This document shows positions 1 through 64,000 of a stretch of 64,000 nucleotides of DNA, in pieces. This DNA is from Brucella sp. 21LCYQ03. GTDB lineage: Bacteria; Pseudomonadota; Alphaproteobacteria; Rhizobiales; Rhizobiaceae. The notes beneath the pieces were generated by a model. That model ran no database searches. It saw nothing but the letters and a program-made list of their open reading frames with translations, and had not been told where the DNA came from. The DNA lies in NCBI RefSeq assembly GCF_023554105.1, contig NZ_JAMJWE010000008.1, positions 1 to 64,000 of the forward strand, written 5' to 3'. Position numbers and translations under genes: made by a program. How positions within the stretch are numbered: position 1 is the first letter of the stretch; each line of letters starts with the position of its first letter.

Positions 1-350
1 TGTAAGCAATCCGATTGAATCATAACCTACTGAAATCGCTCAATCCTTTTTGGAACAGGCTCTTATATATATATGTATAGCATAATAATTCACTATAAAT
101 ATTTAAATATAAATTTTTTTTCTTCAATTAATTTTACAGCAAACATAAATTTAATATAAATTTTTACTATTTTGATCAGAATAAGATATAGTTGTATCGG
201 TTATATTATGCAATCTTGCTATCACGATACGGCACGTTGCAACGCCCCTCACCTGCAGTGATGACGCTTGTACAAGCTTCACGCAAACCAATTTGTCGAC
301 AGCCACGAGATAAAAAATTCCGAATACAGTATATCAAAAGGGAAACCAGA
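1..350. other. AT-rich intergenic region, no gene seen
   Basis: This stretch lies downstream of the minus-strand spore-coat-U-like gene and is strongly AT-rich, especially at 60-190. I see no convincing coding frame, RNA gene or strong terminator hairpin. The composition differs sharply from the housekeeping genes later in the window. Confidence 0.6.
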
Positions 351-881
351 TCAGAATGAGAGCTTGACGGTCACAGTATCTGTATATGTTCCGGCAGAAA
401 CGCCATTGGTAGTCGACACGATACCATAAACAGGAAGCTCCTGCACTGCGCCATTGCCTGTGCCTGCCAGTCCATTCGCTAGCACATCATCCCAGCCCCA
501 TCTTAACGTACGCGCAGAATCTTTATAAAGTTGATAACCTACGAAATCTTGGCCATTTTTTAACTGTCGTGTCGCTTGAATTGTCGTAATACCATTTAAA
601 GGATTTAGTCCGGCATTCAGATAGACTGTATACGGCAGATCTGTACTGCATTGAACCTGGATACCCGCGCCTTTGGCGGTCGTCGCGGTATTAGTCGCGC
701 TGCTATTTGAGCCATCTCCAAAATCCAATACAGAATTATCACCACTTTTCAACTCACAGCCGGACGTGATCGCGGCCTTGACTGTCAGCTGCCCTGACAC
801 GTCAGTCGCATTTGCATGCGATATCATTGCAGTCGTTGCGATAAGGGCAGATAATCCAAATGCTTTTATTCTTGCTGGCAA
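351..881 (-). CDS. Secreted spore coat U (SCPU) domain protein
   Basis: This is a small exported protein of 176 aa. The first ~25 residues form a signal peptide (basic start, hydrophobic core, SHANA cleavage region). The rest resembles the spore coat protein U fold, which is related to pilin and fimbrial subunits: an early cysteine (SGCEL), a second cysteine (VQCST), a central YxLYKDSART-like stretch, and a beta-strand ending TVTVKLSF, typical of donor-strand subunits. The start is TTG, supported by a GGAAAG ribosome-binding site just upstream. SCPU proteins are usually encoded with a chaperone and usher; none is visible here, though partners could lie beyond the left edge. The flanking DNA is AT-rich. 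The exact role (surface fibre or biofilm component) is inferred from the family only. Confidence 0.75.
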   Translation of the reverse strand: MPARIKAFGLSALIATTAMISHANATDVSGQLTVKAAITSGCELKSGDNSVLDFGDGSNSSATNTATTAKGAGIQVQCSTDLPYTVYLNAGLNPLNGITTIQATRQLKNGQDFVGYQLYKDSARTLRWGWDDVLANGLAGTGNGAVQELPVYGIVSTTNGVSAGTYTDTVTVKLSF

Positions 882-1317
882 TTTACTTTCCTTTTTGAAT
901 ATTTAATTCAATATAACTTAACTTTATTATTCTTATTAAGCATAATAGAATGTATAGATGATTACATCTGCAATAAAGTCATCGTAAAAAGCCTCATAAT
1001 TCAAAATTAATTTGCTGCACATCGCAATATATTGGGGTATCTGTCATGTTTTTTTATATTTTTGTATATCATTATATGAAAAAATACATGTATTTTGTTT
1101 GCCAAAATTATAGGTTCATTTCCAAGCTGCGTATTTTTCGGAAACCACTGAAACAGCCACATGCAGCACTTGGCATTTTATCATCATTACTAATTTTCTA
1201 ATTAAGTATCAGTACTTATTGAGAAAATCAGCCTTGACCAATTTCAAGGGAGCTGTACCTTACTGTTCATTATTGATCGAAGACGAAACTGGCTCTAGCA
1301 ACAGGGAGATTTGCCCC
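882..1317. other. AT-rich intergenic region between divergent genes
   Basis: This region holds the divergent promoters of the SCPU gene and the LysM gene. It is AT-rich with many short T and A runs up to about 1220. An in-frame upstream extension of the LysM gene reaches back to 1219 but lacks a ribosome-binding site and is not considered coding. No RNA gene was recognised. Confidence 0.5.
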
Positions 1318-1773
1318 ATGGGAATTTTCGATTTCGTAAAATCAGTCGGCACCAAGCTTGGTTTCGGTGAAAATGAACCCAAAGCCGATGATCTCAAGAA
1401 AGAGCTCGACTCGCACAATCTCGGCACCGATGGCGTGCAGGTGAGCGTGCAGGGCGACAAGGCCGTCCTCACCGGCAATGTGAAAGATCAGTCGGCGTTT
1501 GAAAAAGCGATCATCGCCGTCGGCAATTCGCTCGGCGTTTCCAAGGTGGAAGCTTCGGAATTGACTGTCGATGGTGCCGGGACAACTGGTGCCGAGCCTG
1601 TCTTCTACACGGTCAAGAAGGGCGACAATCTCTGGAAAATTGCCGAAGCCCAATATGGCAAAGGCAAGGGCGCAAAGAACGACATTATCTTTGAAGCCAA
1701 CAAGCCAATGCTGACCCACCCGGACAAAATCTATCCGGGTCAGGTGCTGCGCATTCCGCCGCTCGAAGGTTAA
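1318..1773 (+). CDS. BON and LysM domain protein (Kbp/YgaU-like)
   Basis: The 151-aa protein begins MGIFDFVKSVG, a typical start for the YgaU/Kbp family, which E. coli uses as a potassium-binding protein. A BON domain covers about residues 22-78 (VQVSVQGDKAVLTGNV). A LysM domain covers about 98-150, from FYTVKKGDNLWKIA to YPGQVLRIP. There is no signal peptide, as usual for this family. I chose the ATG at 1318 because AGGGAG lies 9 bases upstream and because the family starts at this point. The gene is followed at once by a strong bidirectional terminator facing coaA. Potassium binding or envelope stress is inferred from the family. Confidence 0.88.
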   Translation: MGIFDFVKSVGTKLGFGENEPKADDLKKELDSHNLGTDGVQVSVQGDKAVLTGNVKDQSAFEKAIIAVGNSLGVSKVEASELTVDGAGTTGAEPVFYTVKKGDNLWKIAEAQYGKGKGAKNDIIFEANKPMLTHPDKIYPGQVLRIPPLEG

Positions 1774-1783
1774 AGTCTCAAAG

Positions 1784-1812
1784 AAAAGGCCGGTAAAAAC
1801 CGGCCTTTTTTA
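1784..1812. terminator. Bidirectional terminator between LysM gene and coaA
   Basis: An inverted repeat GGCCGGT-loop-ACCGGCC is flanked by an A-run on the left and a T-run on the right. It can therefore stop transcription of the plus-strand LysM gene and of the minus-strand his-coaA operon, whose stop codons lie on either side. Confidence 0.9.
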
Positions 1813-1814
1813 TT

Positions 1815-2783
1815 TCATATTTTCCTCAGTGCCACTTCCTCGATCAGATGATCGCTGCCTTTACGCAGGATAATATCGGCGCGGGGGCGGGTGGGCAAAA
1901 TATTCTCACGCAGGTTCTTCATGTTGATATTGTTCCAAAGGCCTTCACCGATGGAACGGGCCGCATCTTCTGAAAGCTGCGAATAGCGATGGAAGAACGA
2001 TTGCGGATTAACGAAGGCTGTTTCGCGCAGCCGCATGAAGCGGTCGATATACCATTTGTGGATCAGCTCCGGCTCTGCATCGATGTAGATCGAGAAGTCG
2101 AAGAAGTCGGACACGAAGGGCACCATCTTGCCGTCTTCCGGCAGATCACGCACCTGCAAAACATTGATGCCTTCAAAGATCAGAATGTCGGGCTTATCGA
2201 CAATCTGATATTCGCCGGGCAACACGTCATAGCTTAAATGCGAATAGAGCGGCGCGCGCACATGGCTCATGCCTGCCTTGATTGCCGACAGAAAACGCAA
2301 CACTGCGCCCACATCATAGCTTTCGGGAAAGCCCTTGCGCTCCATCATATTCTGCTCACGCAGAACGGCGTTGGGATAGAGGAAGCCGTCCGTTGTCACC
2401 AGATCGACCTTCGGGCTTGACGGCCAGCGGGCAAGCAATTCTTTCAGAATACGTGCGGTCGTGGATTTTCCGACAGCAACCGAGCCTGCAACACCGATGA
2501 TGAACGGCGTCTTGAAACTTTCTTCCATATTAAGAAATTGCTGGCGCTGGCGGAACAGAAGCTGGCTCGCTTCCACATGCGCATAGAGCAAACGCGACAG
2601 CGACAGATAAATGCGCCGCACTTCATCCAGATCAATCGGATCGCCCAGCGAGCGCAGCCGTTTAACTTCTTCGTAAGTCAGGGTGAGGGGAGTGTCGGCG
2701 CGAAAGCCTGCCCACTCTTCCGCCGAAAAGAAACGGTAAGGCGAGTAACGCGACGGCGTTAGCTGGTCTACTTTTTCCCACAT
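1815..2783 (-). CDS. coaA: Pantothenate kinase
   Basis: This type I (bacterial, prokaryotic-type) pantothenate kinase phosphorylates pantothenate in the first step of CoA synthesis, in the cytosol. The P-loop GSVAVGKS is at about residues 100-107, followed by the family features [18 protein letters not shown] and [10 protein letters not shown]. The frame is open 18 codons further upstream to 2837, directly abutting the hisE stop. I chose the ATG at 2783 ([10 protein letters not shown]) because it gives the 322-aa length I recall for Brucella CoaA and has a GGGAGAG ribosome-binding site. It is the last gene of the hisA-hisF-hisE-coaA transcript, as in many Rhizobiales, and ends at a terminator. 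Confidence 0.95.
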
Positions 2784-2837
2784 ATTGTCGCTGCTCTCCC
2801 TCAACGCCAATTCACGCATCTCCTGGTCCGTTTGCAT

Positions 2838-3161
2838 TTATGCCTTTGGTCGCCCGGCCTTTTCCTCAAGGCCAGTCTGCGCCGTGCGGCGTTGCAACTC
2901 TGCAAGAACTTCATCAAGCGGCACGTCTGCAATCTTGAGAACCACCAGCAAATGATAAAGCAGATCAGCGCTTTCCGTGACCACTTCGGCGCGGTCGCCA
3001 CTGACTGCGGCAATCACCGTTTCCACGGCTTCTTCGCCAAGCTTTTTGGCAGCGCGTGTCTGGCCTTTAGCAAAGAGACTAGCCGTATAAGACGATCCAT
3101 CCGTCGAAGTGGCACGTTCCGCAACGATGCGTTCAAGGTCGGAAAGTGTGAACTCAGTCAT
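2838..3161 (-). CDS. hisE: Phosphoribosyl-ATP pyrophosphatase
   Basis: HisE hydrolyses phosphoribosyl-ATP to phosphoribosyl-AMP, the second step of histidine synthesis. The 107-aa length and the motifs [14 protein letters not shown] and [13 protein letters not shown] are diagnostic of the all-alpha MazG-like HisE fold, with the acidic residues that bind magnesium. The gene is 23 bases downstream of hisF. Its TAA stop directly precedes the longest possible coaA frame. As in other alphaproteobacteria, HisE is a separate protein and not fused to HisI. Confidence 0.95.
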
Positions 3162-3184
3162 CGGATTTCCTTCGGATTTTATAA

Positions 3185-3970
3185 TCAGCGGACCGGATCA
3201 AGCCGCATCGGAATGCCAGCCTCGGCCATATAGCGCTTGGCTTCGCCAATCGTATAGGTGCCAAAGTGGAAGATCGACGCTGCGAGAACTGCCGTTGCAT
3301 GACCTTCGCGGATACCGTCGACCATGTGATCGAGATTGCCAACGCCACCTGATGCGATCACTGGAACGCGCACGCTGTCAGCAACAGCGCGCGTCAGCGC
3401 CACATCATAACCCGCCTTGGTGCCATCACGATCCATTGAGGTCAGCAGGATTTCACCCGCACCAAGGCTCACCACCTTCTGCGCAAATTCCACCGCATCA
3501 ATGCCAGTCGTCTGGCGTCCACCATGGGTAAAGATTTCCCAGCGGTCGCTCTCGCCCGCACCCGAAACCTTCTTGGCGTCGATGGCCACAACGATGCACT
3601 GATCACCAAACTTGTCGGCAGCTTCCGCAACAAATTCCGGGTTCTTCACCGCAGCGGTGTTGATCGAAACCTTGTCGGCCCCGGCAAGCAACAGCTTGCG
3701 AATATCAGAAACCTGACGCACGCCGCCGCCAACGGTCAGCGGCATAAAACACTGTTCTGCTGTTCGTGCAATCACGTCGAAAATTGTCTCGCGATTGTCC
3801 GAAGACGCCGTAATGTCGAGGAAGCACAATTCGTCTGCGCCCGCCGCATCATAGGCGCGCGCTGCTTCCACCGGATCACCGGCATCAATCAGATCAACGA
3901 AGTTTACGCCTTTCACGACACGTCCGTCCTTCACATCGAGGCAGGGAATTACGCGTGCTTTGAGTGTCAT
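3185..3970 (-). CDS. hisF: Imidazole glycerol phosphate synthase, cyclase subunit
   Basis: This 261-aa TIM-barrel protein uses ammonia delivered by HisH to convert PRFAR to imidazole glycerol phosphate and AICAR. The N-terminal [16 protein letters not shown] motif holds the catalytic aspartate (D12). The second catalytic aspartate lies in VVAIDAKK (D131). The phosphate-binding loops PLTVGGGVR and VIASGGVG are both present. Its start overlaps the hisA stop by four bases, so the two are probably translationally coupled. Its glutaminase partner HisH is encoded about 1.3 kb upstream, beyond an orphan gene on the opposite strand. Confidence 0.97.
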
Positions 3971-4698
3971 GCTGAAGTCCTCAGAAGAGCCAGTGCTTCT
4001 GCCGGATCAATGCGGCCATCGTAAAGCGCGCGACCGGAAATCGCACCTTCAAGCTTACGCGCATCAGGAGCGGCGAGGCGCTTAATATCATCCATCGAAG
4101 CAAGACCGCCCGATGCGATCACCGGAATGGAAACGCTGTCTGCGAGGTTCAATGTTGAATCCCAGTTGATACCAGCCAGAACGCCGTCACGGTCAATGTC
4201 GGTATAGATGATGGCGGCAACACCAGCACCTTCAAATTTTTTCGCTAGTTCCACCACGCCAAGCTCAGAGGCCTCGGCCCAGCCTTCAACGGCAACATAG
4301 CCGCCCTTGGCATCAATGCCGACTGCAACCTGTCCCGGAAACTCCTTGCAGGCTTCAATCACCAGCGCCGGATCGCGCACGGCAACGGTGCCAAGAATCA
4401 CGCGGCGCAGACCTTTGGAAAGCCAGCTTTCGATATGGGCAAGCGTACGGATTCCACCGCCAAGCTGAACCGGATTTTTGGTGGCTTTGAGGATCGCTTC
4501 AACAGCATTGCCGTTAACGCTTTCGCCAGCAAAGGCACCGTTGAGATCGACCACATGCAGCCATTCAAAGCCCTGATCCTCAAAAGCTTTGGCCTGTGCT
4601 GCAGGGTCTTCATTGTAAACGGTGGCCTGATCCATGTCGCCAAGCTTGAGGCGCACGCATTGACCGTCTTTCAAATCGATGGCGGGAAAAAGAATCAT
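3967..4698 (-). CDS. hisA: ProFAR isomerase
   Basis: HisA isomerises the aminoaldose ProFAR to the aminoketose PRFAR. The 243-aa TIM barrel starts [17 protein letters not shown] with the catalytic aspartate D8. The second one is in AVGIDAK (D129). Phosphate loops QLGGGIR and VIASGGLA are present. The gene is the first of hisA-hisF-hisE-coaA. Some 600 bp holding a plus-strand orphan gene separate it from hisH, so this half of the locus probably needs its own promoter within 4700-5020. Confidence 0.97.
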
Positions 4699-5022
4699 TT
4701 CAACAGGTTGTCCACATTAATCCACAAAGACATGCACAGCTTATCCCCACAATCTACAGGTTAAAAGCCATATTCAGCGGTTGTGTTGGGGAAGATCTCA
4801 GTGCGTGATTGACCGCACCATCCGAGTCGTTTTTCAATAGTAGTTAGGAAAGCCGGGGGCCGAATCCCGACTTTCCTGCCGCTTAACGTGAATGCCAGCG
4901 GTGCCCTCGAACTGTGATAGGCAGAGCCTAATTCCGCATATTTGTGGAATCCGGTCAAATGCCAATTTGGAATAATCTGGGCAAAAAGTGCATTCACTTT
5001 ATACAGCCGGAGAATCTCCCCT
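4699..5022. promoter_or_regulatory. hisA upstream region with DnaA-box-like motifs and a hairpin
   Basis: This gap lies between hisA (minus) and an orphan plus-strand gene and probably holds promoters for both. Three near-DnaA-box sequences are packed within 50 bases next to hisA: TTGTCCACA at 4708-4716, TAATCCACA at 4718-4726, and TTATCCCCACA at 4741-4751. Further along, AGGAAAG at 4846-4852 pairs with CTTTCCT at 4871-4877, extended by CGGG/CCCG, to give an imperfect hairpin. The region looks foreign to the otherwise compact histidine operon. I cannot assign a function. Confidence 0.45.
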
Positions 5023-5301
5023 ATGGCTAACGGATACTTGACGAATATAGAAGCAACGAAAACTTGGGTTTTACGTGCCTGCGGATGGCGAGTTAGAGAC
5101 ATTCAAAAGCGCTTCGACGTTGATCCACGTCGCTTATACGACGTGTGGGAAGAGAAAGAATTCAAAGGGTGTCGCTATAAAGCGATGCGTCTATTCGGTC
5201 GTCTTTTCCCTAACGAAAAAGTCGAGGGGTTGTTTGATAAGCATATTCCTCGCTTTCAAAGGACGTTAAAAAAGGACAGTCAACTGACATTGCCATTTTA
5301 A
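5023..5301 (+). CDS. Orphan 92-aa protein, possible helix-turn-helix
   Basis: I do not recognise this protein as a named family. It lies on the opposite strand between hisA and hisH, where related genomes usually have adjacent his genes. I chose the ATG at 5023 because GGAGAA lies 8 bases upstream; the frame also runs back to 4942 without such a site. Residues ~10-40 ([17 protein letters not shown] followed by [13 protein letters not shown]) look like a helix-turn-helix of the resolvase/homeodomain-like type. The C-terminal half is basic (pI probably high), which fits DNA binding. The TAA stop overlaps the hisH stop in a shared TTAA. An acquired regulator or remnant mobile-element protein is possible but unproven. 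Confidence 0.6.
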
Positions 5302-5948
5302 GGCTTCCACCGCAAAAAGTTAGCGATTAGAGCCAGCCCCAAAAGCTGGCTCTTTTCAGGATGGAACTGCGTGCCGATCATGTTGTCGCAACCAACCGTT
5401 GCGGTCACATCGCCACCATATTCGGTCACGGCCAGAACGTCGGCTTTGTTCTTAGCGTCGAACATATAGGAATGCACGAAATAAGCATGCAAGCCGTTCT
5501 CGCCGGTCTCGATTCCGTTGAAGACAGGGTGCGAATGTTTCACGTGAATCCTGTTCCAGCCGATCTGCGGAATTTTGAGCGTCGGGTCGGATGGCGTCAT
5601 TTCACGCACATCACCAGCGATCCAGCCAAGGCCTTCGGTGACTTCTTTTTCAAGGCCGCGCTCCGACATCAACTGCATACCCACGCAGATGCCAAGAAAC
5701 GGATGCGCCTTTTTCAGAACCACATCTTCCAGCGCTTCCACCATGCCCGGCACGGCATGAAGGCCGCGACGGCAATCGGCATAAGCGCCAACTCCCGGCA
5801 GAACAATGCGGTCAGCGCTTGCCACGCGATCCGCATCCGCCGTCAGTTCGATTTCCGCTTTCAAACCGCTCTCATGGGCGGCACGCTCAAAGGCCTTGGT
5901 GGCCGAGCGAAGATTGCCGGAACCATAGTCGATAATTGCAACACGCAT
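5298..5948 (-). CDS. hisH: Imidazole glycerol phosphate synthase, glutaminase subunit
   Basis: HisH hydrolyses glutamine and channels ammonia to HisF. The 216-aa class I glutamine amidotransferase starts [15 protein letters not shown] and has the nucleophile elbow GICVGMQLM with C88. The His-Glu pair lies in [10 protein letters not shown] near the C terminus. It is 2 bases downstream of the DUF2628 gene. The coding region contains a parS-like 16-mer at 5536-5551 (14 of 16 matches). Its stop overlaps the stop of the convergent orphan gene. Confidence 0.96.
5536..5551. promoter_or_regulatory. parS-like: parS-like site inside hisH
   Basis: TGTTTCACGTGAATCC matches 14 of 16 positions of the ParB-binding consensus TGTTTCACGTGAAACA. 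The same 16-mer recurs exactly in hemJ at 21202-21217. It lies in coding DNA on the far side of oriC from parAB, so ParB binding is possible but only inferred. Confidence 0.4.
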
Positions 5949-5950
5949 TT

Positions 5951-6427
5951 TCAGTTTTCTCCGCGATGACCGACAAATCCGATCGTCGAGCCAAATGAGG
6001 AATATGTGGGACGAGGGGCCTGCTCAGCCCATTCGGGTGCTGAGGTTTCAACAGGAGCTGTCACTTCTTCAAAGCTGTAGAAATAGCGAATTTCCGCTTC
6101 TTCCAGATCGGAAGCATCGATAATCGCTTTTTCAAAGTAACCCTGACGTTTGAGTTTCGCGATTTTCCAGTTGGCGCCTTCCAGCGCCACAAACAGCGAA
6201 AACAACAAAGTGATCAGCGGCACCGCATTGGAAATTTCCAACACGGAACCTGCCACCCCCAGCAGGATCGTCACGCCAAGAGCAGCAATCGCTTCAAACC
6301 ACAGCCGCTGCGACAACAGCCAGACCACCGGCAGGATCAGCGCCAATGTGTAGAATCCGTCGCGCACGAAGACAGAGTTTTCAGCGCTGTTTGCGCCTTC
6401 TTTCTCCAGCACGACGAATTGCGCCAT
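5951..6427 (-). CDS. DUF2628 inner-membrane protein
   Basis: This 158-aa protein has two or three hydrophobic segments between about residues 25 and 90 ([47 protein letters not shown]). A more polar C-terminal tail follows, with repeated aromatic residues. DUF2628 proteins are found in the same place, between hisB and hisH, in many Rhizobiales, but their function is unknown. The motif [19 protein letters not shown] is typical of the family. Spacing is tight on both sides (4 bases to hisB, 2 to hisH), so it is co-transcribed with histidine genes. Confidence 0.85.
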
Positions 6428-6431
6428 TGGC

Positions 6432-7040
6432 TTATCCCTTCAGCGACCCCTTGGTCGATGGAATTGCGTCCTTCTGGCGCGGATCGGTTTCGAGCGCCAC
6501 GCGCAGAACCCGGGCCACGGCCTTGAAGATTGACTCTGCAATATGGTGATTGTTGGCACCATAATGATTGTTGATATGCAGGGTAATGCCTGCATTCATT
6601 GCAAAAGCCTGGAAGAACTCACGCACCAGTTCGGTATCGAATGTGCCGATCTTGGCGGTCGTAAAATTCACGTTCCAGACTAGAAATGCCCGACCTGAAA
6701 CATCGACAGCTGCACCCGTCAGCGTATCGTCCATGGCAAGATCCATTGACGCATAACGCACGATGCCGCGACGCTCACCAAGTGCTTTTGCAACAGCCTG
6801 ACCGAGCGCAATGCCAGTATCTTCCACCGTGTGGTGGTCATCAATATGCAGATCGCCCTTGGCCATCACACGCATGTCGATGAGAGAATGTCGGGAAAGC
6901 TGCTCCAGCATATGATCGAAGAAGCCGACACCGGTTGTAATGTCGAACTTGCCGTTGCCGTCCAGATCGACAGAAACAGCAATGCTTGTTTCTTTTGTTG
7001 AACGTTCGATACTTGCTTTGCGGGCGCTTTCAGCCGTCAT
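6432..7040 (-). CDS. hisB: Imidazoleglycerol-phosphate dehydratase
   Basis: HisB removes water from imidazole glycerol phosphate to give imidazole acetol phosphate. The 202-aa protein is the monofunctional form. It shows the manganese-binding histidine clusters [22 protein letters not shown] and [18 protein letters not shown]. It is the first gene of hisB-DUF2628-hisH and diverges from hslV across a 240-bp promoter region. Confidence 0.97.
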
Positions 7041-7193
7041 TGCATTTCCTCAGTTGAAATCTTTTCGCGTTCTAGAACAGCTAGCCGCTTTTGCCAATGC
7101 TTTTAGCGCCTGCGCCAATATTCTGGTTTGGTCCCATTTGCATTTTGGCAGATGGTTCTTAAATATTCACAACGAAACCCGATTCAGTTAGCT

Positions 7194-7225
7194 CTTGAAA
7201 GAGCAAACTAGGGCTTCGCCCATAT
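7194..7225 (+). promoter_or_regulatory. Candidate RpoH (heat-shock) promoter of hslV
   Basis: CTTGAAA at 7194-7200 followed by CCCATAT at 7219-7225 resembles the sigma-32 pattern CTTGAAA / CCCCATNT, about 55 bp before the hslV start. The spacer is slightly longer than the usual range. hslVU is a classical RpoH target, which supports the idea, but the assignment rests on motif and position only. Confidence 0.45.
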
Positions 7226-7280
7226 CAGGGGCTTATGCGTTTGCCAGATGGAAACGTATCGGCCGCCAAAGGAGTGATCC

Positions 7281-7838
7281 ATGATCGAACACAATCCCAC
7301 GACAATTTACGGCACGACCATCGTTACCGTTCGCAAGGGTAACAAGGTTGTTATTGCCGGTGACGGGCAGGTCTCGCTCGGCAATACCGTGATGAAGGGC
7401 AATGCGCGCAAGGTGCGCCGCATTGGCAAGGGCAACAATGTCATCGCCGGATTTGCCGGTGCCACGGCCGACGCCTTCACGCTGCTTGAGCGCCTTGAAG
7501 CCAAGCTTGAACAATATCCCGACCAGCTAATGCGCGCTTCCGTCGAACTCGCCAAGGACTGGCGCACCGACCGTTATCTACGCAAGCTCGAAGCCATGAT
7601 GCTTGTTGCCGATAGCAAGGTCACGCTGGCACTGACCGGCACGGGCGACGTGCTTGAACCGGAACATGGCGTTATGGCCATCGGATCGGGCGGCAATTAT
7701 GCTCTCGCCGCAGCGCGTGCTCTGGTCGATACAGATCTGGATGCCGAGGAAATCGCCCGCAAAGCGATGGGGATTGCAGCAGACATCTGCATTTACACCA
7801 ATCACAGCATTCTGGTGGAAAGCCTCGACGCAGAATGA
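7281..7838 (+). CDS. hslV: ATP-dependent protease subunit HslV (ClpQ)
   Basis: HslV is the proteasome-like peptidase that forms stacked hexamers capped by HslU. After a short 11-residue propeptide, the mature chain begins TTIVTVRKG, so T12 would be the catalytic N-terminal threonine. The core motifs [15 protein letters not shown] and [14 protein letters not shown] are present, and the length of 185 aa is typical. A ribosome-binding site (AAGGAG) lies 8-9 bases before the ATG. The gene overlaps the next one by ATGA, so hslV, the DUF2585 gene and hslU are likely one heat-inducible operon. Confidence 0.97.
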
Positions 7839-8419
7839 CGCAAAGCATGCAAGCCTCTAAAACACAGCGTTGGGGCTTAGGTGCTCTGATTGTTGTTGCC
7901 ATTCTAGCGATACAGGCCTTTTGGCTTTATCTTGATGGGCGGATTCCCATGTGCGAATGCGGCACCATAAAATTATGGTCCGGTTCGCTGATGTCCGAAA
8001 ACTCGCAGCATATATCCGACTGGTATACGCTCTCGCACATCATTCATGGCTTTCTGTTCTACTGGCTTCTGACAATCATCGCGCCAAAGGCGCCACTGGG
8101 CTTGAGACTTGCCGTAGCAGTTGGCGTTGAAGCCGTCTGGGAACTGGTCGAAAACTCGAATTTCATCATTGATCGCTATCGCGCCAATACGTCCTCGGTG
8201 GACTATTTTGGCGACAGCATCGTGAATTCGGTTTCCGATACAATAGCTGCCCTGATCGGCTTTCTGCTGGCTGCAAAACTACCGACAAAAATCACCGTCG
8301 CCATAGCGCTGTTCTTCGAAATTCTGGCGCTTATCGTTATTCGCGACAATCTTACGCTCAACGTGATCATGCTGCTGCATCCGTTCGAGTTCATCAGGCA
8401 GTGGCAAACCGGGTTATAA
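7835..8419 (+). CDS. DUF2585 (UPF0314) membrane protein
   Basis: This 194-aa integral membrane protein has about five hydrophobic segments, starting with [18 protein letters not shown]. Family hallmarks are [32 protein letters not shown] and the acidic membrane stretch [21 protein letters not shown]. It lies between hslV and hslU, an arrangement I recall from other Brucellaceae, and overlaps hslV by four bases. Its function is unknown. The conserved His, Asp and Glu residues could suggest an enzymatic or metal role, but nothing here proves it. Confidence 0.85.
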
Positions 8420-8421
8420 TC

Positions 8422-9726
8422 ATGAGTAATTTTTCTCCCCGCGAAATCGTCTCCGAGCTTGACCGCTTCATCATCGGCCAGAACGACGCCAAGCGCGCCG
8501 TGGCTATTGCTTTGCGTAATCGCTGGCGCCGCCAGCAGCTGGAAGGCCAGATGCGCGAAGAGGTCATGCCAAAGAATATTCTGATGATCGGACCGACCGG
8601 CGTTGGTAAGACGGAAATCTCCCGTCGTCTGGCCAAGCTTGCCGGTGCGCCTTTCATCAAGGTCGAAGCCACCAAGTTTACCGAAGTGGGCTATGTTGGC
8701 CGCGACGTCGAACAGATCATCCGCGATCTGGTCGAAGCTGCAATCGGCCTCGTGCGCGAAAAGAAACGCGAAGAAGTAAAGGCCAAGGCGCACATCAATG
8801 CCGAAGAGCGCGTGCTCGATGGTCTGGTTGGCAAGACCGCAAGCCCTGCAACGCGGGACAGCTTCCGCAAGAAACTGCGTGAAGGCGAGCTGGACGACAA
8901 GGAAATCGAAATCGAGGTTGCCGATACGGGCGCAGGCCAGAATTTTGAAATTCCGGGCATGCCGGGTGCGAATATCGGCATGATCAATATTGGCGATATT
9001 TTCGGCAAAGCGATGGGCGGGCGTACCAAGACGCGCAAAACCACCGTTAAGGAATCCTATGCAATCCTGATCAATGATGAGTCCGACAAGCTGCTCGATC
9101 AGGATCAGCTCATTCAGGAAGCCCTGCGTTCGACCGAAAATGACGGTATCGTCTTCCTGGACGAAATCGACAAGATCGCTGCGCGTGAAGGCGGAATGGG
9201 AGCAGGCGTATCACGCGAGGGCGTACAGCGCGATCTGCTACCACTCGTCGAAGGCACCACCGTTGCAACGAAATATGGCCCGGTGAAAACCGATCATATT
9301 CTATTCATCGCATCAGGTGCTTTCCATGTTTCGAAGCCTTCTGACCTTCTGCCGGAACTTCAGGGCCGTCTGCCGATCCGCGTGGAATTGAACGCTCTGA
9401 CGCGTGAAGATTTCCGCCGGATTCTGACGGAAACTGAAGTCAGCCTCATCAAGCAATATATTGCCTTGATGGCGACGGAAGAAGTGAAGCTCGATATTAC
9501 CGACGACGCGATAGACGCTTTGGCTGATATTGCGGTTGACCTCAATTCGACAGTTGAGAATATCGGCGCACGCCGCTTGCAGACGGTGATGGAGCGGGTT
9601 CTGGACGATATTTCCTACACCGCGCCTGACAAGGCTGGCTCGGAATTCAAGGTTGATGGCGATTACGTCCGCAAGACTGTCGGAGATCTTGCAAGAAACA
9701 CAGATCTTTCGCGTTTCATTCTGTAA
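8422..9726 (+). CDS. hslU: ATP-dependent protease ATPase subunit HslU (ClpY)
   Basis: HslU is the AAA+ unfoldase that feeds substrates to HslV. The 434-aa protein starts [20 protein letters not shown]. It has Walker A GPTGVGKT at 57-64, the pore motif GYVGRDVE, a long I-domain (~110-240), Walker B with the sensor FLDEIDKIA, and the C-terminal RFIL tail that inserts into HslV. I chose the ATG at 8422, just after the DUF2585 stop, which matches the family start; the frame reads back to 8401 inside the previous gene. A terminator follows. Confidence 0.97.
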
Positions 9727-9781
9727 GCGAAAACGTGGCCATAAAGTCACGCTTCAGTCCCATAATCATGAAAAACAAAAA

Positions 9782-9812
9782 TCCCCTCGACTTCATCGAG
9801 GGGGTTTTTTAT
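9782..9812 (+). terminator. Rho-independent terminator after hslU
   Basis: CCCCTCGA pairs with TCGAGGGG across a short loop and is followed by a run of T residues. It ends the hslV-DUF2585-hslU transcript. Confidence 0.9.
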
Positions 9813-9864
9813 TTTGCGCCAACTTTTACATGTCGTTTACCATATTTGGGGCCGTTTCCGCGCA

Positions 9865-10830
9865 ATGACCAGCCGACTGAACCGTATCGCAGGCATCTGC
9901 CTTGCCATCGTTTTCTCCTGCCAGAGCGCATTTGCAGCCGTTTCGGTGCCACCAGGCAATCGCAATGCAGAACAACCGCCCATTCCCGGCGCTTCTGCCA
10001 AGCGTACCAAGGAACTGAGCACCACCTATGAAAAGAAATATCAGAAGATTTATAACCTTCTGAAAAAAGATGCGTCACTGCGCTCCAAGATCAAATCAAC
10101 GGCTTCGGCTTATGGCATTGATCCGATCCATATCGTCGGGGCCATCGTTGGCGAGCACACTTACAATGTCGATGTCTATGATCGTTTGCAGACCTATTAC
10201 GTCAAGGCCATGTCCTATGTGAACCAGGGTGTGAGCTTCGGCTATAATGGCGAGGGCATTGGCCAGTTCGTGAAGCGTCCGGAATTTTCCGAATGCCTCA
10301 AGTTTAAAGACAGCTATTCGCTATGGGCTTGCCGCGAGAATATCTGGAACAAGCAGTTCCGTGGCAAATCGGTCAGTGGAAAATCCTATCCGAACAACCG
10401 CTTCAGCGCCGTTTTCTTCCAGCCATTTTATGCTGGTCAGACCTTCGGTCTCGGTCAGATGAACCCGCTCACTGCATTGCAGATGTCGGATATGGTGAAC
10501 CGCGTTTCCGGCCTGCCAAAGCTCGATGCCGACAATGGCAACACGGTCTATAAGACGATCATGGACCCTGATCTGACACTGCCCTACATCGCTGCAACGC
10601 TAAAGCAGTCGATCACAGCCTATCGCCAGATTGCCGATTTCGATATTTCCAAAAATCCCGGTCTGACCGCTACACTCTATAATACTGGTGGGGCAGATTC
10701 GCGTGCCCGCGCGCTGGCTAACGAAAATGCAAAGCGCAAAGCATCTGGTCAGGCACCTTTGATGCCGCAGGAAAACTATTACGGCTGGCTGGTCAATTCC
10801 AAGCTCGATGAATTGAAGGCACTGTTTTAA
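9865..10830 (+). CDS. DUF1402 family exported protein
   Basis: The 321-aa protein has an N-terminal signal peptide (hydrophobic core IAGICLAIVFSCQSAFA, cleavage near residue 25). The main domain is alpha-helical and resembles the DUF1402 family of Rhizobiales. Motifs such as YGIDPIHIVGAIVGEHTYNVD, GEGIGQFVK, FGLGQMNPLTAL and ATLYNTGGADSRARAL recall lytic transglycosylase/lysozyme-like proteins, with a plausible catalytic glutamate in IVGEH, but that is inference. I chose the ATG at 9865 because an earlier TTG start would begin within the hslU terminator. No strong ribosome-binding site is seen. It stands alone. Confidence 0.75.
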   Translation: MTSRLNRIAGICLAIVFSCQSAFAAVSVPPGNRNAEQPPIPGASAKRTKELSTTYEKKYQKIYNLLKKDASLRSKIKSTASAYGIDPIHIVGAIVGEHTYNVDVYDRLQTYYVKAMSYVNQGVSFGYNGEGIGQFVKRPEFSECLKFKDSYSLWACRENIWNKQFRGKSVSGKSYPNNRFSAVFFQPFYAGQTFGLGQMNPLTALQMSDMVNRVSGLPKLDADNGNTVYKTIMDPDLTLPYIAATLKQSITAYRQIADFDISKNPGLTATLYNTGGADSRARALANENAKRKASGQAPLMPQENYYGWLVNSKLDELKALF

Positions 10831-11179
10831 ATATGATTAAATCTTAGGAGCAGTCGGTTTGATCGGCTCATAGTCCTCAGAGCAATCCCGAAAAGTGGGA
10901 ACCGATTTGTGGAATAAGTCACCGTTCGATCAGCAGATGGTGAAGACTTGAAAAATCCTTAGATTCCTCACAGAGGTGAATTTCGCCCAAACAAGTGCGC
11001 GAGCACTCTTTAATTAATTCATTCAAAAATTTGCTTACATTCCGCAGAAGGTAGTCTCTAAAATAAAATCTATCTGTTTGTGGGTGATCTCAATTAGAAA
11101 ATTCATATTATCCTGTAATACAATTTGAATAAACCTGAATAAAACACAACTGAAATCACCCAGCCATCAATTACTTTGT
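10831..11179. other. Intergenic region with composition shift
   Basis: The left part (to about 10920) has normal composition and carries a short sequence resembling the dispersed Rhizobiales intergenic palindromes. The right part becomes AT-rich toward the orphan gene ending at 11180. No gene is supported. Confidence 0.5.
10879..10912. repeat. Possible remnant of a Rhizobiales intergenic mosaic repeat
   Basis: The stretch AGAGCAATCCCGAAAAGTGG followed by GAACCGATTT resembles the widely dispersed RIME-like palindromic elements of Rhizobiales (GAGCAATTCCGG...AAAGTG...GCGGTTTT). Only one arm is clear. No second copy was noticed in this window. Confidence 0.35.
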
Positions 11180-11500
11180 TTATTCAAGAGCTTTGTTAGC
11201 TACCGCAATTTCAGCTCCATAAACCCAGAAGCCGAAAGGATCAGTATTTTGCCAGATTAAAATATTTACCTTTGAATTAGTATTATTAAGGGCTTCCATA
11301 GCAGCTGTAACAATTGGAATTTGATCTTCTTTTACGCCTACATCTGCGGCTAAATCATTTCCGTCACAGTAAAAGGTAACGTATGCTATATTCTTACCAT
11401 TTTTATAAATAGATGTATTAAGTTCAATTTGATATACACCATTATATCTCATAATTTTGTCTTCTGGTATATCCGTCAATACTTGATTTTTATTCGTCAT
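11180..11500 (-). CDS. Orphan 106-aa protein of AT-rich patch
   Basis: I do not recognise this protein. It is soluble, without signal peptide or membrane segment, and moderately acidic, with a plausible beta-rich middle (GVYQIELNTSIYK, NIAYVTFYCDGND) and a C-terminal strand-helix run (VNILIWQNTD, FGFWVYGAEIAVANKALE). I chose the ATG at 11500 because a perfect GGAGAG site lies 5 bases upstream; the longer frame to 11557 lacks one. It sits in an AT-rich patch with A/T-ending codons, unlike the genes on both sides, which suggests horizontal acquisition. Confidence 0.6.
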   Translation of the reverse strand: MTNKNQVLTDIPEDKIMRYNGVYQIELNTSIYKNGKNIAYVTFYCDGNDLAADVGVKEDQIPIVTAAMEALNNTNSKVNILIWQNTDPFGFWVYGAEIAVANKALE

Positions 11501-11828
11501 TTTACTCTCCAAGTTATTATATATTTTGAAAAAGCGCTCCCAAAATCCTGCGATCAACAGGTCTGAAATTATGATTATTTAGCAGTATAGTTTTTCTTCT
11601 AATGTTCAACAGCCATAAAATACAGATGTATATTGAGCAAGAGCGCCATTGTTAATGCTATTGTTGCTGGAAAATTATGTCAATATAAATATGATATATG
11701 CTGTGAAAATTATAAATTTATACATCTGACTATACAATAAAAATAGCACTAATTATTATTATAAGCTAATATATAAATATATATGACTTATATTATAATT
11801 ATTTAATATATTACCATTATTTATATAT
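11501..11828. other. AT-rich intergenic region
   Basis: This stretch is extremely AT-rich, above all between 11680 and 11825, with alternating TA runs. It contains the promoter of the orphan minus-strand gene. I see no coding frame or RNA gene in it. Confidence 0.55.
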
Positions 11829-12206
11829 CTATTTTACCCCCCGGCGGCGCTTACGCGCCGCTTCAATTTCATCACTCAGATGCTTGATCGTCTCACGATC
11901 AATGATGCGGATGTTGCGCGCCAGCAGATTAGCAAGCTCGGTTGCCTGTGGAGACAGGCCGGACGTATCGATCACCACACGCGGATGCGAGACCGAAGCG
12001 AGGTTTTGCAACTCTTCCGCTTCATCCCAGATAATGTTGAAATATGTAATGATGCGTTGCAGCAGATCCCATGTCGGCTGGCCACGCCGCCCGTGTTCCA
12101 GTGCCGAGAGATAGGCTGGCGACACACGCAAAGCCGCTGCCATTTCTTTCTGGGTAACATTGCGCTCGTCGCGCAATTCCCGCAAACGCTTGCCAAATGG
12201 GGTCAT
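11829..12206 (-). CDS. XRE-family transcriptional regulator
   Basis: The 125-aa protein has an N-terminal Cro/CI-type helix-turn-helix (residues ~5-60: LRELRDERNVTQKEMAAALR, then VSPAYLSALEHGRRG, where the recognition helix follows VSPAYLS). The C-terminal part (LSPQATELANLLARNIR, IDRETIKHLSDEIEAARKRRRG) is helical and ends in a basic tail. It overlaps the Smr gene by ATGA and so is the last gene of an mltA-smr-xre operon, a linkage I recall from other Rhizobiales. Its target is unknown. Confidence 0.85.
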   Translation of the reverse strand: MTPFGKRLRELRDERNVTQKEMAAALRVSPAYLSALEHGRRGQPTWDLLQRIITYFNIIWDEAEELQNLASVSHPRVVIDTSGLSPQATELANLLARNIRIIDRETIKHLSDEIEAARKRRRGVK

Positions 12207-12796
12207 CGGAGAAGACCTCCGTTTTGCGTTTGCTTGCGCAGGCGCACATAAAGCGCACCATGCCCGCCATGATGATGCGCTGCATCTTCATAGGCACTGA
12301 CCAGAAGCCGGAAGAGCGGCGTCGAGAACCAGTGCGGAACTGCCTGTTTGAGCACGCCCTCGCTGCCAAATGAGCGGCCTTTGCCGGTAATCACCATCAC
12401 ATGCTTTAAGCCGCGTGCATGGGCGCCCAGCAGAAAACCGTAGAGCAATTCATAAGCGTCGTTCTGCGTCAGACCGTGCAAATCAATCCGCGCTTCAATA
12501 TCCACACGACCCTTGGAAATCTTGCGGTGCGTTGGCTTGTCAAATGCGTGGATCGGCATTTCTTTAAGAGCGGCGATTTTCTTTTTAGGCTCGACGGTTT
12601 CGGCGACAGGCGAGGGTGCCTGCTTCGCTGGCTTCTTCTCAGCCTTCTCCGCCATCAACTCGCTGAAAACCGAAAGCTCTTCAGACTGAAGCTTTTTGCC
12701 AGCCAGAGGCTTGGCGGTTTTAGCCACCGTTTCCCAGAGAATGCGGTCTTCAGGGCGGAGATAATCTTTTTCGGAATTTTCGTTCTTTGGTGTCAT
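12203..12796 (-). CDS. Smr (MutS2 C-terminal-like) domain protein
   Basis: This 197-aa protein has a charged, probably disordered N-terminal half (Lys/Glu/Pro-rich, residues 1-95). A C-terminal Smr domain follows (~105-190), with the hallmarks RIDLHGLTQNDAYELLYGFL and VMVITGKGRSFGSEGVLKQAVPHWF. Smr domains are nickase or RNase-like folds; some free-standing ones act on RNA or stalled ribosomes. Here the role is inferred only. The GTG/ATG start is 3 bases after the MltA-domain gene, so the genes are co-transcribed. Confidence 0.88.
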   Translation of the reverse strand: MTPKNENSEKDYLRPEDRILWETVAKTAKPLAGKKLQSEELSVFSELMAEKAEKKPAKQAPSPVAETVEPKKKIAALKEMPIHAFDKPTHRKISKGRVDIEARIDLHGLTQNDAYELLYGFLLGAHARGLKHVMVITGKGRSFGSEGVLKQAVPHWFSTPLFRLLVSAYEDAAHHHGGHGALYVRLRKQTQNGGLLR

Positions 12797-12799
12797 GGT

Positions 12800-13894
12800 T
12801 CAGACCACCAGAGCGCGCGGAACAAGCGCATAAAAATCGGTCTGGCTTTTGATACCGCCAGCGATTTCACCTGCCGCATCACCCGAACCTGCAAAAAGAT
12901 CGCCACGCGCCGGGCCGACAATCGCCGTGCCGGTATCCTGTGCGATCATAAGCCGGGAGAAGGGCGCATTGTCGAACTCAGTCACGCTTGGCGCATTCAC
13001 ATAAAAAGGTGTTCCGAATGTATGCAAAAGCCGGTCGACAGCAATGGAACGTCCTGCCGTCAGCGGAACCTTGGCAGCTGCGATCTGCCCAATACTCGGG
13101 TCATCAACCGGTGCTTCGCGGAAAAAAATGTAAGAACGGTTTTGCCAGATCAAATCATCGGCTTTCTCCGGATGATCCTTCAGCCATTGCCGGATGGTCT
13201 GCATAGAAATCTGATCAGCCGGAATCTCGTCTTCTGCCACCAAAATACGCCCAATGCCCGTAAAAGGATGACCAGCTTTAGCAGCGTAGGTGATCCGCAT
13301 AAAACTGCCATCGGTGAGCTTGAGCTTAGCTGCACCTTGCACATGCGCGAAAAACGCATCAACCCGGTCGGCAACATAGGCCAGCTCCAGCCCGCGTCCG
13401 TTCAGGCTGCCTTGCTCAATAGCCCGCCGATCATCATATTCTTCGACACCATTCGCTGTTTGCCGTGCGAAAGCATAAGACGTATCCATGCCCGCAGGGC
13501 GGTTTTCATCGGTGACTTTTACAAGATCGTCAGGCTTTTTCAAAAAAGGCACAGTGAAATGCGCATCAGGCGTTCGCGATGCAGCAATTTCTGGCTCGTA
13601 AAAAGCTGTCACGAAGCCTTCCGCATCGATGCGGCAGGGAACGAAATGCTCTTCAAAAAACGCACGCGCCTGTGCGGTATTGGGATTTGTGAGCAAACGT
13701 GCTGCCGCAAAGGCCGGTTGTAGTGCTTCAAAGCTGATGCCGAGACTGCCGCTGTTGTAACTATTATGCTCCGCGTAATCGGCTGAACGACGAAAGGCCG
13801 AAAAGGCTAAAGCCTGATCGTCCTGATACCAGCCCGGACAGTCTGAATAGCTGACCGGTCGTATGATGTTCGCCAGATTATGCACAAGCCGCAT
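12800..13894 (-). CDS. mltA: MltA-type lytic transglycosylase (3D domain)
   Basis: MltA enzymes cleave peptidoglycan to 1,6-anhydro-muropeptides. The 364-aa protein shows the MltA domain (ALVTAFYEPEIAAS-like stretch GFVTAFYEPEI at ~95-105, and DRVDAFFAHVQGAAKLKLTDG at ~195-215). It also has the C-terminal 3D domain with aspartates in LMIAQDTGTAIVGPARGDLFAGSG. The N terminus (MRLVHNLANIIRP) lacks a clear signal peptide or lipobox, which is unexpected for a periplasmic enzyme. A hairpin just upstream at 13909-13930 leaves little room for a longer start. It heads the mltA-smr-xre operon. Confidence 0.85.
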   Translation of the reverse strand: MRLVHNLANIIRPVSYSDCPGWYQDDQALAFSAFRRSADYAEHNSYNSGSLGISFEALQPAFAAARLLTNPNTAQARAFFEEHFVPCRIDAEGFVTAFYEPEIAASRTPDAHFTVPFLKKPDDLVKVTDENRPAGMDTSYAFARQTANGVEEYDDRRAIEQGSLNGRGLELAYVADRVDAFFAHVQGAAKLKLTDGSFMRITYAAKAGHPFTGIGRILVAEDEIPADQISMQTIRQWLKDHPEKADDLIWQNRSYIFFREAPVDDPSIGQIAAAKVPLTAGRSIAVDRLLHTFGTPFYVNAPSVTEFDNAPFSRLMIAQDTGTAIVGPARGDLFAGSGDAAGEIAGGIKSQTDFYALVPRALVV

Positions 13895-13904
13895 CCGTCA
13901 ATAT

Positions 13905-13931
13905 TAAAAGGGCCGCTAATTTAGCGGCCCT
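13905..13931 (-). terminator. Terminator after the Tim44-like gene
   Basis: GGGCCGCTAA pairs with TTAGCGGCCC and, on the minus strand, is followed by TTTTAAT. It lies directly downstream of the Tim44-like gene and separates it from the MltA gene. Confidence 0.8.
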
Positions 13932-13948
13932 GATTCATAAACGCTCTT

Positions 13949-14644
13949 TTAGTCTTCCGCTTCGGTCGCGACAAGCTTCCAGTTTGGATCACGCGAACGC
14001 GTATCGCGGGCAAAGGTCCAGAGATCACGGATTTCGACGACATTCTCCTGATCGCCTTCAACCGCATTGCCATCTTTATCAAAGGTTGCAGAAATCATCT
14101 GGCTGACGATATTGAGCGTCACATGTGCTTCCGAGCCCTTCATTTCAGCATTGGCAATTTCTGCCTTATCGATGCCCACGAAGGTTGAGCGCACGCTTTC
14201 GCCACGTGCTTCGCGCTCATCAATTGCTGATACAAAGCCCTCATAAACTTCTTTGGAGAGAAGATTTTTGAGAACCTTGCGGTCACCATCGGCAAAAGAC
14301 ATGACAATCATTTCATAAGCGATCTTCACACCTTCGACAAAAGTGGCAGGATCGAAGGACGGGTCTGCTGCCTGAATAGCGCGAAGTCCGTCATTAACCG
14401 GAGTGCCCGCAGGCGCAACTTTATCGACCGCTGTAAAGTCTTTTTCGCCCGTACGCTGCGGCAGCGACACCACATTATCTGCACCCCCACCACTCGTCTG
14501 CGTGTCAGCACTACGGTTAGAGGTATAAGGATCGACTGGCGGTTTTTCATTTCCTGTGCGACGGCCAAGAACATTCCTCAGCTGAAGAAAGATCACCACC
14601 GCTGCTATGAAGAAAAATATCGTGCCAAAATCAAAAAATTCCAT
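13949..14644 (-). CDS. Tim44/TimA-like membrane-anchored protein
   Basis: The 231-aa protein has an N-terminal membrane anchor (MEFFDFGTIFFFIAAVVIFLQ), a low-complexity linker rich in Pro, Ser and Gly (~30-80), and a C-terminal Tim44-like domain (~95-230: PATFVEGVKIAYEMIVMSFA to RDPNWKLVATEAED). Such proteins are bacterial homologues of the mitochondrial import-motor subunit and are common in alphaproteobacteria. A GTG four codons upstream is an alternative start. Its neighbour on the far side is divergent fxsA, and secB lies just beyond, a conserved export-related set. Function in membrane-protein biogenesis is inferred. Confidence 0.85.
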   Translation of the reverse strand: MEFFDFGTIFFFIAAVVIFLQLRNVLGRRTGNEKPPVDPYTSNRSADTQTSGGGADNVVSLPQRTGEKDFTAVDKVAPAGTPVNDGLRAIQAADPSFDPATFVEGVKIAYEMIVMSFADGDRKVLKNLLSKEVYEGFVSAIDEREARGESVRSTFVGIDKAEIANAEMKGSEAHVTLNIVSQMISATFDKDGNAVEGDQENVVEIRDLWTFARDTRSRDPNWKLVATEAED

Positions 14645-14837
14645 ACCGCCTGCCACCAGTTAACGGATAACGACCGCAAATTTTGCTCCCGCCACCAATT
14701 TCGTTACATATACATATAGATCGGCTTGATAGATCATTCAAATCCCGATCACGAATACCTATGTGATAATCTATGATAGACTGCTTCAATTCCGTTTCTT
14801 TTTTACAAACACCCATCAACATAAGGTCTTAATTGCC

Positions 14838-15338
14838 GTGTCACCTTCTTTCGCCCCTCTTCTCATGCTGGCCATGCCGTTCATCGAAATTGCTGGCTTT
14901 GTGATCGTCGGCAGTGAAATCGGTGTTCTGGCAACGCTGGGTCTTGTCGTTTTGAGTGCCGTGCTCGGCTTTTTCCTGCTGCGCGTGCAAGGGTTTGGTC
15001 TCTTACAGCGCATTCGCACTGAAAGTGCTGCGGGACGCGTGCCGGACCGCGAAATGATGCATGGCGCGATGATCGTTGTCGCAGCCATTATGCTGATTGT
15101 TCCGGGCTTCGTCACAAGCGCGATTGGCCTGCTGCTGTTTGTTCCCTTTATTCGCGATCTCGTCTGGAACCGATTTGTCCGCAATCGTCTGGTGGTCGCA
15201 ACGGCATCCACACGCTATTCTGAAGCCTATAGCCCGTATCAGCGTCAGGATAACAACGTGATCGATCTCGACCCGGAAGATTATACAGCAAAGCCGGATG
15301 AAAACTCACCATGGAATCCGGACCGCAAAGATCAATGA
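14838..15338 (+). CDS. fxsA: FxsA family membrane protein
   Basis: FxsA is a small inner-membrane protein; in E. coli its overproduction relieves exclusion of phage T7 by the F plasmid. The predicted product is 166 aa. It starts VSPSFAPLLMLAMPFIEIAGF and has membrane segments at ~5-25, 27-47 and 80-105, with the family motif GRVPDREMMHGAMIVVAAIML-like around residue 65. I chose the GTG at 14838 because the frame before it adds a non-conserved tail. The C terminus is polar and ends before secB. Confidence 0.85.
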   Translation: MSPSFAPLLMLAMPFIEIAGFVIVGSEIGVLATLGLVVLSAVLGFFLLRVQGFGLLQRIRTESAAGRVPDREMMHGAMIVVAAIMLIVPGFVTSAIGLLLFVPFIRDLVWNRFVRNRLVVATASTRYSEAYSPYQRQDNNVIDLDPEDYTAKPDENSPWNPDRKDQ

Positions 15339-15455
15339 TTGCGTAAATACTAACCTAAAAACGGTTTCTTGCCTCATCTACCCACACATGCTAGCCAAGC
15401 ATCACTGCTTGACAGGCACAGCGTTTAATAACTTTAAAATAGAAGGCATTCCATA

Positions 15456-15962
15456 ATGGCAAAAACGCCAACTGATAAGGCCGCTGCGGGCGAAGTAAAG
15501 AATGGCAATGGCGCAACGGTCCAGCCGTCCCTCAACATTCTGACGCAATATATCAAGGATCTTTCCTTTGAAAGCCCAGGCGCGCCTCTGTCGCTGCGTC
15601 CGCGCGAAAAGGCTCCTTCGATCAATATCAATGTGAATGTTAACGCCAATCCGCTTTCTGAAACGGATTTCGACGTTGTTCTGACGCTGGAAGCCAAGGC
15701 TGTCGACGGCAAGGACGTTCTTTTCAACACAGAACTGACTTATGGCGGCGTATTCCGCATTCAGGGTATCCCGCAGGAACATATGCTTCCGCTGCTGTTC
15801 ATCGAATGCCCACGTCTGCTGTTCCCGTTTGCACGTCAGATCGTTGCTGACGCAACCCGCAATGGTGGCTACCCACCACTGATGATCGATCCAATCGATT
15901 TCGCGCAGATGTTCCAGGCCCGTATGGCCGAAGAAGAAGCCAAGAACGCTGTAAAGAGCTGA
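15456..15962 (+). CDS. secB: Protein-export chaperone SecB
   Basis: SecB holds secretory precursors unfolded and hands them to SecA. The 168-aa length is normal for alphaproteobacteria. Diagnostic stretches are [49 protein letters not shown] and [21 protein letters not shown] good AGAAGG ribosome-binding site lies before the ATG. A strong terminator follows. Confidence 0.97.
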
Positions 15963-15977
15963 TCTTAGGTTCCTATC

Positions 15978-16008
15978 AAAAAAACCCCGCTTTATGCGGG
16001 GTTTTTTA
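15978..16008. terminator. Bidirectional terminator between secB and dnaQ
   Basis: An A-run, the stem CCCCGC-loop-GCGGGG and a T-run serve both secB (plus) and dnaQ (minus), whose stop codons face each other here. Confidence 0.9.
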
Positions 16009-16016
16009 TGCTTGAA

Positions 16017-16718
16017 TTAGTTCAGGTATTTTTTCCAAATTGCCTTGTCGCCCATTTTTGCAACAAGCGCATCATGTGCCGCACGTTCTTTTTCGGAAAT
16101 GCGTGAGGCAAGCGGAACCGGGCGTTGACGCAAAACAATACCGCTATTGTTATCCGAGCCATTATTGCCGCCAGAATTTCCGGACATGCTAAGACCAAGT
16201 GCCGTCTGCTTGCCGCCAATCAGTTCGATATAGACTTCGGCCAAAATTTCAGAATCGAGCAATGCGCCGTGCAATGTGCGGTGCGAATTGTCGATGCCAT
16301 AGCGTTTGCAAAGCGCGTCAAGCGAGTTCGGGCCCATCGGATTTCTGCGACGTGCAAGCGCCAGCGTATCGACAATACGATCGACCGCAATGCCCGGTTT
16401 ACCCAGACGATCAAGTTCCGCGTTGATAAAGCCAAGATCAAACATGGCATTATGCGCGACGAGTTGTGCGCCGTCGAAAAAATCCAGAAATTCATCCACG
16501 ATTTCCGCAAAGCTTGGTTCTTTGAGCAATTGCTCGTCGGTGATGCCGTGAACGGCGAGCGCATCGGGATGCACCTTACGCCCTTGCGGGTTGATAAATT
16601 TGTGAAAAGTTTTGCCAGTGGGAAAGCGGTTGATCATTTCCACGCCGCCGATTTCAATCACGCGATCCTCCAGCCGTTCAAGGCCAGTGGTTTCCGTATC
16701 GAAAACGATCTCACGCAT
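16017..16718 (-). CDS. dnaQ: DNA polymerase III epsilon subunit (3'-5' exonuclease)
   Basis: DnaQ is the proofreading exonuclease of the replicative polymerase. The 233-aa protein shows ExoI DTETTGLE at residues 6-13, ExoII HNAMFDLGF and ExoIII with HRTLHGALLDSEILAEVY, i.e. the DEDDh type. I chose the ATG at 16718 (MREIVFDTETTGL) with GAGAGG upstream; a TTG five codons earlier is less likely. It follows coaE on the same strand with a 51-bp gap, placing it at the end of the PSRP-maf-aroE-coaE-dnaQ block next to the origin. Confidence 0.96.
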   Translation of the reverse strand: MREIVFDTETTGLERLEDRVIEIGGVEMINRFPTGKTFHKFINPQGRKVHPDALAVHGITDEQLLKEPSFAEIVDEFLDFFDGAQLVAHNAMFDLGFINAELDRLGKPGIAVDRIVDTLALARRRNPMGPNSLDALCKRYGIDNSHRTLHGALLDSEILAEVYIELIGGKQTALGLSMSGNSGGNNGSDNNSGIVLRQRPVPLASRISEKERAAHDALVAKMGDKAIWKKYLN

Positions 16719-16769
16719 GGAAAAACCTCTCAAATCATTTAATGCTTTATAGCACGGCCAGGCAGAAGC

Positions 16770-17369
16770 TTAGGATGGATTGGTAAGCTTTCCACGCAAT
16801 TCAGCGATGATTGCTTTGATCTGCGCGCGCGTTTTTTCAAAGTCACCCGAAGAATCGATGATGAAATCAGCACGCACACGCTTTTCGGCATCCGGCATTT
16901 GCCGGGCGAGGATTGCTTTGAACTTCTCTTCCGTCATGCCGGGGCGTGCAAGAACGCGCTCGCGCTGAATTTCTGCAGGGGCGGAAACGACAGCCACCTT
17001 GTCCACCCGGCTCTCACCACCTGTTTCAAACAGCAACGGAATATCTATCAGCGCAATATTGGCGCCATCTGCACGTGCTTGTGCAAGAAAGCTGGCTTCC
17101 TCTTCATGCACGAGCGGATGAATGATGGATTCAAGCTTTTTGAGAGCTTCCGGCTTGCCAAGAACCGTTGCGGATAATTTTGCCCGATCAACAGTGCCGT
17201 CAACAACCGTTCCAGGGAAGGCTGCTTCAATCAGAGGTGCGGCACGGCCTGAATAAAGCTGATGCACTGCATCGTCAGCGCTGTAAACCGGCACGCCAGC
17301 TTCCGCAAACATGTTGGACGCAGTGGTTTTTCCCATGCCTATAGAGCCGGTCAGTCCGAGGATGATCAT
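16770..17369 (-). CDS. coaE: Dephospho-CoA kinase
   Basis: CoaE phosphorylates dephospho-CoA in the last step of CoA synthesis. The 199-aa protein starts [18 protein letters not shown] with the P-loop at 8-15. It continues with [13 protein letters not shown], the conserved HPLVH and [13 protein letters not shown] motifs, and [21 protein letters not shown] near the C terminus. It overlaps aroE by ATGA. Note that coaA, the first enzyme of the pathway, is also in this window. Confidence 0.97.
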
Positions 17370-18214
17370 AAAGCGCCAGCCTTCTTCATATCATCCAGAA
17401 TATGCTCACGCAGGGCATCTGTCACTTCTGGTCTTTTGCCAAACCAGCGTTCAAACCCCGGAACCGCCTGATGCAACAACATGCCAAGACCGTCGACAGT
17501 TTTAAGACCAGCAGCTTCCGCACTGGCAAGAAACGGCGTTTTGAGCGGAATATAGACAATATCTGTCGCCACGGCTGACTTTTGCGCTGCACTCAGATCA
17601 AGGGGAAACTCTTCCACCTCACCATGTCCGCTCATGCCGAGCGATGTCGTGTTGACGATGAGACCGGCATCTTTGACGAGACCCTGTGCTGCATCCCATC
17701 CGTGTGCGGAAACGCCCGCACCAAAATGGCTTGCCAGTTCTTGTGCCCGGATCAGCGTGCGGTTGACGATTGCAATGCGCGAGAAGCCGCGTGTTTGCAA
17801 AGCATGCACAATCGCACGCCCTGCGCCACCAGCACCCAGAACCAGTGCCGTATCAGCATCATCCCATCTGGGAGCCAGCGCGTCGAGATTAGCAGCGAAG
17901 CCATAAGCATCAGTATTGCCGCCGCAGAGTTTTCCATTCTCAAGCCAGAGCGTATTCACCGCGCCAATGGCAACCGCAGCCGCATCGCGACTTTCCACGG
18001 CTGCAAAGGCCACTTCCTTGTGTGGAATCGTGACATTGCCGCCAGCAAAGCGATTTTCTTGAAGCGACGCAGCGAATTCCACGAAATTTTCCGGCGCCAC
18101 TTCAATGGCTTCATAAGACCCTTCGATGCCATGATCTTTCAGCCAGAAGCCATGAATAAGCGGCGAACGCGAATGCTTTATCGGAAAGCCGGTGACAAAT
18201 GCCTTATTAGCCAT
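17366..18214 (-). CDS. aroE: Shikimate dehydrogenase
   Basis: AroE reduces 3-dehydroshikimate with NADPH in aromatic amino-acid synthesis. The 282-aa protein has the substrate-binding [10 protein letters not shown] motif (~15-24), catalytic lysine K67 in NVTIPHKE, and the NADP-binding [13 protein letters not shown] with NRT downstream. It overlaps maf by 8 bases and coaE by 4. The gene order maf-aroE-coaE is conserved near the origin of Rhizobiales. Confidence 0.97.
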
Positions 18215-18806
18215 CGATCAGATTTTCCTTCCTCAGTTCGTCAAGCAGCGGCAACAGCGGCAGGCCGACAATGGTGAAATAATCGCCGTCGATTTTCTCA
18301 AACAATTGAATGCCCGGGCCTTCGACCTGATAGGCGCCAACACTGGAAAGGGCAATGTCGCCAACCTGTCCAAGATAGCGCCCGACAAAACCCGGATCGA
18401 GATAACGCATTGTCATGCGCGCTATGCTCACATGACGCCACAGCGTCTCGCCGTTTTTAACCAGCACCACGCCGCTGTTAAGCTGGTGGGTTTTGCCGGA
18501 AAATTGCAAAAGCTGGCGGCGTGCCGCCTCCATATCTACAGGCTTGTGGAAAATCTCGTCACCCAGCGAAAGCGTCTGATCACAGCCGATCACCACCGCA
18601 TCGGGATGGTTTTCGCTGACCGACAAAGCTTTTGCCTCGGCCAGAACCTGCGCTACGTCTTCTGGCGTAGCACCAGACTTATAAAGCGGCGCTTCAACCG
18701 AGCGCTCATCAATATCCGCACTCTCAGCCGAAAAGGTGATGCCGGCATTTTTTAGCAGTGCCGACCGAAACGGACTTTTAGAGGCGAGAATAAGCTTTGT
18801 CGTCAT
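18207..18806 (-). CDS. Maf-like nucleotide pyrophosphatase
   Basis: Maf proteins hydrolyse non-canonical or modified nucleoside triphosphates. The 199-aa protein has the N-terminal [14 protein letters not shown] motif, the ESADIDER segment and the catalytic region [19 protein letters not shown]. The SPFR and CDQTL forms resemble the YceF (7-methyl-GTP) subfamily more than the dTTP-type YhdE, but I treat the subfamily as tentative. It overlaps the PEP-synthase-regulator gene by ATGA. Confidence 0.9.
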
Positions 18807-19639
18807 GTCAGATCTTCCTTCTTGCCGTCACGCAGCAGCGATTGAATTGCCGCTGCCGTTTCTTCAATTGAGCGGCGCGATACATCAATGATCGGCCAGC
18901 CATGCCGGTTGCAGAGATTGCGGGCATAAGCCAGTTCTTCGGAAATTGAAACGCGGTCTGTGTAAAGTCCGGTATCAAGCGAAGGCACACTGCCGAGCGG
19001 ACGGTTCTGCCTTATCTGTGAAATACGCTCTGCCGTTGCCACCAGTCCCACGATCATCGGACGCTTTGCGGTAAAAAGCTGCTCGGGGAGGGGAATACCC
19101 AGCACAATCGGCACATTGGTCGCCTTGATACCGCGATTAGCGAGATAAATGCTGGTCGGCGTTTTGGAGGTTCGCGAAATTCCGACAAGAATAACGTCCG
19201 CTTCTTCAATATCGGGCGGCAGTTGCCCGTCGTCGTGCTCCATTGTAAAATTGAGCGCATCGATCCGGCGAAAGTAATCGGCGTTGAGCACGTGCTGTGC
19301 ACTGGCACGGCGATGCGCAGGCGCGCCCAGATAAGATTGAAACGTATTGAGCACAGGTTCGAGCACCGAAACACTCGGTACGCCCATTTCGGCGCAGGCT
19401 TCATCGATGATCGCAGCCAGCTTCTGATCAACAATTGTATAGAGAACAATGCCGGGTTCAGCGTCGATATTCTCCAGAACTTTGCGCAGCTGCTTCTCGG
19501 TTCGGATAAGCGGATAGATGTGCTCAATCGCGCGCGCACTGGCATATTGGGCGGCTGCGGCACGCCCTGCAGCGAGGAGAGTCTCTCCTGTCGCATCAGA
19601 AATCAGATGAAGATGAAAGTAAGAAAGCGGTCTGGTCAC
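18803..19639 (-). CDS. Pyruvate, phosphate/water dikinase regulatory protein (DUF299)
   Basis: This bifunctional kinase/phosphorylase switches pyruvate,phosphate dikinase or PEP synthase on and off by ADP-dependent phosphorylation. The 278-aa length and the P-loop-like GISRTSKT at residues 153-160 are diagnostic. [12 protein letters not shown] near the N terminus and [11 protein letters not shown] near the C terminus also fit. It is the first gene of the block reading away from the predicted origin and lies directly left of it, as in other Rhizobiales. Whether the target is PpdK or PpsA cannot be told here. Confidence 0.94.
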
Positions 19640-20088
19640 AGTTTTCTCCCCTCCCTGTTGACGACTGTGCGTAAATTGAGAGCTTCATCCACAAGCCATG
19701 GCAGGCAGTGGGAAACTTGGCAAGTCATCCACAGCGAGTACACATGTGGGAAGCTTTAGAAAGCGCTTGTGTACAAGACTCGTAACATTTGGAAAACGCC
19801 TGCGATATACCCAGCTTGTCCACAAAGAGCACCAAAGTGCGGCAATTGGTAACTCCTTAGATTCAATGAATGATTTGAGTTTTCATTGCTTTTATCAAGA
19901 TGATCGGTGAATGATCGCACAGGCAAAGCTGTGCCTAAGCAGAGCTGTGGGAAAAAGACGGGCAAAGCGTAATCCCCGATTCCAACAGACTCTAAGAATA
20001 AGAAGAGTCAAGATTCCTCCTTTCTTTATGAAGGAAGCACGGGAAAACTTGCACACAAGATAACGAAAATCAGACAAGGTGGAATGCA
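19640..20088. other. oriC: Predicted chromosomal replication origin (oriC)
   Basis: This 449-bp gene-free region lies between the dikinase-regulator gene and hemE, the place of oriC in Caulobacter and many Rhizobiales. It holds near-consensus DnaA boxes: TCATCCACA at 19685-19693 and 19725-19733, TTGTCCACA at 19816-19824, TTGCACACA at 20049-20057, and weaker inverted forms TGTGGGAAG at 19745-19753 and TGTGGGAAA at 19946-19954. Six CcrM methylation sites (GANTC) occur at 19777, 19860, 19978, 19988, 20005 and 20012; about one or two would be expected by chance. An AT-richer stretch at 19850-19910 could be the unwinding element. I saw no TTAA-N7-TTAA CtrA site. The call rests on context and motifs. 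Confidence 0.8.
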
Positions 20089-21111
20089 ATGAAGCGCAAA
20101 GTCTTGAAAGTCATAGACGGTGAAGCGGTATTTCCACCACCAATCTGGATGATGCGTCAGGCCGGACGTTACCTTCCTGAATATCGTGAAGTGCGCAAAC
20201 AAGCGGGAAGCTTTCTCGACCTGTGCTATTCACCTAATCTGGCAGTCGAAGTGACGCTTCAGCCAATCCGCCGTTATGGCTTTGATGCAGCCATTTTGTT
20301 TTCAGATATTCTTGTGATCCCTCACGCCCTTGGACGAGACCTTCGCTTTGAAGAAGGAAGAGGGCCTTTGATGACACCAATTGATGCAGACGAGATTTTC
20401 TGGCTTGAGACAGAGGGCGTCGCTAAACGGCTGGAGCCGGTCTATGAGACGGTTCGGCTGCTGCGGGCGCAATTGCCTGACGAAACGACGCTGTTGGGCT
20501 TTTGTGGCGCTCCCTGGACCGTTGCGACCTATATGATTGCCGGTCATGGCACGCCGGATCAGGCTCCCGCTCGTCTGTTTGCCTATCGCTTCCCGGAGGC
20601 CTTTGAGAAGCTTCTGAATGATCTGGCGGATGTTTCAGCCGAATATCTCATCGAACAGCTTGATGCCGGTGCTGATGCTGTGCAGATTTTCGATTCATGG
20701 TCTGGCGTGCTGGACGAAGATTGCTTTGAGAGCTTCTGTGTTCGCCCGGTCGCCCGCATCGTGCAAAAGGTGAGGGCTGTGTATCCTGAAGCCCGCATTA
20801 TCGGCTTTCCGAAAGGTGCGGGGATGCTTTACGCGGGCTATCGCGAAAAGACCGGCGTTGATGTTCTGGGTCTCGACTGGTCTGTGCCGGTTTCCTTTGC
20901 GCAGGAATTGCAAAAGGAAGGCGCTATTCAGGGTAATCTCGATCCATTGCGCGTTGTCGCTGGCGGTGCAGCTTTGGATGAAGGCGTTGATGCGATCCTC
21001 AAAAATCTGGGTCAAGGTCCACTGATCTTCAATCTGGGTCATGGAATTACCCCGCAGGCACCAATTGAAAACGTGCAGCGAATGATTGACCGGGTTCGCG
21101 GAGCCTATTGA
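20089..21111 (+). CDS. hemE: Uroporphyrinogen decarboxylase
   Basis: HemE decarboxylates uroporphyrinogen III to coproporphyrinogen III in haem synthesis. The 340-aa protein shows [18 protein letters not shown] near the N terminus (the family signature with the catalytic arginines) and the second signature [14 protein letters not shown]. It also has IIGFPKGAG and a C-terminal NLGHGI. It is the first gene to the right of oriC and overlaps hemJ in TGATG, so the two haem genes are coupled. Confidence 0.97.
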
Positions 21112-21647
21112 TGAGCGCTTCCGATAAGACAAATAGCGGCAAGGCCGCACTGATGCGTACCATTGTGGCTTTGGTCGTTGTGGTGCTCGGACTATGGGGA
21201 TTGTTTCACGTGAATCCAGCTGATGCTTATCTTTGGGTCAAGTCGATCCACGTCATTGCAGTGATCGCTTGGATGGCCGGAATGCTCTATCTGCCGCGGC
21301 TTTTCGTTTATCATTGTTCAGCTAAACCCGGTTCCGAAACCTCTGAGACATTCAAAATTATGGAGCGTAGGTTGCTTCGCTTCATCATTAATCCCGCTAT
21401 GATTGTAACGTGGATTGCTGGTCTCTGGCTCGCATGGGAAATCTTTGAGTTCAAAGGCGGATGGCTGCACGCAAAAATTCTGCTGGTTGTGCTGATGTCC
21501 GGTGTTCATGGTTACTTGTCGAAGGCTACACGCCTTTTCGCGCAGGATAAGAACACGAAATCAGCCAAGCATTGGCGAATCGTTAACGAAATTCCAACCG
21601 TGTTGATGATCCTGATTGTTATTCTGGTGATCGTGAAGCCGTTCTAA
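21111..21647 (+). CDS. hemJ: Protoporphyrinogen IX oxidase HemJ
   Basis: HemJ is the membrane enzyme that oxidises protoporphyrinogen IX in most alphaproteobacteria. The 178-aa protein has four hydrophobic segments; the conserved histidine and arginine are in IHVIAVIAWMAGMLYLPRLFVYH (~38-60). KAKTR-like KATRLFA follows a loop histidine (GVHGYLSK). The ATG overlaps the hemE stop. A 16-mer resembling parS lies in the coding region at 21202-21217. A terminator follows at ~21667-21702. Confidence 0.93.
   Translation: MSASDKTNSGKAALMRTIVALVVVVLGLWGLFHVNPADAYLWVKSIHVIAVIAWMAGMLYLPRLFVYHCSAKPGSETSETFKIMERRLLRFIINPAMIVTWIAGLWLAWEIFEFKGGWLHAKILLVVLMSGVHGYLSKATRLFAQDKNTKSAKHWRIVNEIPTVLMILIVILVIVKPF
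21202..21217. promoter_or_regulatory. parS-like: parS-like site inside hemJ
   Basis: TGTTTCACGTGAATCC matches the ParB site consensus at 14 of 16 positions and is identical to the copy in hisH. It lies 1.1 kb right of the predicted origin. Function as a ParB site is inferred. Confidence 0.45.
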
Positions 21648-21665
21648 TTGCGAATGATTTTTTAA

Positions 21666-21702
21666 AGAAGCCCGGAAATTCTATTGTTTTTCCGGGCTTC
21701 AA
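21666..21702 (+). terminator. Terminator after hemJ
   Basis: AAGCCCGGAAA pairs with TTTCCGGGCTT across a short loop, and a run of six T residues follows shortly after. It separates hemE-hemJ from rho. Confidence 0.85.
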
Positions 21703-21887
21703 CTTTTTTCCTATTGAAGAAACTATCGTTAATCCTTATCTGAGACTTGCTCTTCATACCGCAAAAAGGTATGAGTGAGTCCTCTTCCCACCATGACAGC
21801 AGGCCTTCGATGCCGGTCACGATCCAAGTGACCCACCTTTCCGAACAACTGCATTTTCCTTTTATATTTCAAAAGAGTTCCTCACCC

Positions 21888-23153
21888 ATGCAGGAAATGA
21901 AACTACAAGAACTTAAAAATAAAACTCCGGTCGAGCTGCTGGCATTTGCCGATACGCTTGAGGTCGAAAATGCAAGCGCCATGCGCAAGCAGGAACTGAT
22001 GTTCGCGATCCTCAAAAGCCTTGCTGCTCAGGACGTCGAAATTATCGGCGAGGGCGTTGTTGAAGTGTTGCAGGACGGATTTGGCTTCCTGCGCTCAGCC
22101 GATGCCAATTATCTGCCCGGCCCGGATGATATTTATATTTCGCCTTCCCAGCTTCGTCGCTTTTCGCTGAAGACCGGCGATACAGTTGAAGGCCCGATCC
22201 GCGGTCCAAAGGAAGGCGAACGTTATTTCGCGCTTCTCAAGGTCAACACGATCAATTTTGATGACCCTGAAAAAATTAAACACAAGGTCCATTTCGACAA
22301 TCTGACACCGCTCTATCCAAATGAGCGTTTCAAGATGGAACTTGAAGTTCCGACCAATAAAGATCTGTCTTCGCGCGTTATTGATCTGGTTGCTCCTCTT
22401 GGTAAGGGTCAGCGCGGTTTGATCGTCGCTCCGCCGCGTACCGGTAAGACGGTTCTGTTGCAGAACATCGCGCATTCGATCACAGCAAATCATCCTGAAT
22501 GCTATCTGATTGTTCTCCTGATCGATGAACGTCCGGAAGAAGTGACCGACATGCAGCGTTCGGTGAAGGGTGAAGTTGTTTCTTCTACCTTCGATGAGCC
22601 AGCGACGCGCCACGTTCAGGTTGCTGAAATGGTCATCGAAAAGGCCAAGCGCCTTGTCGAACATGGCCGTGACGTTGTGATCCTTCTCGATTCCATCACC
22701 CGTCTTGGCCGCGCTTACAACACCGTTGTTCCGTCGTCAGGTAAGGTTCTAACCGGTGGTGTTGATGCAAACGCCTTGCAGCGTCCGAAGCGCTTCTTTG
22801 GTGCTGCGCGTAACATCGAAGAAGGTGGCTCGCTCACCATCATCGCAACCGCGCTGATCGATACCGGTTCGCGTATGGACGAAGTGATCTTTGAAGAATT
22901 CAAGGGCACCGGTAACTCGGAAATCGTTCTCGATCGCAAGGTTGCCGATAAGCGTATCTTCCCGGCCATGGATATTCTCAAGTCCGGTACGCGTAAGGAA
23001 GATCTGCTTGTTCCACGCGCCGATCTTCAAAAGATTTTCGTTCTGCGTCGTATTCTCGCGCCAATGGGCACGACCGATGCAATCGAGTTCCTGATCGACA
23101 AGCTCAAGCAGACCAAGAGCAATGGCGATTTCTTCGATTCAATGAACACTTAA
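21888..23153 (+). CDS. rho: Transcription termination factor Rho
   Basis: Rho is the hexameric RNA helicase that terminates untranslated transcripts. The 421-aa protein starts [18 protein letters not shown]. It has the RNA-binding Rho-N and cold-shock domains ([25 protein letters not shown]), Walker A PPRTGKT at ~182-188, and the secondary RNA-site loops [11 protein letters not shown] and [10 protein letters not shown] chose the ATG at 21888, which gives the length I recall for Brucella Rho. The frame is open for 47 more codons upstream without a recognisable family sequence. A terminator follows. Confidence 0.97.
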
Positions 23154-23177
23154 GTTCTGATCGATTATCATTTCAAA

Positions 23178-23211
23178 AACGCCGCGTTGAGAAATCAGCG
23201 CGGCGTTTTGG
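23178..23211 (+). terminator. Terminator after rho
   Basis: AACGCCGCG pairs with CGCGGCGTT across a loop and ends in TTTT. It lies 25 bases after the rho stop and also faces the convergent DUF255 gene. Confidence 0.85.
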
Positions 23212-23230
23212 CTTTATACTCCATAAAAGC

Positions 23231-25243
23231 TCAGGAATGGCCTCTGAGCAAGATTTCGAGCGCTGCGGCAGTCTCAACCGGTGCCAGGCAAACCTGCCCC
23301 TTACAGAGCCATGCTGACGGTTTATCCGCATGTGCTGTGCCGCCAGTGGAAAGCTCTATCAATTTCCCCGCCTCAAAGGCAACAAACTTATCCAATCGAC
23401 GTGGATCAGGATTGCGCGCGGCCACTGCCAAAAGCTCGCGATCCGCACTTGTGTCAGCTATTACCAGAGAGAGCGGTTCCGCAGCAAAACGGCTCGCATT
23501 CAGAATGCCAATTTGCCCATATTGCTGAACAAGTGCACGGCCCATTGCCTGCTCCACCAGACGTTCGTTCTGATGATAAAGATGCATATCGCCAGTGGCT
23601 AAGAATAGCCGGGTAAACGCTTCGATGATTTGGCTTGTGGCAGATGGAATGGCCTCGTCATAATCTCCATAGCTGTGAAGAATGACGTCTTCCGCTTCAA
23701 TTGCTGAAAGCCGGTAATTGCCAGATGCATCCCGATTGTTCTGATTGAGCGCATCTTTGAGCGCAATCGCATCTCGGATGAATGTCGTGTCGCCTGTCGC
23801 TTCAAAAAGTGAAAGCGCTGCATTAATCATTGCTGCATAATCCGATGATAGGGCAGGGTAGACCAGCTCATCATCCATCCGGCAATGCGCCATGCGACCA
23901 GCTTCAAACGATGACCCTATTGAACGATAAGCGGCAATGGCATGATCAATCCATTCCGGCTTTCTGAAACTGCGGCCCGCTTCTGCCAGCGCACGGATTG
24001 CAAGCGCATTCCAGTCAGTGAGTGCTTTTTCATCGCGACCCGGACGAATGTGGGTGCTGCGATAATCAAAAAGCTTTTTTCTTGATGCCTCAATGTCAGC
24101 GGGAAGCTCGACCTTCTCATTCACTGCATGAAGCCTGTTAAGAATGTTGCTGCCCTCAAAATTACCTTCGGATTTCACACCAAACCAGCTTTTGAATGCA
24201 GCGGCCTGATCACCCAATAGGCTTTCAATCTCAGCCTCGGTGAAGATATAGAATTTCCCTTCCTCACCCTCACTGTCAGCATCAAGACTGGACGCAAAAC
24301 TTCCGTCAGGAAGCCGCATTTGTTGGATCAACCAGTTAACTGTCTCTTCGATTCGGACACGGAACAATTCATCCTGCGTTTCAGCATAGGCATAAGTTGC
24401 GTGTCTGATCAGTTGCGCATTGTCGTAAAGCATCTTTTCAAAATGCGGCACCAGCCAATCGGCATCAACACTGTATCGACAAAGCCCGCCGCCCAGATGA
24501 TCGTAAATGCCACCTTGCAGTATTGTTCTCAGCGATAGCAGAAATGTATCGCGGTGGTTGCTACGTCCGCCATAGAGCCAGGACAGCCACAACGCATCCA
24601 TGAAGGGAGCATTGGGGAATTTCGGTGCATTATCGATGCCGCCACGAACAGGATCAAACATCGCATTGATGCGATCTGCTACATTTTCAAAATGAGCAAT
24701 GTCATTCAGGCTAGCCTCGCTTTGCGCAGCAAGACGTGTCTCCAGATGGCTGAACACAGCCTCCGCATTATGGTTAATTTTTTCTTGATTTCTCTGCCAT
24801 AAATTATTCACCGCCTTCAGCACGTCTGTAAATCCCGGGAGATTGTGTCGCGCTTTTGGTGGAAAGTAAGTCCCGCCCCAGAATGGCTTTCCATCAGGAC
24901 GCAGAAACATAGTCAGCGGCCAACCGCCTTGCTGTCCCATTGCACTAAGGGCTGCCATATAAATTTGATCAATGTCTGGACGTTCTTCGCGATCGACCTT
25001 CACATTGACGAAAAGATCATTCATGACTTCGGCTACGGCGGGATCTTCGAAAGACTCATGCGCCATGACATGACACCAGTGGCAGGCGGCATAGCCTATC
25101 GACAGTAGAATAGGGCGATTGAGTTCCTGCGCTGTATCAAGCGCTTCTTTGCCCCAAACCTGCCAGTGAACCGGATTATCGGCGTGCTGACGCAGATAGG
25201 CGCTTGGAGCCGTTCTGAGCCTGTTGCTGCTGATATCGGTCAT
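23231..25243 (-). CDS. DUF255 thioredoxin-domain protein (YyaL/spermatogenesis-associated 20-like)
   Basis: The 670-aa protein starts with a thioredoxin-like domain (~5-170) carrying YAACHWCHVMAHESFED, the CxxC of the DUF255 family. An (alpha/alpha)6-barrel glycosidase-like domain follows (HFEKMLYDNAQLIRH, TDWNALAIRALAEAGR, HSYGDYDEAIPSATS). Homologues in bacteria and animals have no settled function; N-acylglucosamine-epimerase-like or disulphide roles have been suggested. I chose the ATG at 25243 with AGGAAAG upstream; a second ATG lies 7 codons earlier. It is convergent with rho and divergent from mnmE. Confidence 0.92.
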   Translation of the reverse strand: MTDISSNRLRTAPSAYLRQHADNPVHWQVWGKEALDTAQELNRPILLSIGYAACHWCHVMAHESFEDPAVAEVMNDLFVNVKVDREERPDIDQIYMAALSAMGQQGGWPLTMFLRPDGKPFWGGTYFPPKARHNLPGFTDVLKAVNNLWQRNQEKINHNAEAVFSHLETRLAAQSEASLNDIAHFENVADRINAMFDPVRGGIDNAPKFPNAPFMDALWLSWLYGGRSNHRDTFLLSLRTILQGGIYDHLGGGLCRYSVDADWLVPHFEKMLYDNAQLIRHATYAYAETQDELFRVRIEETVNWLIQQMRLPDGSFASSLDADSEGEEGKFYIFTEAEIESLLGDQAAAFKSWFGVKSEGNFEGSNILNRLHAVNEKVELPADIEASRKKLFDYRSTHIRPGRDEKALTDWNALAIRALAEAGRSFRKPEWIDHAIAAYRSIGSSFEAGRMAHCRMDDELVYPALSSDYAAMINAALSLFEATGDTTFIRDAIALKDALNQNNRDASGNYRLSAIEAEDVILHSYGDYDEAIPSATSQIIEAFTRLFLATGDMHLYHQNERLVEQAMGRALVQQYGQIGILNASRFAAEPLSLVIADTSADRELLAVAARNPDPRRLDKFVAFEAGKLIELSTGGTAHADKPSAWLCKGQVCLAPVETAAALEILLRGHS

Positions 25244-25307
25244 AAGGCTTTTCTTTCCTGACATGAATGAATATGCGTGTGAGTATCAATATAGAACGGG
25301 AAATAAA

Positions 25308-26636
25308 ATGAGCGAGCGGCAACATCTTATCGATACGATTTTCGCATTATCGAGCGGACGCCTTCCGTCGGGCGTTGCTGTGGTTCGTATATCCGGCCCC
25401 CAAGTTCGATTCGTAATCGAAACGATCCTTGGCGCAGTAATCGAGCCAAGATATGCCGCGTATAAAACTATTCGCGCCCGCAATGGTGATGCTATTGATA
25501 GGGGGCTTGCACTGTTTTTTCCGGGGCCGAACAGCTTTACCGGTGAAGATTGCGCGGAATTCCATCTCCACGGTGGTATTGCAGTCGTTGAGAAATTGCT
25601 CGAAGAACTCAGCACTTTTCCAAATTGCCGTATCGCGGAAGCTGGCGAATTTACCCGACGCGCCTTTACCAACGGCAAAATGGATCTGACAATTGCCGAA
25701 GGCCTGGCCGATCTGATCGCAGCGGAAACCGAAGGGCAGCGCCGTCTTGCTTTACAGGTCGCATCAGGTGCCCAGCGTCAGCTTTACACCGACTGGCGGC
25801 AAAGGCTTGTCCGCGCGCGTGCTCTCATTGAGGCGGAACTCGATTTTGCTGATGAGAGTGATGTGCCGGGTTCCGTTTCGGGGCAGGTGTGGGAGCAGCT
25901 CAAAACCCTGCGTAGCGAAATTATCCGACATATTGACGGCGGGAAGCGAGCAGCCATGCTGCGCGATGGTTTGCATGTTGTGATCGCTGGCGCTCCGAAT
26001 GCTGGCAAATCCAGTCTCCTCAATTTCCTGGCTGGCCGTGAGATTGCAATTATTTCGGAAGAGGCAGGCACCACACGCGATCTTTTGGAAGTCAAATTGA
26101 ACCTTGGTGGCATCCCAGTTTATGTGACAGACACTGCAGGATTGCGCGAGACGACAAGCCAGGTTGAGCGGATTGGCATTGAGCGCGCGCGTGAACGCGC
26201 AGCTGAAGCTGATCTGGTTTTATTGCTTGAGGATATGGAAAGCCCAATTCCTGTTTCGCTTGAGAATGGTGATGCTGACATATGGACAGTCGGCACCAAA
26301 GCAGATCTTGTTAAAAGCGATAGCCAAAACTGGCAGCACCGCATTTCGACCCGAACTACAGATGGCCTTGACCGTCTACTGGATGCATTGCAGCAATTTG
26401 CAGAAGCACGCATTGGTCTGATCAATGACGCAGTGCCGACGCGACAGCGACACATCAATCTTCTGCAATCTACAATCTCGGAAATTGATATAGCAGCTGA
26501 TCGCGAAGATTTGCCGTTGGAACTTCGCGCTGAGAATATGCGCAGGGCATCGCAATATCTGGGACGCATCACAGGCGACGTAGATGTTGAAGAGATATTG
26601 GACGTTATTTTCTCACAATTCTGCATCGGAAAGTGA
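25308..26636 (+). CDS. mnmE: tRNA modification GTPase MnmE (TrmE)
   Basis: MnmE works with MnmG to install carboxymethylaminomethyl groups at the wobble uridine (U34) of tRNAs. The 442-aa protein has the N-terminal folate-binding domain (TIFALSSGRLPSGVAVVRISG), a helical domain, and an inserted G domain with P-loop GAPNAGKS at ~228-235, DTAGLRE and GTKADL. The C terminus is CIGK. I chose the ATG at 25308 to match the family start. Two parS sites follow immediately after the stop. Confidence 0.97.
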   Translation: MSERQHLIDTIFALSSGRLPSGVAVVRISGPQVRFVIETILGAVIEPRYAAYKTIRARNGDAIDRGLALFFPGPNSFTGEDCAEFHLHGGIAVVEKLLEELSTFPNCRIAEAGEFTRRAFTNGKMDLTIAEGLADLIAAETEGQRRLALQVASGAQRQLYTDWRQRLVRARALIEAELDFADESDVPGSVSGQVWEQLKTLRSEIIRHIDGGKRAAMLRDGLHVVIAGAPNAGKSSLLNFLAGREIAIISEEAGTTRDLLEVKLNLGGIPVYVTDTAGLRETTSQVERIGIERARERAAEADLVLLLEDMESPIPVSLENGDADIWTVGTKADLVKSDSQNWQHRISTRTTDGLDRLLDALQQFAEARIGLINDAVPTRQRHINLLQSTISEIDIAADREDLPLELRAENMRRASQYLGRITGDVDVEEILDVIFSQFCIGK

Positions 26637-26637
26637 G

Positions 26638-26653
26638 TGATTCACGTGAAACA
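26638..26653. promoter_or_regulatory. parS: parS site (15/16) after mnmE
   Basis: TGATTCACGTGAAACA differs from the perfect ParB palindrome TGTTTCACGTGAAACA at one base. It starts 2 bp after the mnmE stop and is 45 bp from a perfect copy. Confidence 0.8.
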
Positions 26654-26682
26654 GTGGCGACTATAGATATTGCTGCGAGAAA

Positions 26683-26698
26683 TGTTTCACGTGAAACA
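26683..26698. promoter_or_regulatory. parS: parS site (perfect) between mnmE and mnmG
   Basis: TGTTTCACGTGAAACA is the exact 16-bp ParB-binding palindrome. It lies in non-coding DNA upstream of mnmG, about 6.7 kb from the predicted origin and 3.6 kb from parB. Confidence 0.92.
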
Positions 26699-26864
26699 TC
26701 TGTGGAATCTGTCCAGACTAGTTGACTCCCATATCAATCCGTGAGTCGAGTTCTGTATCAAGTTTATCAAAGAGTTGATCGACGCTAGGTCGGGTTACCC
26801 CTTCCGTTGCAGACGCAAACGTGTCAAAGAGACTTCTTTCTAAACTGGATTCGGATGCATCAGG

Positions 26865-28784
26865 ATGAACATCAAAAGTTCGGCCGAAGCGACAGCTTTC
26901 GACGTGATTGTAATTGGTGGGGGACATGCCGGCTGTGAGGCTGCGGCAGCTTCAGCACGCGCCGGCGCTCGTACTGCTCTGGTTACGCACCGTTTCGATA
27001 CAATCGGCGTCATGTCTTGTAATCCTGCGATTGGTGGTTTGGGCAAGGGGCATCTTGTGCGCGAGATTGATGCGCTGGACGGATTAATGGGCCGCGTCGC
27101 TGATAAGGCTGGTATCCAGTTTAGATTACTCAATCGACGCAAAGGACCAGCTGTTCGTGGTCCGCGCACACAGGCCGACCGAAAACTCTATCGTCTTGCA
27201 ATGCAGGAACTGATCTCCGAACAGGATAATCTGACAGTTGTGGAAGGCGGCGCATCGAACATTTGTGTGAACGATGGGACTATCACAGGCGTCGTCCTCA
27301 CTGATAGTCGCGAACTTGCCTGTGCTGCTGTCGTACTGACAACCGGCACATTCTTGAATGGCCTCATTCATATTGGTGAGAAAAAAATCCCGGCTGGCCG
27401 AATGGGCGAAAATCCAGCGCTTGGTCTGTCAGATACATTGCGCGGTTTGGGTTTTGCTGTCGGGCGGCTTAAGACCGGCACGCCGCCGCGCATGGATGGA
27501 AGAACGATTGACTGGCAGAGTCTGGATATGCAGTCGGCAGATGAGGATCCTGTTCCTTTCTCGCTGATGACTGATAAGATCACCACCCCACAGATCGATT
27601 GCGGCATTACGCGCACAACGCCCGAAACCCATGCGATCATCCGGGCTAATCTTCATCGCTCCGCAATGTATTCCGGTTCCATCGAAGGGATCGGTCCGCG
27701 TTATTGTCCGTCTGTAGAAGACAAGATCGTTAAGTTTGGCGACCGCGACGGGCATCAGATATTCCTAGAACCTGAAGGATTGGTCGATCATACCGTTTAT
27801 CCAAATGGTATATCTACGTCCTTGCCTGAAGAGGTGCAGCTCGAGTACCTCAAGACGATTCCCGGTCTGGAAAAAGCAATTATGCTTCAGCCGGGCTACG
27901 CCATTGAATATGACTTCATCGATCCGCGAGAGCTGAAACGCAGTCTGGAAACCCGCCGAGTGACGGGTCTGTTCCTTGCAGGTCAGATCAATGGTACGAC
28001 CGGTTATGAGGAAGCTGGTGCGCAGGGCTTGCTTGCCGGGCTGAATGCCGCAAAGCGGGCAGGGGGCGGTGAGCCGGTTATTATCCAGCGTACCGAAGCC
28101 TATATCGGTGTTATGGTCGATGATCTGACATCGCGCGGCGTCAGTGAACCTTATCGTATGTTCACATCCCGCGCGGAGTTCCGCCTCTCGCTGCGCGCTG
28201 ATAATGCCGATCAGCGCTTGACACCGCTTGCTGACCAGCTTGGTATTCTCGGCTCTCAGCGTCGCGAAAAATTTGCCGCCCGGCAGGATGCGTTGTCAGC
28301 CGCGCGCGATATGACAAAGGAACTGACTATCACGCCAAGTCAGGCAAGCCGCTATGATCTGCACCTCAACCAGGATGGAGTGCGTCGCTCTGCATATGAT
28401 CTTTTGTCTTATCCGGATATTGATTTGCAGAAGTTGCAGACGATTTGGCCAGAGCTGAATGACATTCATTCGATTACGCGAGAGGCGCTCGAAATCGAGG
28501 CACAGTACTCAGTTTATATGGATCGTCAGCAAAGTGACATTGCGGTTATGGAGCGTGAGGAACGTCTGTTCATTCCTGCAACGCTGGATTTCGATGCGAT
28601 CTCGGGTCTTTCTAATGAGCTTAAGTTCAAGCTCAAGCAGCGTAAACCAGAGACTATTGCCGAAGCGCAGCGCGTTGAGGGCATTACGCCAGCAGCGCTT
28701 GCCTTGCTCATCACGCATATTAAGAAGCATGGTGCGCGCGAGCGTGCAGCTTTGGAATTGAACGCCAAGAAGGGCGTAGCATGA
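26865..28784 (+). CDS. mnmG: tRNA modification enzyme MnmG (GidA)
   Basis: MnmG is the FAD- and NADH-binding partner of MnmE in tRNA wobble-uridine modification. The 639-aa protein has the FAD-binding [12 protein letters not shown] (~17-28). The signatures [12 protein letters not shown] and [21 protein letters not shown] follow, as does the C-terminal helical region with [13 protein letters not shown]. The start at 26865 has AGG only weakly as a ribosome-binding site. It overlaps rsmG by ATGA. Confidence 0.96.
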
Positions 28785-29422
28785 CTGTGGATAGCCGATA
28801 TTCGAGCTTGAAAAAGATTGTTCCCGTTGTTTCACGTGAAACAACGGGGCGGCTGATTGCCTTTGAAGAACTGTTTCGCAAGTGGTCAAAGGCCATCAAT
28901 CTGGCATCTCCATCCACACTTGCCGATCTGTGGAGCCGTCATATTCTGGATAGTGCCCAGATATTTCCACTGGCTCCCGACGCAAAGCGCTGGCTTGATC
29001 TGGGTTCCGGTGGCGGATTCCCCGGCATTGTGACGGCCTGCTTCCTGCAAGAAAAGCCGGGTGCATCGATTGATCTGGTCGAGAGTGCTGGCAAAAAGGC
29101 TGCTTTTTTGCGCACGGCTGCTGGGAATATCGGCTTGCCAGCGCGTGTTCATTCCGCGCGTATCGAAGCCATGTGGGATAGGATCGAGACGCCAGAGGTG
29201 GTGACGGCCCGCGCACTCGCATCGCTCAATGTGCTTTTTGAGCTTGCCGAGCCATGGCTAGCCAATGGTTCCAAGGCACTTTTTCAAAAAGGTCGGGATT
29301 ACCAGAGGGAAATTGATGAAAGCCGTGTCGGCTGGAGTTTTGATCTGGTACAACATGAGAGTGCTATCGATACCAGTTCGGTGATACTCGAGATTAGTAA
29401 TCTGCGACGCATCTCCGGATAA
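28781..29422 (+). CDS. rsmG: 16S rRNA (guanine-N7) methyltransferase RsmG (GidB)
   Basis: RsmG methylates G527 of 16S rRNA. The 213-aa protein has the SAM-binding motif [13 protein letters not shown] at ~71-83 and the preceding [19 protein letters not shown] segment. It overlaps mnmG by four bases. The first 25 codons hold a perfect parS site (28828-28843), so these residues (VVSRETTG) are shaped by the ParB site; they form the N-terminal extension before the conserved fold. Confidence 0.96.
28828..28843. promoter_or_regulatory. parS: parS site (perfect) inside rsmG
   Basis: TGTTTCACGTGAAACA lies within the first codons of rsmG, upstream of parAB. It is an exact match to the ParB-binding palindrome. 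Confidence 0.92.
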
Positions 29423-29461
29423 ACCAGCATCGATACGACAGAAAGTGGCAGGGCGACGGTA

Positions 29462-30259
29462 ATGAGCAAAAGATCCCGGATCATAACCATTGCAAATCAG
29501 AAGGGCGGCGTCGGCAAAACCACGACCGCTATTAATCTCGCGACAGCGCTTGCCGCCATTGGCGAGACGGTGTTGATTGTTGACCTTGACCCGCAGGGTA
29601 ATGCCAGCACGGGTCTTGGTATTGATCGTCTGAACCGCCCTTTGTCATCCTATGATGTGCTGACACAGGCTGCGTCTGCAAATGATGCTGCGATGCAGAG
29701 TGATGTGCCTAACCTCTATATTGTGCCATCGACGCTCGATCTTCTCGGTATTGAGATGGAGATCGCCCAGGCACCAGATCGCACGCGTCGTTTGCGTGAT
29801 GCATTGCGGTTTGATTCTACGGTAGCGGATAAGTTTTCTTATATCCTCGTTGATTGCCCACCGTCTTTGAACCTGCTGACACTCAATGCAATGGCTGCAG
29901 CGGATTCCGTTATGGTGCCGTTGCAATGCGAATTCTTTGCACTCGAAGGTCTCAGTCAGCTTTTGCAGACGGTCGATCAGGTTCGTGCGAGCCTTAATTC
30001 TGAGCTGACAATTCAAGGAATTGTCCTGACAATGTTTGATAGCCGTAACAATCTTGCGACGCAGGTTGTGGATGACGTGCGCGCATTTATGGGTGAAAAG
30101 GTCTATCGCACCGTCATTCCTCGCAATGTGCGAATATCAGAAGCGCCTTCGCACGGAAAGCCGGCCATTCTCTATGATCTGAAATGCGCAGGCAGTCAGG
30201 CTTATTTGCAACTGGCATCCGAAGTTATTCAGCGTGAGCGGCAGCTTAAAGCCGCATAA
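29462..30259 (+). CDS. parA: Chromosome partitioning ATPase ParA
   Basis: ParA forms ATP-dependent gradients on the nucleoid that move ParB-parS complexes. The 265-aa protein carries the deviant Walker A KGGVGKTTTA at ~14-23, Walker A' VDLDPQGNAST and Walker B ILVDCPPSLNLLT. It is the chromosomal type without N-terminal regulatory domain. AGGG precedes the ATG. It is followed by parB after 67 bp. Confidence 0.97.
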   Translation: MSKRSRIITIANQKGGVGKTTTAINLATALAAIGETVLIVDLDPQGNASTGLGIDRLNRPLSSYDVLTQAASANDAAMQSDVPNLYIVPSTLDLLGIEMEIAQAPDRTRRLRDALRFDSTVADKFSYILVDCPPSLNLLTLNAMAAADSVMVPLQCEFFALEGLSQLLQTVDQVRASLNSELTIQGIVLTMFDSRNNLATQVVDDVRAFMGEKVYRTVIPRNVRISEAPSHGKPAILYDLKCAGSQAYLQLASEVIQRERQLKAA

Positions 30260-30326
30260 TGAGCCAGCATCGCGCTGCGGTGCTTTTATCGATTCGACAC
30301 CGTAACAATTGCAGGAACTGCCGACG

Positions 30327-31202
30327 ATGAACGACGATCCTTCAAAAAAGCGCCTTGGCCGCGGCTTGGCCGCACTGATTGGTGAAATCGACCGCCCGGC
30401 GGAAGAGCGCAAAGTGCCTATTTCCAGTGAACGTAACGTTCCGATCGAGTTCGTAACGCGCAATCCACGCAACCCGCGCCGCATGTTCTCGGAAGTCGAG
30501 CTGGAAGATCTGGCGCAGTCGATCAAGGAACATGGCGTTGTTCAGCCGATCGTGGTTCGCCCGGCTCCCGGTGAACCGGATCGCTTTGAGCTGATTGCGG
30601 GTGAACGCCGCTGGCGCGCATCGCAGCGCGCGGGCGTTGATACGATACCGGTCATCATTCGCGATGTGGATGATCGTGTCGCGCTTGAAATTGCAATCGT
30701 TGAAAACGTACAGCGTGCAGATCTAAACGCTGTCGAAGAAGCGATGGGATATCAGCAGCTTATCGATAATCACGATTACACCCAGAACGATCTGGCGCAG
30801 GTCATCGGTAAAAGCCGCAGCCATGTCGCCAATACGCTGCGTCTCCTGAAATTGCCGCAGCGCGTGCAGGATTTTATCTCTGATGGCGCTCTTTCTGCCG
30901 GTCATGCGCGTAGTCTAATCACCATGGAAGACCCGACGGCGCTTGCAGAACGCGTGGTCAAGGAAGGCCTGTCCGTGCGTCAGGTTGAAGCGCTGTCGCA
31001 GGCACGCAATGGCGTAGAGCCTAAGCCAAACAAAAGTGCGCCGGTTGAAAAGGACGCGGACACTAAGGCGCTTGAAAAGCTGCTTTCTGACGTCACAGGT
31101 ATGAAAGTTGAGATTAATCACCGCGAACGCGGCGGCGAAGTGAAAGTGCGTTACAGCACGCTTGAACAGCTTGATGAGATTTGCCGTCGTTTGCAGAGCT
31201 AA
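30327..31202 (+). CDS. parB: Chromosome partitioning protein ParB
   Basis: ParB binds parS sites, spreads by CTP-dependent sliding, and stimulates ParA. The 291-aa protein starts MNDDPSKKRLGRGLAALIGE, the ParA-activating N-terminal segment. It has the CTP-binding box GERRWRAS at ~92-99, then a helix-turn-helix (QNDLAQVIGKSRSHVANTLR), and a C-terminal dimerisation domain. I chose the ATG at 30327 over one six codons earlier because AGGA is better placed. Five parS or parS-like sites are in this window. Confidence 0.97.
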   Translation: MNDDPSKKRLGRGLAALIGEIDRPAEERKVPISSERNVPIEFVTRNPRNPRRMFSEVELEDLAQSIKEHGVVQPIVVRPAPGEPDRFELIAGERRWRASQRAGVDTIPVIIRDVDDRVALEIAIVENVQRADLNAVEEAMGYQQLIDNHDYTQNDLAQVIGKSRSHVANTLRLLKLPQRVQDFISDGALSAGHARSLITMEDPTALAERVVKEGLSVRQVEALSQARNGVEPKPNKSAPVEKDADTKALEKLLSDVTGMKVEINHRERGGEVKVRYSTLEQLDEICRRLQS

Positions 31203-31229
31203 CGATCTGTTCTTCTGATAGTGAGAATT

Positions 31230-31268
31230 CGGAGCCGTGGAACATCGCTTGTTTCACGGCTTTTGTTT
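31230..31268 (+). terminator. Terminator after parB
   Basis: AGCCGTGGAA pairs (with one bulge) with TTTCACGGCT and is followed by a T-rich run. It ends the parAB transcript. Confidence 0.7.
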
Positions 31269-31435
31269 TATTAGACGCTCGCCTTGATGAGAAAAAAACG
31301 CCGATTATGGGTCACAGATGGGCTGAACACAGGCTATGTATTCAAAGCAATTGATTTCTATCGAAGTTTTCAGAAGTCGTATATTATTGGAATATATAGC
31401 TTAGTGATTATTGGGCCGGGGAGAAGCCATAATTC

Positions 31436-31942
31436 ATGGAAATGCTGACGCAAATCATTATTCATACGCCGATTTATGTGTGGGGTCTTCTCGTTTATCT
31501 TATTGTTCAGGGTATCAAAGGACGTGAAACACGCACAGTTTCGCTTTGGAAAATGCTTTTTGTCCCGGTCATCTTCATTGGTGTAGGCTTTTTGCACTTC
31601 GATGATACGTCAGACCAGTTCAGTTCGTTTTTGATTGCCTGGTTTGTGGGGCTGGTAGTATTTGCGCCGCTGGGCTTTTTGACCGGCCCACGTATTCTCG
31701 CGGTGGATCGTGAAAACAAGCGCATTGAACGTGCTGGCACCACGCTACCGCTCATTCGCAACGTAATTTTCTTCTGCGCACAATATGTGTTGGCAGTTCT
31801 AAACGTGATCCATCCGGAAGAGCATACCACATTGATGTATGTGACTGCCGTTGTATCGGGCGCTTCGGCTGGTTATTTCAGTGGCTGGCTTATTTCGCTA
31901 TGGCGGAAATATCAGGAAAGCCCGCAGCTTAAGCTTGAATAA
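31436..31942 (+). CDS. Five-helix inner-membrane protein of unknown function
   Basis: I do not assign a named family with certainty (it resembles DUF6622-type proteins). The 168-aa product has about five membrane helices: residues ~9-27 (TPIYVWGLLVYLIVQGI), 38-56, 63-84 (SSFLIAWFVGLVVFAPLGF), 105-125 and 132-155. A cytosolic loop KGRETRTVSLWK and a loop RENKRIERAGT separate them. The start at 31436 follows GGGGAG. It stands alone between parB and an AT-rich patch. Confidence 0.7.
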   Translation: MEMLTQIIIHTPIYVWGLLVYLIVQGIKGRETRTVSLWKMLFVPVIFIGVGFLHFDDTSDQFSSFLIAWFVGLVVFAPLGFLTGPRILAVDRENKRIERAGTTLPLIRNVIFFCAQYVLAVLNVIHPEEHTTLMYVTAVVSGASAGYFSGWLISLWRKYQESPQLKLE

Positions 31943-32155
31943 GGCGTGACGAAATATGAAACATTACCCAAAAACATCTAGCGGAAAGTGGAAATATCTT
32001 TTAGGAGCAGCTACTCAAAGTAAATATTATATGCTATCTATTTATTGTAATTTACCGACCTAATTCAGAGTTATAAAAGTATATATTAAATAATAAATTG
32101 CTTTTTCTTATATTCATAAAATATCTCAATTCTTGCTAAATATATAGGAGAAAAA

Positions 32156-32425
32156 ATGCGTATTGCTAAAATATTGATAATTTCCTTGTTTCCCGTCGTT
32201 GCATCTATATCTGGTGCAAATGCAGAGAATGTAAAGAAGATAAATACGCCACTAAAAATTGAATCGGATATTTCGAAATCAATTTCAAAAACAACGACGC
32301 AATTTGACGGAAATGTTTTAATCAAAGTTGGAAAAACTGAAATTAAAACGGATAAAGCAAAAGTTGTTAGTAATTCTAAAAATACTACTATCTATGCAGA
32401 TGGTGTTGTTTTTACTGTAAAATAA
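32156..32425 (+). CDS. Small exported LptA/OstA-like protein
   Basis: The 89-aa product starts with a signal peptide (MRIAKILIISLFPVVASISGANA, cleavage near residue 23). The remaining ~65 residues resemble a single OstA/LptA beta-jellyroll repeat: TTQFDGNVLIKVGKTEIKT followed by DKAKVVSN and TTIYADGVVFTV (compare the A..GNV.I..G...I.ADKA pattern of LptA). AGGAG lies at the right distance before the ATG. The codon usage is AT-rich, unlike its neighbours parB and holA. A role in envelope lipid handling would be inference. Confidence 0.65.
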   Translation: MRIAKILIISLFPVVASISGANAENVKKINTPLKIESDISKSISKTTTQFDGNVLIKVGKTEIKTDKAKVVSNSKNTTIYADGVVFTVK

Positions 32426-32476
32426 TAGTTCGTGTTTGTTTTTTTGAATAAACAGGCCGTTTTCGCGTGAAACAAT

Positions 32477-33523
32477 CTACCTATTGCGCGATAGTTTCAC
32501 GGCTTCCACCGATATTGCAAGCAGGCACTGGCGAATGATGGGAACAGCCAGTGTCGCATTTTGACGGCTTTCGAGAACCGCGCGTTGCAGGCGTTCCATG
32601 ACACGCGTAAGGCTTTCAGCATTCCACCGACTGACCGCATTTTCAATAAGCTTCTTGCGATTAAAGAAGACCGGTGGACGTGCAGAGGCGACCACGACAG
32701 AAGCACTTTTACGCTCGGTATCCGCAATATGGCGCAATGACTGGATTTGCTGGAATTGTCGAGCAGCAGTATTGAGCACCAGAAAAGGCGCTGTTCCCGA
32801 TTTCACAACGCGGTCAAATGTCGTCTCAAAACGGCGCAGATCGCCTGTAAGAACAGCATCCACCACTTCATCAGTCGAGAGCCCTGCCACATCGCCAACG
32901 GCTTCTCGCACGTCATCAAGATCGATGCGCTCCTTGCCTCGTGCATAGAGGCAGAGCTTTTCCAGCTCGCCACGCGTCGCCAGCCTGTCACCGCCGAGAC
33001 TTGCCCGCAGAAGCTGACGGCCATCCATAGTGATTTGCATTTTCCATTCGGCCAGCACATCGTCAATCACGCCATCAATGCCGCGTGCATCGTCTGAATA
33101 GCAGGGCAGGGCCATGCCAGCTGGTGCGTTTTCAACGGCACTGCGCAGACCAACGCCTTTTTTGAGATCACCCGCTTCGACCAGAATATAGGTTTCACGC
33201 GGCGGCTCGGTTGCCAGAAGTTTCACGGCTTCAGCCAGCTTCTTTTGTCCGGCAGCATTTTTGATCCAGATCAGCCGCTCGCCGCCAAACATTGAAATTG
33301 TGCGTGCTTCATCGGCCAGCTTTGCCGGATCAGCGTCGATTTCGTCGGCTTCCATACGGATGACCGCAAAAGGATCATCAAGCGGCAGTTTTGTGGCTTT
33401 CGCATAGCGACGCGCGCGTTCGTTCACCAGCCCCTTGTCAGGCCCATAGAGCAGCACAACCGGAAACGAGCTGCTCGGCTTGCCAATGAACTGATCGACT
33501 TCGTGTGCCTTTTTCTGCGCCAT
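32477..33523 (-). CDS. holA: DNA polymerase III delta subunit
   Basis: HolA is the clamp-loader subunit that opens the sliding clamp. The 348-aa protein shows the N-terminal VVLLYGPDKGLVNERARRY nucleotide-fold motif (without a true Walker function), AGDLKKGVGLRSAVENA and a C-terminal helical domain with RQFQQIQSLRHIADTE. Here it lies directly right of the parAB region on the opposite strand. Upstream of its start (33524-33734) there is only an intergenic gap with the terminator of the ABC transporter gene. Confidence 0.94.
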   Translation of the reverse strand: MAQKKAHEVDQFIGKPSSSFPVVLLYGPDKGLVNERARRYAKATKLPLDDPFAVIRMEADEIDADPAKLADEARTISMFGGERLIWIKNAAGQKKLAEAVKLLATEPPRETYILVEAGDLKKGVGLRSAVENAPAGMALPCYSDDARGIDGVIDDVLAEWKMQITMDGRQLLRASLGGDRLATRGELEKLCLYARGKERIDLDDVREAVGDVAGLSTDEVVDAVLTGDLRRFETTFDRVVKSGTAPFLVLNTAARQFQQIQSLRHIADTERKSASVVVASARPPVFFNRKKLIENAVSRWNAESLTRVMERLQRAVLESRQNATLAVPIIRQCLLAISVEAVKLSRNR

Positions 33524-33682
33524 TAGGATATATCCATATTCAGGTTATGTCGGCCTGCAAATGGCGCTTTTCTGCGCTTCCAGTGCTCATGTACTGTTAG
33601 TACACTGCGCGCTGGGTCTCGAAAAGGCACCATTTTCGGCTGTCCATAATCTGAATCTGAATAATCCTGTCTATGAACAGAA

Positions 33683-33713
33683 ACAGCCGCCGGTCAAACT
33701 GAGCGGCGGCTGT
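33683..33713 (-). terminator. Terminator after the ABC ATPase gene
   Basis: ACAGCCGCCG pairs with CGGCGGCTGT. On the minus strand it follows the ABC ATPase stop and is trailed by a T-rich segment (TTTCTGTTC). Confidence 0.8.
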
Positions 33714-33734
33714 GAAACAAAGCTGTTTGCAAAT

Positions 33735-34529
33735 CTATTCGATCAGCAAAGCATCGTCATCAAGCGTCTGTCCACGCACCTTGCGGAACATTTCGATCAG
33801 GTCTTCAACGCCGAGCGTCTTGCGTTTGTCGCCGGTTACATCGAGCAGGATTTTGCCGCCATGCAGCATGATTGTGCGGTCGCCATAATCGAGTGCCTGA
33901 CGCATGGAATGCGTGACCATCAATGCTGTAAGCTTGTTCTCAGTGATCAGGGTGCGGGTCAGTTCCATGACAAATTCTGCCATGCCCGGATCAAGCGCTG
34001 CGGTATGTTCATCAAGCAGCAGCACTTCTGAGCCAGAAAGTGTTGCCATGATCAGCGACAGTGCCTGACGCTGACCGCCGGAGAGCAGCTCCATACGGTC
34101 ATGCATGCGGTTTTCGAGGCGAAGATTAAGACTTGCCACGCGTTCACGGAACCACTCACGACGCTTGGAATTGAGCGCGTGGGTCAGGCCACGGCGGGTT
34201 CCACGCGATGCAGCCAGCGCAAGATTTTCTTCAATGGTCAGTGTTCCACAGCTACCAGCGAGCGGGTCCTGAAACACGCGGGCCACAAGACCGGCACGGT
34301 CAGCGGTCGATTTGCGGGTCACGTCCTGCCCGCTGATCACCACCTTGCCAGCGGTTGGGATCACATCGCCTGCCAGAACGCCGAGCATGGTCGATTTTCC
34401 CGCGCCGTTGGAACCGATGACGGTAACGAACGAACCCTGTTCCATCGTCAGGTTGATCTTGTTGAGCACTTGCTTTTCAAGCGGTGTTCCACGACCGAAG
34501 ATAACTTCAAGATTGGAGACTTCGATCAT
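33735..34529 (-). CDS. ABC transporter ATP-binding protein (TrpZ-like)
   Basis: This is the cytosolic ATPase of an importer related to the TrpXYZ family. The 264-aa protein has Walker A GSNGAGKST at 39-47, the signature LLSGGQRQALSL (~149) and Walker B EVLLLDEHTAALDPGM (~168-182), and the H-loop MVTHSM. It overlaps the permease by ATGA. Its expected binding protein is encoded 2.5 kb upstream on the same strand, separated by other genes. The substrate (amino acid such as tryptophan or another small molecule) is inferred from the family. Confidence 0.92.
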   Translation of the reverse strand: MIEVSNLEVIFGRGTPLEKQVLNKINLTMEQGSFVTVIGSNGAGKSTMLGVLAGDVIPTAGKVVISGQDVTRKSTADRAGLVARVFQDPLAGSCGTLTIEENLALAASRGTRRGLTHALNSKRREWFRERVASLNLRLENRMHDRMELLSGGQRQALSLIMATLSGSEVLLLDEHTAALDPGMAEFVMELTRTLITENKLTALMVTHSMRQALDYGDRTIMLHGGKILLDVTGDKRKTLGVEDLIEMFRKVRGQTLDDDALLIE

Positions 34530-35410
34530 GATGATGCTCCTCCACGGCGCAGGCGCGGCAATATCAGTGCGAAGGTAACGAGAAGTGCTGTTGCGATATT
34601 GAGATCTGAAGCCTGAAGACCAACCATATTGCCATTGGAAAGGGCGAGCTGGATGGCGATACGATAGATAATCGAACCAAGCACACAGCCAATCAGGATC
34701 ACGAGGATCAGACGCGAGCGCAACAATGTTTCACCGATGATCACCGCAGCAAGGCCGACCACGATGGTGCCAACGCCGGAAGTTACGTCCGCAAAGCCGT
34801 TTGTCTGGGCGAAAAGCGAGCCACCAAGCGCCACGAGCGCGTTGGAGAGTGCCATGCCAAGATAAATCTGGCGGTCGGTGCGTACGCCCTGCGCACGCGC
34901 CATTTTCGGATTGGCACCAGTTGCGCGCATGGCAAGGCCCATGTCGCTTTCAAGGAAGCGCCAGACGAGGAAGACGGTAATTGCCACCAGCACAAAAAGG
35001 AAAGCTGGGCGCACGTAATATTCAGGAATGCCATGGCCGAAAAACGGCGATAGCATCGTTTCCTGATTGATCAGCGCGATATTCGGACGGCCCATAATGC
35101 GCAGATTGACCGAGAACAGCGCAATCATCGTCAGAATGGAAGCGAGGAGATTGAGAATCTTGAAGCGAACATTGAGCGTTGCGGTGACGAGACCGGCAAT
35201 CGATCCGGCAATCATTGCAACTCCGGCAGACAGCCATGGATTCCAGCCAGCGAGGATCAGAACGCCTGTTACGGCTGCACCCAGCGGAAACGAGCCATCC
35301 ACGGTCAGATCGGGGAAATCGAGCACGCGGAAAGCCAGATAGACGCCGATAGCGACAAAAGAGAAGACGAGGCCCAATTCGACCGCACCCCAGAAAGCGA
35401 TCTGACTCAC
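34526..35410 (-). CDS. ABC transporter permease (TrpY-like)
   Basis: The 294-aa protein has about eight to nine membrane helices (ELGLVFSFVAIGVYLAFRVL at the start, FLFVLVAITVFLVWRFL in the middle). It belongs to the BPD_transp_2 type of permease: DFPDLTVDGSFPLGAAVTGVL and GVGTIVVGLAAVIIGETLL are typical of the TrpY branch. I chose the GTG at 35410 (VSQIAFWG) because AAGGAA lies 8 bases upstream; the frame also reads back to 35464. It has its own upstream region of 530 bp, so it may be transcribed independently of the binding protein. Confidence 0.9.
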   Translation of the reverse strand: MSQIAFWGAVELGLVFSFVAIGVYLAFRVLDFPDLTVDGSFPLGAAVTGVLILAGWNPWLSAGVAMIAGSIAGLVTATLNVRFKILNLLASILTMIALFSVNLRIMGRPNIALINQETMLSPFFGHGIPEYYVRPAFLFVLVAITVFLVWRFLESDMGLAMRATGANPKMARAQGVRTDRQIYLGMALSNALVALGGSLFAQTNGFADVTSGVGTIVVGLAAVIIGETLLRSRLILVILIGCVLGSIIYRIAIQLALSNGNMVGLQASDLNIATALLVTFALILPRLRRGGASS

Positions 35411-35944
35411 ATTGAGATTCCTTGTTCTTTGCCGTGGCTGAACATGAATACGGCCTTGCGGCAAACACTATTCATTGGCCTTCAAACATGGCGGCTTCTG
35501 CCACTCATGCCCGGAGACCTGTTTCAATCACGACCGGTTTTGATTTGAGTTCATTTCGCGGGCATTCGCCTTACGAAACCATTCCCCGGTTTTTACATGC
35601 GCAATCGCATTGATTGCGATTGTTCTTGCTAGTTATTTTTTCGATACAACTCCAGAGTTCTAACGCGCAAGCATTATCGCTGAAAAAGCGCTGAAAAGCC
35701 GCGTTCTGTGGGCTTGATGCAACATTTGAGCTCAGACTTTGAAACGGAACTAAAAATACCGGGTGATTGAAAAACTGAAATCTTAACGTCTCATGCGTTA
35801 ACGAAAATTTTACAATCGAGACAGCTATCGTGATATAATGGCTTCTTGAAAAGATTACAAATAGAAACTATTATCTGAAATTAATTATACTGCAATATTT
35901 TATATTTAAAAAAATGTTTTTATTACAATTATGGTTTTTATTAA
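35411..35944. promoter_or_regulatory. Promoter region of the permease gene; AT-rich at its right end
   Basis: No gene is supported in this 534-bp gap. It has normal composition up to ~35640 and becomes AT-rich toward the orphan gene at 35945. An inverted repeat CAATCGCA (35602-35609) / TGCGATTG (35615-35622) and a second one TTAACG (35783-35788) / CGTTAA (35796-35801) are visible. They could be regulator sites or structure in a leader; I cannot tell which. Confidence 0.45.
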
Positions 35945-36448
35945 ATGGATGAATTAGATATTCAGGTAAATATTGGCCTCTTAGACAAAAATATAACATA
36001 TTATAAAGTTTCACCATATAAGTCTTTCGATTACTTCGTTTCTTTAAGGGATTCATATAAAGAAAGGAAGCATTGGTCTGGAATTTATTTGGCTAAAGAT
36101 AGGAAGACATCGTATGGATATCGGTTTGATTATGATCATGCATACGGTCATTTGGTACAAATATTGCACAAAATGAATGTCGTTATATGTAGTGGATCCT
36201 ATTTAGAGAGTGGTGGTAATAGTGGTGATGATAAAGCTAGAGGAATCATAGATATTCTTCCAAATGACATTAAACGCTATTTCAAAAGTGAACGAGATTT
36301 ATTAATTCCTACATTAGGAAAATTAGGGTATTGCTATCAAGGACCTGCTGATGAAGAGGGGGGAATTGAAGTAATAATTCCTGAAGCACTAGCTATATTC
36401 GTCTACATGAGAAATATTATTGACTTTGGCCCATCAAGATATTTATAA
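35945..36448 (+). CDS. Orphan 167-aa AT-rich protein
   Basis: I do not recognise this protein. It has no signal peptide or membrane helix. The N-terminal part reads YYKVSPYKSFDYFVSL, then HWSGIYLAKDRKTSYGYRFDY, a pattern (x-Y-x-V-S, then GIYLA...GY) loosely like ADP-ribosyltransferase or RES-type folds, but no catalytic set can be confirmed. The C-terminal part ends in a helix with EALAIFVYMRNIIDFG. Base composition is much more AT-rich than its neighbours, with A/T-ending codons, and it interrupts an ABC transporter locus, so recent acquisition is likely. No strong ribosome-binding site is visible. Confidence 0.6.
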   Translation: MDELDIQVNIGLLDKNITYYKVSPYKSFDYFVSLRDSYKERKHWSGIYLAKDRKTSYGYRFDYDHAYGHLVQILHKMNVVICSGSYLESGGNSGDDKARGIIDILPNDIKRYFKSERDLLIPTLGKLGYCYQGPADEEGGIEVIIPEALAIFVYMRNIIDFGPSRYL

Positions 36449-36561
36449 TGATATAATTAGTTGCGTTTATTTTCATGGGGATGAAAAATTTATTTGCTAA
36501 GCTTTTTCTAAAGTTAAGCCGCATTTTATTCTAAAGAATTTTTCAGAAATGCTCTTGTAAC

Positions 36562-37881
36562 TCAGACTTCTCCGCGAGCGCGCCACAATTCCCAAGCAAA
36601 ATGGGCGCGCACGCCAATATCAAGGAAAGGCCGTGGCGGAAGTTCAGTAGGAGAACCAAGTTTCAGCATATTGTCGATCAGCGGATTGTCGATATCACAG
36701 GCCATGTCGGCTGCGAGAATGCCGCCGATGGTTCCCTTGGTTATGCCAACACCGTTCTGACAAAGCGATGTATAAACATTCTTTGCAATCTGCCCAAAGC
36801 CCGGTGCGCCATTGCGAGACAAGCAGATAAAGCCTGTCCAAGTATGTTCCATATTCACATGAGCGAGCATTGGGAAACGCTCGTTAAACAGGCGTTTGTG
36901 TTCGCGCTTAATTGTTTCACGGCGCGCATCCGACTGACGCAGCGACGGGCAGAAATGCACATTCTGCCGAACGAGAATACGTCGGTCCGATGTCAGGCGC
37001 ATGGTAATGCCCGCAAAGGAATTGGCTGGTGTCAGCCCCCACGGAGCGACTTCGCCAATGGCTTTATATTCCGCATCGGTCAGCGTGCGACTGAGGCTGG
37101 CATGGGCCGCGAAATTCAGCAGTTTTCGTCTGAAAAAGCCGAACTGCTCACCAAAGCCATTGACCGTCAGGATCATCGCCGGTGCCTCTATGCTGCCCTT
37201 TGCCGTAGTGATCAGAATAGGGTTGCCATAATCGATTTTGGTAACAGCCGAATTCTCAAAAAGCGTCACGTTGTCGGGCAGGCTGTCGGCAAGGCCGCGC
37301 ACCAGAGCAGCTGGGTTCAATAGCGAGGTGCCATAGGTGAAGATCGCCGCTTTGAAATGGCCTGTGCCAAGCCGTTTTGCCAGTGCATCGCCTTCCAGCC
37401 AATCGAAAGGTTCCTTGAGGCGTTCAAGTTCTTTAACCGTCGGTTCCAAAACCTCACGCATACCCTGATCGGAGACAGCAGCGTGAAACTTGCCATCCTG
37501 TCGCCAGTTGCAGTCGATTCCATGCTGATCGATTTGCTGTTTCAGGTGATCAATGGCAGCGCGCGCCAATGCGCGATAACTGTGTGACTTTGCCAATTCT
37601 TCCATGGATGAGCTGACATTATGCGGCAGATCAATTGCGAAACCCGCTGCACGGCCTGATGTTCCTTTACCAACCTCTTGCGCATCAATCAGTGCGATCT
37701 GGTCATTGGGGCGGTTCTCGGCCAGCCTTCGCGCCGCAGCCACGCCTGCATAGCCCGCACCGAGTACAATCCAGTCGGCCTTTATATCGCCTTTCAGCGA
37801 TGCGTTCGGGGTGCGGGGGGAAAGGATTTTGCTCCAGCCATTGGTGTTGTCATCGGCTGGGAGGATGCGGATTGCGGGCAT
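36562..37881 (-). CDS. FAD-dependent amine/amino-acid oxidoreductase (DadA/PuuB-like)
   Basis: The 439-aa DAO-family flavoprotein has the dinucleotide-binding motif VLGAGYAGVAAARRLAE (~40-56), the SGRAAGFAIDLPHNV segment typical of gamma-glutamylputrescine oxidase-like enzymes, and a C-terminal FICLSRNGAPGFGQI...CQNGVGITKG-like FAD-contact region. It is flanked on the upstream side by the terminator of a periplasmic binding protein, so it likely has its own transcript. Substrate is unknown: amino acid or polyamine derivative is inferred. It sits in the gap between the two halves of the ABC importer. Confidence 0.88.
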   Translation of the reverse strand: MPAIRILPADDNTNGWSKILSPRTPNASLKGDIKADWIVLGAGYAGVAAARRLAENRPNDQIALIDAQEVGKGTSGRAAGFAIDLPHNVSSSMEELAKSHSYRALARAAIDHLKQQIDQHGIDCNWRQDGKFHAAVSDQGMREVLEPTVKELERLKEPFDWLEGDALAKRLGTGHFKAAIFTYGTSLLNPAALVRGLADSLPDNVTLFENSAVTKIDYGNPILITTAKGSIEAPAMILTVNGFGEQFGFFRRKLLNFAAHASLSRTLTDAEYKAIGEVAPWGLTPANSFAGITMRLTSDRRILVRQNVHFCPSLRQSDARRETIKREHKRLFNERFPMLAHVNMEHTWTGFICLSRNGAPGFGQIAKNVYTSLCQNGVGITKGTIGGILAADMACDIDNPLIDNMLKLGSPTELPPRPFLDIGVRAHFAWELWRARGEV

Positions 37882-37904
37882 TTCAGAAACTCGACAGGTT
37901 TAAA

Positions 37905-37933
37905 ACAATAGGGCGGGAATTGATCCCGCCCTT
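37905..37933 (-). terminator. Terminator after the binding-protein gene
   Basis: GGGCGGGA (37911-37918) pairs with TCCCGCCC (37924-37931). On the minus strand it is followed by TATTGTTTT, so it ends the binding-protein transcript before the FAD oxidoreductase. Confidence 0.8.
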
Positions 37934-37956
37934 TACACTTACAATATGGATCGTAA

Positions 37957-38910
37957 TCAGTCGATCTTGCTGGTGGCGCGGTCGATCACAGCCTGCGGTA
38001 ATTCAACGCCCATCTTCTTGGCTGCACCAAGATTGATGACAAGATCGGTACCCTTGGCGATTTCAACCGGAATATCGCCCGGCTTTTCACCCTTAAGAAT
38101 GGCCACGACCTTTTCGCCAGTCTGCTTGCCAACATCATAATAGTTGAAGCCGAGAGCAGCCAGCGCACCGCGCTTCACAGAGTCTGTGTCAGCGGTAAAG
38201 AGCGGCAGCTTGCTTTCTTCAGCAACGCCAACGGCACTTTCAAGAGCCGAAACGATGGTGTTGTCGGTTGGGACATACATCGCATCTGCGCGACCAACGA
38301 GCGCGCGGGCAGCGCCCTGAACTTCTGCCGACTTGGTGGCAGCCGATTCAACGATTTCAATGTTTTCAGCCGCAGCCGCAGCCTTCAGTGCTTCCAGCAG
38401 CGAAACAGAATTGGTTTCACCGGAATTGTAGAGATAGCCGAGTTTCTTGATGTTCGGCATGACTTCCTTGATGAGCTTGATATGTTCAACAACCGGCGAC
38501 ATATCGGACAGACCAGTGACGTTGCCGCCTGGCTTTGCCATGTCCTTGACGAGCTGCGCGCCGACCGGATCGGAAACTGCGGTAAAGACAATCGGAATAT
38601 CACGCGTCGCGGAAACAACAGCCTGTGCTGAAGGTGTCGAAATTGGAACGATTACGTCCGGGCCATCACCAACAAACTGACGTGCGATCTGTGCGGCAGT
38701 TGCCGGATTACCCTGTGCTGACTGATAGACGAAGGTAAGATTTTCACCTTCTTTGAAGCCAGCCGCAGCCAGCGCATCCTTAACGCCATCACGCGCAGCA
38801 TCGAGTGCTGGATGTTCCACGATAGCAGTGACAGCAACGGTCACATCTTTGGCCTGCGCCGATGTGGCAAGCGCTGTTGCGGCCAGCAAGGCCAGAAGCA
38901 TAGAACGCAT
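37957..38910 (-). CDS. ABC transporter substrate-binding protein (TrpX-like)
   Basis: The 317-aa protein has a signal peptide (MRSMLLALLAATALATSAQA, cleavage after residue 20) and an ABC_sub_bind (DUF534/TrpX) fold: VTVAVTAIVEHPALDAARDG, GPDVIVPISTPSAQAV, ALGFNYYDVGKQTGEKV and TDLVINLGAAKKMGV. I chose the ATG at 38910 because GGGGAG lies 7 bases upstream; the longer frame adds 29 residues before the signal peptide. It is the periplasmic partner of the permease and ATPase, but lies about 2.5 kb away from them with other genes between, and is ended by its own terminator. Confidence 0.92.
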   Translation of the reverse strand: MRSMLLALLAATALATSAQAKDVTVAVTAIVEHPALDAARDGVKDALAAAGFKEGENLTFVYQSAQGNPATAAQIARQFVGDGPDVIVPISTPSAQAVVSATRDIPIVFTAVSDPVGAQLVKDMAKPGGNVTGLSDMSPVVEHIKLIKEVMPNIKKLGYLYNSGETNSVSLLEALKAAAAAENIEIVESAATKSAEVQGAARALVGRADAMYVPTDNTIVSALESAVGVAEESKLPLFTADTDSVKRGALAALGFNYYDVGKQTGEKVVAILKGEKPGDIPVEIAKGTDLVINLGAAKKMGVELPQAVIDRATSKID

Positions 38911-39097
38911 GAAAATCTCCCCTGTTTTGGTGCGTCGCCCTGTGAAGGCATTTTGTTGGCTTACACCCGAATGTTCAATAACAGCTATGTGCCGCAATTG
39001 CAGGTTTATCCGCCTGATAACAAGGCTTAATCGGGTCCGTATAGACTGTCAACGTGTCCGCATTAGCTGTTTTATTACGTCGCTATATTCTGTTTCA

Positions 39098-39112
39098 TGA
39101 ACACAGTGTTCA
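39098..39112. promoter_or_regulatory. Perfect palindrome in divergent promoter region
   Basis: TGAACACAGTGTTCA is a perfect 15-bp palindrome between the divergent binding-protein gene and the LLM oxidoreductase gene. Position and symmetry suggest a regulator operator; the cognate regulator is unknown. Confidence 0.4.
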
Positions 39113-39208
39113 GCCCACTTTCAATGGCTATCGTGCAGAGCCATATTCTGCGAGAACACTTTAAAAGTGCTTCTTTACGGACAGGACGGGCACTTGAGGA
39201 AAATGAAT

Positions 39209-40231
39209 ATGAAAAAGATAGGCTTTCTTTCATTCGGACATTGGTCGCCTTCGCCACAGTCGGGCACCCGCTCGGCAGGTGACGCGCTTTTGCAGTCGAT
39301 TGACTTGGCCGTTGCAGCTGAAGAACTTGGCGCAGACGGTGCTTATTTCCGCGTACACCATTTTGCACGCCAGCTTGCGTCGCCCTTTCCGCTGCTTGCA
39401 GCCGTGGGTGCAAAAACCAGTAAGATCGAGATAGGCACTGCCGTCATCGACATGCGCTATGAGAACCCGCTTTACATGGCGGAAGATGCCGGTGCTGCTG
39501 ATCTTATCTCGCAAGGCCGCCTGCAGCTTGGTCTGAGCCGTGGTTCGCCTGAGCAGGTGATCGATGGCTGGCGCTATTTCGGTTATGCACCAGAAGAAGG
39601 CGCAAGCGATGCCGATATGGGCCGTAAACATGGTGAGGTTTTCTTTGAGGCACTCAAAGGTCAGGGATTTGGCCAGCCAAACCCGCGTCCGATGTTCCCA
39701 AATCCTCCCGGTCTGTTGCGTCTTGAACCACATTCGGAAGGTCTACGCGACCGCATCTGGTGGGGTGCAGGCTCCAATGCGACCGCACGCTGGGCTGCAA
39801 AGCTTGGTATGAATTTGCAAAGCTCGACGCTGAAAGATGATGAAACGGGCGAACCGTTCCATGTCCAGCAGGCTGCGCAAATTCGTGCTTATCGTGAAGC
39901 CTGGAAAGAGGCCGGACATACCAGAACGCCACGCGTTTCAGTAAGCCGCAGCATCTTTGCACTGGTTGATGATCGCGACCGCGCTTATTTTGGTGGTGGC
40001 AGCAAGGAGCAGGATTCCATCGGTTATATTGATGAGAACACCCGCGCTATTTTTGGTCGCTCCTATGCGGCTGAACCGGATGCGCTGATCAAAGAGCTGG
40101 CTCAGGATGAAGCGGTTGCCGAAGCCGATACGCTATTGCTGACCGTGCCAAACCAGCTCGGCGTCGAATACAATGCACACGTGATTGAAGCGATCCTCAA
40201 GCATGTGGCACCGGCTCTCGGCTGGCGCTGA
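39209..40231 (+). CDS. LLM class flavin-dependent oxidoreductase
   Basis: The 340-aa protein is a luciferase-like TIM-barrel flavoprotein. It shows KKIGFLSFGHW at the start, ELGADGAYFRVHHFARQLASPFPLLAAVGAKT, the family loop IEIGTAVIDMRYENPLYMAEDAG and GRLQLGLSRGSPEQVIDGWRYFG. I chose the ATG at 39209 because GAGGA lies 8 bases upstream; an ATG at 39203 is too close. FMN is the likely cofactor; the substrate cannot be told. It is followed by a strong terminator and stands alone. Confidence 0.9.
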   Translation: MKKIGFLSFGHWSPSPQSGTRSAGDALLQSIDLAVAAEELGADGAYFRVHHFARQLASPFPLLAAVGAKTSKIEIGTAVIDMRYENPLYMAEDAGAADLISQGRLQLGLSRGSPEQVIDGWRYFGYAPEEGASDADMGRKHGEVFFEALKGQGFGQPNPRPMFPNPPGLLRLEPHSEGLRDRIWWGAGSNATARWAAKLGMNLQSSTLKDDETGEPFHVQQAAQIRAYREAWKEAGHTRTPRVSVSRSIFALVDDRDRAYFGGGSKEQDSIGYIDENTRAIFGRSYAAEPDALIKELAQDEAVAEADTLLLTVPNQLGVEYNAHVIEAILKHVAPALGWR

Positions 40232-40288
40232 GTTGCTATATTAAAGCTAGTGTTGAAAACTGTGAAACGGTTTTCGAGGAACATGATT

Positions 40289-40325
40289 GCCTCGCAGGAT
40301 AGCATTCTGCGAGGCTTTTTATTGG
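40289..40325 (+). terminator. Terminator after the LLM oxidoreductase gene
   Basis: GCCTCGCAG pairs with CTGCGAGGC and runs into TTTTTATT. It lies 57 bases after the stop. Confidence 0.9.
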
Positions 40326-40362
40326 GTTTAAACTGATCCTCTGACACGTTTAAGATGATCGT

Positions 40363-42639
40363 TTAAAATCTGCCGGATACTCTGGCCGTTGCTCCGAGAG
40401 CATTTTCCCGGGTTGCAGTACGAATGAGATAGGGCGTGAATGACAGATCGACTGTGTCATTGATCGCATAGATCAGACTTGTGGATGCTGAACCTCGGGT
40501 GTGGGCAAAGTCCGAGTTGAATGATAGTCCGCCGATATAATCTGCTCTTGCGTTAAACTGCGGGTCATCGTGCGAAAGATCCTGTTCGATTTCAATATTA
40601 GCTGACCAGCGAAGCCGATTGTTGAGTGCTGCACTATAATTGGCACCCGCATAAACAGTCGTGAGCCGATAGGTCATATTGCTATATGTGAACGGAAACT
40701 CCGCATTGGTTTCGGTGTAGCCGTTCATGGTCACATCGCTATAACGCAGGCCGCCATAATAGCCAAAACGCGCATTGTTAAAGCTTAGATTTTCGGTGCG
40801 ACCGGCTTCCAATGTCGAGCTCCAGCCTTCTACGCGGCTTTCGCCGGTTCCAGCTTCGGTATAATCCAGGCGGGGTCTCATAATATCGGCATCATAGCGG
40901 TTGGCGGCGAGGGTAAAGCGCATATACCATTCGCCGGATGGAGTCTTGTCCTGCCACTGCGCATAAGCGCCGCCGCCGAAATTGTCGCTGCCGGAGTTGT
41001 ATCCGTCTGGTTGTTGACGCCAGAATGAATGCGCCATCGTCAAACCGGCCGAGAAATTTTCTGTAAAGCCGTGGCCCAGTGTTAAGCCAGACAAAAGGTC
41101 TTTCTGATCGCCAAAGCCGTTAAAATCTGTGAATTGCGTGTAACAGGTCTTACCTGCTTGATCCACATTACAGACCCCTTGCAACTTGCTGAGTGTGAGG
41201 CGCTGCGCTTCCATTGCGGAGAAACCAATATTTGCCAGCTTAAGAACCGTGGCAACCGTGTGATCGACGTCAATGATCACGGGCGTCTCAATTGCTGGCA
41301 CGGGTGCTTCTAGCGCTGGTTCTGTTGGAAATGGAGTTGGTGTGGGGCCAGAGCCAAGCTGTTCATCAGGTATTGTTCCTTGATCAGTTTCGCCCCCGGT
41401 TTCAGGCTTCGGTTCAGGCCCGGGTTCTGTTGGTGGTGTTCCGGGATTGACCACGGGCTCAATTATTGGCTCGCGTTTGGGGAACTTCCACAAGGTTGCA
41501 TGATGATTGCCATCTGCCGTTTCCGCCATTCCTGCAATCACAGTACCGTCCTCAGAAATATCCCATGCAACAGCGCTTGTTCCGCCTATTGTGCCGAGAT
41601 CGACCATGCCTTCATGCTCAGTCCAGCGGAAGGCACGCATTAACATCGTATCTGTATAGCTGTAGCCGACCAGTGTATTGCCATCAACCGTCATACTGAG
41701 CGCTTGAGAAAGACCGCTACCAAGGGAGTCGAGACTGATCATTCCTATTTGTGCGGTCCAGCGAAACGCCTGATTAGAGCCGTCATCGAATATGGCTGTT
41801 CCAGCGACAACATTTCCATCGTGAGAAACTAAATCTGCAATGCTTTGTTGGGAGCCTAAAAGCGAGTGTATATCAACCATGCCAGTTTGTGACGTCCAAC
41901 GGAATGCGTGTTGCCCGTTGTCGACAGTATCGCTTGTACCGACAACAACTGACCCGTCGGATGAAACACCACGGGCTGTTGAGTTATTGCCGCCAAGTGT
42001 ACCGAGGCTGAACATTCCTGAAGCTTGTGTCCATCGATACGCTCTCGATTCAAAAGTTTGAATTGTTGAATATCCAACAATTGTACTGCCATCAGAGGAA
42101 ACAGCATTAGCAAAGGATGATTCGCCACCCAATGTCCCAAGATTCATGAGGCCATCCTGAGGAGTCCAGCGAAAGGCATTCGTTGCGCTGTTCCCGGCAG
42201 TATGGCTATCACCAGCAACAACATTACCATCATAGGAAATGCCGTTGGCATAGGATGCCGTTCCTCCCAAGGTACCTATGTCGCGCATTCCGGTTTCCTC
42301 TGTCCACCAGAAGGCGTGGCTATCTGTTGGATTTGCAGAACTTATACCTGTTGCGGCTATTCCATTTGCTGAGACTGCCATGAGCGCTGTCGCGCCGCCT
42401 TCGATGAGTGAGCCAATATCCGCTACCCCGTCTGGCGTGACGATGAAAGACTTGTCGTAAGGGCCGGTGGAAGACATTCGACGCACGCCAAATACTTTTC
42501 CGTTTGCAGACACACTGACTGCATCAGCACGCGCGCCGCCAAATGAGCCATGAAGCTCATAACCAGGAGCCTCTGCAAACGCATAGGAACTCAGAGTTAC
42601 AAGTATTGATGAGTTTACAATTATCTTAGTTACTAACAT
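40363..42639 (-). CDS. HAF-repeat autotransporter
   Basis: The 758-aa protein has a signal peptide (SSILVTLSSYAFA, cleavage near residue 22). A passenger domain follows with about seven to eight HAF-type repeats between ~30 and 385 (patterns such as AFRWT..G-M..LGTLGG.SS-A.AVS-DG..VVG). A Pro/Gly/Glu-rich linker covers ~390-450. A C-terminal autotransporter beta-barrel covers ~480-758 (SAGLTMAHSFWRQ, GGLRYSDVTMNGYTE), ending VSGRF with the C-terminal aromatic. The repeats look like a beta-propeller. This would be surface-exposed, possibly an adhesin; that role is inferred. The upstream 270 bp are AT-rich. Confidence 0.88.
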   Translation of the reverse strand: MLVTKIIVNSSILVTLSSYAFAEAPGYELHGSFGGARADAVSVSANGKVFGVRRMSSTGPYDKSFIVTPDGVADIGSLIEGGATALMAVSANGIAATGISSANPTDSHAFWWTEETGMRDIGTLGGTASYANGISYDGNVVAGDSHTAGNSATNAFRWTPQDGLMNLGTLGGESSFANAVSSDGSTIVGYSTIQTFESRAYRWTQASGMFSLGTLGGNNSTARGVSSDGSVVVGTSDTVDNGQHAFRWTSQTGMVDIHSLLGSQQSIADLVSHDGNVVAGTAIFDDGSNQAFRWTAQIGMISLDSLGSGLSQALSMTVDGNTLVGYSYTDTMLMRAFRWTEHEGMVDLGTIGGTSAVAWDISEDGTVIAGMAETADGNHHATLWKFPKREPIIEPVVNPGTPPTEPGPEPKPETGGETDQGTIPDEQLGSGPTPTPFPTEPALEAPVPAIETPVIIDVDHTVATVLKLANIGFSAMEAQRLTLSKLQGVCNVDQAGKTCYTQFTDFNGFGDQKDLLSGLTLGHGFTENFSAGLTMAHSFWRQQPDGYNSGSDNFGGGAYAQWQDKTPSGEWYMRFTLAANRYDADIMRPRLDYTEAGTGESRVEGWSSTLEAGRTENLSFNNARFGYYGGLRYSDVTMNGYTETNAEFPFTYSNMTYRLTTVYAGANYSAALNNRLRWSANIEIEQDLSHDDPQFNARADYIGGLSFNSDFAHTRGSASTSLIYAINDTVDLSFTPYLIRTATRENALGATARVSGRF

Positions 42640-42910
42640 AAATTTAACTCAACTCTACACAAGGTATTTATAATTTAACTAAAACATATAGTTAACCATT
42701 TGTTATGATATTTTTGTTGTAATAAAATCTAAAAATCAAGATGTTTTTTATTTTACTTTTATGTATTTTTATATCATATATTGCAAATATACGTAATATA
42801 TTCGTATAGATAAAAATATTTTATTTTAGCTAATGATAACTTATGTGAAGGCGTAGCTATAATTACGCCTTTCCTTCAAAAAGATTTACTTAAAAAGATG
42901 TCATGCAGTG

Positions 42911-44089
42911 TCATTTCACACTGTAAATAGCCAACAGGCTCTTCATGCGGATAATTGCAAGCTCTGGGTCATCCAGCACATTGGCCTGATCTGCGAGGCG
43001 AAAAATATCCACATAATGTAGAATACTGCGTGCCGATTGCATTCCGGCGGGCATGGTGAAATGGCTTTGGTGTCCATTAAGCCAGGCGAGAAACACAACG
43101 CCTGCCTTGTAATACTGCGTCGGCGCTTCAAAGATTTTGCGCGATAGTGGCACGGTCGGCTCGATGATAGCACGGAAGCGGGCATTGTCACCGTCGGCGA
43201 GGGCGGCAAGCGCGCTTGAAGCCTGTGTTGCTACGGCATCGAAAATGCCAAGCAGCGCATGGCTATGCTTGTTGCCATCGCCTTCGATCAGGGGCGAATA
43301 GTTGAAATCATCCCCCGTGAAACAGAGGACGCCATCGGGGAGCCGGTCGCGCATTGCGATCTCGTAGCGCTCTTCGAGCAGTGAAATCTTGATGCCTTCA
43401 ACTTTGTCGCGATTGGCCTCTATAATGCCAATGACTGTATCAAGCGCATCTTCAAACTTGTCGGAACCCCAGTAACCTTTGAGTTGTGGGTCGAACATAT
43501 CGCCCAGCCAATGTAGTACGACCTTGTCGCGGGCATGGGTGAGAATATGGCCATAGACCTTGGCATAATCCTCTGGCGAGCGGGCGATGCGGGCGAGTGC
43601 GCGGCTGGCCATCAGAATGAAACGGCCGCCGTGTTTTTCGATGAATTCAGCCTGGGTTTCATAGGCCTTAATCACGTCATCAAGGCTTTTTGCCTCTGAC
43701 GGATCGAGATGGTCAGTGCCAGCGCCAGAGGCCAGATCAGCACCTGCTACGGTTTTGCTTTCTGCCAGCGAGCGGCGGATCAGCTCCTGCGCTCCGGCCC
43801 AGTTGAGACCCATGCCGCGTTGTGAAGTGTCCATCGCTTCCGCGATCTGAAAGCCGAGGCTCCAAAGGTGGTGTCGGAAGGCCATGGTCGTGTCCCAATC
43901 GATCGCTGGGTCGTTCCACGGATTACTGTCTTTGAGCGGGTCTGAAACCACATGTGCCGCAGCATAGGCAATGCGGTTGAAACGGGGAGGAGAGGCGGGG
44001 CGCGGTGTCGGTGTTCCAATTAAGCGATAAGGTTTTACACTGCCGTCAGCGAATGGCAGGGTCAGTGCTTTTTCTGATGATACGCTCAT
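42911..44089 (-). CDS. DUF993 / dihydrodipicolinate-synthase-like aldolase
   Basis: The 392-aa protein matches the DUF993 family, class I TIM-barrel aldolases related to dihydrodipicolinate synthase. RFILMASRALARIARSPEDY and VVLHWLGDMFDPQLKGYWG are recognisable. A lysine in KVEGIKISLL occupies the place of the Schiff-base lysine of DHDPS (GIKEAT-type). The reaction is unknown; retro-aldol cleavage of a sugar-acid-like compound is plausible. The ATG at 44089 is preferred, with GGAGG 6 bases upstream; the frame runs back to 44137. It diverges from the LacI gene across a region with two operators. Confidence 0.85.
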   Translation of the reverse strand: MSVSSEKALTLPFADGSVKPYRLIGTPTPRPASPPRFNRIAYAAAHVVSDPLKDSNPWNDPAIDWDTTMAFRHHLWSLGFQIAEAMDTSQRGMGLNWAGAQELIRRSLAESKTVAGADLASGAGTDHLDPSEAKSLDDVIKAYETQAEFIEKHGGRFILMASRALARIARSPEDYAKVYGHILTHARDKVVLHWLGDMFDPQLKGYWGSDKFEDALDTVIGIIEANRDKVEGIKISLLEERYEIAMRDRLPDGVLCFTGDDFNYSPLIEGDGNKHSHALLGIFDAVATQASSALAALADGDNARFRAIIEPTVPLSRKIFEAPTQYYKAGVVFLAWLNGHQSHFTMPAGMQSARSILHYVDIFRLADQANVLDDPELAIIRMKSLLAIYSVK

Positions 44090-44122
44090 GTCAGTCCTCC
44101 AGCTCCACGACGACATGAATAA

Positions 44123-44138
44123 TTTAGATCGTTCCAAA
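44123..44138. promoter_or_regulatory. Operator 1 in front of the DUF993 gene
   Basis: TTTAGATCGTTCCAAA is a near-palindrome (ideal arms TTTGGA/TCCAAA around TCGT). It lies 33 bp upstream of the DUF993 start and shares the core GATCGTTCCAA with the second copy at 44271. LacI-family regulators bind such palindromes. Confidence 0.65.
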
Positions 44139-44262
44139 TTTCAATATGGTGCTTAAAAAATGCGATTTCAGGCTCTGATTTTGCATTTAATGTCGAGAAA
44201 TGCTTCAAAAATTAAGGAAATCCGATGTCAAGAATATGGCAAATCCGTGTTTATCAAAAAAG

Positions 44263-44292
44263 TTGACAAATTTGGATCGTTCCAATTAACTT
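44263..44292 (+). promoter_or_regulatory. LacI promoter with operator 2
   Basis: TTGACA at 44263-44268 is a good -35 box. TTTGGATCGTTCCAAT at 44271-44286 is the second near-palindromic operator, placed between -35 and the likely -10 (near 44287). Binding there would block transcription, so the regulator probably represses its own operon. Confidence 0.65.
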
Positions 44293-44311
44293 AAGGGAAC
44301 AGGAGACAGAT

Positions 44312-46347
<2,036 letters not shown>

Positions 46348-46352
46348 AAATT

Positions 46353-47954
46353 ATGAGCAAACATATTTCATTTGCGGAAGCAGCAGCACTTATTCCCGAC
46401 AACGCTGTCGTTTCGGTGTCGTCATCGAGCGGTCTTGGCTGCCCGGATATGATGCTGAAGGCCATTGGCGAGCGGTTTGATGAAACCGGCCATCCAAAGA
46501 ATATCACCACGCTGCACCCGATTGCTGCGGGTGATATGAGTGGCATTAAGGGTGTCGATTACATCGCCAAAAAGGGGCTTTTGAAGAAGATCATCGGTGG
46601 TTCTTATCCGTCAGGGCCATCGAGCGCCGAGCCGCCGCTGATCTGGCAGATGATCACCAATAACGAGGTTCCGGCCTATAATATTCCGTCCGGTATTCTG
46701 TTCGACATGCATCGTGAGGCAGCTGCCAAGCGTCCCGGTGTGCTGACCAAAGTGGGGCTTGATACTTTCGTTGATCCCAAGCGTCAGGGATCGGCAATGA
46801 ACGACAAGGCGCGTGAGGAGCCGGTCGTCAAGCAGGTCAGTTTTGAGGGTGAGAACTGGCTTTATTTCCCCAATATCGTGCCGCATGTGACGATCATTCG
46901 CGCCACAACCGCAGATGAACGCGGCAATCTCACCTATGAGCATGAGGGTGCATATCTTGGTGGGCTGGATCAGGCGCTGGCTGCGCGCAACAATGGCGGC
47001 ATCGTCATTGCGCAGGTGAAGCGTATTGCGAAAGAAGGCACGCTGAAACCGCATGATGTGCGTGTTCCGGGCGTTCTGGTTGACTATATCGTCGTTGATC
47101 CCGACCAGAAGCAGACAACGCAGACACTTTACGATCCGGCAATTTCCGGCGAGATTTTCTGTCCGCTTGATACGTTCCGCTTGGCCGAATTCAATATTCA
47201 GAAGGCGATTGCGCGGCGTGTCGCGCAGGAATTGCAGACAGGGAGTGCGGTGAACTTAGGTTTTGGTATTTCTGCCAATGTGCCGCGCATTTTGCTGGAA
47301 GAAGGTCTGCATGGGGCCGTAACATGGGTGATTGAGCAGGGGGCTGTTGGCGGCGTGCCGCTTCTCGATTTTGCCTTTGGCTGTGCATCCAATGCAGATG
47401 CCTATATGCCGTCACCCTATCAATTCACCTATTTTCAGGGCGCAGGCTTCGACGCCTCGCTTCTGTCCTTCCTTGAGATCGGACGCGATGGTTCGGTCAA
47501 TGTCTCGAAGCTTTCATTCCGGCCGCATGTGACGGCTGGTGCTGGTGGCTTTGTCGATATTACTGCACGGGCCAAAAAGATTGTCTTCTCCGGCATGTTC
47601 AATGCGGGCGCGAAATTGTCGGTCGCTGATGGCAAGCTGGTGATCGAGAAGGAAGGCAAGCTCAAAAAGCTCGTTAATGAGGTCGAGCATGTCACTTTCT
47701 CCGGCCCGCGTGGCGTCGAGCAGGGGCAGGACATTACCTATGTCACCGAACGCGCGGTCCTGAAGCTGACGCCGGAAGGCATTGTGCTGACCGAGATCGC
47801 GCCGGGTGTAGATTTGCAGACGCATATTCTGGACCAGGCTGAGTTTCCACTGATTGTTTCGGATCAGCTTAAAATCATGGATGAGGCCTTGTTTCGTGAC
47901 GAGCCAATCGGGCTTGAACTGCCGCAAAAGCCTGCGCGAAAGCTGGAGGCTTAA
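46353..47954 (+). CDS. Family I acyl-CoA:carboxylate CoA-transferase (YdiF-like)
   Basis: The 533-aa protein is a fused alpha-beta CoA-transferase of the 3-oxoacid/YdiF type. GCPDMMLKAIGERFDETGHPK and GVDYIAKKGLLKKIIGGSYP are in the alpha part (~25-90). The active-site glutamate, E328, lies in WVIEQGAVGGVPLLDFAFG. VNVSKLSFRP and VTFSGPRGVEQGQDITYVTERAVLKL are in the beta part. I chose the ATG at 46353, 6 bases after the previous stop. The acyl substrate is unknown. It abuts the enoyl-CoA hydratase gene with no gap. Confidence 0.93.
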   Translation: MSKHISFAEAAALIPDNAVVSVSSSSGLGCPDMMLKAIGERFDETGHPKNITTLHPIAAGDMSGIKGVDYIAKKGLLKKIIGGSYPSGPSSAEPPLIWQMITNNEVPAYNIPSGILFDMHREAAAKRPGVLTKVGLDTFVDPKRQGSAMNDKAREEPVVKQVSFEGENWLYFPNIVPHVTIIRATTADERGNLTYEHEGAYLGGLDQALAARNNGGIVIAQVKRIAKEGTLKPHDVRVPGVLVDYIVVDPDQKQTTQTLYDPAISGEIFCPLDTFRLAEFNIQKAIARRVAQELQTGSAVNLGFGISANVPRILLEEGLHGAVTWVIEQGAVGGVPLLDFAFGCASNADAYMPSPYQFTYFQGAGFDASLLSFLEIGRDGSVNVSKLSFRPHVTAGAGGFVDITARAKKIVFSGMFNAGAKLSVADGKLVIEKEGKLKKLVNEVEHVTFSGPRGVEQGQDITYVTERAVLKLTPEGIVLTEIAPGVDLQTHILDQAEFPLIVSDQLKIMDEALFRDEPIGLELPQKPARKLEA

Positions 47955-48731
47955 ATGGCTCAACGGATAGAAATCTCGACTGAGAACCACATTGCTGTCA
48001 TGACGATCCGGCGGCCCGAAAAGCTCAATGCGTTTGATATTGAGCTTTTGCAGGAATTATCGTCTGCCTGTGATCAGGTGGAAGCGGAGTGCACCGTGCG
48101 GGTTGCGATCCTGACCGGCGAGGGCAAAGCCTTTTCCGCCGGTGGCGACATCAAGGCATGGGGCGGCATGGAACCGGCAGAATTCGGCCATGCCTGGGTG
48201 CGTTATGGTCATCGGGTGTTTGAACGATTGGCGACTTTGCGTGTGCCATTGATCGCAGCGATGAATGGTCATGCTTTGGGTGGTGGTTTGGAACTGGCAG
48301 GTGCCGCCGATATTCGCATTGTTGAGCGACAGGCGAAAATTGGCCTGCCGGAAACATCGCTCGGTATGATCCCCGGCTGGTCGGGCACACAGCGTCTTGT
48401 GCGCCGTTTTGGTGCGCAGATCGTGCGCCGCATGGTGCTGGGCGGTGAAATGTTCACGGCCGAGGAAGCGCTATCGCATGGGCTGGTCGATCATGTGGTG
48501 GAGACCGGCAGCGCTTTACAGGCAGCGCAAGATTATGCGGCGCGGGTGGCAAAACGCGGACCGGCTGCGCTCGAAATCTCCAAATTGATGCTGTCGGTCG
48601 CCAATGGCGAGGACAATGGCGCAGCCGTAGAGGCACTGGGGTCTATCCTTGTTGCCAAAACCGGCGATCTGCAAGAAGGCGTGCGCTCATTTAGCGAAAA
48701 ACGCGAAGCGAATTTTGAAGGAAAATGGTGA
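47955..48731 (+). CDS. Enoyl-CoA hydratase/isomerase-like (crotonase) protein
   Basis: The 258-aa crotonase-fold enzyme has the oxyanion-hole segments KAFSAGGDIKAWGGM and NGHALGGGLELAGAADIRI. Both glutamates used by true hydratases are present: E113 in GGLELAGA and E133 in GLPETSLG. Hydration or retro-type lyase activity on a CoA thioester is likely. It starts directly after the CoA-transferase stop (TAA-ATG) and overlaps the aldehyde dehydrogenase in TGATG. Confidence 0.93.
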   Translation: MAQRIEISTENHIAVMTIRRPEKLNAFDIELLQELSSACDQVEAECTVRVAILTGEGKAFSAGGDIKAWGGMEPAEFGHAWVRYGHRVFERLATLRVPLIAAMNGHALGGGLELAGAADIRIVERQAKIGLPETSLGMIPGWSGTQRLVRRFGAQIVRRMVLGGEMFTAEEALSHGLVDHVVETGSALQAAQDYAARVAKRGPAALEISKLMLSVANGEDNGAAVEALGSILVAKTGDLQEGVRSFSEKREANFEGKW

Positions 48732-50245
48732 TGAGCATTGTCGTAAAACCACAGCCGCTGAATGGGCTGGAAGTGCGTGAATTTTCGATGCTGATTGATG
48801 GCAAATGGGTTGGCAGTCAAAGCGGCGAGACAATCGAACGTGTGGCGCCCGGCCATGGCGTCACGGTAAGCTGCTATCCTGCTGGCAACAAGGCCGATGT
48901 GGAGCGCGCTGTAGCGGCTGCGCGTAAGGCTTTTGACGACGGGCGCTGGTCGTCGAAAACGGCTTCGCAGCGTTCGCTGATTTTGTTGAAAGCTGCCGAT
49001 CTGATAGAAGCGCGGGCCGAAGAGCTTGCTTATCTCGATGCAATTGAAGCCGGCAAACCAATTTCTCAGGTGCGTGGTGAGATTGCCGGTTCCGTCGATA
49101 TCTGGCGCTATGCGGCAGCGCTTGCGCGTGATCTGCATGGCGAGAGCTACAATAATCTGGGCGATGGGACGCTGGGTGTCGTGCTGCGTGAGGCAATTGG
49201 GGTTGTTTCCATCATTACGCCTTGGAATTTCCCGTTCCTGATCGTGGGCCAGAAGCTGCCATTTGCTTTGGCCGCGGGCTGCACGGCAGTGGTGAAGCCT
49301 TCGGAACTTACATCCGGCTCGACATTGCTTTTGGGTGAAATTCTGGCTGAGGCAGGCGTACCGGACGGTGTTGTCAACATCATCACCGGAACGGGTGCCG
49401 ATGTCGGCCAGCATATGAGCACGCATCCAGATGTGGACATGGTGTCGTTCACTGGCTCCACAGGCGTGGGCAAGCTGACCATGGCCAATGCAGCGCAAAC
49501 GCTGAAAAAAGTATCGCTGGAGCTGGGTGGCAAGAACCCGCAAATCTTGTTCCCGGATGCGGATATGGATGCCTTTATCGATGCTGCGGTGTTCGGCGCA
49601 TGGTTCAATGCGGGCGAGTGCTGCAATGCCGGTTCGCGACTGATCGTGCATCGCTCGATTGTTGATGAGATTGTCGGGCGTGTCGCTGATCTGTCGAAGA
49701 AAGTGATCGTCGGCGATCCGCTCGATGTCAGCACGCAGGTGGGCGCGATCATCACGCCACAGCATTTGAGCAAGGTTGGCACCTATGTCGATCAGGCCAA
49801 AAAGGCGGGTGCTGCAATTGCCCATGGCGGCGATGTACTGAATCTCGGCCTTGGCCAATATATGGGACCGACCATTATTGCAGGTGTGAAAGCCGACATG
49901 GCCGTTGCGCGTGAGGAAGTGTTCGGACCGGTTCTGTCGGTGCTGTCTTTTGATACGGTGGATGAGGCAATTTCGATTGCCAATGCGGTTGATTATGGCT
50001 TGTCGGCTGGCGTGTGGAGCCGCGATTTCGATATTTGCATGAACATTGGCCGCAAGGTGCGGGCTGGCACAGTCTGGATGAACACCTTCATGGACGGCAC
50101 ACCGGAACTGCCTTTTGGCGGTTATCGCCAGTCGGGTCTGGGCCGCGAGCTGGGCCGTCATGCGGTGGAGGATTATACCGAGACCAAGACGCTCAACATG
50201 CATATCGGTGCGCGCACCGGCTGGTGGATGCCGCAGGCTAAGTAG
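48731..50245 (+). CDS. NAD(P)-dependent aldehyde dehydrogenase
   Basis: The 504-aa enzyme oxidises an aldehyde to an acid. IITPWNFPF (~162), ELGGKNPQ (~262), the catalytic cysteine C298 in FNAGECCNAGSR, and PFGGYRQSGLGRE near the C terminus are clear. The start at 48731 overlaps the enoyl-CoA hydratase stop; another ATG lies two codons earlier. In this operon it could convert an aldehyde made by the GMC or SDR oxidoreductases, supplying the acid to the CoA-transferase. That order is my inference. Confidence 0.95.
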   Translation: MSIVVKPQPLNGLEVREFSMLIDGKWVGSQSGETIERVAPGHGVTVSCYPAGNKADVERAVAAARKAFDDGRWSSKTASQRSLILLKAADLIEARAEELAYLDAIEAGKPISQVRGEIAGSVDIWRYAAALARDLHGESYNNLGDGTLGVVLREAIGVVSIITPWNFPFLIVGQKLPFALAAGCTAVVKPSELTSGSTLLLGEILAEAGVPDGVVNIITGTGADVGQHMSTHPDVDMVSFTGSTGVGKLTMANAAQTLKKVSLELGGKNPQILFPDADMDAFIDAAVFGAWFNAGECCNAGSRLIVHRSIVDEIVGRVADLSKKVIVGDPLDVSTQVGAIITPQHLSKVGTYVDQAKKAGAAIAHGGDVLNLGLGQYMGPTIIAGVKADMAVAREEVFGPVLSVLSFDTVDEAISIANAVDYGLSAGVWSRDFDICMNIGRKVRAGTVWMNTFMDGTPELPFGGYRQSGLGRELGRHAVEDYTETKTLNMHIGARTGWWMPQAK

Positions 50246-50248
50246 GGA

Positions 50249-51742
50249 GTGACGGCTTTGGGAGGACAGCCGGATATCGTCATCATCGGATCGGGTATCG
50301 GTGGCGCAACAATGGCCGCTGGTCTGGCCGCATCAGGTGCGGAGATTCTTGTTCTGGAGGCTGGGGAGCATTTACCGGACAGGCCGGAAAATCGCGATCC
50401 GCGTGCCATTTTCCAGCGCGGTTTCTTTCGCCCGAAAGAGCTTTGGTATGAAGCGGATGGAACGCCTTTTAATCCCGGCAATTATTATAATGTCGGGGGC
50501 AATTCCAAATTTTATGGTGCAGTGCTGGTGCGCTATCGGCGCGAGGATTTTGAGGAGCTTGCGCATCTTGAAGGCGTGTCTCCGGCGTGGCCTTTTGGCT
50601 ACGATGAGCTTGAGCCCTGGTATTGCAAGGCGGAAGAGCTTTTTCAGGTGCGGGGCGAGTTGGGCGACGACCCAACCGAGCCGTATCATTCAAAGCCTTA
50701 TTCTTATCCGCCAATCCGTGATGAACCGCCGATTGCCGATGTGCGGACGCGGCTGAAAAAGGCGGGGCTGCATCCGGCTTCCTTGCCATTGGGTGTTGAT
50801 ATTGAGCGCTGGCTGGGGAAGGCCAAAACGCCGTGGGACGCGCATCCCAACAGCAATGATGGCAAGATGGATGCGGAAACCTGCCCGTTAGCACTTGCGC
50901 TCAAACATCCGAATGTCCGGCTTCAAACATCAGCGCGTGTGACGAGGCTGGAAACAGCGCCGGATGGCAAAACCATTACAGCCGTTCATTATGTGAAGAA
51001 CGGAGAGACGCTGGTCCTGCGCCCTAAGCTCGTCGTTTTATCCGCCGGTGCGGTGCAGTCGGCGGCACTTTTGCTGCGTTCAGGATTGGCGAATCGCTCG
51101 GATCAGGTGGGCCGAAATTTTATGAACCACAATGCCAGTGCGGTGATCGGGTTTGATCCGCGCTATCGCAATGACAGCGTCTACCAGAAGACCTTTGGCT
51201 TTAACGATTACTATCTCAGCGATGGTGCTGGCGGGCCGCCGCTTGGCAATGTGCAATTGCTGGGGCGGGTGTCGGGTGCGATACTGAAAGCGAACATGCC
51301 ACGTTTGCCCGAATGGATGCTGAACCGCATTGCCGGGCATACGATTGATTTTTACGCGATGAGCGAAGATCTGCCGTCGCCGGAAAGTCGCGTGAGCGTG
51401 GATGGTGATCGCATCATTCTGCATTGGGTGCGTTCCAACTGGAAGGCGCATCTTATGCTGGTTGATAAGCTCAAATCTGCGCTGCGTGCAGCAGGGTTTC
51501 CGGTGGTGCTTTCGCGGGCGTTTGACAGGCGAACACCATCGCATCAATGCGGCACGGTACGTATCGGCAATAATCCAGCAACAGCGCCGCTTGATCCTTA
51601 TTGCCGTGCTTATGATCACCCTAATCTTTATGTGGTCGATGCGTCGTTTCTGCCAACATCGGCGGCGGTTAATCCGGCGCTGACCATTGCCGCGCAAGCC
51701 TTGCGCGTAGCAGACCATTTGAACCGGGAGGTGCTTGCATGA
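50249..51742 (+). CDS. GMC-family FAD oxidoreductase 1
   Basis: The 497-aa protein has the FAD-binding VIIGSGIGGATMAAGLAASG (~11-30) and the GMC C-terminal domain, with the active-site pair H432 (SHQCGTVRIG) and N475 (AAVNPALTIAAQALR). It is of the soluble branch resembling pyranose/glucoside oxidoreductases or gluconate-dehydrogenase large subunits (CRAYDHPNLYVVDASFLPTS). The GTG start has AGGGA upstream. It overlaps the SDR by ATGA. The electron acceptor is unknown because no small or cytochrome subunit is encoded nearby. Confidence 0.92.
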   Translation: MTALGGQPDIVIIGSGIGGATMAAGLAASGAEILVLEAGEHLPDRPENRDPRAIFQRGFFRPKELWYEADGTPFNPGNYYNVGGNSKFYGAVLVRYRREDFEELAHLEGVSPAWPFGYDELEPWYCKAEELFQVRGELGDDPTEPYHSKPYSYPPIRDEPPIADVRTRLKKAGLHPASLPLGVDIERWLGKAKTPWDAHPNSNDGKMDAETCPLALALKHPNVRLQTSARVTRLETAPDGKTITAVHYVKNGETLVLRPKLVVLSAGAVQSAALLLRSGLANRSDQVGRNFMNHNASAVIGFDPRYRNDSVYQKTFGFNDYYLSDGAGGPPLGNVQLLGRVSGAILKANMPRLPEWMLNRIAGHTIDFYAMSEDLPSPESRVSVDGDRIILHWVRSNWKAHLMLVDKLKSALRAAGFPVVLSRAFDRRTPSHQCGTVRIGNNPATAPLDPYCRAYDHPNLYVVDASFLPTSAAVNPALTIAAQALRVADHLNREVLA

Positions 51743-52503
51743 ACCGTCAAAGACCTGTGGCGCTGGTGACTGGCGGGCGGCGTGGTATCGGGCTTGGCAT
51801 AGCACGCGCGCTTGCCGCCAAGGGCTTTGATCTGGTGATTACCGATCGCGAGTGTGATGAGGTTGCCATTCATGAATTGCGTGAACTTGGTGCAAAAGTG
51901 GCTTTCTTTGAAAGCGATCTTGCTGCTGTCGAAACACATGAAGCGACGGTTGCAGCCGTTGTGAATGAGCTTGGCGGCATCGATTGTCTCGTTAACAATG
52001 CCGGTATGGGTTCTGTCGAGCGTGGTGATTTCCTTGGATTGAAGCCGAAGAATTTTGACACAATTATCGGTGTGAACCTGCGCGGCACGGTGTTTTTTAC
52101 GCAAGCGGTGGTGAAAGTCATGCTGGCCGTAACCGAAGTGCGGTTTCCACGCAGTATCGTCACGATCAGTTCGGTTTCGTCAGTGATGACTTCGCCCGAA
52201 AGGCTTGATTACTGCATCAGCAAAGCCGGTCTGACAGCCTTTGTGCAGGGGCTTGCGCTTCGCCTCGCCGAAGCACGGATCGGTGTGTTCGAGGTGCGTC
52301 CCGGTATCATCCGCACCGATATGACGGCAAAAGTTACCGAGCGTTATGACGGGCTGATTGAGGCTGGTCTGGTGCCGATGAAACGCTGGGGCGAGGCGGG
52401 AGACGTCGGAGCCATTGTGGCGGGGCTTGCCGGTGGCGATTTCATTTTTGCGACGGGATCGGCAATCAATGCCGATGGTGGCCTGTCGATTGCGAAGCTT
52501 TAG
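51739..52503 (+). CDS. Short-chain dehydrogenase/reductase 1
   Basis: The 254-aa classical SDR has cofactor motif TGGRRGIGLGIARAL (~11-25), NNAG and the catalytic YxxxK with Y158 and K162 (YCISKAG). Serine in TISSVSS precedes it. The C terminus has TGSAINADGGLSI, the common SDR end. It lies between the two GMC oxidoreductases, so it may act on a neighbouring hydroxyl or ketone of the same substrate. Confidence 0.94.
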   Translation: MNRQRPVALVTGGRRGIGLGIARALAAKGFDLVITDRECDEVAIHELRELGAKVAFFESDLAAVETHEATVAAVVNELGGIDCLVNNAGMGSVERGDFLGLKPKNFDTIIGVNLRGTVFFTQAVVKVMLAVTEVRFPRSIVTISSVSSVMTSPERLDYCISKAGLTAFVQGLALRLAEARIGVFEVRPGIIRTDMTAKVTERYDGLIEAGLVPMKRWGEAGDVGAIVAGLAGGDFIFATGSAINADGGLSIAKL

Positions 52504-52523
52504 TTTCTCGGGAGGAGAAACGC

Positions 52524-54161
52524 ATGAAGTACGACTATATCATTGTTGGCGGCGGGCCTGCCGGTTGCGTTCTTGCCAATCGTCTGAGCGAAGATGCAGC
52601 GATCAAAGTGCTGCTGCTGGAGGCAGGTGGAAGCGACTGGAACCCTCTGTTCCACATGCCTGCCGGTTTTGCCAAAATGACCAAAGGTGTAGCGAGCTGG
52701 GGCTGGGAAACCGTTCCGCAGAAGCATCTCAAAAACCGTGTGTTGCGCTATACGCAGGCAAAAGTCATTGGCGGCGGCTCCAGCATCAATGCGCAGATTT
52801 ATACACGCGGCAATGCAGCCGATTATGATCTATGGGCTACTGAGGACGGCTGTACCGGCTGGGACTATCGCCATGTGCTGCCCTATTTCAAACGCGCCGA
52901 AGACAATCAGCGTTTCAATGATGATTTTCACTCCTATGGCGGGCCGCTTGGCGTTTCGATGCCTTCCGCACCATTGCCGATTTGCGACGCCTATATCCGC
53001 GCGGGTCAAGGACTCGGCATTCCGTACAATCCGGATTTCAATGGTCGTGAGCAGGCAGGCGTCGGCTTTTATCAGCTCACCCAGCGCAATCGCCGCCGCT
53101 CGTCAGCATCCCTTGCCTATCTCGCGACGATCAGGGACCGCAAGAACCTTATCGTGCGGATGAATGCGCCGGTGCGCAGTATCGATCTGGAAAAGACCTT
53201 AGTCACCGGCGTTACACTGATGAACGGCGAGGTTTTGCGCGCAAACCGTGAGGTGATTGTCTCGTCCGGCGCTATCGGATCACCGAAGCTTCTGCTGCAA
53301 TCGGGCATTGGCCCTGCCGATCATCTCAAAAAGGTCGGCGTGAATGTAAAACATGATCTGCCGGGTGTGGGCGAAAACATGCAGGATCACCTCGATCTGT
53401 TTGTTATTGCCGAATGTACAGGCGATCACACCTATGATGGCGTGGCAAAGTTGCATCGGACGCTGAGCGCTGGCCTGCAATATATCTTTCTGCGCTCTGG
53501 CCCGGTGGCGTCCAGCCTCTTTGAAACCGGCGGCTTCTGGTATGCTGATCCGGATGCCCGCTCACCGGATATCCAGTTTCATCTGGGGCTTGGTTCGGGC
53601 ATTGAAGCTGGCGTCGAGAAGCTCAAGAATGCAGGCGTGACGCTTAATTCTGCCTATCTGCATCCGCGTTCGCGTGGAACCGTGCGGCTGGCTTCCAATG
53701 ATCCGGCTGCAGCCCCCCTGATCGATCCGAATTACTGGAGTGATCCGCATGATCGCAAGATGTCGCTTGAAGGCCTGAAGATCGCGCGCGAAATCATGCA
53801 GCAGGCTGCATTAAAGCCCTATGTCATGGCGGAGCGTCTGCCGGGGCTAAAGGTCGTCAGTGATGATGATCTGTTCGATTATGCCTGCGCAAATGCCAAG
53901 ACCGATCACCATCCGGTCGGCACCTGCAGGATGGGGACGGATGCGATGGCCGTTGTCGATCTGGAACTCAAAGTGCGCGGGCTGGAAGGTTTGCGGGTTT
54001 GCGACAGCTCGATCATGCCGCGCGTTCCCTCGTGCAATACCAATGCGCCGACCATCATGGTCGGCGAAAAGGGTGCGGATATTATTCGCGGTTTTGATGC
54101 GCTGCCGCCCACTGTGTTTTCATGGGAGAAGAACGAACATAAGCGGCGCGCGCGGGGTTAG
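52524..54161 (+). CDS. GMC-family FAD oxidoreductase 2 (choline-dehydrogenase-like)
   Basis: The 545-aa protein starts with FAD motif DYIIVGGGPAGCVLANRLSE (~4-23). It contains VIGGGSSINAQIYTRGNAADYD and the GMC signatures around residue 250 (VIVSSGAIGSPKLLLQSGIGP). The active-site histidine pair H462/H463 is in HHPVGTCRMG, and the asparagines in SCNTNAPTIM close the site. It resembles choline and alcohol dehydrogenases (BetA/AlkJ). GGAGGAG precedes the ATG at good distance. Its stop overlaps the convergent GFA gene stop by 4 bases. It is the last gene of the operon. Confidence 0.94.
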   Translation: MKYDYIIVGGGPAGCVLANRLSEDAAIKVLLLEAGGSDWNPLFHMPAGFAKMTKGVASWGWETVPQKHLKNRVLRYTQAKVIGGGSSINAQIYTRGNAADYDLWATEDGCTGWDYRHVLPYFKRAEDNQRFNDDFHSYGGPLGVSMPSAPLPICDAYIRAGQGLGIPYNPDFNGREQAGVGFYQLTQRNRRRSSASLAYLATIRDRKNLIVRMNAPVRSIDLEKTLVTGVTLMNGEVLRANREVIVSSGAIGSPKLLLQSGIGPADHLKKVGVNVKHDLPGVGENMQDHLDLFVIAECTGDHTYDGVAKLHRTLSAGLQYIFLRSGPVASSLFETGGFWYADPDARSPDIQFHLGLGSGIEAGVEKLKNAGVTLNSAYLHPRSRGTVRLASNDPAAAPLIDPNYWSDPHDRKMSLEGLKIAREIMQQAALKPYVMAERLPGLKVVSDDDLFDYACANAKTDHHPVGTCRMGTDAMAVVDLELKVRGLEGLRVCDSSIMPRVPSCNTNAPTIMVGEKGADIIRGFDALPPTVFSWEKNEHKRRARG

Positions 54162-54592
54162 TCTTCGTTCACCTCAAAACGCAGATAACCCGCGATGCCG
54201 GAGCCTTTGTAGTTCGGATTGTCGGACGGGTGGTTCACGCCATCATTGACCGGAACAACCTTGAAGTCGAAAGGTGAAATGCCTTCGAGACAGGCGACAT
54301 TCACGCCAAACTGATGCGGGCTGGATCGGCGCTGATGGAACGTATAAATCCCGCATTTCGAGCAGAAATAATGCTTGGCCGCGCCCGTATTGAATGTGTA
54401 GAGCATCAGCGCATCTTCGCCGTCCAGAATTTCAACGCCGTTAAGGTCGGCGGTAACGGCGACTGCGCCACGCATCCGGCAATAAGAACACGTGCAGCGG
54501 CGGGCTGAGTGAAGTCCATCGGATAATTTGACGCGAAAGCGCACGGTTCCGCAGTGGCAGGCACCATTGGCAGTTTCAATATCAGGGTTCAT
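54158..54592 (-). CDS. GFA-family zinc protein (glutathione-dependent formaldehyde-activating-like)
   Basis: The 144-aa protein has the GFA/CENP-V zinc-binding cysteines: GACHCGTV (C12, C14), CTCSYCRMRG (~33-42) and YFCSKCGIYTFHQ (~92-104). In Paracoccus, GFA helps combine formaldehyde and glutathione, but many members have other or unknown roles. It faces the GMC operon and is not part of that transcript. The neighbouring SDR diverges from it across a short promoter gap. Confidence 0.88.
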   Translation of the reverse strand: MNPDIETANGACHCGTVRFRVKLSDGLHSARRCTCSYCRMRGAVAVTADLNGVEILDGEDALMLYTFNTGAAKHYFCSKCGIYTFHQRRSSPHQFGVNVACLEGISPFDFKVVPVNDGVNHPSDNPNYKGSGIAGYLRFEVNED

Positions 54593-54693
54593 TGGGGTCT
54601 CCTCTATATGGAAACTGTTATTTCCATTTTCCCAGCTTTACCATTGACAAAACTTGATTAAATTCATTCACGACGTTTTCGGGAAGGATCATC

Positions 54694-55458
54694 ATGAGTG
54701 GGTTTGCGGTTGTCACAGGTGGTAGCACAGGCATTGGCCGGCATCTGGTGCAGGCTTTTGCGGGAGCCGGATATGCCGTTGCTTTCAGCTTCAAAGGTGA
54801 TGAAGAGCCGTCAAACACACTTATGGAAGAGGTGGAGGCACAAGGCGGTCAGGCACTTGGGATCGAGTGCGATGTTGGTTCCGCTGCCGAAGTGGATGAG
54901 TTTTTTGATGAGGTTTGCAGTTGGTATGGCGACGCGCCGGACGTGCTCGTAAACAATGCCGGTATTCAGGCCTGGGCACCTTTGCTGGAACTTTCCGAAG
55001 ATGATTGGGACGATGTAATTCGTACCAATATGAAAGGCTGTTTCCTGAATACACAAGCCGCAGCCAGACGCATGGTTGATGTCGGTAAAGCTGGTTCGAT
55101 TATCAATATTGGTTCGGGCTGTAATAAGCTCGCTTTTCCGAAGCTTGTTTCCTACACCGCATCAAAGGGCGGTATTGAACAATTCACAAAAGTTTCGGCG
55201 GTAGAACTTGGACCAAACAGAATCCGGGTAAATTGTGTTGCTCCAGGCGCGATTTTCAATGAACGAACGGCGCTGGAACAGCCGGATTATGAGGAAACTT
55301 GGGGTCGGATCACACCGTTGCGGCGAGTGGGTACCGTTGAAGATATTGCCGGACCGGTGCTCTTCTTCGCGTCAAGTGCCTCACAGTTTGTGACCGGGCA
55401 GACATTATGGGTGGATGGTGGCGTATTTTCACAAGCCAACTGGCCTTATGACGGATGA
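54694..55458 (+). CDS. Short-chain dehydrogenase/reductase 2
   Basis: The 254-aa classical SDR has VVTGGSTGIGRHLVQAFAG (~5-23), LVNNAGIQAW and the catalytic Y154/K158 in SYTASKGG; the C terminus TGQTLWVDGGVFSQ is typical. It resembles glucose-1-dehydrogenase-type SDRs. It has its own promoter region opposite the GFA gene, so it probably is not part of the LacI-controlled operon. Substrate unknown. Confidence 0.92.
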   Translation: MSGFAVVTGGSTGIGRHLVQAFAGAGYAVAFSFKGDEEPSNTLMEEVEAQGGQALGIECDVGSAAEVDEFFDEVCSWYGDAPDVLVNNAGIQAWAPLLELSEDDWDDVIRTNMKGCFLNTQAAARRMVDVGKAGSIINIGSGCNKLAFPKLVSYTASKGGIEQFTKVSAVELGPNRIRVNCVAPGAIFNERTALEQPDYEETWGRITPLRRVGTVEDIAGPVLFFASSASQFVTGQTLWVDGGVFSQANWPYDG

Positions 55459-55662
55459 CCTCAATAAATCCGACTGGCTATTTGGGTATCGACAGATTTT
55501 CAGCATAGCTGAACAAGATCAAGATATGTTCTGAATACTTTCCGATATCTTTTAAATTGTAATTATTGAGGGAAATTTATGTTTTCGCTCGCGTTCTGGG
55601 TGCTGGAATTTAACCAACCACTAATTTACAATGTTTTTCAGAATCGTAATCCCTATTTTTAA

Positions 55663-56991
55663 GTGTGTGAGGTTATTATAATTACCGAAGCAAATAAGCT
55701 TGTTTGGACTGTCATGATCAAAACGATGTCCATAGCGGGCATTACAATAGGCTTTGTTTGGGTATTGATATTTTTATACATCGGCCAGTTTTGGCTCGTA
55801 TTTTTTCTTTTATCTCTAGGTGTATTCGCAATATTTGGAATATTTTTAGCGAAATCTGGATATTACTCTTCTGCTTTAATAGTAAATCAATTAAGTATTT
55901 TAACATTTATAGTTATTTACTGTATCTTTTATGACTTCCCAACGGAAAAATTTTCCAGAACAACTCATCAGTATATACCTATAATATTTATTGTTGGGTT
56001 TGTGAACTATATTAGATTTAAATCTAATTTACAATTATTCGTTATGATTTTATCGCTAATCTTATATACTGTTTTTATGGTTAATTTTAATATAATAAAC
56101 AAGTATGATATTCTTCCTGATTATATAAGGTATAGTAGTGAGTGGATAAATGCAATTTTAAGCGTTTCATTATTTTCGGCCGCTGTTTTTCTTCTTAAAA
56201 ATGAATTTGATGAAGATGGAAGGATAAAAAAACAACTTCAGAGTGCATTAGTCGATGATGAACTTGAATTGTTTTATCAGCCTCAGGTCAACTCGGATGG
56301 CGATATCGTTGGTGTGGAAGCGTTGTTGCGCTGGAGGCATTCTGAGCGGGGATATGTTGCGCCCAATGATTTCCTGCCTGCTGCTCAAAGACTGGGATTA
56401 ATGCCGCGAATTGGTGGTTGGGTTTTGAATGAATGTTCGAAGACACTGGCAGAGTGGCAAAACAGACCCGGTTTCCAAAAACTTCACATTTCAATGAATG
56501 TCACAGCAGATCATGTTTTGCTGGATGATTTCGATCAGATTATTATCAATACAATATTAGCTTACGACGTGAATTCGACCTTATTGAGGTTAGAGATTAC
56601 AGAAAGCGCATTTATAAATGACTTTATGAAAGTTGAAACCAATTTACGTAAATTGAGAGATAATGGATTTTATATTTCGATTGACGATTTCGGTACGGGA
56701 TATTCATCTCTCAGCTACATTAAAAGACTGCCAATCAATCAGATTAAGATAGATAGAAGCTTCGTTGCGGATGTTTCCAGCAGTTTCCAAGGCGCTGCAC
56801 TTGCAAAAAATATCATAAAAATGGGCAAGGATCTCGGCATGGATGTTTTAGCGGAGGGGATAGAAAATGAGGATCAGTTCGAATTTATGAAAGTAAATGG
56901 CTGTAATGAATTTCAAGGCTTCTATTACGGTAAACCTATGAACAAGAATGATTTTGAGGCGCTGTTTTCAGGTCAGCAAGGCGCAACTTAA
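55663..56991 (+). CDS. Membrane-bound EAL phosphodiesterase (c-di-GMP)
   Basis: The protein (up to 442 aa) breaks down cyclic di-GMP. Residues ~20-185 form five to six membrane helices, and the C-terminal EAL domain covers ~190-435. All key motifs are there: VEALLRW, LEITES, DDFGTGYSSL, KIDRSFV, LAEGIE and FQGFYYGKP, so it is probably active. There is no GGDEF domain. The start is uncertain: a GTG at 55663 gives the longest product and an ATG at 55714 is an alternative; neither has a strong ribosome-binding site. The membrane half is strikingly AT-rich while the EAL half is closer to the genome average, suggesting a mosaic. Confidence 0.85.
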   Translation: MCEVIIITEANKLVWTVMIKTMSIAGITIGFVWVLIFLYIGQFWLVFFLLSLGVFAIFGIFLAKSGYYSSALIVNQLSILTFIVIYCIFYDFPTEKFSRTTHQYIPIIFIVGFVNYIRFKSNLQLFVMILSLILYTVFMVNFNIINKYDILPDYIRYSSEWINAILSVSLFSAAVFLLKNEFDEDGRIKKQLQSALVDDELELFYQPQVNSDGDIVGVEALLRWRHSERGYVAPNDFLPAAQRLGLMPRIGGWVLNECSKTLAEWQNRPGFQKLHISMNVTADHVLLDDFDQIIINTILAYDVNSTLLRLEITESAFINDFMKVETNLRKLRDNGFYISIDDFGTGYSSLSYIKRLPINQIKIDRSFVADVSSSFQGAALAKNIIKMGKDLGMDVLAEGIENEDQFEFMKVNGCNEFQGFYYGKPMNKNDFEALFSGQQGAT

Positions 56992-57035
56992 ACCAACTCT
57001 GATTTTTTGGAATGCGCTGGCATGAATTGGGTAAA

Positions 57036-57112
57036 TGGTGATCCCGACTGGATTCGAACCAGTGGCCTCAAGATTAGGAATCTTGCGCTCTATCCTACTG
57101 AGCTACGGGACC
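57036..57112 (-). tRNA. trnR-CCT: tRNA-Arg (anticodon CCT)
   Basis: On the minus strand the sequence folds into a cloverleaf: acceptor GGTCCCG/CGGGATC, D arm around GCTCAGTAGGATAGAGC, anticodon stem CAAGA/TCTTG with loop TTCCTAA (anticodon CCT, reading AGG), and T arm ACTGGTTCGAATCCAGT. The 3' CCA is encoded. The 3' end points toward the EAL gene, 44 bp away. Confidence 0.95.
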
Positions 57113-57180
57113 AGCAATCATCAAAGCCCTGCCTGAGCTGAGCATTTTCCGACACATACTGTTTTTCATGGCTTTCGCCA

Positions 57181-57200
57181 ACCCCGCAAAAAGCGGGGCA
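57181..57200 (-). terminator. Weak hairpin downstream of the amidohydrolase gene
   Basis: CCCCGC (57182-57187) pairs with GCGGGG (57193-57198). It lies just after the M20 gene stop but without a clear T-run on the minus strand, so termination is uncertain. Confidence 0.4.
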
Positions 57201-57225
57201 GGCGCATTTATTTGCATATTGCGTT

Positions 57226-58389
57226 TCAGGCGGCGAGAGCGGTTTCAATCACCGATACGAAATAGCTCACGCCATAAGGAATGGCTTCGTCGTTGAAGTC
57301 ATAAGCCGGGTGATGCAGGCCCGGTGTGTCGCCATTGCCAAGGAAGATATAAGCGCCGGGGCGCGCTTCCAGCATGTAGGAAAAATCCTCCGCAGCCATC
57401 ATCGGAGCCACATCGGTTTTCACTTTGCCTTCGCCTGCGACATTTTTTGCAACGCGGGCTGCAAAATCGGTCTGGTCATCGTGGTTGTAGGTGACCGGAT
57501 AATTGTTCTTGTAGCGAACGGTGATTTCCGCACCGGTTACAGCCGCGATACCAGCGGCCGCATCGCGAATACGCTTTTCAGCATAGGAACGTGTTTCTTT
57601 GCTGAGCGTGCGTACAGTGCCTGATAGTTTTGCTGTTTCAGGGATGACATTATAGGCTTCGCCAGCGTTGAATTTTGTGACTGAAATCACAAGCGAATCC
57701 AGTGGATCGATATTGCGTGAAACAATGCTTTGAATAGCGATATGCAGTTGTGAACCAGCAAGGATCGGATCAATCGTGCGGTGCGGCTGCGCTGCGTGAC
57801 CGCCGCGTCCTTTGATCGACAGATCGAACTCGTCAGTTGCTGCCATGATCGGGCCTTTGCAGATGGCAAACTGGCCGACTGGCAGGCTTGGAAGATTGTG
57901 CACGCCATAGACTTCCGTAATGCCGAAACGGTCCATAATTCCGTCCTGAACCATGGCAAGCGCGCCTGCGCCACCTTCTTCAGCCGGCTGGAAAAGCAGA
58001 ACCGCAGAGCCACGGAAATTGCGGGTTTCAGCGAGATATTGTGCAGCACCCAAAAGCATTGCCGTATGGCCGTCATGGCCGCAAGAATGGGCTTTTCCCG
58101 GATTCTTGGAGGCCCATTCGACACCGCTGGTCTCGTTAATCGGCAGCGCATCCATATCGGCGCGCAGACCGATTGCCGGACCATCGCCGTGACGACCTTT
58201 GATGACAGCGACAACGCCGCTGCGGCCAATGCCTGTTTCGACCAGATCGCAGCCAAAAGATTTCAGCTTTTCTTCGACAAATCGAGCCGTTTCGTGAACA
58301 TCGTAAAGCAGTTCAGGGTTCTGATGCAGATGATGGCGCCACGCGGCGATCTCCGTTTGGGTTTCGACGACACGATTAAGCACTGGCAT
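57226..58389 (-). CDS. M20 family amidohydrolase (HipO/AbgB-like)
   Basis: The 387-aa metallopeptidase-like enzyme belongs to the hippurate hydrolase/IAA-amino-acid hydrolase group. HLHQNPELLYDVHETA (~20-35), GLRADMDALPI (~70), SCGHDGHTAMLLGAAQYL (~98, the metal site) and MAAEDFSYML near the C terminus are seen. I chose the ATG at 58389 (MPVLNRVVETQTEI), matching the family start with AGGATAA upstream; the frame reads back to 58536. Substrate: an N-acyl amino acid, inferred from the family. Confidence 0.92.
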   Translation of the reverse strand: MPVLNRVVETQTEIAAWRHHLHQNPELLYDVHETARFVEEKLKSFGCDLVETGIGRSGVVAVIKGRHGDGPAIGLRADMDALPINETSGVEWASKNPGKAHSCGHDGHTAMLLGAAQYLAETRNFRGSAVLLFQPAEEGGAGALAMVQDGIMDRFGITEVYGVHNLPSLPVGQFAICKGPIMAATDEFDLSIKGRGGHAAQPHRTIDPILAGSQLHIAIQSIVSRNIDPLDSLVISVTKFNAGEAYNVIPETAKLSGTVRTLSKETRSYAEKRIRDAAAGIAAVTGAEITVRYKNNYPVTYNHDDQTDFAARVAKNVAGEGKVKTDVAPMMAAEDFSYMLEARPGAYIFLGNGDTPGLHHPAYDFNDEAIPYGVSYFVSVIETALAA

Positions 58390-58568
58390 TTCGGAATTAT
58401 CCTGAGATTCTCGATAAACAGAAGTTGGGAGGATATGACGTTTCGGTGAAAGCGGGCAATCCCTATTTGCCTTTTGATTGCCACATGGCATAGATAACAG
58501 AGAGTAAATTCTCCTTTTTGACTGATGTATTTGCAAGCGGTTATCGCTTTTGCTGATTGGAACTACGA

Positions 58569-59672
58569 ATGATCTCTAAGTCGTTGAAAATCCTGTGTGC
58601 AGCAGCGGCTCTTTCAGCCCTGACTTTGTCGAGCGCTCTGGCGAACCCATCAATTGCTGTCGATGTGGCCACCGGTAAGGTTTATTCGGCCCAAGATCCG
58701 TTCCAGCGCTGGTATCCGGCTTCGCTCACCAAGATGATGACGGCTTATGTCACATTCCGCGCGCTTCAGTCGGGACAATTGACGCTTGAGTCGCCGGTCA
58801 AGATGACCGTCAATGCTTCCAAAGAGCCGCCGAGCAAGATGGGCTATCGTCCGGGTTCGGTGTTGACGCTCGACAATGCGCTGAAAATCATGCTGGTGAA
58901 ATCCGCCAATGACGTGTCGGTTGCCGTTGCGGAAACGGTTGGCGGCAGCGAGGCTGCTTTTGTTAAGCGCATGAATGCAGAAGCGCAGCGTATCGGTATG
59001 AGCGGAACACGTTTTGCCAATCCGAACGGTTTGCATGATCCGAACAATTATTCGACCGCGCATGATCTGGCGGTACTTGGTGTGCAGTTGCGTCGCGAAT
59101 TCCCGCAATATGCGCATTATTTCAATACAGAAGCCCTTGATGCGGGTGACGGTAAGAAACCACAAGCCAATTACAACATTTTGCTGGGTCGTTTCGACGG
59201 TGCCGATGGTATGAAAACTGGCTTCGTCTGTGCATCGGGCTTTAATCTGGCCAGTTCCGCAACCCGTCAGGGCCGGACAATTCTGGCCGTGGTTCTGGGT
59301 GCCGATCGTCAGGAAACCCGTGCGGTTCAGGCAGCGCAACTGATGACCGATGCGTTCCGCAGCAATGGAGCCGGTGTGCCAACCTTAGGCTCAATGGTTC
59401 CGCCTGCAAGCAGCGCGGTTAATCAGGCCGTCGATATGCGCAAGGCCATTTGCAGTCAGCAGGCCATGGCTGATCGCTGGGATGGTCGCGATGTTGAAGG
59501 ACGTTTGCAGCTCAATTCGCCTTATATTCATGCGATGACCCGCGAGCCTGTGCCTGTTCAGGTTGGGCTTGTTTCAGCACCACCAGCGAAGATCACGCGC
59601 GTTGGTCAGCTCGATATTTCGCAGGTTCCGGTGCCGATGCCACGTCCGCAGCGCACATCCGCTTCAATCAAC
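58569..59672 (+). CDS. D-alanyl-D-alanine carboxypeptidase (penicillin-binding protein 5/6-like)
   Basis: This periplasmic serine carboxypeptidase trims peptidoglycan stem peptides. The product has a signal peptide (LKILCAAAALSALTLSSALA, cleavage ~25). Active-site motifs are S52-L-T-K55 (ASLTKMM), S112-A-N114 (KSANDV) and K216-T-G218 (MKTGFV). The C-terminal ~90 residues (VQVGLVSAPPAKITRVGQLD...) do not look like the usual amphipathic anchor of DacA. I chose the ATG at 58569 over an upstream TTG. It is followed by the CobW gene with a short gap. Confidence 0.93.
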
Positions 59673-59684
59673 TAAGATAGACCT

Positions 59685-60851
59685 ATGCCGCATCCAATTC
59701 CTGTTTCCGTGCTGACCGGCTTTCTTGGTTCGGGCAAGACCACGCTGCTTAATCGCTTGCTCAAAGACCCGGCGTTGACTGATACTGCTGTGATCATCAA
59801 TGAATTTGGTGAAGTCAGCATCGATCATCTGCTGGTTGAAGAAGCGAGCGAAGGCGTGATCGAGCTTGCCGATGGTTGCCTCTGCTGCACCGTGCGCGGC
59901 GAGTTGGTGGATACGCTGGCCGATCTGATCGACCGTCTTCAGACGGGCAAGATCAAGGCGTTGAAGCGGGTGATTATCGAGACGACCGGCCTTGCTGATC
60001 CGGCACCTGTACTGCATTCGATCATGGGGCATCCGGTCCTGATGCAGGCGTTCCGTCTGGACGGTGTGCTGGCGACCGTTGATGCCGTCAATGGCATGGC
60101 GACGCTTGATAATCACGAGGAAGCCGTCAAGCAGGCGGCAATGGCAGACCGCATTATCATCACCAAAGCCGATATGCCGGAAGCGCAGGCAGCTCTAGGA
60201 ACGCTCAAAGCGCGGCTGAAGCTGCTTAATCCGGGTGCGGATATTCTGGAAGCGTCGGATACGCGCACGGGCTATGCGGCTCTGTTTGAATGCGGGCTTT
60301 ATAATCCTGAGACCAAGACTGCAGATGTACAGCACTGGCTGAACGCTGAAGCCTATGAAGATGATCATCATCACGATCATTCGCACCATGCTGATCATGG
60401 CCATGACCACGACCACGACCATGTGTGCGGCCCTGATTGTGATCATGAACATCACCACCACCATCATCATCACGATGATGCGATCCGCTCTTTCTCGCTG
60501 CGTCATAAGGAGCCGATTCCGTTCTCAACGTTCGAGATGTTTCTTGATCTGCTGCGTTCGACCCATGGCGAGAAGCTGCTGCGCGTGAAAGGCATTGTGC
60601 AGATTGCCGAAGACCCGGAGCGTCCGCTGGTCATTCATGGTGTGCAGAAGATTTTCCATCCGCCTGCGCGCCTGCCAAAATGGCCCAAGGACGAGCATGA
60701 AACGCTTTTGGTGATGATCGTCAAGGATTTGCCGGAAGCCTATGTGCGTGAGCTTTTCGACGCATTTCTCGGCAAGGCGGGCATTGATCGTCCCGACCGT
60801 GCTGCGATGATGGACAATCCGTTGGCTATTCCCGGATTTTCCACGCGATAA
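59685..60851 (+). CDS. CobW/COG0523 metallochaperone GTPase
   Basis: The 388-aa G3E GTPase probably delivers zinc or another metal. Walker [10 protein letters not shown] is at 12-20, the COG0523 metal motif GCLCCT (C65, C67, C68), GTPase motif [10 protein letters not shown] and the ITKADMP (NKxD-like) loop. A His/Asp-rich loop (~225-266, with HHDH and HHHHHHHH runs) binds metal. The C-terminal CobW_C domain starts at ~270 ([21 protein letters not shown]). The nearest upstream gene is a carboxypeptidase that does not need metal; whether a Zur site exists upstream cannot be seen here. Confidence 0.93.
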
Positions 60852-61082
60852 CTATTTTTTCTGAATGAGAAAACGGTGAAGGTTTTCATGGCGCTCTTGC
60901 GATAGCAGAGCGTGGCCTTCCTGCGCGCAGAAATGTGGAAGGTCAATGCCTGACAGCGGGTCGGTTGCTTCCACCCACAGAAGCGCACCAGCTGGCATGT
61001 TTTGCAGGCGATTGCGCGTCTTTAAGACAGGAAGAGGGCATTTAAGCCCTCTTAGATCATAAACCGGAACATCTTCACGCAT
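60852..61082 (-). CDS. TusA/SirA-like sulfur-carrier protein
   Basis: The 76-aa protein has the TusA signature: DLRGLKCPLPVLKTRN with persulfide-carrying C15 in CPLP. The rest is a two-layer alpha/beta fold of the right size. TusA-like proteins pass sulfur in tRNA thiolation or molybdenum-cofactor pathways; the partner here is unknown. It is convergent with the CobW gene, with no gap between the two stops, and lies 6 bases after the L,D-transpeptidase gene on the same strand. Confidence 0.9.
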   Translation of the reverse strand: MREDVPVYDLRGLKCPLPVLKTRNRLQNMPAGALLWVEATDPLSGIDLPHFCAQEGHALLSQERHENLHRFLIQKK

Positions 61083-61088
61083 TGCTGC

Positions 61089-62282
61089 TTAGTTTCCGCC
61101 GAGCTTCCACCAGGCCTTTTTCTTTTCAGGCGCTGGTGCTGCCACAGTTTCTGCAACGGTGTTTGCGGTGGCCATAGGCGCTACACTGGCCGGATTCTGC
61201 TGCGGAACAGGAACAGAAGCTGTCTGTGTTGCATCAACGACCGCTGGTGTTGCTGCAATTGCGGTGGCTGGCTGCACCGAGATCGGTGTTGCCGCAGGCG
61301 CAATATCCGGGGCATTTGGCGTTTCAGCCGATGAAGGCGAAAGCGACGGTGGTTCACGCGTTACTTTTTCGCCGCGTGCACGCGCGGCACTCCATGCCGA
61401 GACGAGCTTCGCTTCGGTTATGCCCTGAATGGATGGTGCAGGCTTCTTCTGTGCCGCACTAAATGCCGACTGGAACGTCTTTTCATACGATGTCGTGTAG
61501 GCCATCGATTCAGCATTGGCCGAAGGCGGGCAGGCATCGGTTGCTGAAAGCGGCTGGCCATCCGGTGTCGGTACATTGAAGACATAACGCTTTTCGCAGA
61601 CGTCAACTTTTGGCGGCACCTTGGTCGCTTCAAAAGTGTCATAGCCCTGCTTGAGCATTTTCCAGAAGGCGTAATTCGGGTCGCTCTTATAACGCGCCAT
61701 ATTGGCTGCGGTCATACGGAACGGGAAGGCTTGAATCTGGAAGTCACGCTGGCCGCCCTTGAAAGCATCGCGGCCAAAGGCATAAATCTCGCTCACGCTC
61801 TCATCAGTCATCGAATAGCAGCCCGACGACGAACAAGCGCCATGGACCATCAGATTCTGGCCGGTGCGGTTATGCGCGCGGTCATAGGCGTTCGGAAAGC
61901 CGATGTTGAAAGCAAGGTGATATTGCGAATTTGGGTTCATCTGGCCGGGGCGAACATTATAGAAGCCCTCTGGCGCCTGACGATCACCCTCTACGAATTT
62001 TGGACCAAGTTTACCGGACCATTTGCAAATCTCATAAGAGGCAATCTGGTCGTATTTGCCGTTATTCTTCTGCTTCCAGACTTCGAGGACGCCTTCTTCC
62101 TTGAAAATACGAACCATGACCGGCGAAGTGCGTGTCATGCCCTTCGACTTCATCTTGGCGACCATTTTCTCGGAAAGTGGCTTTTCAGCCCGAAGGCTGA
62201 GATCGGAAACGGACGAACCCTGACAACCCGCAAGCAGAGCGGAGGCCATGAGAGTTGCAAAAAGTGCGGTTCTGATCTTCAT
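61089..62282 (-). CDS. L,D-transpeptidase family lipoprotein (YafK-like)
   Basis: The 397-aa protein has a lipoprotein signal with lipobox LLAGC (C20). The YkuD-type L,D-transpeptidase domain (~50-200) carries H147-G148 and S153-G-C155 in NLMVHGACSSSGCYSMTDE, the catalytic motif with a tyrosine in place of the usual Arg after it, as in the YafK branch. A low-complexity Ala/Pro/Thr-rich tail (~310-390) follows, ending KKKAWWKLGG. Murein cross-linking or lipoprotein-murein attachment/removal is inferred. Possibly co-transcribed with TusA. Confidence 0.88.
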   Translation of the reverse strand: MKIRTALFATLMASALLAGCQGSSVSDLSLRAEKPLSEKMVAKMKSKGMTRTSPVMVRIFKEEGVLEVWKQKNNGKYDQIASYEICKWSGKLGPKFVEGDRQAPEGFYNVRPGQMNPNSQYHLAFNIGFPNAYDRAHNRTGQNLMVHGACSSSGCYSMTDESVSEIYAFGRDAFKGGQRDFQIQAFPFRMTAANMARYKSDPNYAFWKMLKQGYDTFEATKVPPKVDVCEKRYVFNVPTPDGQPLSATDACPPSANAESMAYTTSYEKTFQSAFSAAQKKPAPSIQGITEAKLVSAWSAARARGEKVTREPPSLSPSSAETPNAPDIAPAATPISVQPATAIAATPAVVDATQTASVPVPQQNPASVAPMATANTVAETVAAPAPEKKKAWWKLGGN

Positions 62283-62551
62283 ATCGCATCAAGCCTGTTT
62301 CGAAATCTGAATTTTCAGTATTCGTTTATTAACAACAAAACCTTTCGGTATCGTTGATAATTCCTTGCTCAAATACCTAAAAAATAGCGTGTCTGCAATA
62401 TGGCGGAAATGGCGGCATGATGCAAATCCGGCGCAGTTTGAGCTGCGCCGGGGTGGAATTTTGTATTTTATAGTAAACTAAAGCTTAATTTGATCCCGAT
62501 GAAACGAGGGTCGATAAGATTATGCTTCAGTAAAAGACTTTAGAACAAGTT

Positions 62552-63505
62552 CTAAAGGTTACGGCCGATGGCCAGGAACTTCTGGCGACGTTCCTGCTTC
62601 AGCGTCTCACCATCGACATCCTTCATCGAACGAAGCGAAGCGGTGATGATGTCACCAGCTGCTGCAATGGTCGACTCCTTGCCGCGATGAGCGCCGCCGA
62701 GCGGTTCAGGAATGATGCCGTCGATGACCTTGAGGTCGAACAAATCCTGCGCGGTGATGCGCATGTTGGAGGCTGCATCCTTGGCGCGCGTTGAATCATG
62801 CCAGAGGATCGATGCCGCACCTTCCGGCGAAATCACCGAATAGATCGAATGTTCGAGCATATAGACGCGGTTTGCCACAGCAATTGCGATTGCGCCGCCC
62901 GAACCACCTTCACCGATGATGATCGAAATGACAGGCACGCGCAGCTTGAGGCATTCTGCAGTCGAGCGTGCAATGGCTTCTGCCTGACCGCGTTCTTCCG
63001 CGCTCACGCCCGGATAAGCACCGGCGGTATCGACAAAAGTGATCAGCGGCAGCTGGAAACGGTCAGCCATTTCCATGATGCGCACGGCTTTGCGGTAGCC
63101 TTCAGGACGAGCCGAGCCGAAATTGTGCTTGAGGCGCGTCTTGGTGTCCGAACCTTTTTCCTGACCGAGAATGGCAACGGCCTGACCATTGAAGCGGGCA
63201 AAGCCGCCCTGAATGGCTTCGTCATTGGCGAACTGGCGATCACCGGCCAAAGGTGTGAATTCGGTGAAAAGCGTGTTGATATATTCAAGGCAGTGCGGAC
63301 GATCCGGGTGGCGGGCGATCTGCGCCTTCTGCCATGGGGTCAGCTTGCGATAAATGTCCTTGAGCGCATCGGCCGAGCGTTTCTCGAGACGGCTGATCTC
63401 GTCGCTCATCTCAACACTGCCCTGTTCCTGAGCGAGTTTTTTCAGCTCAAGGATCTGGCCTTCAAGGTCTGCGACGGGTTTTTCAAAATCGAGATAGTTA
63501 TACAT
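62552..63505 (-). CDS. accA: Acetyl-CoA carboxylase carboxyltransferase subunit alpha
   Basis: AccA forms half of the carboxyltransferase that makes malonyl-CoA for fatty-acid synthesis. The 317-aa protein starts MYNYLDFEKPVADLEGQI and shows the alpha-subunit signatures ARHPDRPHCLEYI, GSDTKTRLKHNFGSARPEGYRK, TFVDTAGAYPGVSAEERGQ and IIGEGGSGGAIAIAVAN. It stands between an AT-rich intergenic stretch and the xerD-type gene and has its own promoter region. Confidence 0.97.
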   Translation of the reverse strand: MYNYLDFEKPVADLEGQILELKKLAQEQGSVEMSDEISRLEKRSADALKDIYRKLTPWQKAQIARHPDRPHCLEYINTLFTEFTPLAGDRQFANDEAIQGGFARFNGQAVAILGQEKGSDTKTRLKHNFGSARPEGYRKAVRIMEMADRFQLPLITFVDTAGAYPGVSAEERGQAEAIARSTAECLKLRVPVISIIIGEGGSGGAIAIAVANRVYMLEHSIYSVISPEGAASILWHDSTRAKDAASNMRITAQDLFDLKVIDGIIPEPLGGAHRGKESTIAAAGDIITASLRSMKDVDGETLKQERRQKFLAIGRNL

Positions 63506-63640
63506 CGGGCCTGACTATTGTGCGTTTCCAGAGATGTTGGCCATAAAACACCCCAGATAACGGCTGTTTTACGACGCCTTACATATTTACTTCGAGCGCA
63601 TCTTGCAAATTTTTCTGAAATTCTCTTAAACGCCGCGCGC

Positions 63641-64000
63641 TTAATCGGCAAGCGGATGATGTTCACTTACCAGCTTATGCAGTCTTTCTTCCAGAACATG
63701 CGTATAAATTTGCGTGGTCGAAATGTCGGAATGACCAAGCAATTGCTGCACAGTTCTTAAGTCTGCACCATTTTGCAAAAGATGGCTGGCAAAGGCGTGA
63801 CGAAGCACATGCGGAGAGATGGACGCGCTTGAAAGTCCGGCACGTGCTGCCAAAATTTTAAGTTCGCGCCCAAAAACCTGCCGCGCCAGATGCCCGGTTT
63901 CAGAGAAAGCGGGAAACAGCCACGGATTATCATCGCTGCCGGGTAAGGCATCGCGCACCACGATAAAGGCTTGCAGCGCTTCGCGCGCTTTTGGCGACAA
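63641..64000 (-). CDS. xerD: Tyrosine recombinase XerD, C-terminal part (cut by the window edge)
   Basis: Only the C-terminal 119 residues of this 300-aa-class protein are inside the window; the gene continues past 64000, so the truncation is not biological. The catalytic HxxR ([20 protein letters not shown]), His ([16 protein letters not shown]) and the nucleophile tyrosine in QIYTHV are present. XerCD resolve chromosome dimers at dif. The adjacency to accA is found in Rhizobiales and supports XerD over an integrase, though XerC cannot be ruled out from this part. Confidence 0.9.

What the first reader, a model, noticed from the sequence alone, without database searches (positions are those of the whole stretch)
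42911..54161. Putative uncharacterised catabolic operon linking GMC/SDR oxidation to CoA-thioester chemistry
Seven tightly packed enzyme genes follow a LacI regulator: Gfo/Idh/MocA dehydrogenase, family I CoA-transferase, crotonase, aldehyde dehydrogenase, GMC oxidoreductase, SDR, second GMC oxidoreductase. A DUF993 aldolase-like gene diverges from the regulator. The catalytic residues I checked are intact, and neighbours overlap or abut. I know no named pathway with this set. A polyol- or glycoside-like substrate could be oxidised, turned into an acid, activated by the CoA-transferase, hydrated and cleaved. No transporter gene is present, so uptake must be encoded elsewhere. The cluster's conservation and substrate are open.
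Basis: partly seen in the sequence, partly recalled or inferred. Interest (0 to 1): 0.72.

Follow-up and report, generated by a model that had tools for sequence, protein, structure and literature searches.

The report
Conserved operon for breaking down anhydrosugars
A soil-bacterial gene cluster found in many Alphaproteobacteria contains a known enzyme that reduces an unusual starch-derived sugar (1,5-anhydrofructose) plus an unexplained set of partner enzymes, and it is a strong candidate for the unmapped aerobic route by which such bacteria use these sugars.

Summary
Seven intact enzyme genes run head to tail behind a LacI gene, with DUF993 diverging. CoA-transferase and hydratase are adjacent in 87 of 87 related loci, and the cluster recurs across other Alphaproteobacteria. 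A LacI palindrome, TTGGAACGTTCCAA, sits between -35 and -10 of both divergent promoters, so DUF993 belongs to the regulon. Relatives carry a sugar transporter inside the operon; its binding protein matches one solved with glucose. The window genome has that transporter on another contig. I propose aerobic catabolism of 1,5-anhydrohexoses: reduction to 1,5-anhydromannitol, oxidation at C6, CoA activation, dehydration and ring opening to a 2-keto-3-deoxy acid, ending in pyruvate and glycerate. The substrate class is fairly likely; the route is inference. A published route (reduction, then C1 hydroxylation to mannose by an unidentified enzyme) is the main rival. My paper searches found no description of the operon. 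New variant of a known kind; directly testable in S. meliloti.

The parts
42911..44089 (-). DUF993 protein (392 aa), DHDPS-fold, putative Schiff-base lyase/aldolase, diverging from the LacI gene
44124..44137 (.). LacI operator copy 1 (TTAGATCGTTCCAA, 2 mismatches to TTGGAACGTTCCAA), inside the -35/-10 spacer of the DUF993 promoter
44272..44285 (.). LacI operator copy 2 (TTGGATCGTTCCAA, 1 mismatch), inside the 17-base spacer of the operon promoter
   Evidence: with the 16-base pattern the only places in the genome with 0 or 1 mismatch are these two
44263..44268 (+). -35 box TTGACA of the operon promoter
   Evidence: same spacing to the operator with 5 or 6 of 6 matches in 84 of 86 loci
44312..45367 (+). 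LacI-family regulator, presumed repressor of both divergent units
   Evidence: PF00356 and Peripla_BP_3
45346..46347 (+). 1,5-anhydro-D-fructose reductase (AFR), Gfo/Idh/MocA family
   Evidence: PDB 2glx 561 bits and 4koa 543 bits, next best 115 bits; 75% and 72% identity
46344..47954 (+). Family I CoA-transferase (YdiF/FadX-like), catalytic Glu331
   Evidence: PF01144; PDB 2ahu YdiF 384 bits; 85-86% identity to five relatives
47955..48731 (+). Enoyl-CoA hydratase (crotonase) with both hydratase glutamates, Glu113 and Glu133
   Evidence: PF00378; best PDB hit 3-hydroxypropionyl-CoA dehydratase 5zai
48725..50245 (+). Aldehyde dehydrogenase
   Evidence: PF00171 566 bits
50249..51742 (+). GMC oxidoreductase 1 (GMC1), nearest solved relatives FAD glucose dehydrogenase and fructose dehydrogenase large subunit
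   Evidence: PF05199/PF00732; PDB 6a2u 125 bits, 7w2j 75 bits
51739..52503 (+). SDR oxidoreductase (NCBIfam NF009386, over cut-off)
52524..54161 (+). GMC oxidoreductase 2 (GMC2), choline/alcohol dehydrogenase-like; S. meliloti orthologue annotated L-sorbose dehydrogenase
   Evidence: PF00732/PF05199; annotation in PMC12542648

Best explanation
This is the catabolic operon that houses the alphaproteobacterial 1,5-anhydro-D-fructose reductase. It works as an aerobic pathway for 1,5-anhydrohexoses (1,5-anhydrofructose AF, 1,5-anhydromannitol AM, probably 1,5-anhydroglucitol AG). SHOWN by sequence: enzyme families and conserved active-site residues; conserved gene order; a common LacI operator in both divergent promoters; a glucose-type CUT1 transporter inside the operon of relatives. 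INFERRED: the sugar enters through the CUT1 transporter and relieves LacI repression. GMC1 oxidises a ring hydroxyl (for AG, C2, giving AF); AFR reduces AF at C2 to AM. GMC2 and ALDH oxidise the primary C6 alcohol to the acid. The CoA-transferase makes its thioester. The hydratase, acting as a dehydratase, removes the beta hydroxyl (old C4), leaving a cyclic enol ether that opens on hydration to a 2-keto-3-deoxyhexonate. Reading the AM skeleton from C6, its C3 and C2 hydroxyls become C4 and C5 of D-2-keto-3-deoxygluconate (KDG) exactly; AG would give the L-threo isomer. That would explain why a reductase making the manno product sits here. KDG is then split into pyruvate and a C3 unit, by DUF993 or an SDR branch, or by ordinary Entner-Doudoroff enzymes, and glycerate is phosphorylated by glycerate 2-kinase.
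For: AFR identity: 2glx/4koa score 561/543 bits against 115 for the next chain; 2glx is 94% identical to operon-encoded AFRs of L044, L050 and L068 (the last two Ensifer), 4koa 99.7% to the S. meliloti operon copy. Conservation: CoA-transferase plus hydratase adjacent in 87 of 87 loci, AFR in 74, DUF993 in 66. Of 43 distant GMC1 loci, the 33 at 55% identity or more carry GMC2 in 32, the CUT1 genes in 29, CoA-transferase in 26 and hydratase in 26; the 9 below 46% carry none above my thresholds. Regulation: operator exact 85 times in 87 stretches against 0 for each of 40 shuffled palindromes. Transporter: in-operon binding protein of L028 78% identical to Oant_3817 solved with glucose. Sugar-acid end: a MOFRL-type glycerate 2-kinase-like gene (Pfam over cut-off, NCBIfam below cut-off) in S. 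meliloti L002 and 8 of 33 distant loci; one locus (L227) adds an FAA-hydrolase-family gene beside CoA-transferase, hydratase, SDR, DUF993, GMC2 and the kinase, as in pathways that cleave 2,4-diketo-3-deoxy acids (recalled). Both hydratase glutamates are invariant. Published physiology: Rhizobiaceae metabolise AF starting with such a reductase (PMC12441222 passage).
Against: No enzyme of the operon other than AFR is known to me to have been assayed on these sugars, and no metabolite has been seen. The published route after AM is C1 hydroxylation to mannose, not C6 oxidation. AFR was not found in 13 of 87 loci (one cut on that side); in L096, L146 and L168 another Gfo/Idh gene plus an FAD protein is present instead (L185 has the pair too but is cut), so AF cannot be the only substrate. 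DUF993 lacks the pyruvate-binding motif and tyrosine of DHDPS, and its usual neighbours elsewhere are a Gfo/Idh gene and an AP_endonuc_2 gene (12 and 14 of 16 stretches), which suggests keto-sugars more than keto-acids. Glycerate kinase is absent from the window cluster (the genome has one, 69% identical, on C334). The S. meliloti binding-protein gene was reported induced by dextrin, not by an anhydrosugar. Two P450 matches exist elsewhere in the genome, and a luciferase-like monooxygenase gene lies 2.7 kb from the cluster.
Confidence: 0.45

Rival explanations
1. Published route: AF is reduced to AM by AFR, AM is hydroxylated at C1 by an oxygenase encoded elsewhere to give D-mannose, and the rest of the operon serves another or a parallel substrate.
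For: Stated for Rhizobiaceae in PMC12441222, citing Kuhn 2006, with the hydroxylase called P450-like and still unidentified. The window genome holds a P450 on contig C112 and a partial match on C57. A luciferase-like monooxygenase gene lies at 39167-40231, outside the cluster; it is also near the cluster in 14 of the 20 nearest loci L008-L027.
Against: No oxygenase is among the nine genes, nor among the recurrent neighbours that I annotated; not every neighbour was annotated. The luciferase-like gene was found near none of the other loci searched except L049 at 30%, so it cannot be the shared step. The route leaves the co-regulated CoA-transferase, hydratase, ALDH and two GMC genes unexplained.
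Confidence: 0.2
2. Keto-sugar route: GMC1 or a Gfo/Idh enzyme oxidises a ring carbon of a glucose-like sugar, DUF993 forms a Schiff base with the ketone and cleaves or dehydrates it, and the CoA enzymes only process the resulting short acid (for example a 3-hydroxy acid).
For: DUF993 elsewhere sits with a Gfo/Idh gene (12 of 16) and an AP_endonuc_2 gene (14 of 16); it lacks the keto-acid binding motif of DHDPS; the hydratase's best solved relative is 3-hydroxypropionyl-CoA dehydratase.
Against: No AP_endonuc_2 gene is among the nine window genes or the recurrent neighbours annotated around GMC1, and DUF993 was not found in 21 of 87 loci that keep the CoA genes (one cut on that side), so it seems not to be needed upstream of them.
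Confidence: 0.2
3. The substrate is a ketose or osone such as L-sorbose: GMC2 and ALDH make 2-keto-gulonate through sorbosone, and AFR reduces osones.
For: GMC2 of S. meliloti is annotated L-sorbose dehydrogenase and ALDH as sorbosone dehydrogenase in Rhizobium ACO-34A. AFR's action on osones is recalled from the Kuhn 2006 abstract, not from a call.
Against: Annotations only; a 2-keto-gulonate route needs no CoA-transferase or hydratase; the binding protein matches a structure with glucose.
Confidence: 0.1

Closest known systems
1,5-anhydro-D-fructose reductase of Sinorhizobium morelense (PDB 2glx; source organism and EC 1.1.1.292 recalled)
   Same: The window AFR is 75% identical over 331 residues, with Lys94 and His180 conserved; the characterised enzyme's close relatives lie in the same operon
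   Different: Of the operon only this enzyme is known to me as characterised; the steps after 1,5-anhydromannitol are not mapped to genes
Anaerobic 1,5-anhydroglucitol/anhydromannitol pathway of gut bacteria (PTS plus glycyl-radical enzymes YbiW/PflD)
   Same: Same substrate class (PMC12441222 passage)
   Different: Phosphorylation and radical ring cleavage under anaerobiosis; here flavin oxidation and CoA thioesters
Non-phosphorylative Entner-Doudoroff lower branch (KDG aldolase, glycerate 2-kinase) and diketo-hydrolase pathways (recalled)
   Same: DHDPS-fold DUF993, glycerate 2-kinase-like gene in some relatives, FAA-hydrolase family gene in one locus
   Different: KDG would be reached by a CoA-dependent ring opening; DUF993 lacks the DHDPS pyruvate motif
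DUF993 clusters with Gfo/Idh and AP_endonuc_2
   Same: Shared DUF993 (window protein 52% identical to solved 4dnh, SMc04132, over 372 residues)
   Different: A CoA-transferase of this operon's type was labelled in only 1 of the 16 stretches (L227)

Membership tests
1,5-anhydro-D-fructose reductase | Much closer to the characterised enzyme than to other Gfo/Idh/MocA members | tested here: met
   561 bits to 2glx, best chain of another name 115 bits; 75% identity
1,5-anhydro-D-fructose reductase | Conserved EKP lysine and active-site histidine | tested here: met
   K94 86 of 86, H180 87 of 87
1,5-anhydro-D-fructose reductase | NADPH-dependent reduction of AF to 1,5-anhydromannitol | not testable with these tools
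   needs an assay
Family I CoA-transferase | CoA_trans domain and catalytic glutamate | tested here: met
   PF01144; E331 114 of 114; that this Glu is the catalytic one is recalled
Enoyl-CoA hydratase | Both catalytic glutamates present | tested here: met
   E113 113 of 113, E133 114 of 114
DHDPS/NAL pyruvate aldolases (for DUF993) | DHDPS fold | tested here: met
DHDPS/NAL pyruvate aldolases (for DUF993) | Schiff-base lysine | tested here: met
   K250 aligns with the DHDPS lysine in weak sequence alignments and is conserved 77 of 77
DHDPS/NAL pyruvate aldolases (for DUF993) | GTTGE pyruvate-binding motif and catalytic tyrosine | tested here: not met
   MDTAQRG/MDTSQRG and MASRAL stand in their place
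Published Rhizobiaceae AF pathway (reductase plus C1 hydroxylase) | Oxygenase gene linked to the reductase gene | tested here: inconclusive
   none among the nine genes or annotated recurrent neighbours; a luciferase-like monooxygenase gene nearby in the window and 14 of 20 nearest loci but not in Rhizobiaceae loci; P450 matches unlinked
Non-phosphorylative Entner-Doudoroff lower branch | Glycerate 2-kinase linked to the cluster | tested here: inconclusive
   present in L002 and 8 of 33 distant loci, absent from the window cluster, 69% homologue on C334

The most novel reading that the evidence does not exclude
A CoA-thioester pathway that opens a cyclic sugar ether: the C6 acid of 1,5-anhydromannitol is activated by a CoA-transferase and dehydrated by a crotonase so that the ring falls open to D-KDG. 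It would be an aerobic, phosphate-free and oxygenase-free route for 1,5-anhydrosugars, spread across Alphaproteobacteria.
Probability: 0.22. Interest if true: 0.78.

Novelty: new variant of a known kind. Interest (0 to 1): 0.6.

Why it matters
A 2025 review calls the enzyme that acts on 1,5-anhydromannitol in aerobic Rhizobiaceae still unidentified, and says that a probiotic lowering 1,5-anhydroglucitol (relevant to the neutropenia of glycogen storage disease Ib) is unlikely to succeed unless an aerobic enzyme for it is found (passages). This operon supplies a short, ordered list of candidate enzymes, a transporter, a regulator and its operator, with a counterpart in the laboratory species S. 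meliloti (L002), so an open biochemical question becomes directly testable. It also gives DUF993, a family with a solved structure and no assigned function in Pfam, a defined pathway context.

Tried and rejected
Paper searches for DUF993 (0 papers), the regulon, the gene set, S. meliloti locus tags (2 papers each), anhydrosugar terms: no listed title or passage seen describes the operon. These cover open-licence papers only; Kuhn 2006 and Mauchline 2006 were not read (not held for the ids tried; Mauchline not looked up).

Absence of any oxygenase as an argument against the published route: weakened. The genome has one P450 match and one partial one, and a luciferase-like monooxygenase gene lies at 39167-40231, separated from DUF993 by one gene; it is found near the cluster in 14 of the 20 nearest loci, and elsewhere among the loci searched only in L049 at 30%.

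DUF993 as an ordinary pyruvate aldolase: weakened by the missing motif. The profile comparison with four DHDPS paralogues of the genome gave probability 1.6% and the best DHDPS chain in the profile search had E 0.05, so the kinship rests on fold.

The transporter on contig C13 does not carry the operon's operator (0 sites in L090); a different LacI-type palindrome, GACAACGTTGTC, lies upstream. The second LacI that is found next to the transporter in many relatives has no close match in this genome (best 23%). So co-regulation of that transporter with the operon is not shown.

DUF993-by-glycerate-kinase association (6, 5, 2, 15 in 28 loci, Fisher p 0.03) is weak: related genomes, cut edges, chosen loci.

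Consensus promoter and terminator scans were at chance level and were not used; within the window alone the operator pattern at 3 mismatches is not above chance either (6 against 3.2 expected).


Full report
What is there. The window carries DUF993 (42911-44089, minus), and on the plus strand LacI, AFR, CoA-transferase, enoyl-CoA hydratase, ALDH, GMC1, SDR and GMC2 (44312-54161). Adjacent plus-strand genes overlap or lie within 20 bases, and 532 bases separate GMC2 from the next plus-strand gene. The host belongs with the Ochrobactrum-type relatives of Brucella: the CoA-transferase is 97-98% identical to copies in Brucella cytisi, Ochrobactrum chromiisoli and Brucella pituitosa.

The key identification. 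The Gfo/Idh/MocA gene matches two solved chains named 1,5-anhydro-D-fructose reductase at 561 and 543 bits; the third chain scores 115. 2glx is 75% identical to the window protein and 94% to operon-encoded proteins of L044, L050 and L068; L050 and L068 are Ensifer. 4koa is 99.7% identical to the operon copy of S. meliloti L002. The characterised AFR therefore belongs to this operon type. A 2025 review says that Rhizobiaceae metabolise 1,5-anhydrofructose by reducing it to 1,5-anhydromannitol, then hydroxylating C1 with a still unidentified P450-like enzyme to give mannose, citing Kuhn 2006 (passage seen in PMC12441222; Kuhn 2006 itself not held).

Conservation. Megablast against plasmids found 7 records, and I fetched 6. 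A scan of species genomes with the CoA-transferase profile confirmed 326 places, of which the best 80 were kept. Over these 86 loci plus the window, CoA-transferase and hydratase are adjacent in 87 of 87, LacI is present in 86, ALDH in 86, AFR in 74, DUF993 in 66 and the CUT1 binding protein inside the cluster in 58. Flanks were 10 kb and some contigs shorter, so missing genes are partly cut off. The window and its 20 nearest loci (L008-L027), and L045, L055 and L063, run from ALDH straight to the GMC genes without the transporter. GMC1 profiles found 4 of 289 genomes in the class sample, 34 of 398 in the phylum sample and 34 of 249 in the order sample, the window genome included each time and the samples overlapping. 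I fetched 43 stretches of these hits, not all. In 33 with GMC1 at 55% identity or more, GMC2 is present in 32, the CUT1 genes in 29, CoA-transferase in 26, hydratase in 26, SDR in 24, ALDH in 21, AFR in 14, DUF993 in 10, the glycerate-kinase gene in 8; edges are cut, so these are lower bounds. One stretch at 48% (L174) has most of the set. In the 9 below 46% none of these partners passes the thresholds. So the transporter and the two GMC enzymes are the most constant part, CoA-transferase, hydratase and ALDH come next, and AFR, SDR, DUF993 and glycerate kinase vary.

Variants. In L096, L146, L168 and L185 a levoglucosan-dehydrogenase-like Gfo/Idh gene (310 bits, below the 650 cut-off) and an FAD_binding_2 protein are found and SDR is not; none of the 25 loci with SDR has this pair. 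In L153, L157, L159 and L171 a TPP enzyme and a histidinol-dehydrogenase-like gene stand before CUT1 and GMC1 and no CoA genes are found. In L227 CoA-transferase, hydratase, SDR, DUF993, AP_endonuc_2, GMC2, an FAA-hydrolase-family gene, a glycerate-kinase-like gene and an MFS sugar transporter lie together without GMC1.

Regulation. A palindrome, TTGGAACGTTCCAA, occurs with up to 2 mismatches in front of LacI in 86 of 86 loci that have the LacI gene, and a second copy lies on the DUF993 side in 65 of the 66 with DUF993. Counts in the 87 stretches are 85 exact, 128 with up to 1 and 168 with up to 2 mismatches; 40 palindromes with shuffled halves average 0, 0.15 and 2.5, at most 0, 2 and 12. Many loci are close relatives, so counts are not independent; yet copies also stand before AFR, CoA-transferase or GMC1 in distant loci such as L158, L163, L167, L168, L170 and L173, while other distant loci (for example L150, L152, L155) show none. 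In the window the sites are 44124-44137 and 44272-44285, the only places in the genome with 0 or 1 mismatch to WTTGGAWCGTTCCAAW. Taken alone within the window the 3-mismatch count is not above chance (6 against 3.2 expected); the case rests on conservation. The operator fills the spacer between -35 and -10 on both sides: the -35 box stands at the same distance with 5 or 6 of 6 matches in 84 of 86 loci on the LacI side and with 4 or 5 of 6 in 65 of 65 on the DUF993 side. This is how a LacI repressor would block both promoters, and it makes DUF993 part of the regulon.

Possible oxygenases. None of the nine genes is one. A luciferase-like monooxygenase gene at 39167-40231 lies on the other side of a 758-aa gene from DUF993; a relative at 82-95% identity is found near the cluster in 14 of the loci L008-L027, and elsewhere among the loci searched only L049 matches, at 30%. 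It is not under the operator as far as seen. Since the Rhizobiaceae loci lack it, it is not the shared hydroxylase, but a local role is not excluded.

Mechanism. The proposed route is in Best explanation. The stereochemical point is my own derivation, not a tool result: turning the Fischer projection of AM end over end places its C3 and C2 hydroxyls at C4 and C5 with the D-erythro arrangement of KDG, whereas the glucitol would give L-threo. The route gives nearly every conserved enzyme a task (the SDR's is the least defined) and fits the loss of DUF993 and glycerate kinase in species that presumably have ordinary Entner-Doudoroff enzymes (general knowledge, not tested here). Against it stand the published mannose route, the loci without AFR, the altered DUF993 pocket and the lack of any assay. 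I give 0.45 to the substrate class together with the oxidise-then-CoA logic, and about 0.2 to the exact ring-opening step.

Literature. I saw passages only of PMC12441222, PMC4960864, PMC12542648 and PMC4560400, and search listings otherwise. PMC12542648 lists SMc04390-92 and SMc04132 in a table of PhaR-affected genes; PMC4560400 includes SMc04401 as a chromosomal regulator with a predicted regulon. No listing named the operon as a pathway.

Noticed in passing
L153, L157, L159, L171: A sister cluster: TPP enzyme, histidinol-dehydrogenase-like protein, CUT1 genes, GMC1 and (in three of the four) GMC2. G330 and G760 hold it besides the CoA version; substrate unknown.
   Followed up: partly
L096, L146, L168, L185: A levoglucosan-dehydrogenase-like gene plus a fumarate-reductase-like FAD protein is present where the SDR is absent and may do the same job by other chemistry.
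   Followed up: partly
L028-L087, transporter slot: Two binding-protein lineages about 63% identical occupy the same slot in different Rhizobiaceae. In 36 loci a second divergent LacI gene is present, 28 of them with an AACGTT-centred palindrome before the binding-protein gene; others have neither: a swapped transporter.
   Followed up: partly
window 39167-40231 (+): Luciferase-like monooxygenase gene, also near the cluster in 14 of 20 nearest loci; L229, a DUF993 locus without this operon, has another Bac_luciferase gene next to DUF993.
   Followed up: partly
L002 (CP090106.1): The 3.7-Mb S. meliloti Ak57 record is titled pSymB, but the operon's regulator is listed as chromosomal in PMC4560400 (SMc04401, if my gene-order match is right); the label is probably wrong.
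   Followed up: no
window 40363-42639 (-): 758-aa protein with repeated GTLGG motifs that looks like an autotransporter; no Pfam match.
   Followed up: no
window 61092-62282 (-): 397-aa open frame with no Pfam match next to an ACCA gene.
   Followed up: no
proteins P0111-P0120: DUF993 relatives at 83-84% identity are listed for classical Brucella species among others; whether the operon is intact there was not examined.
   Followed up: no
L004 8592-9747 and L006 10972-12565: DUF993 in Rhizobium sp. ACO-34A and the CoA-transferase in Rhizobium sp. SL42 match in separate pieces and are not annotated as genes, so broken genes or sequencing errors.
   Followed up: no
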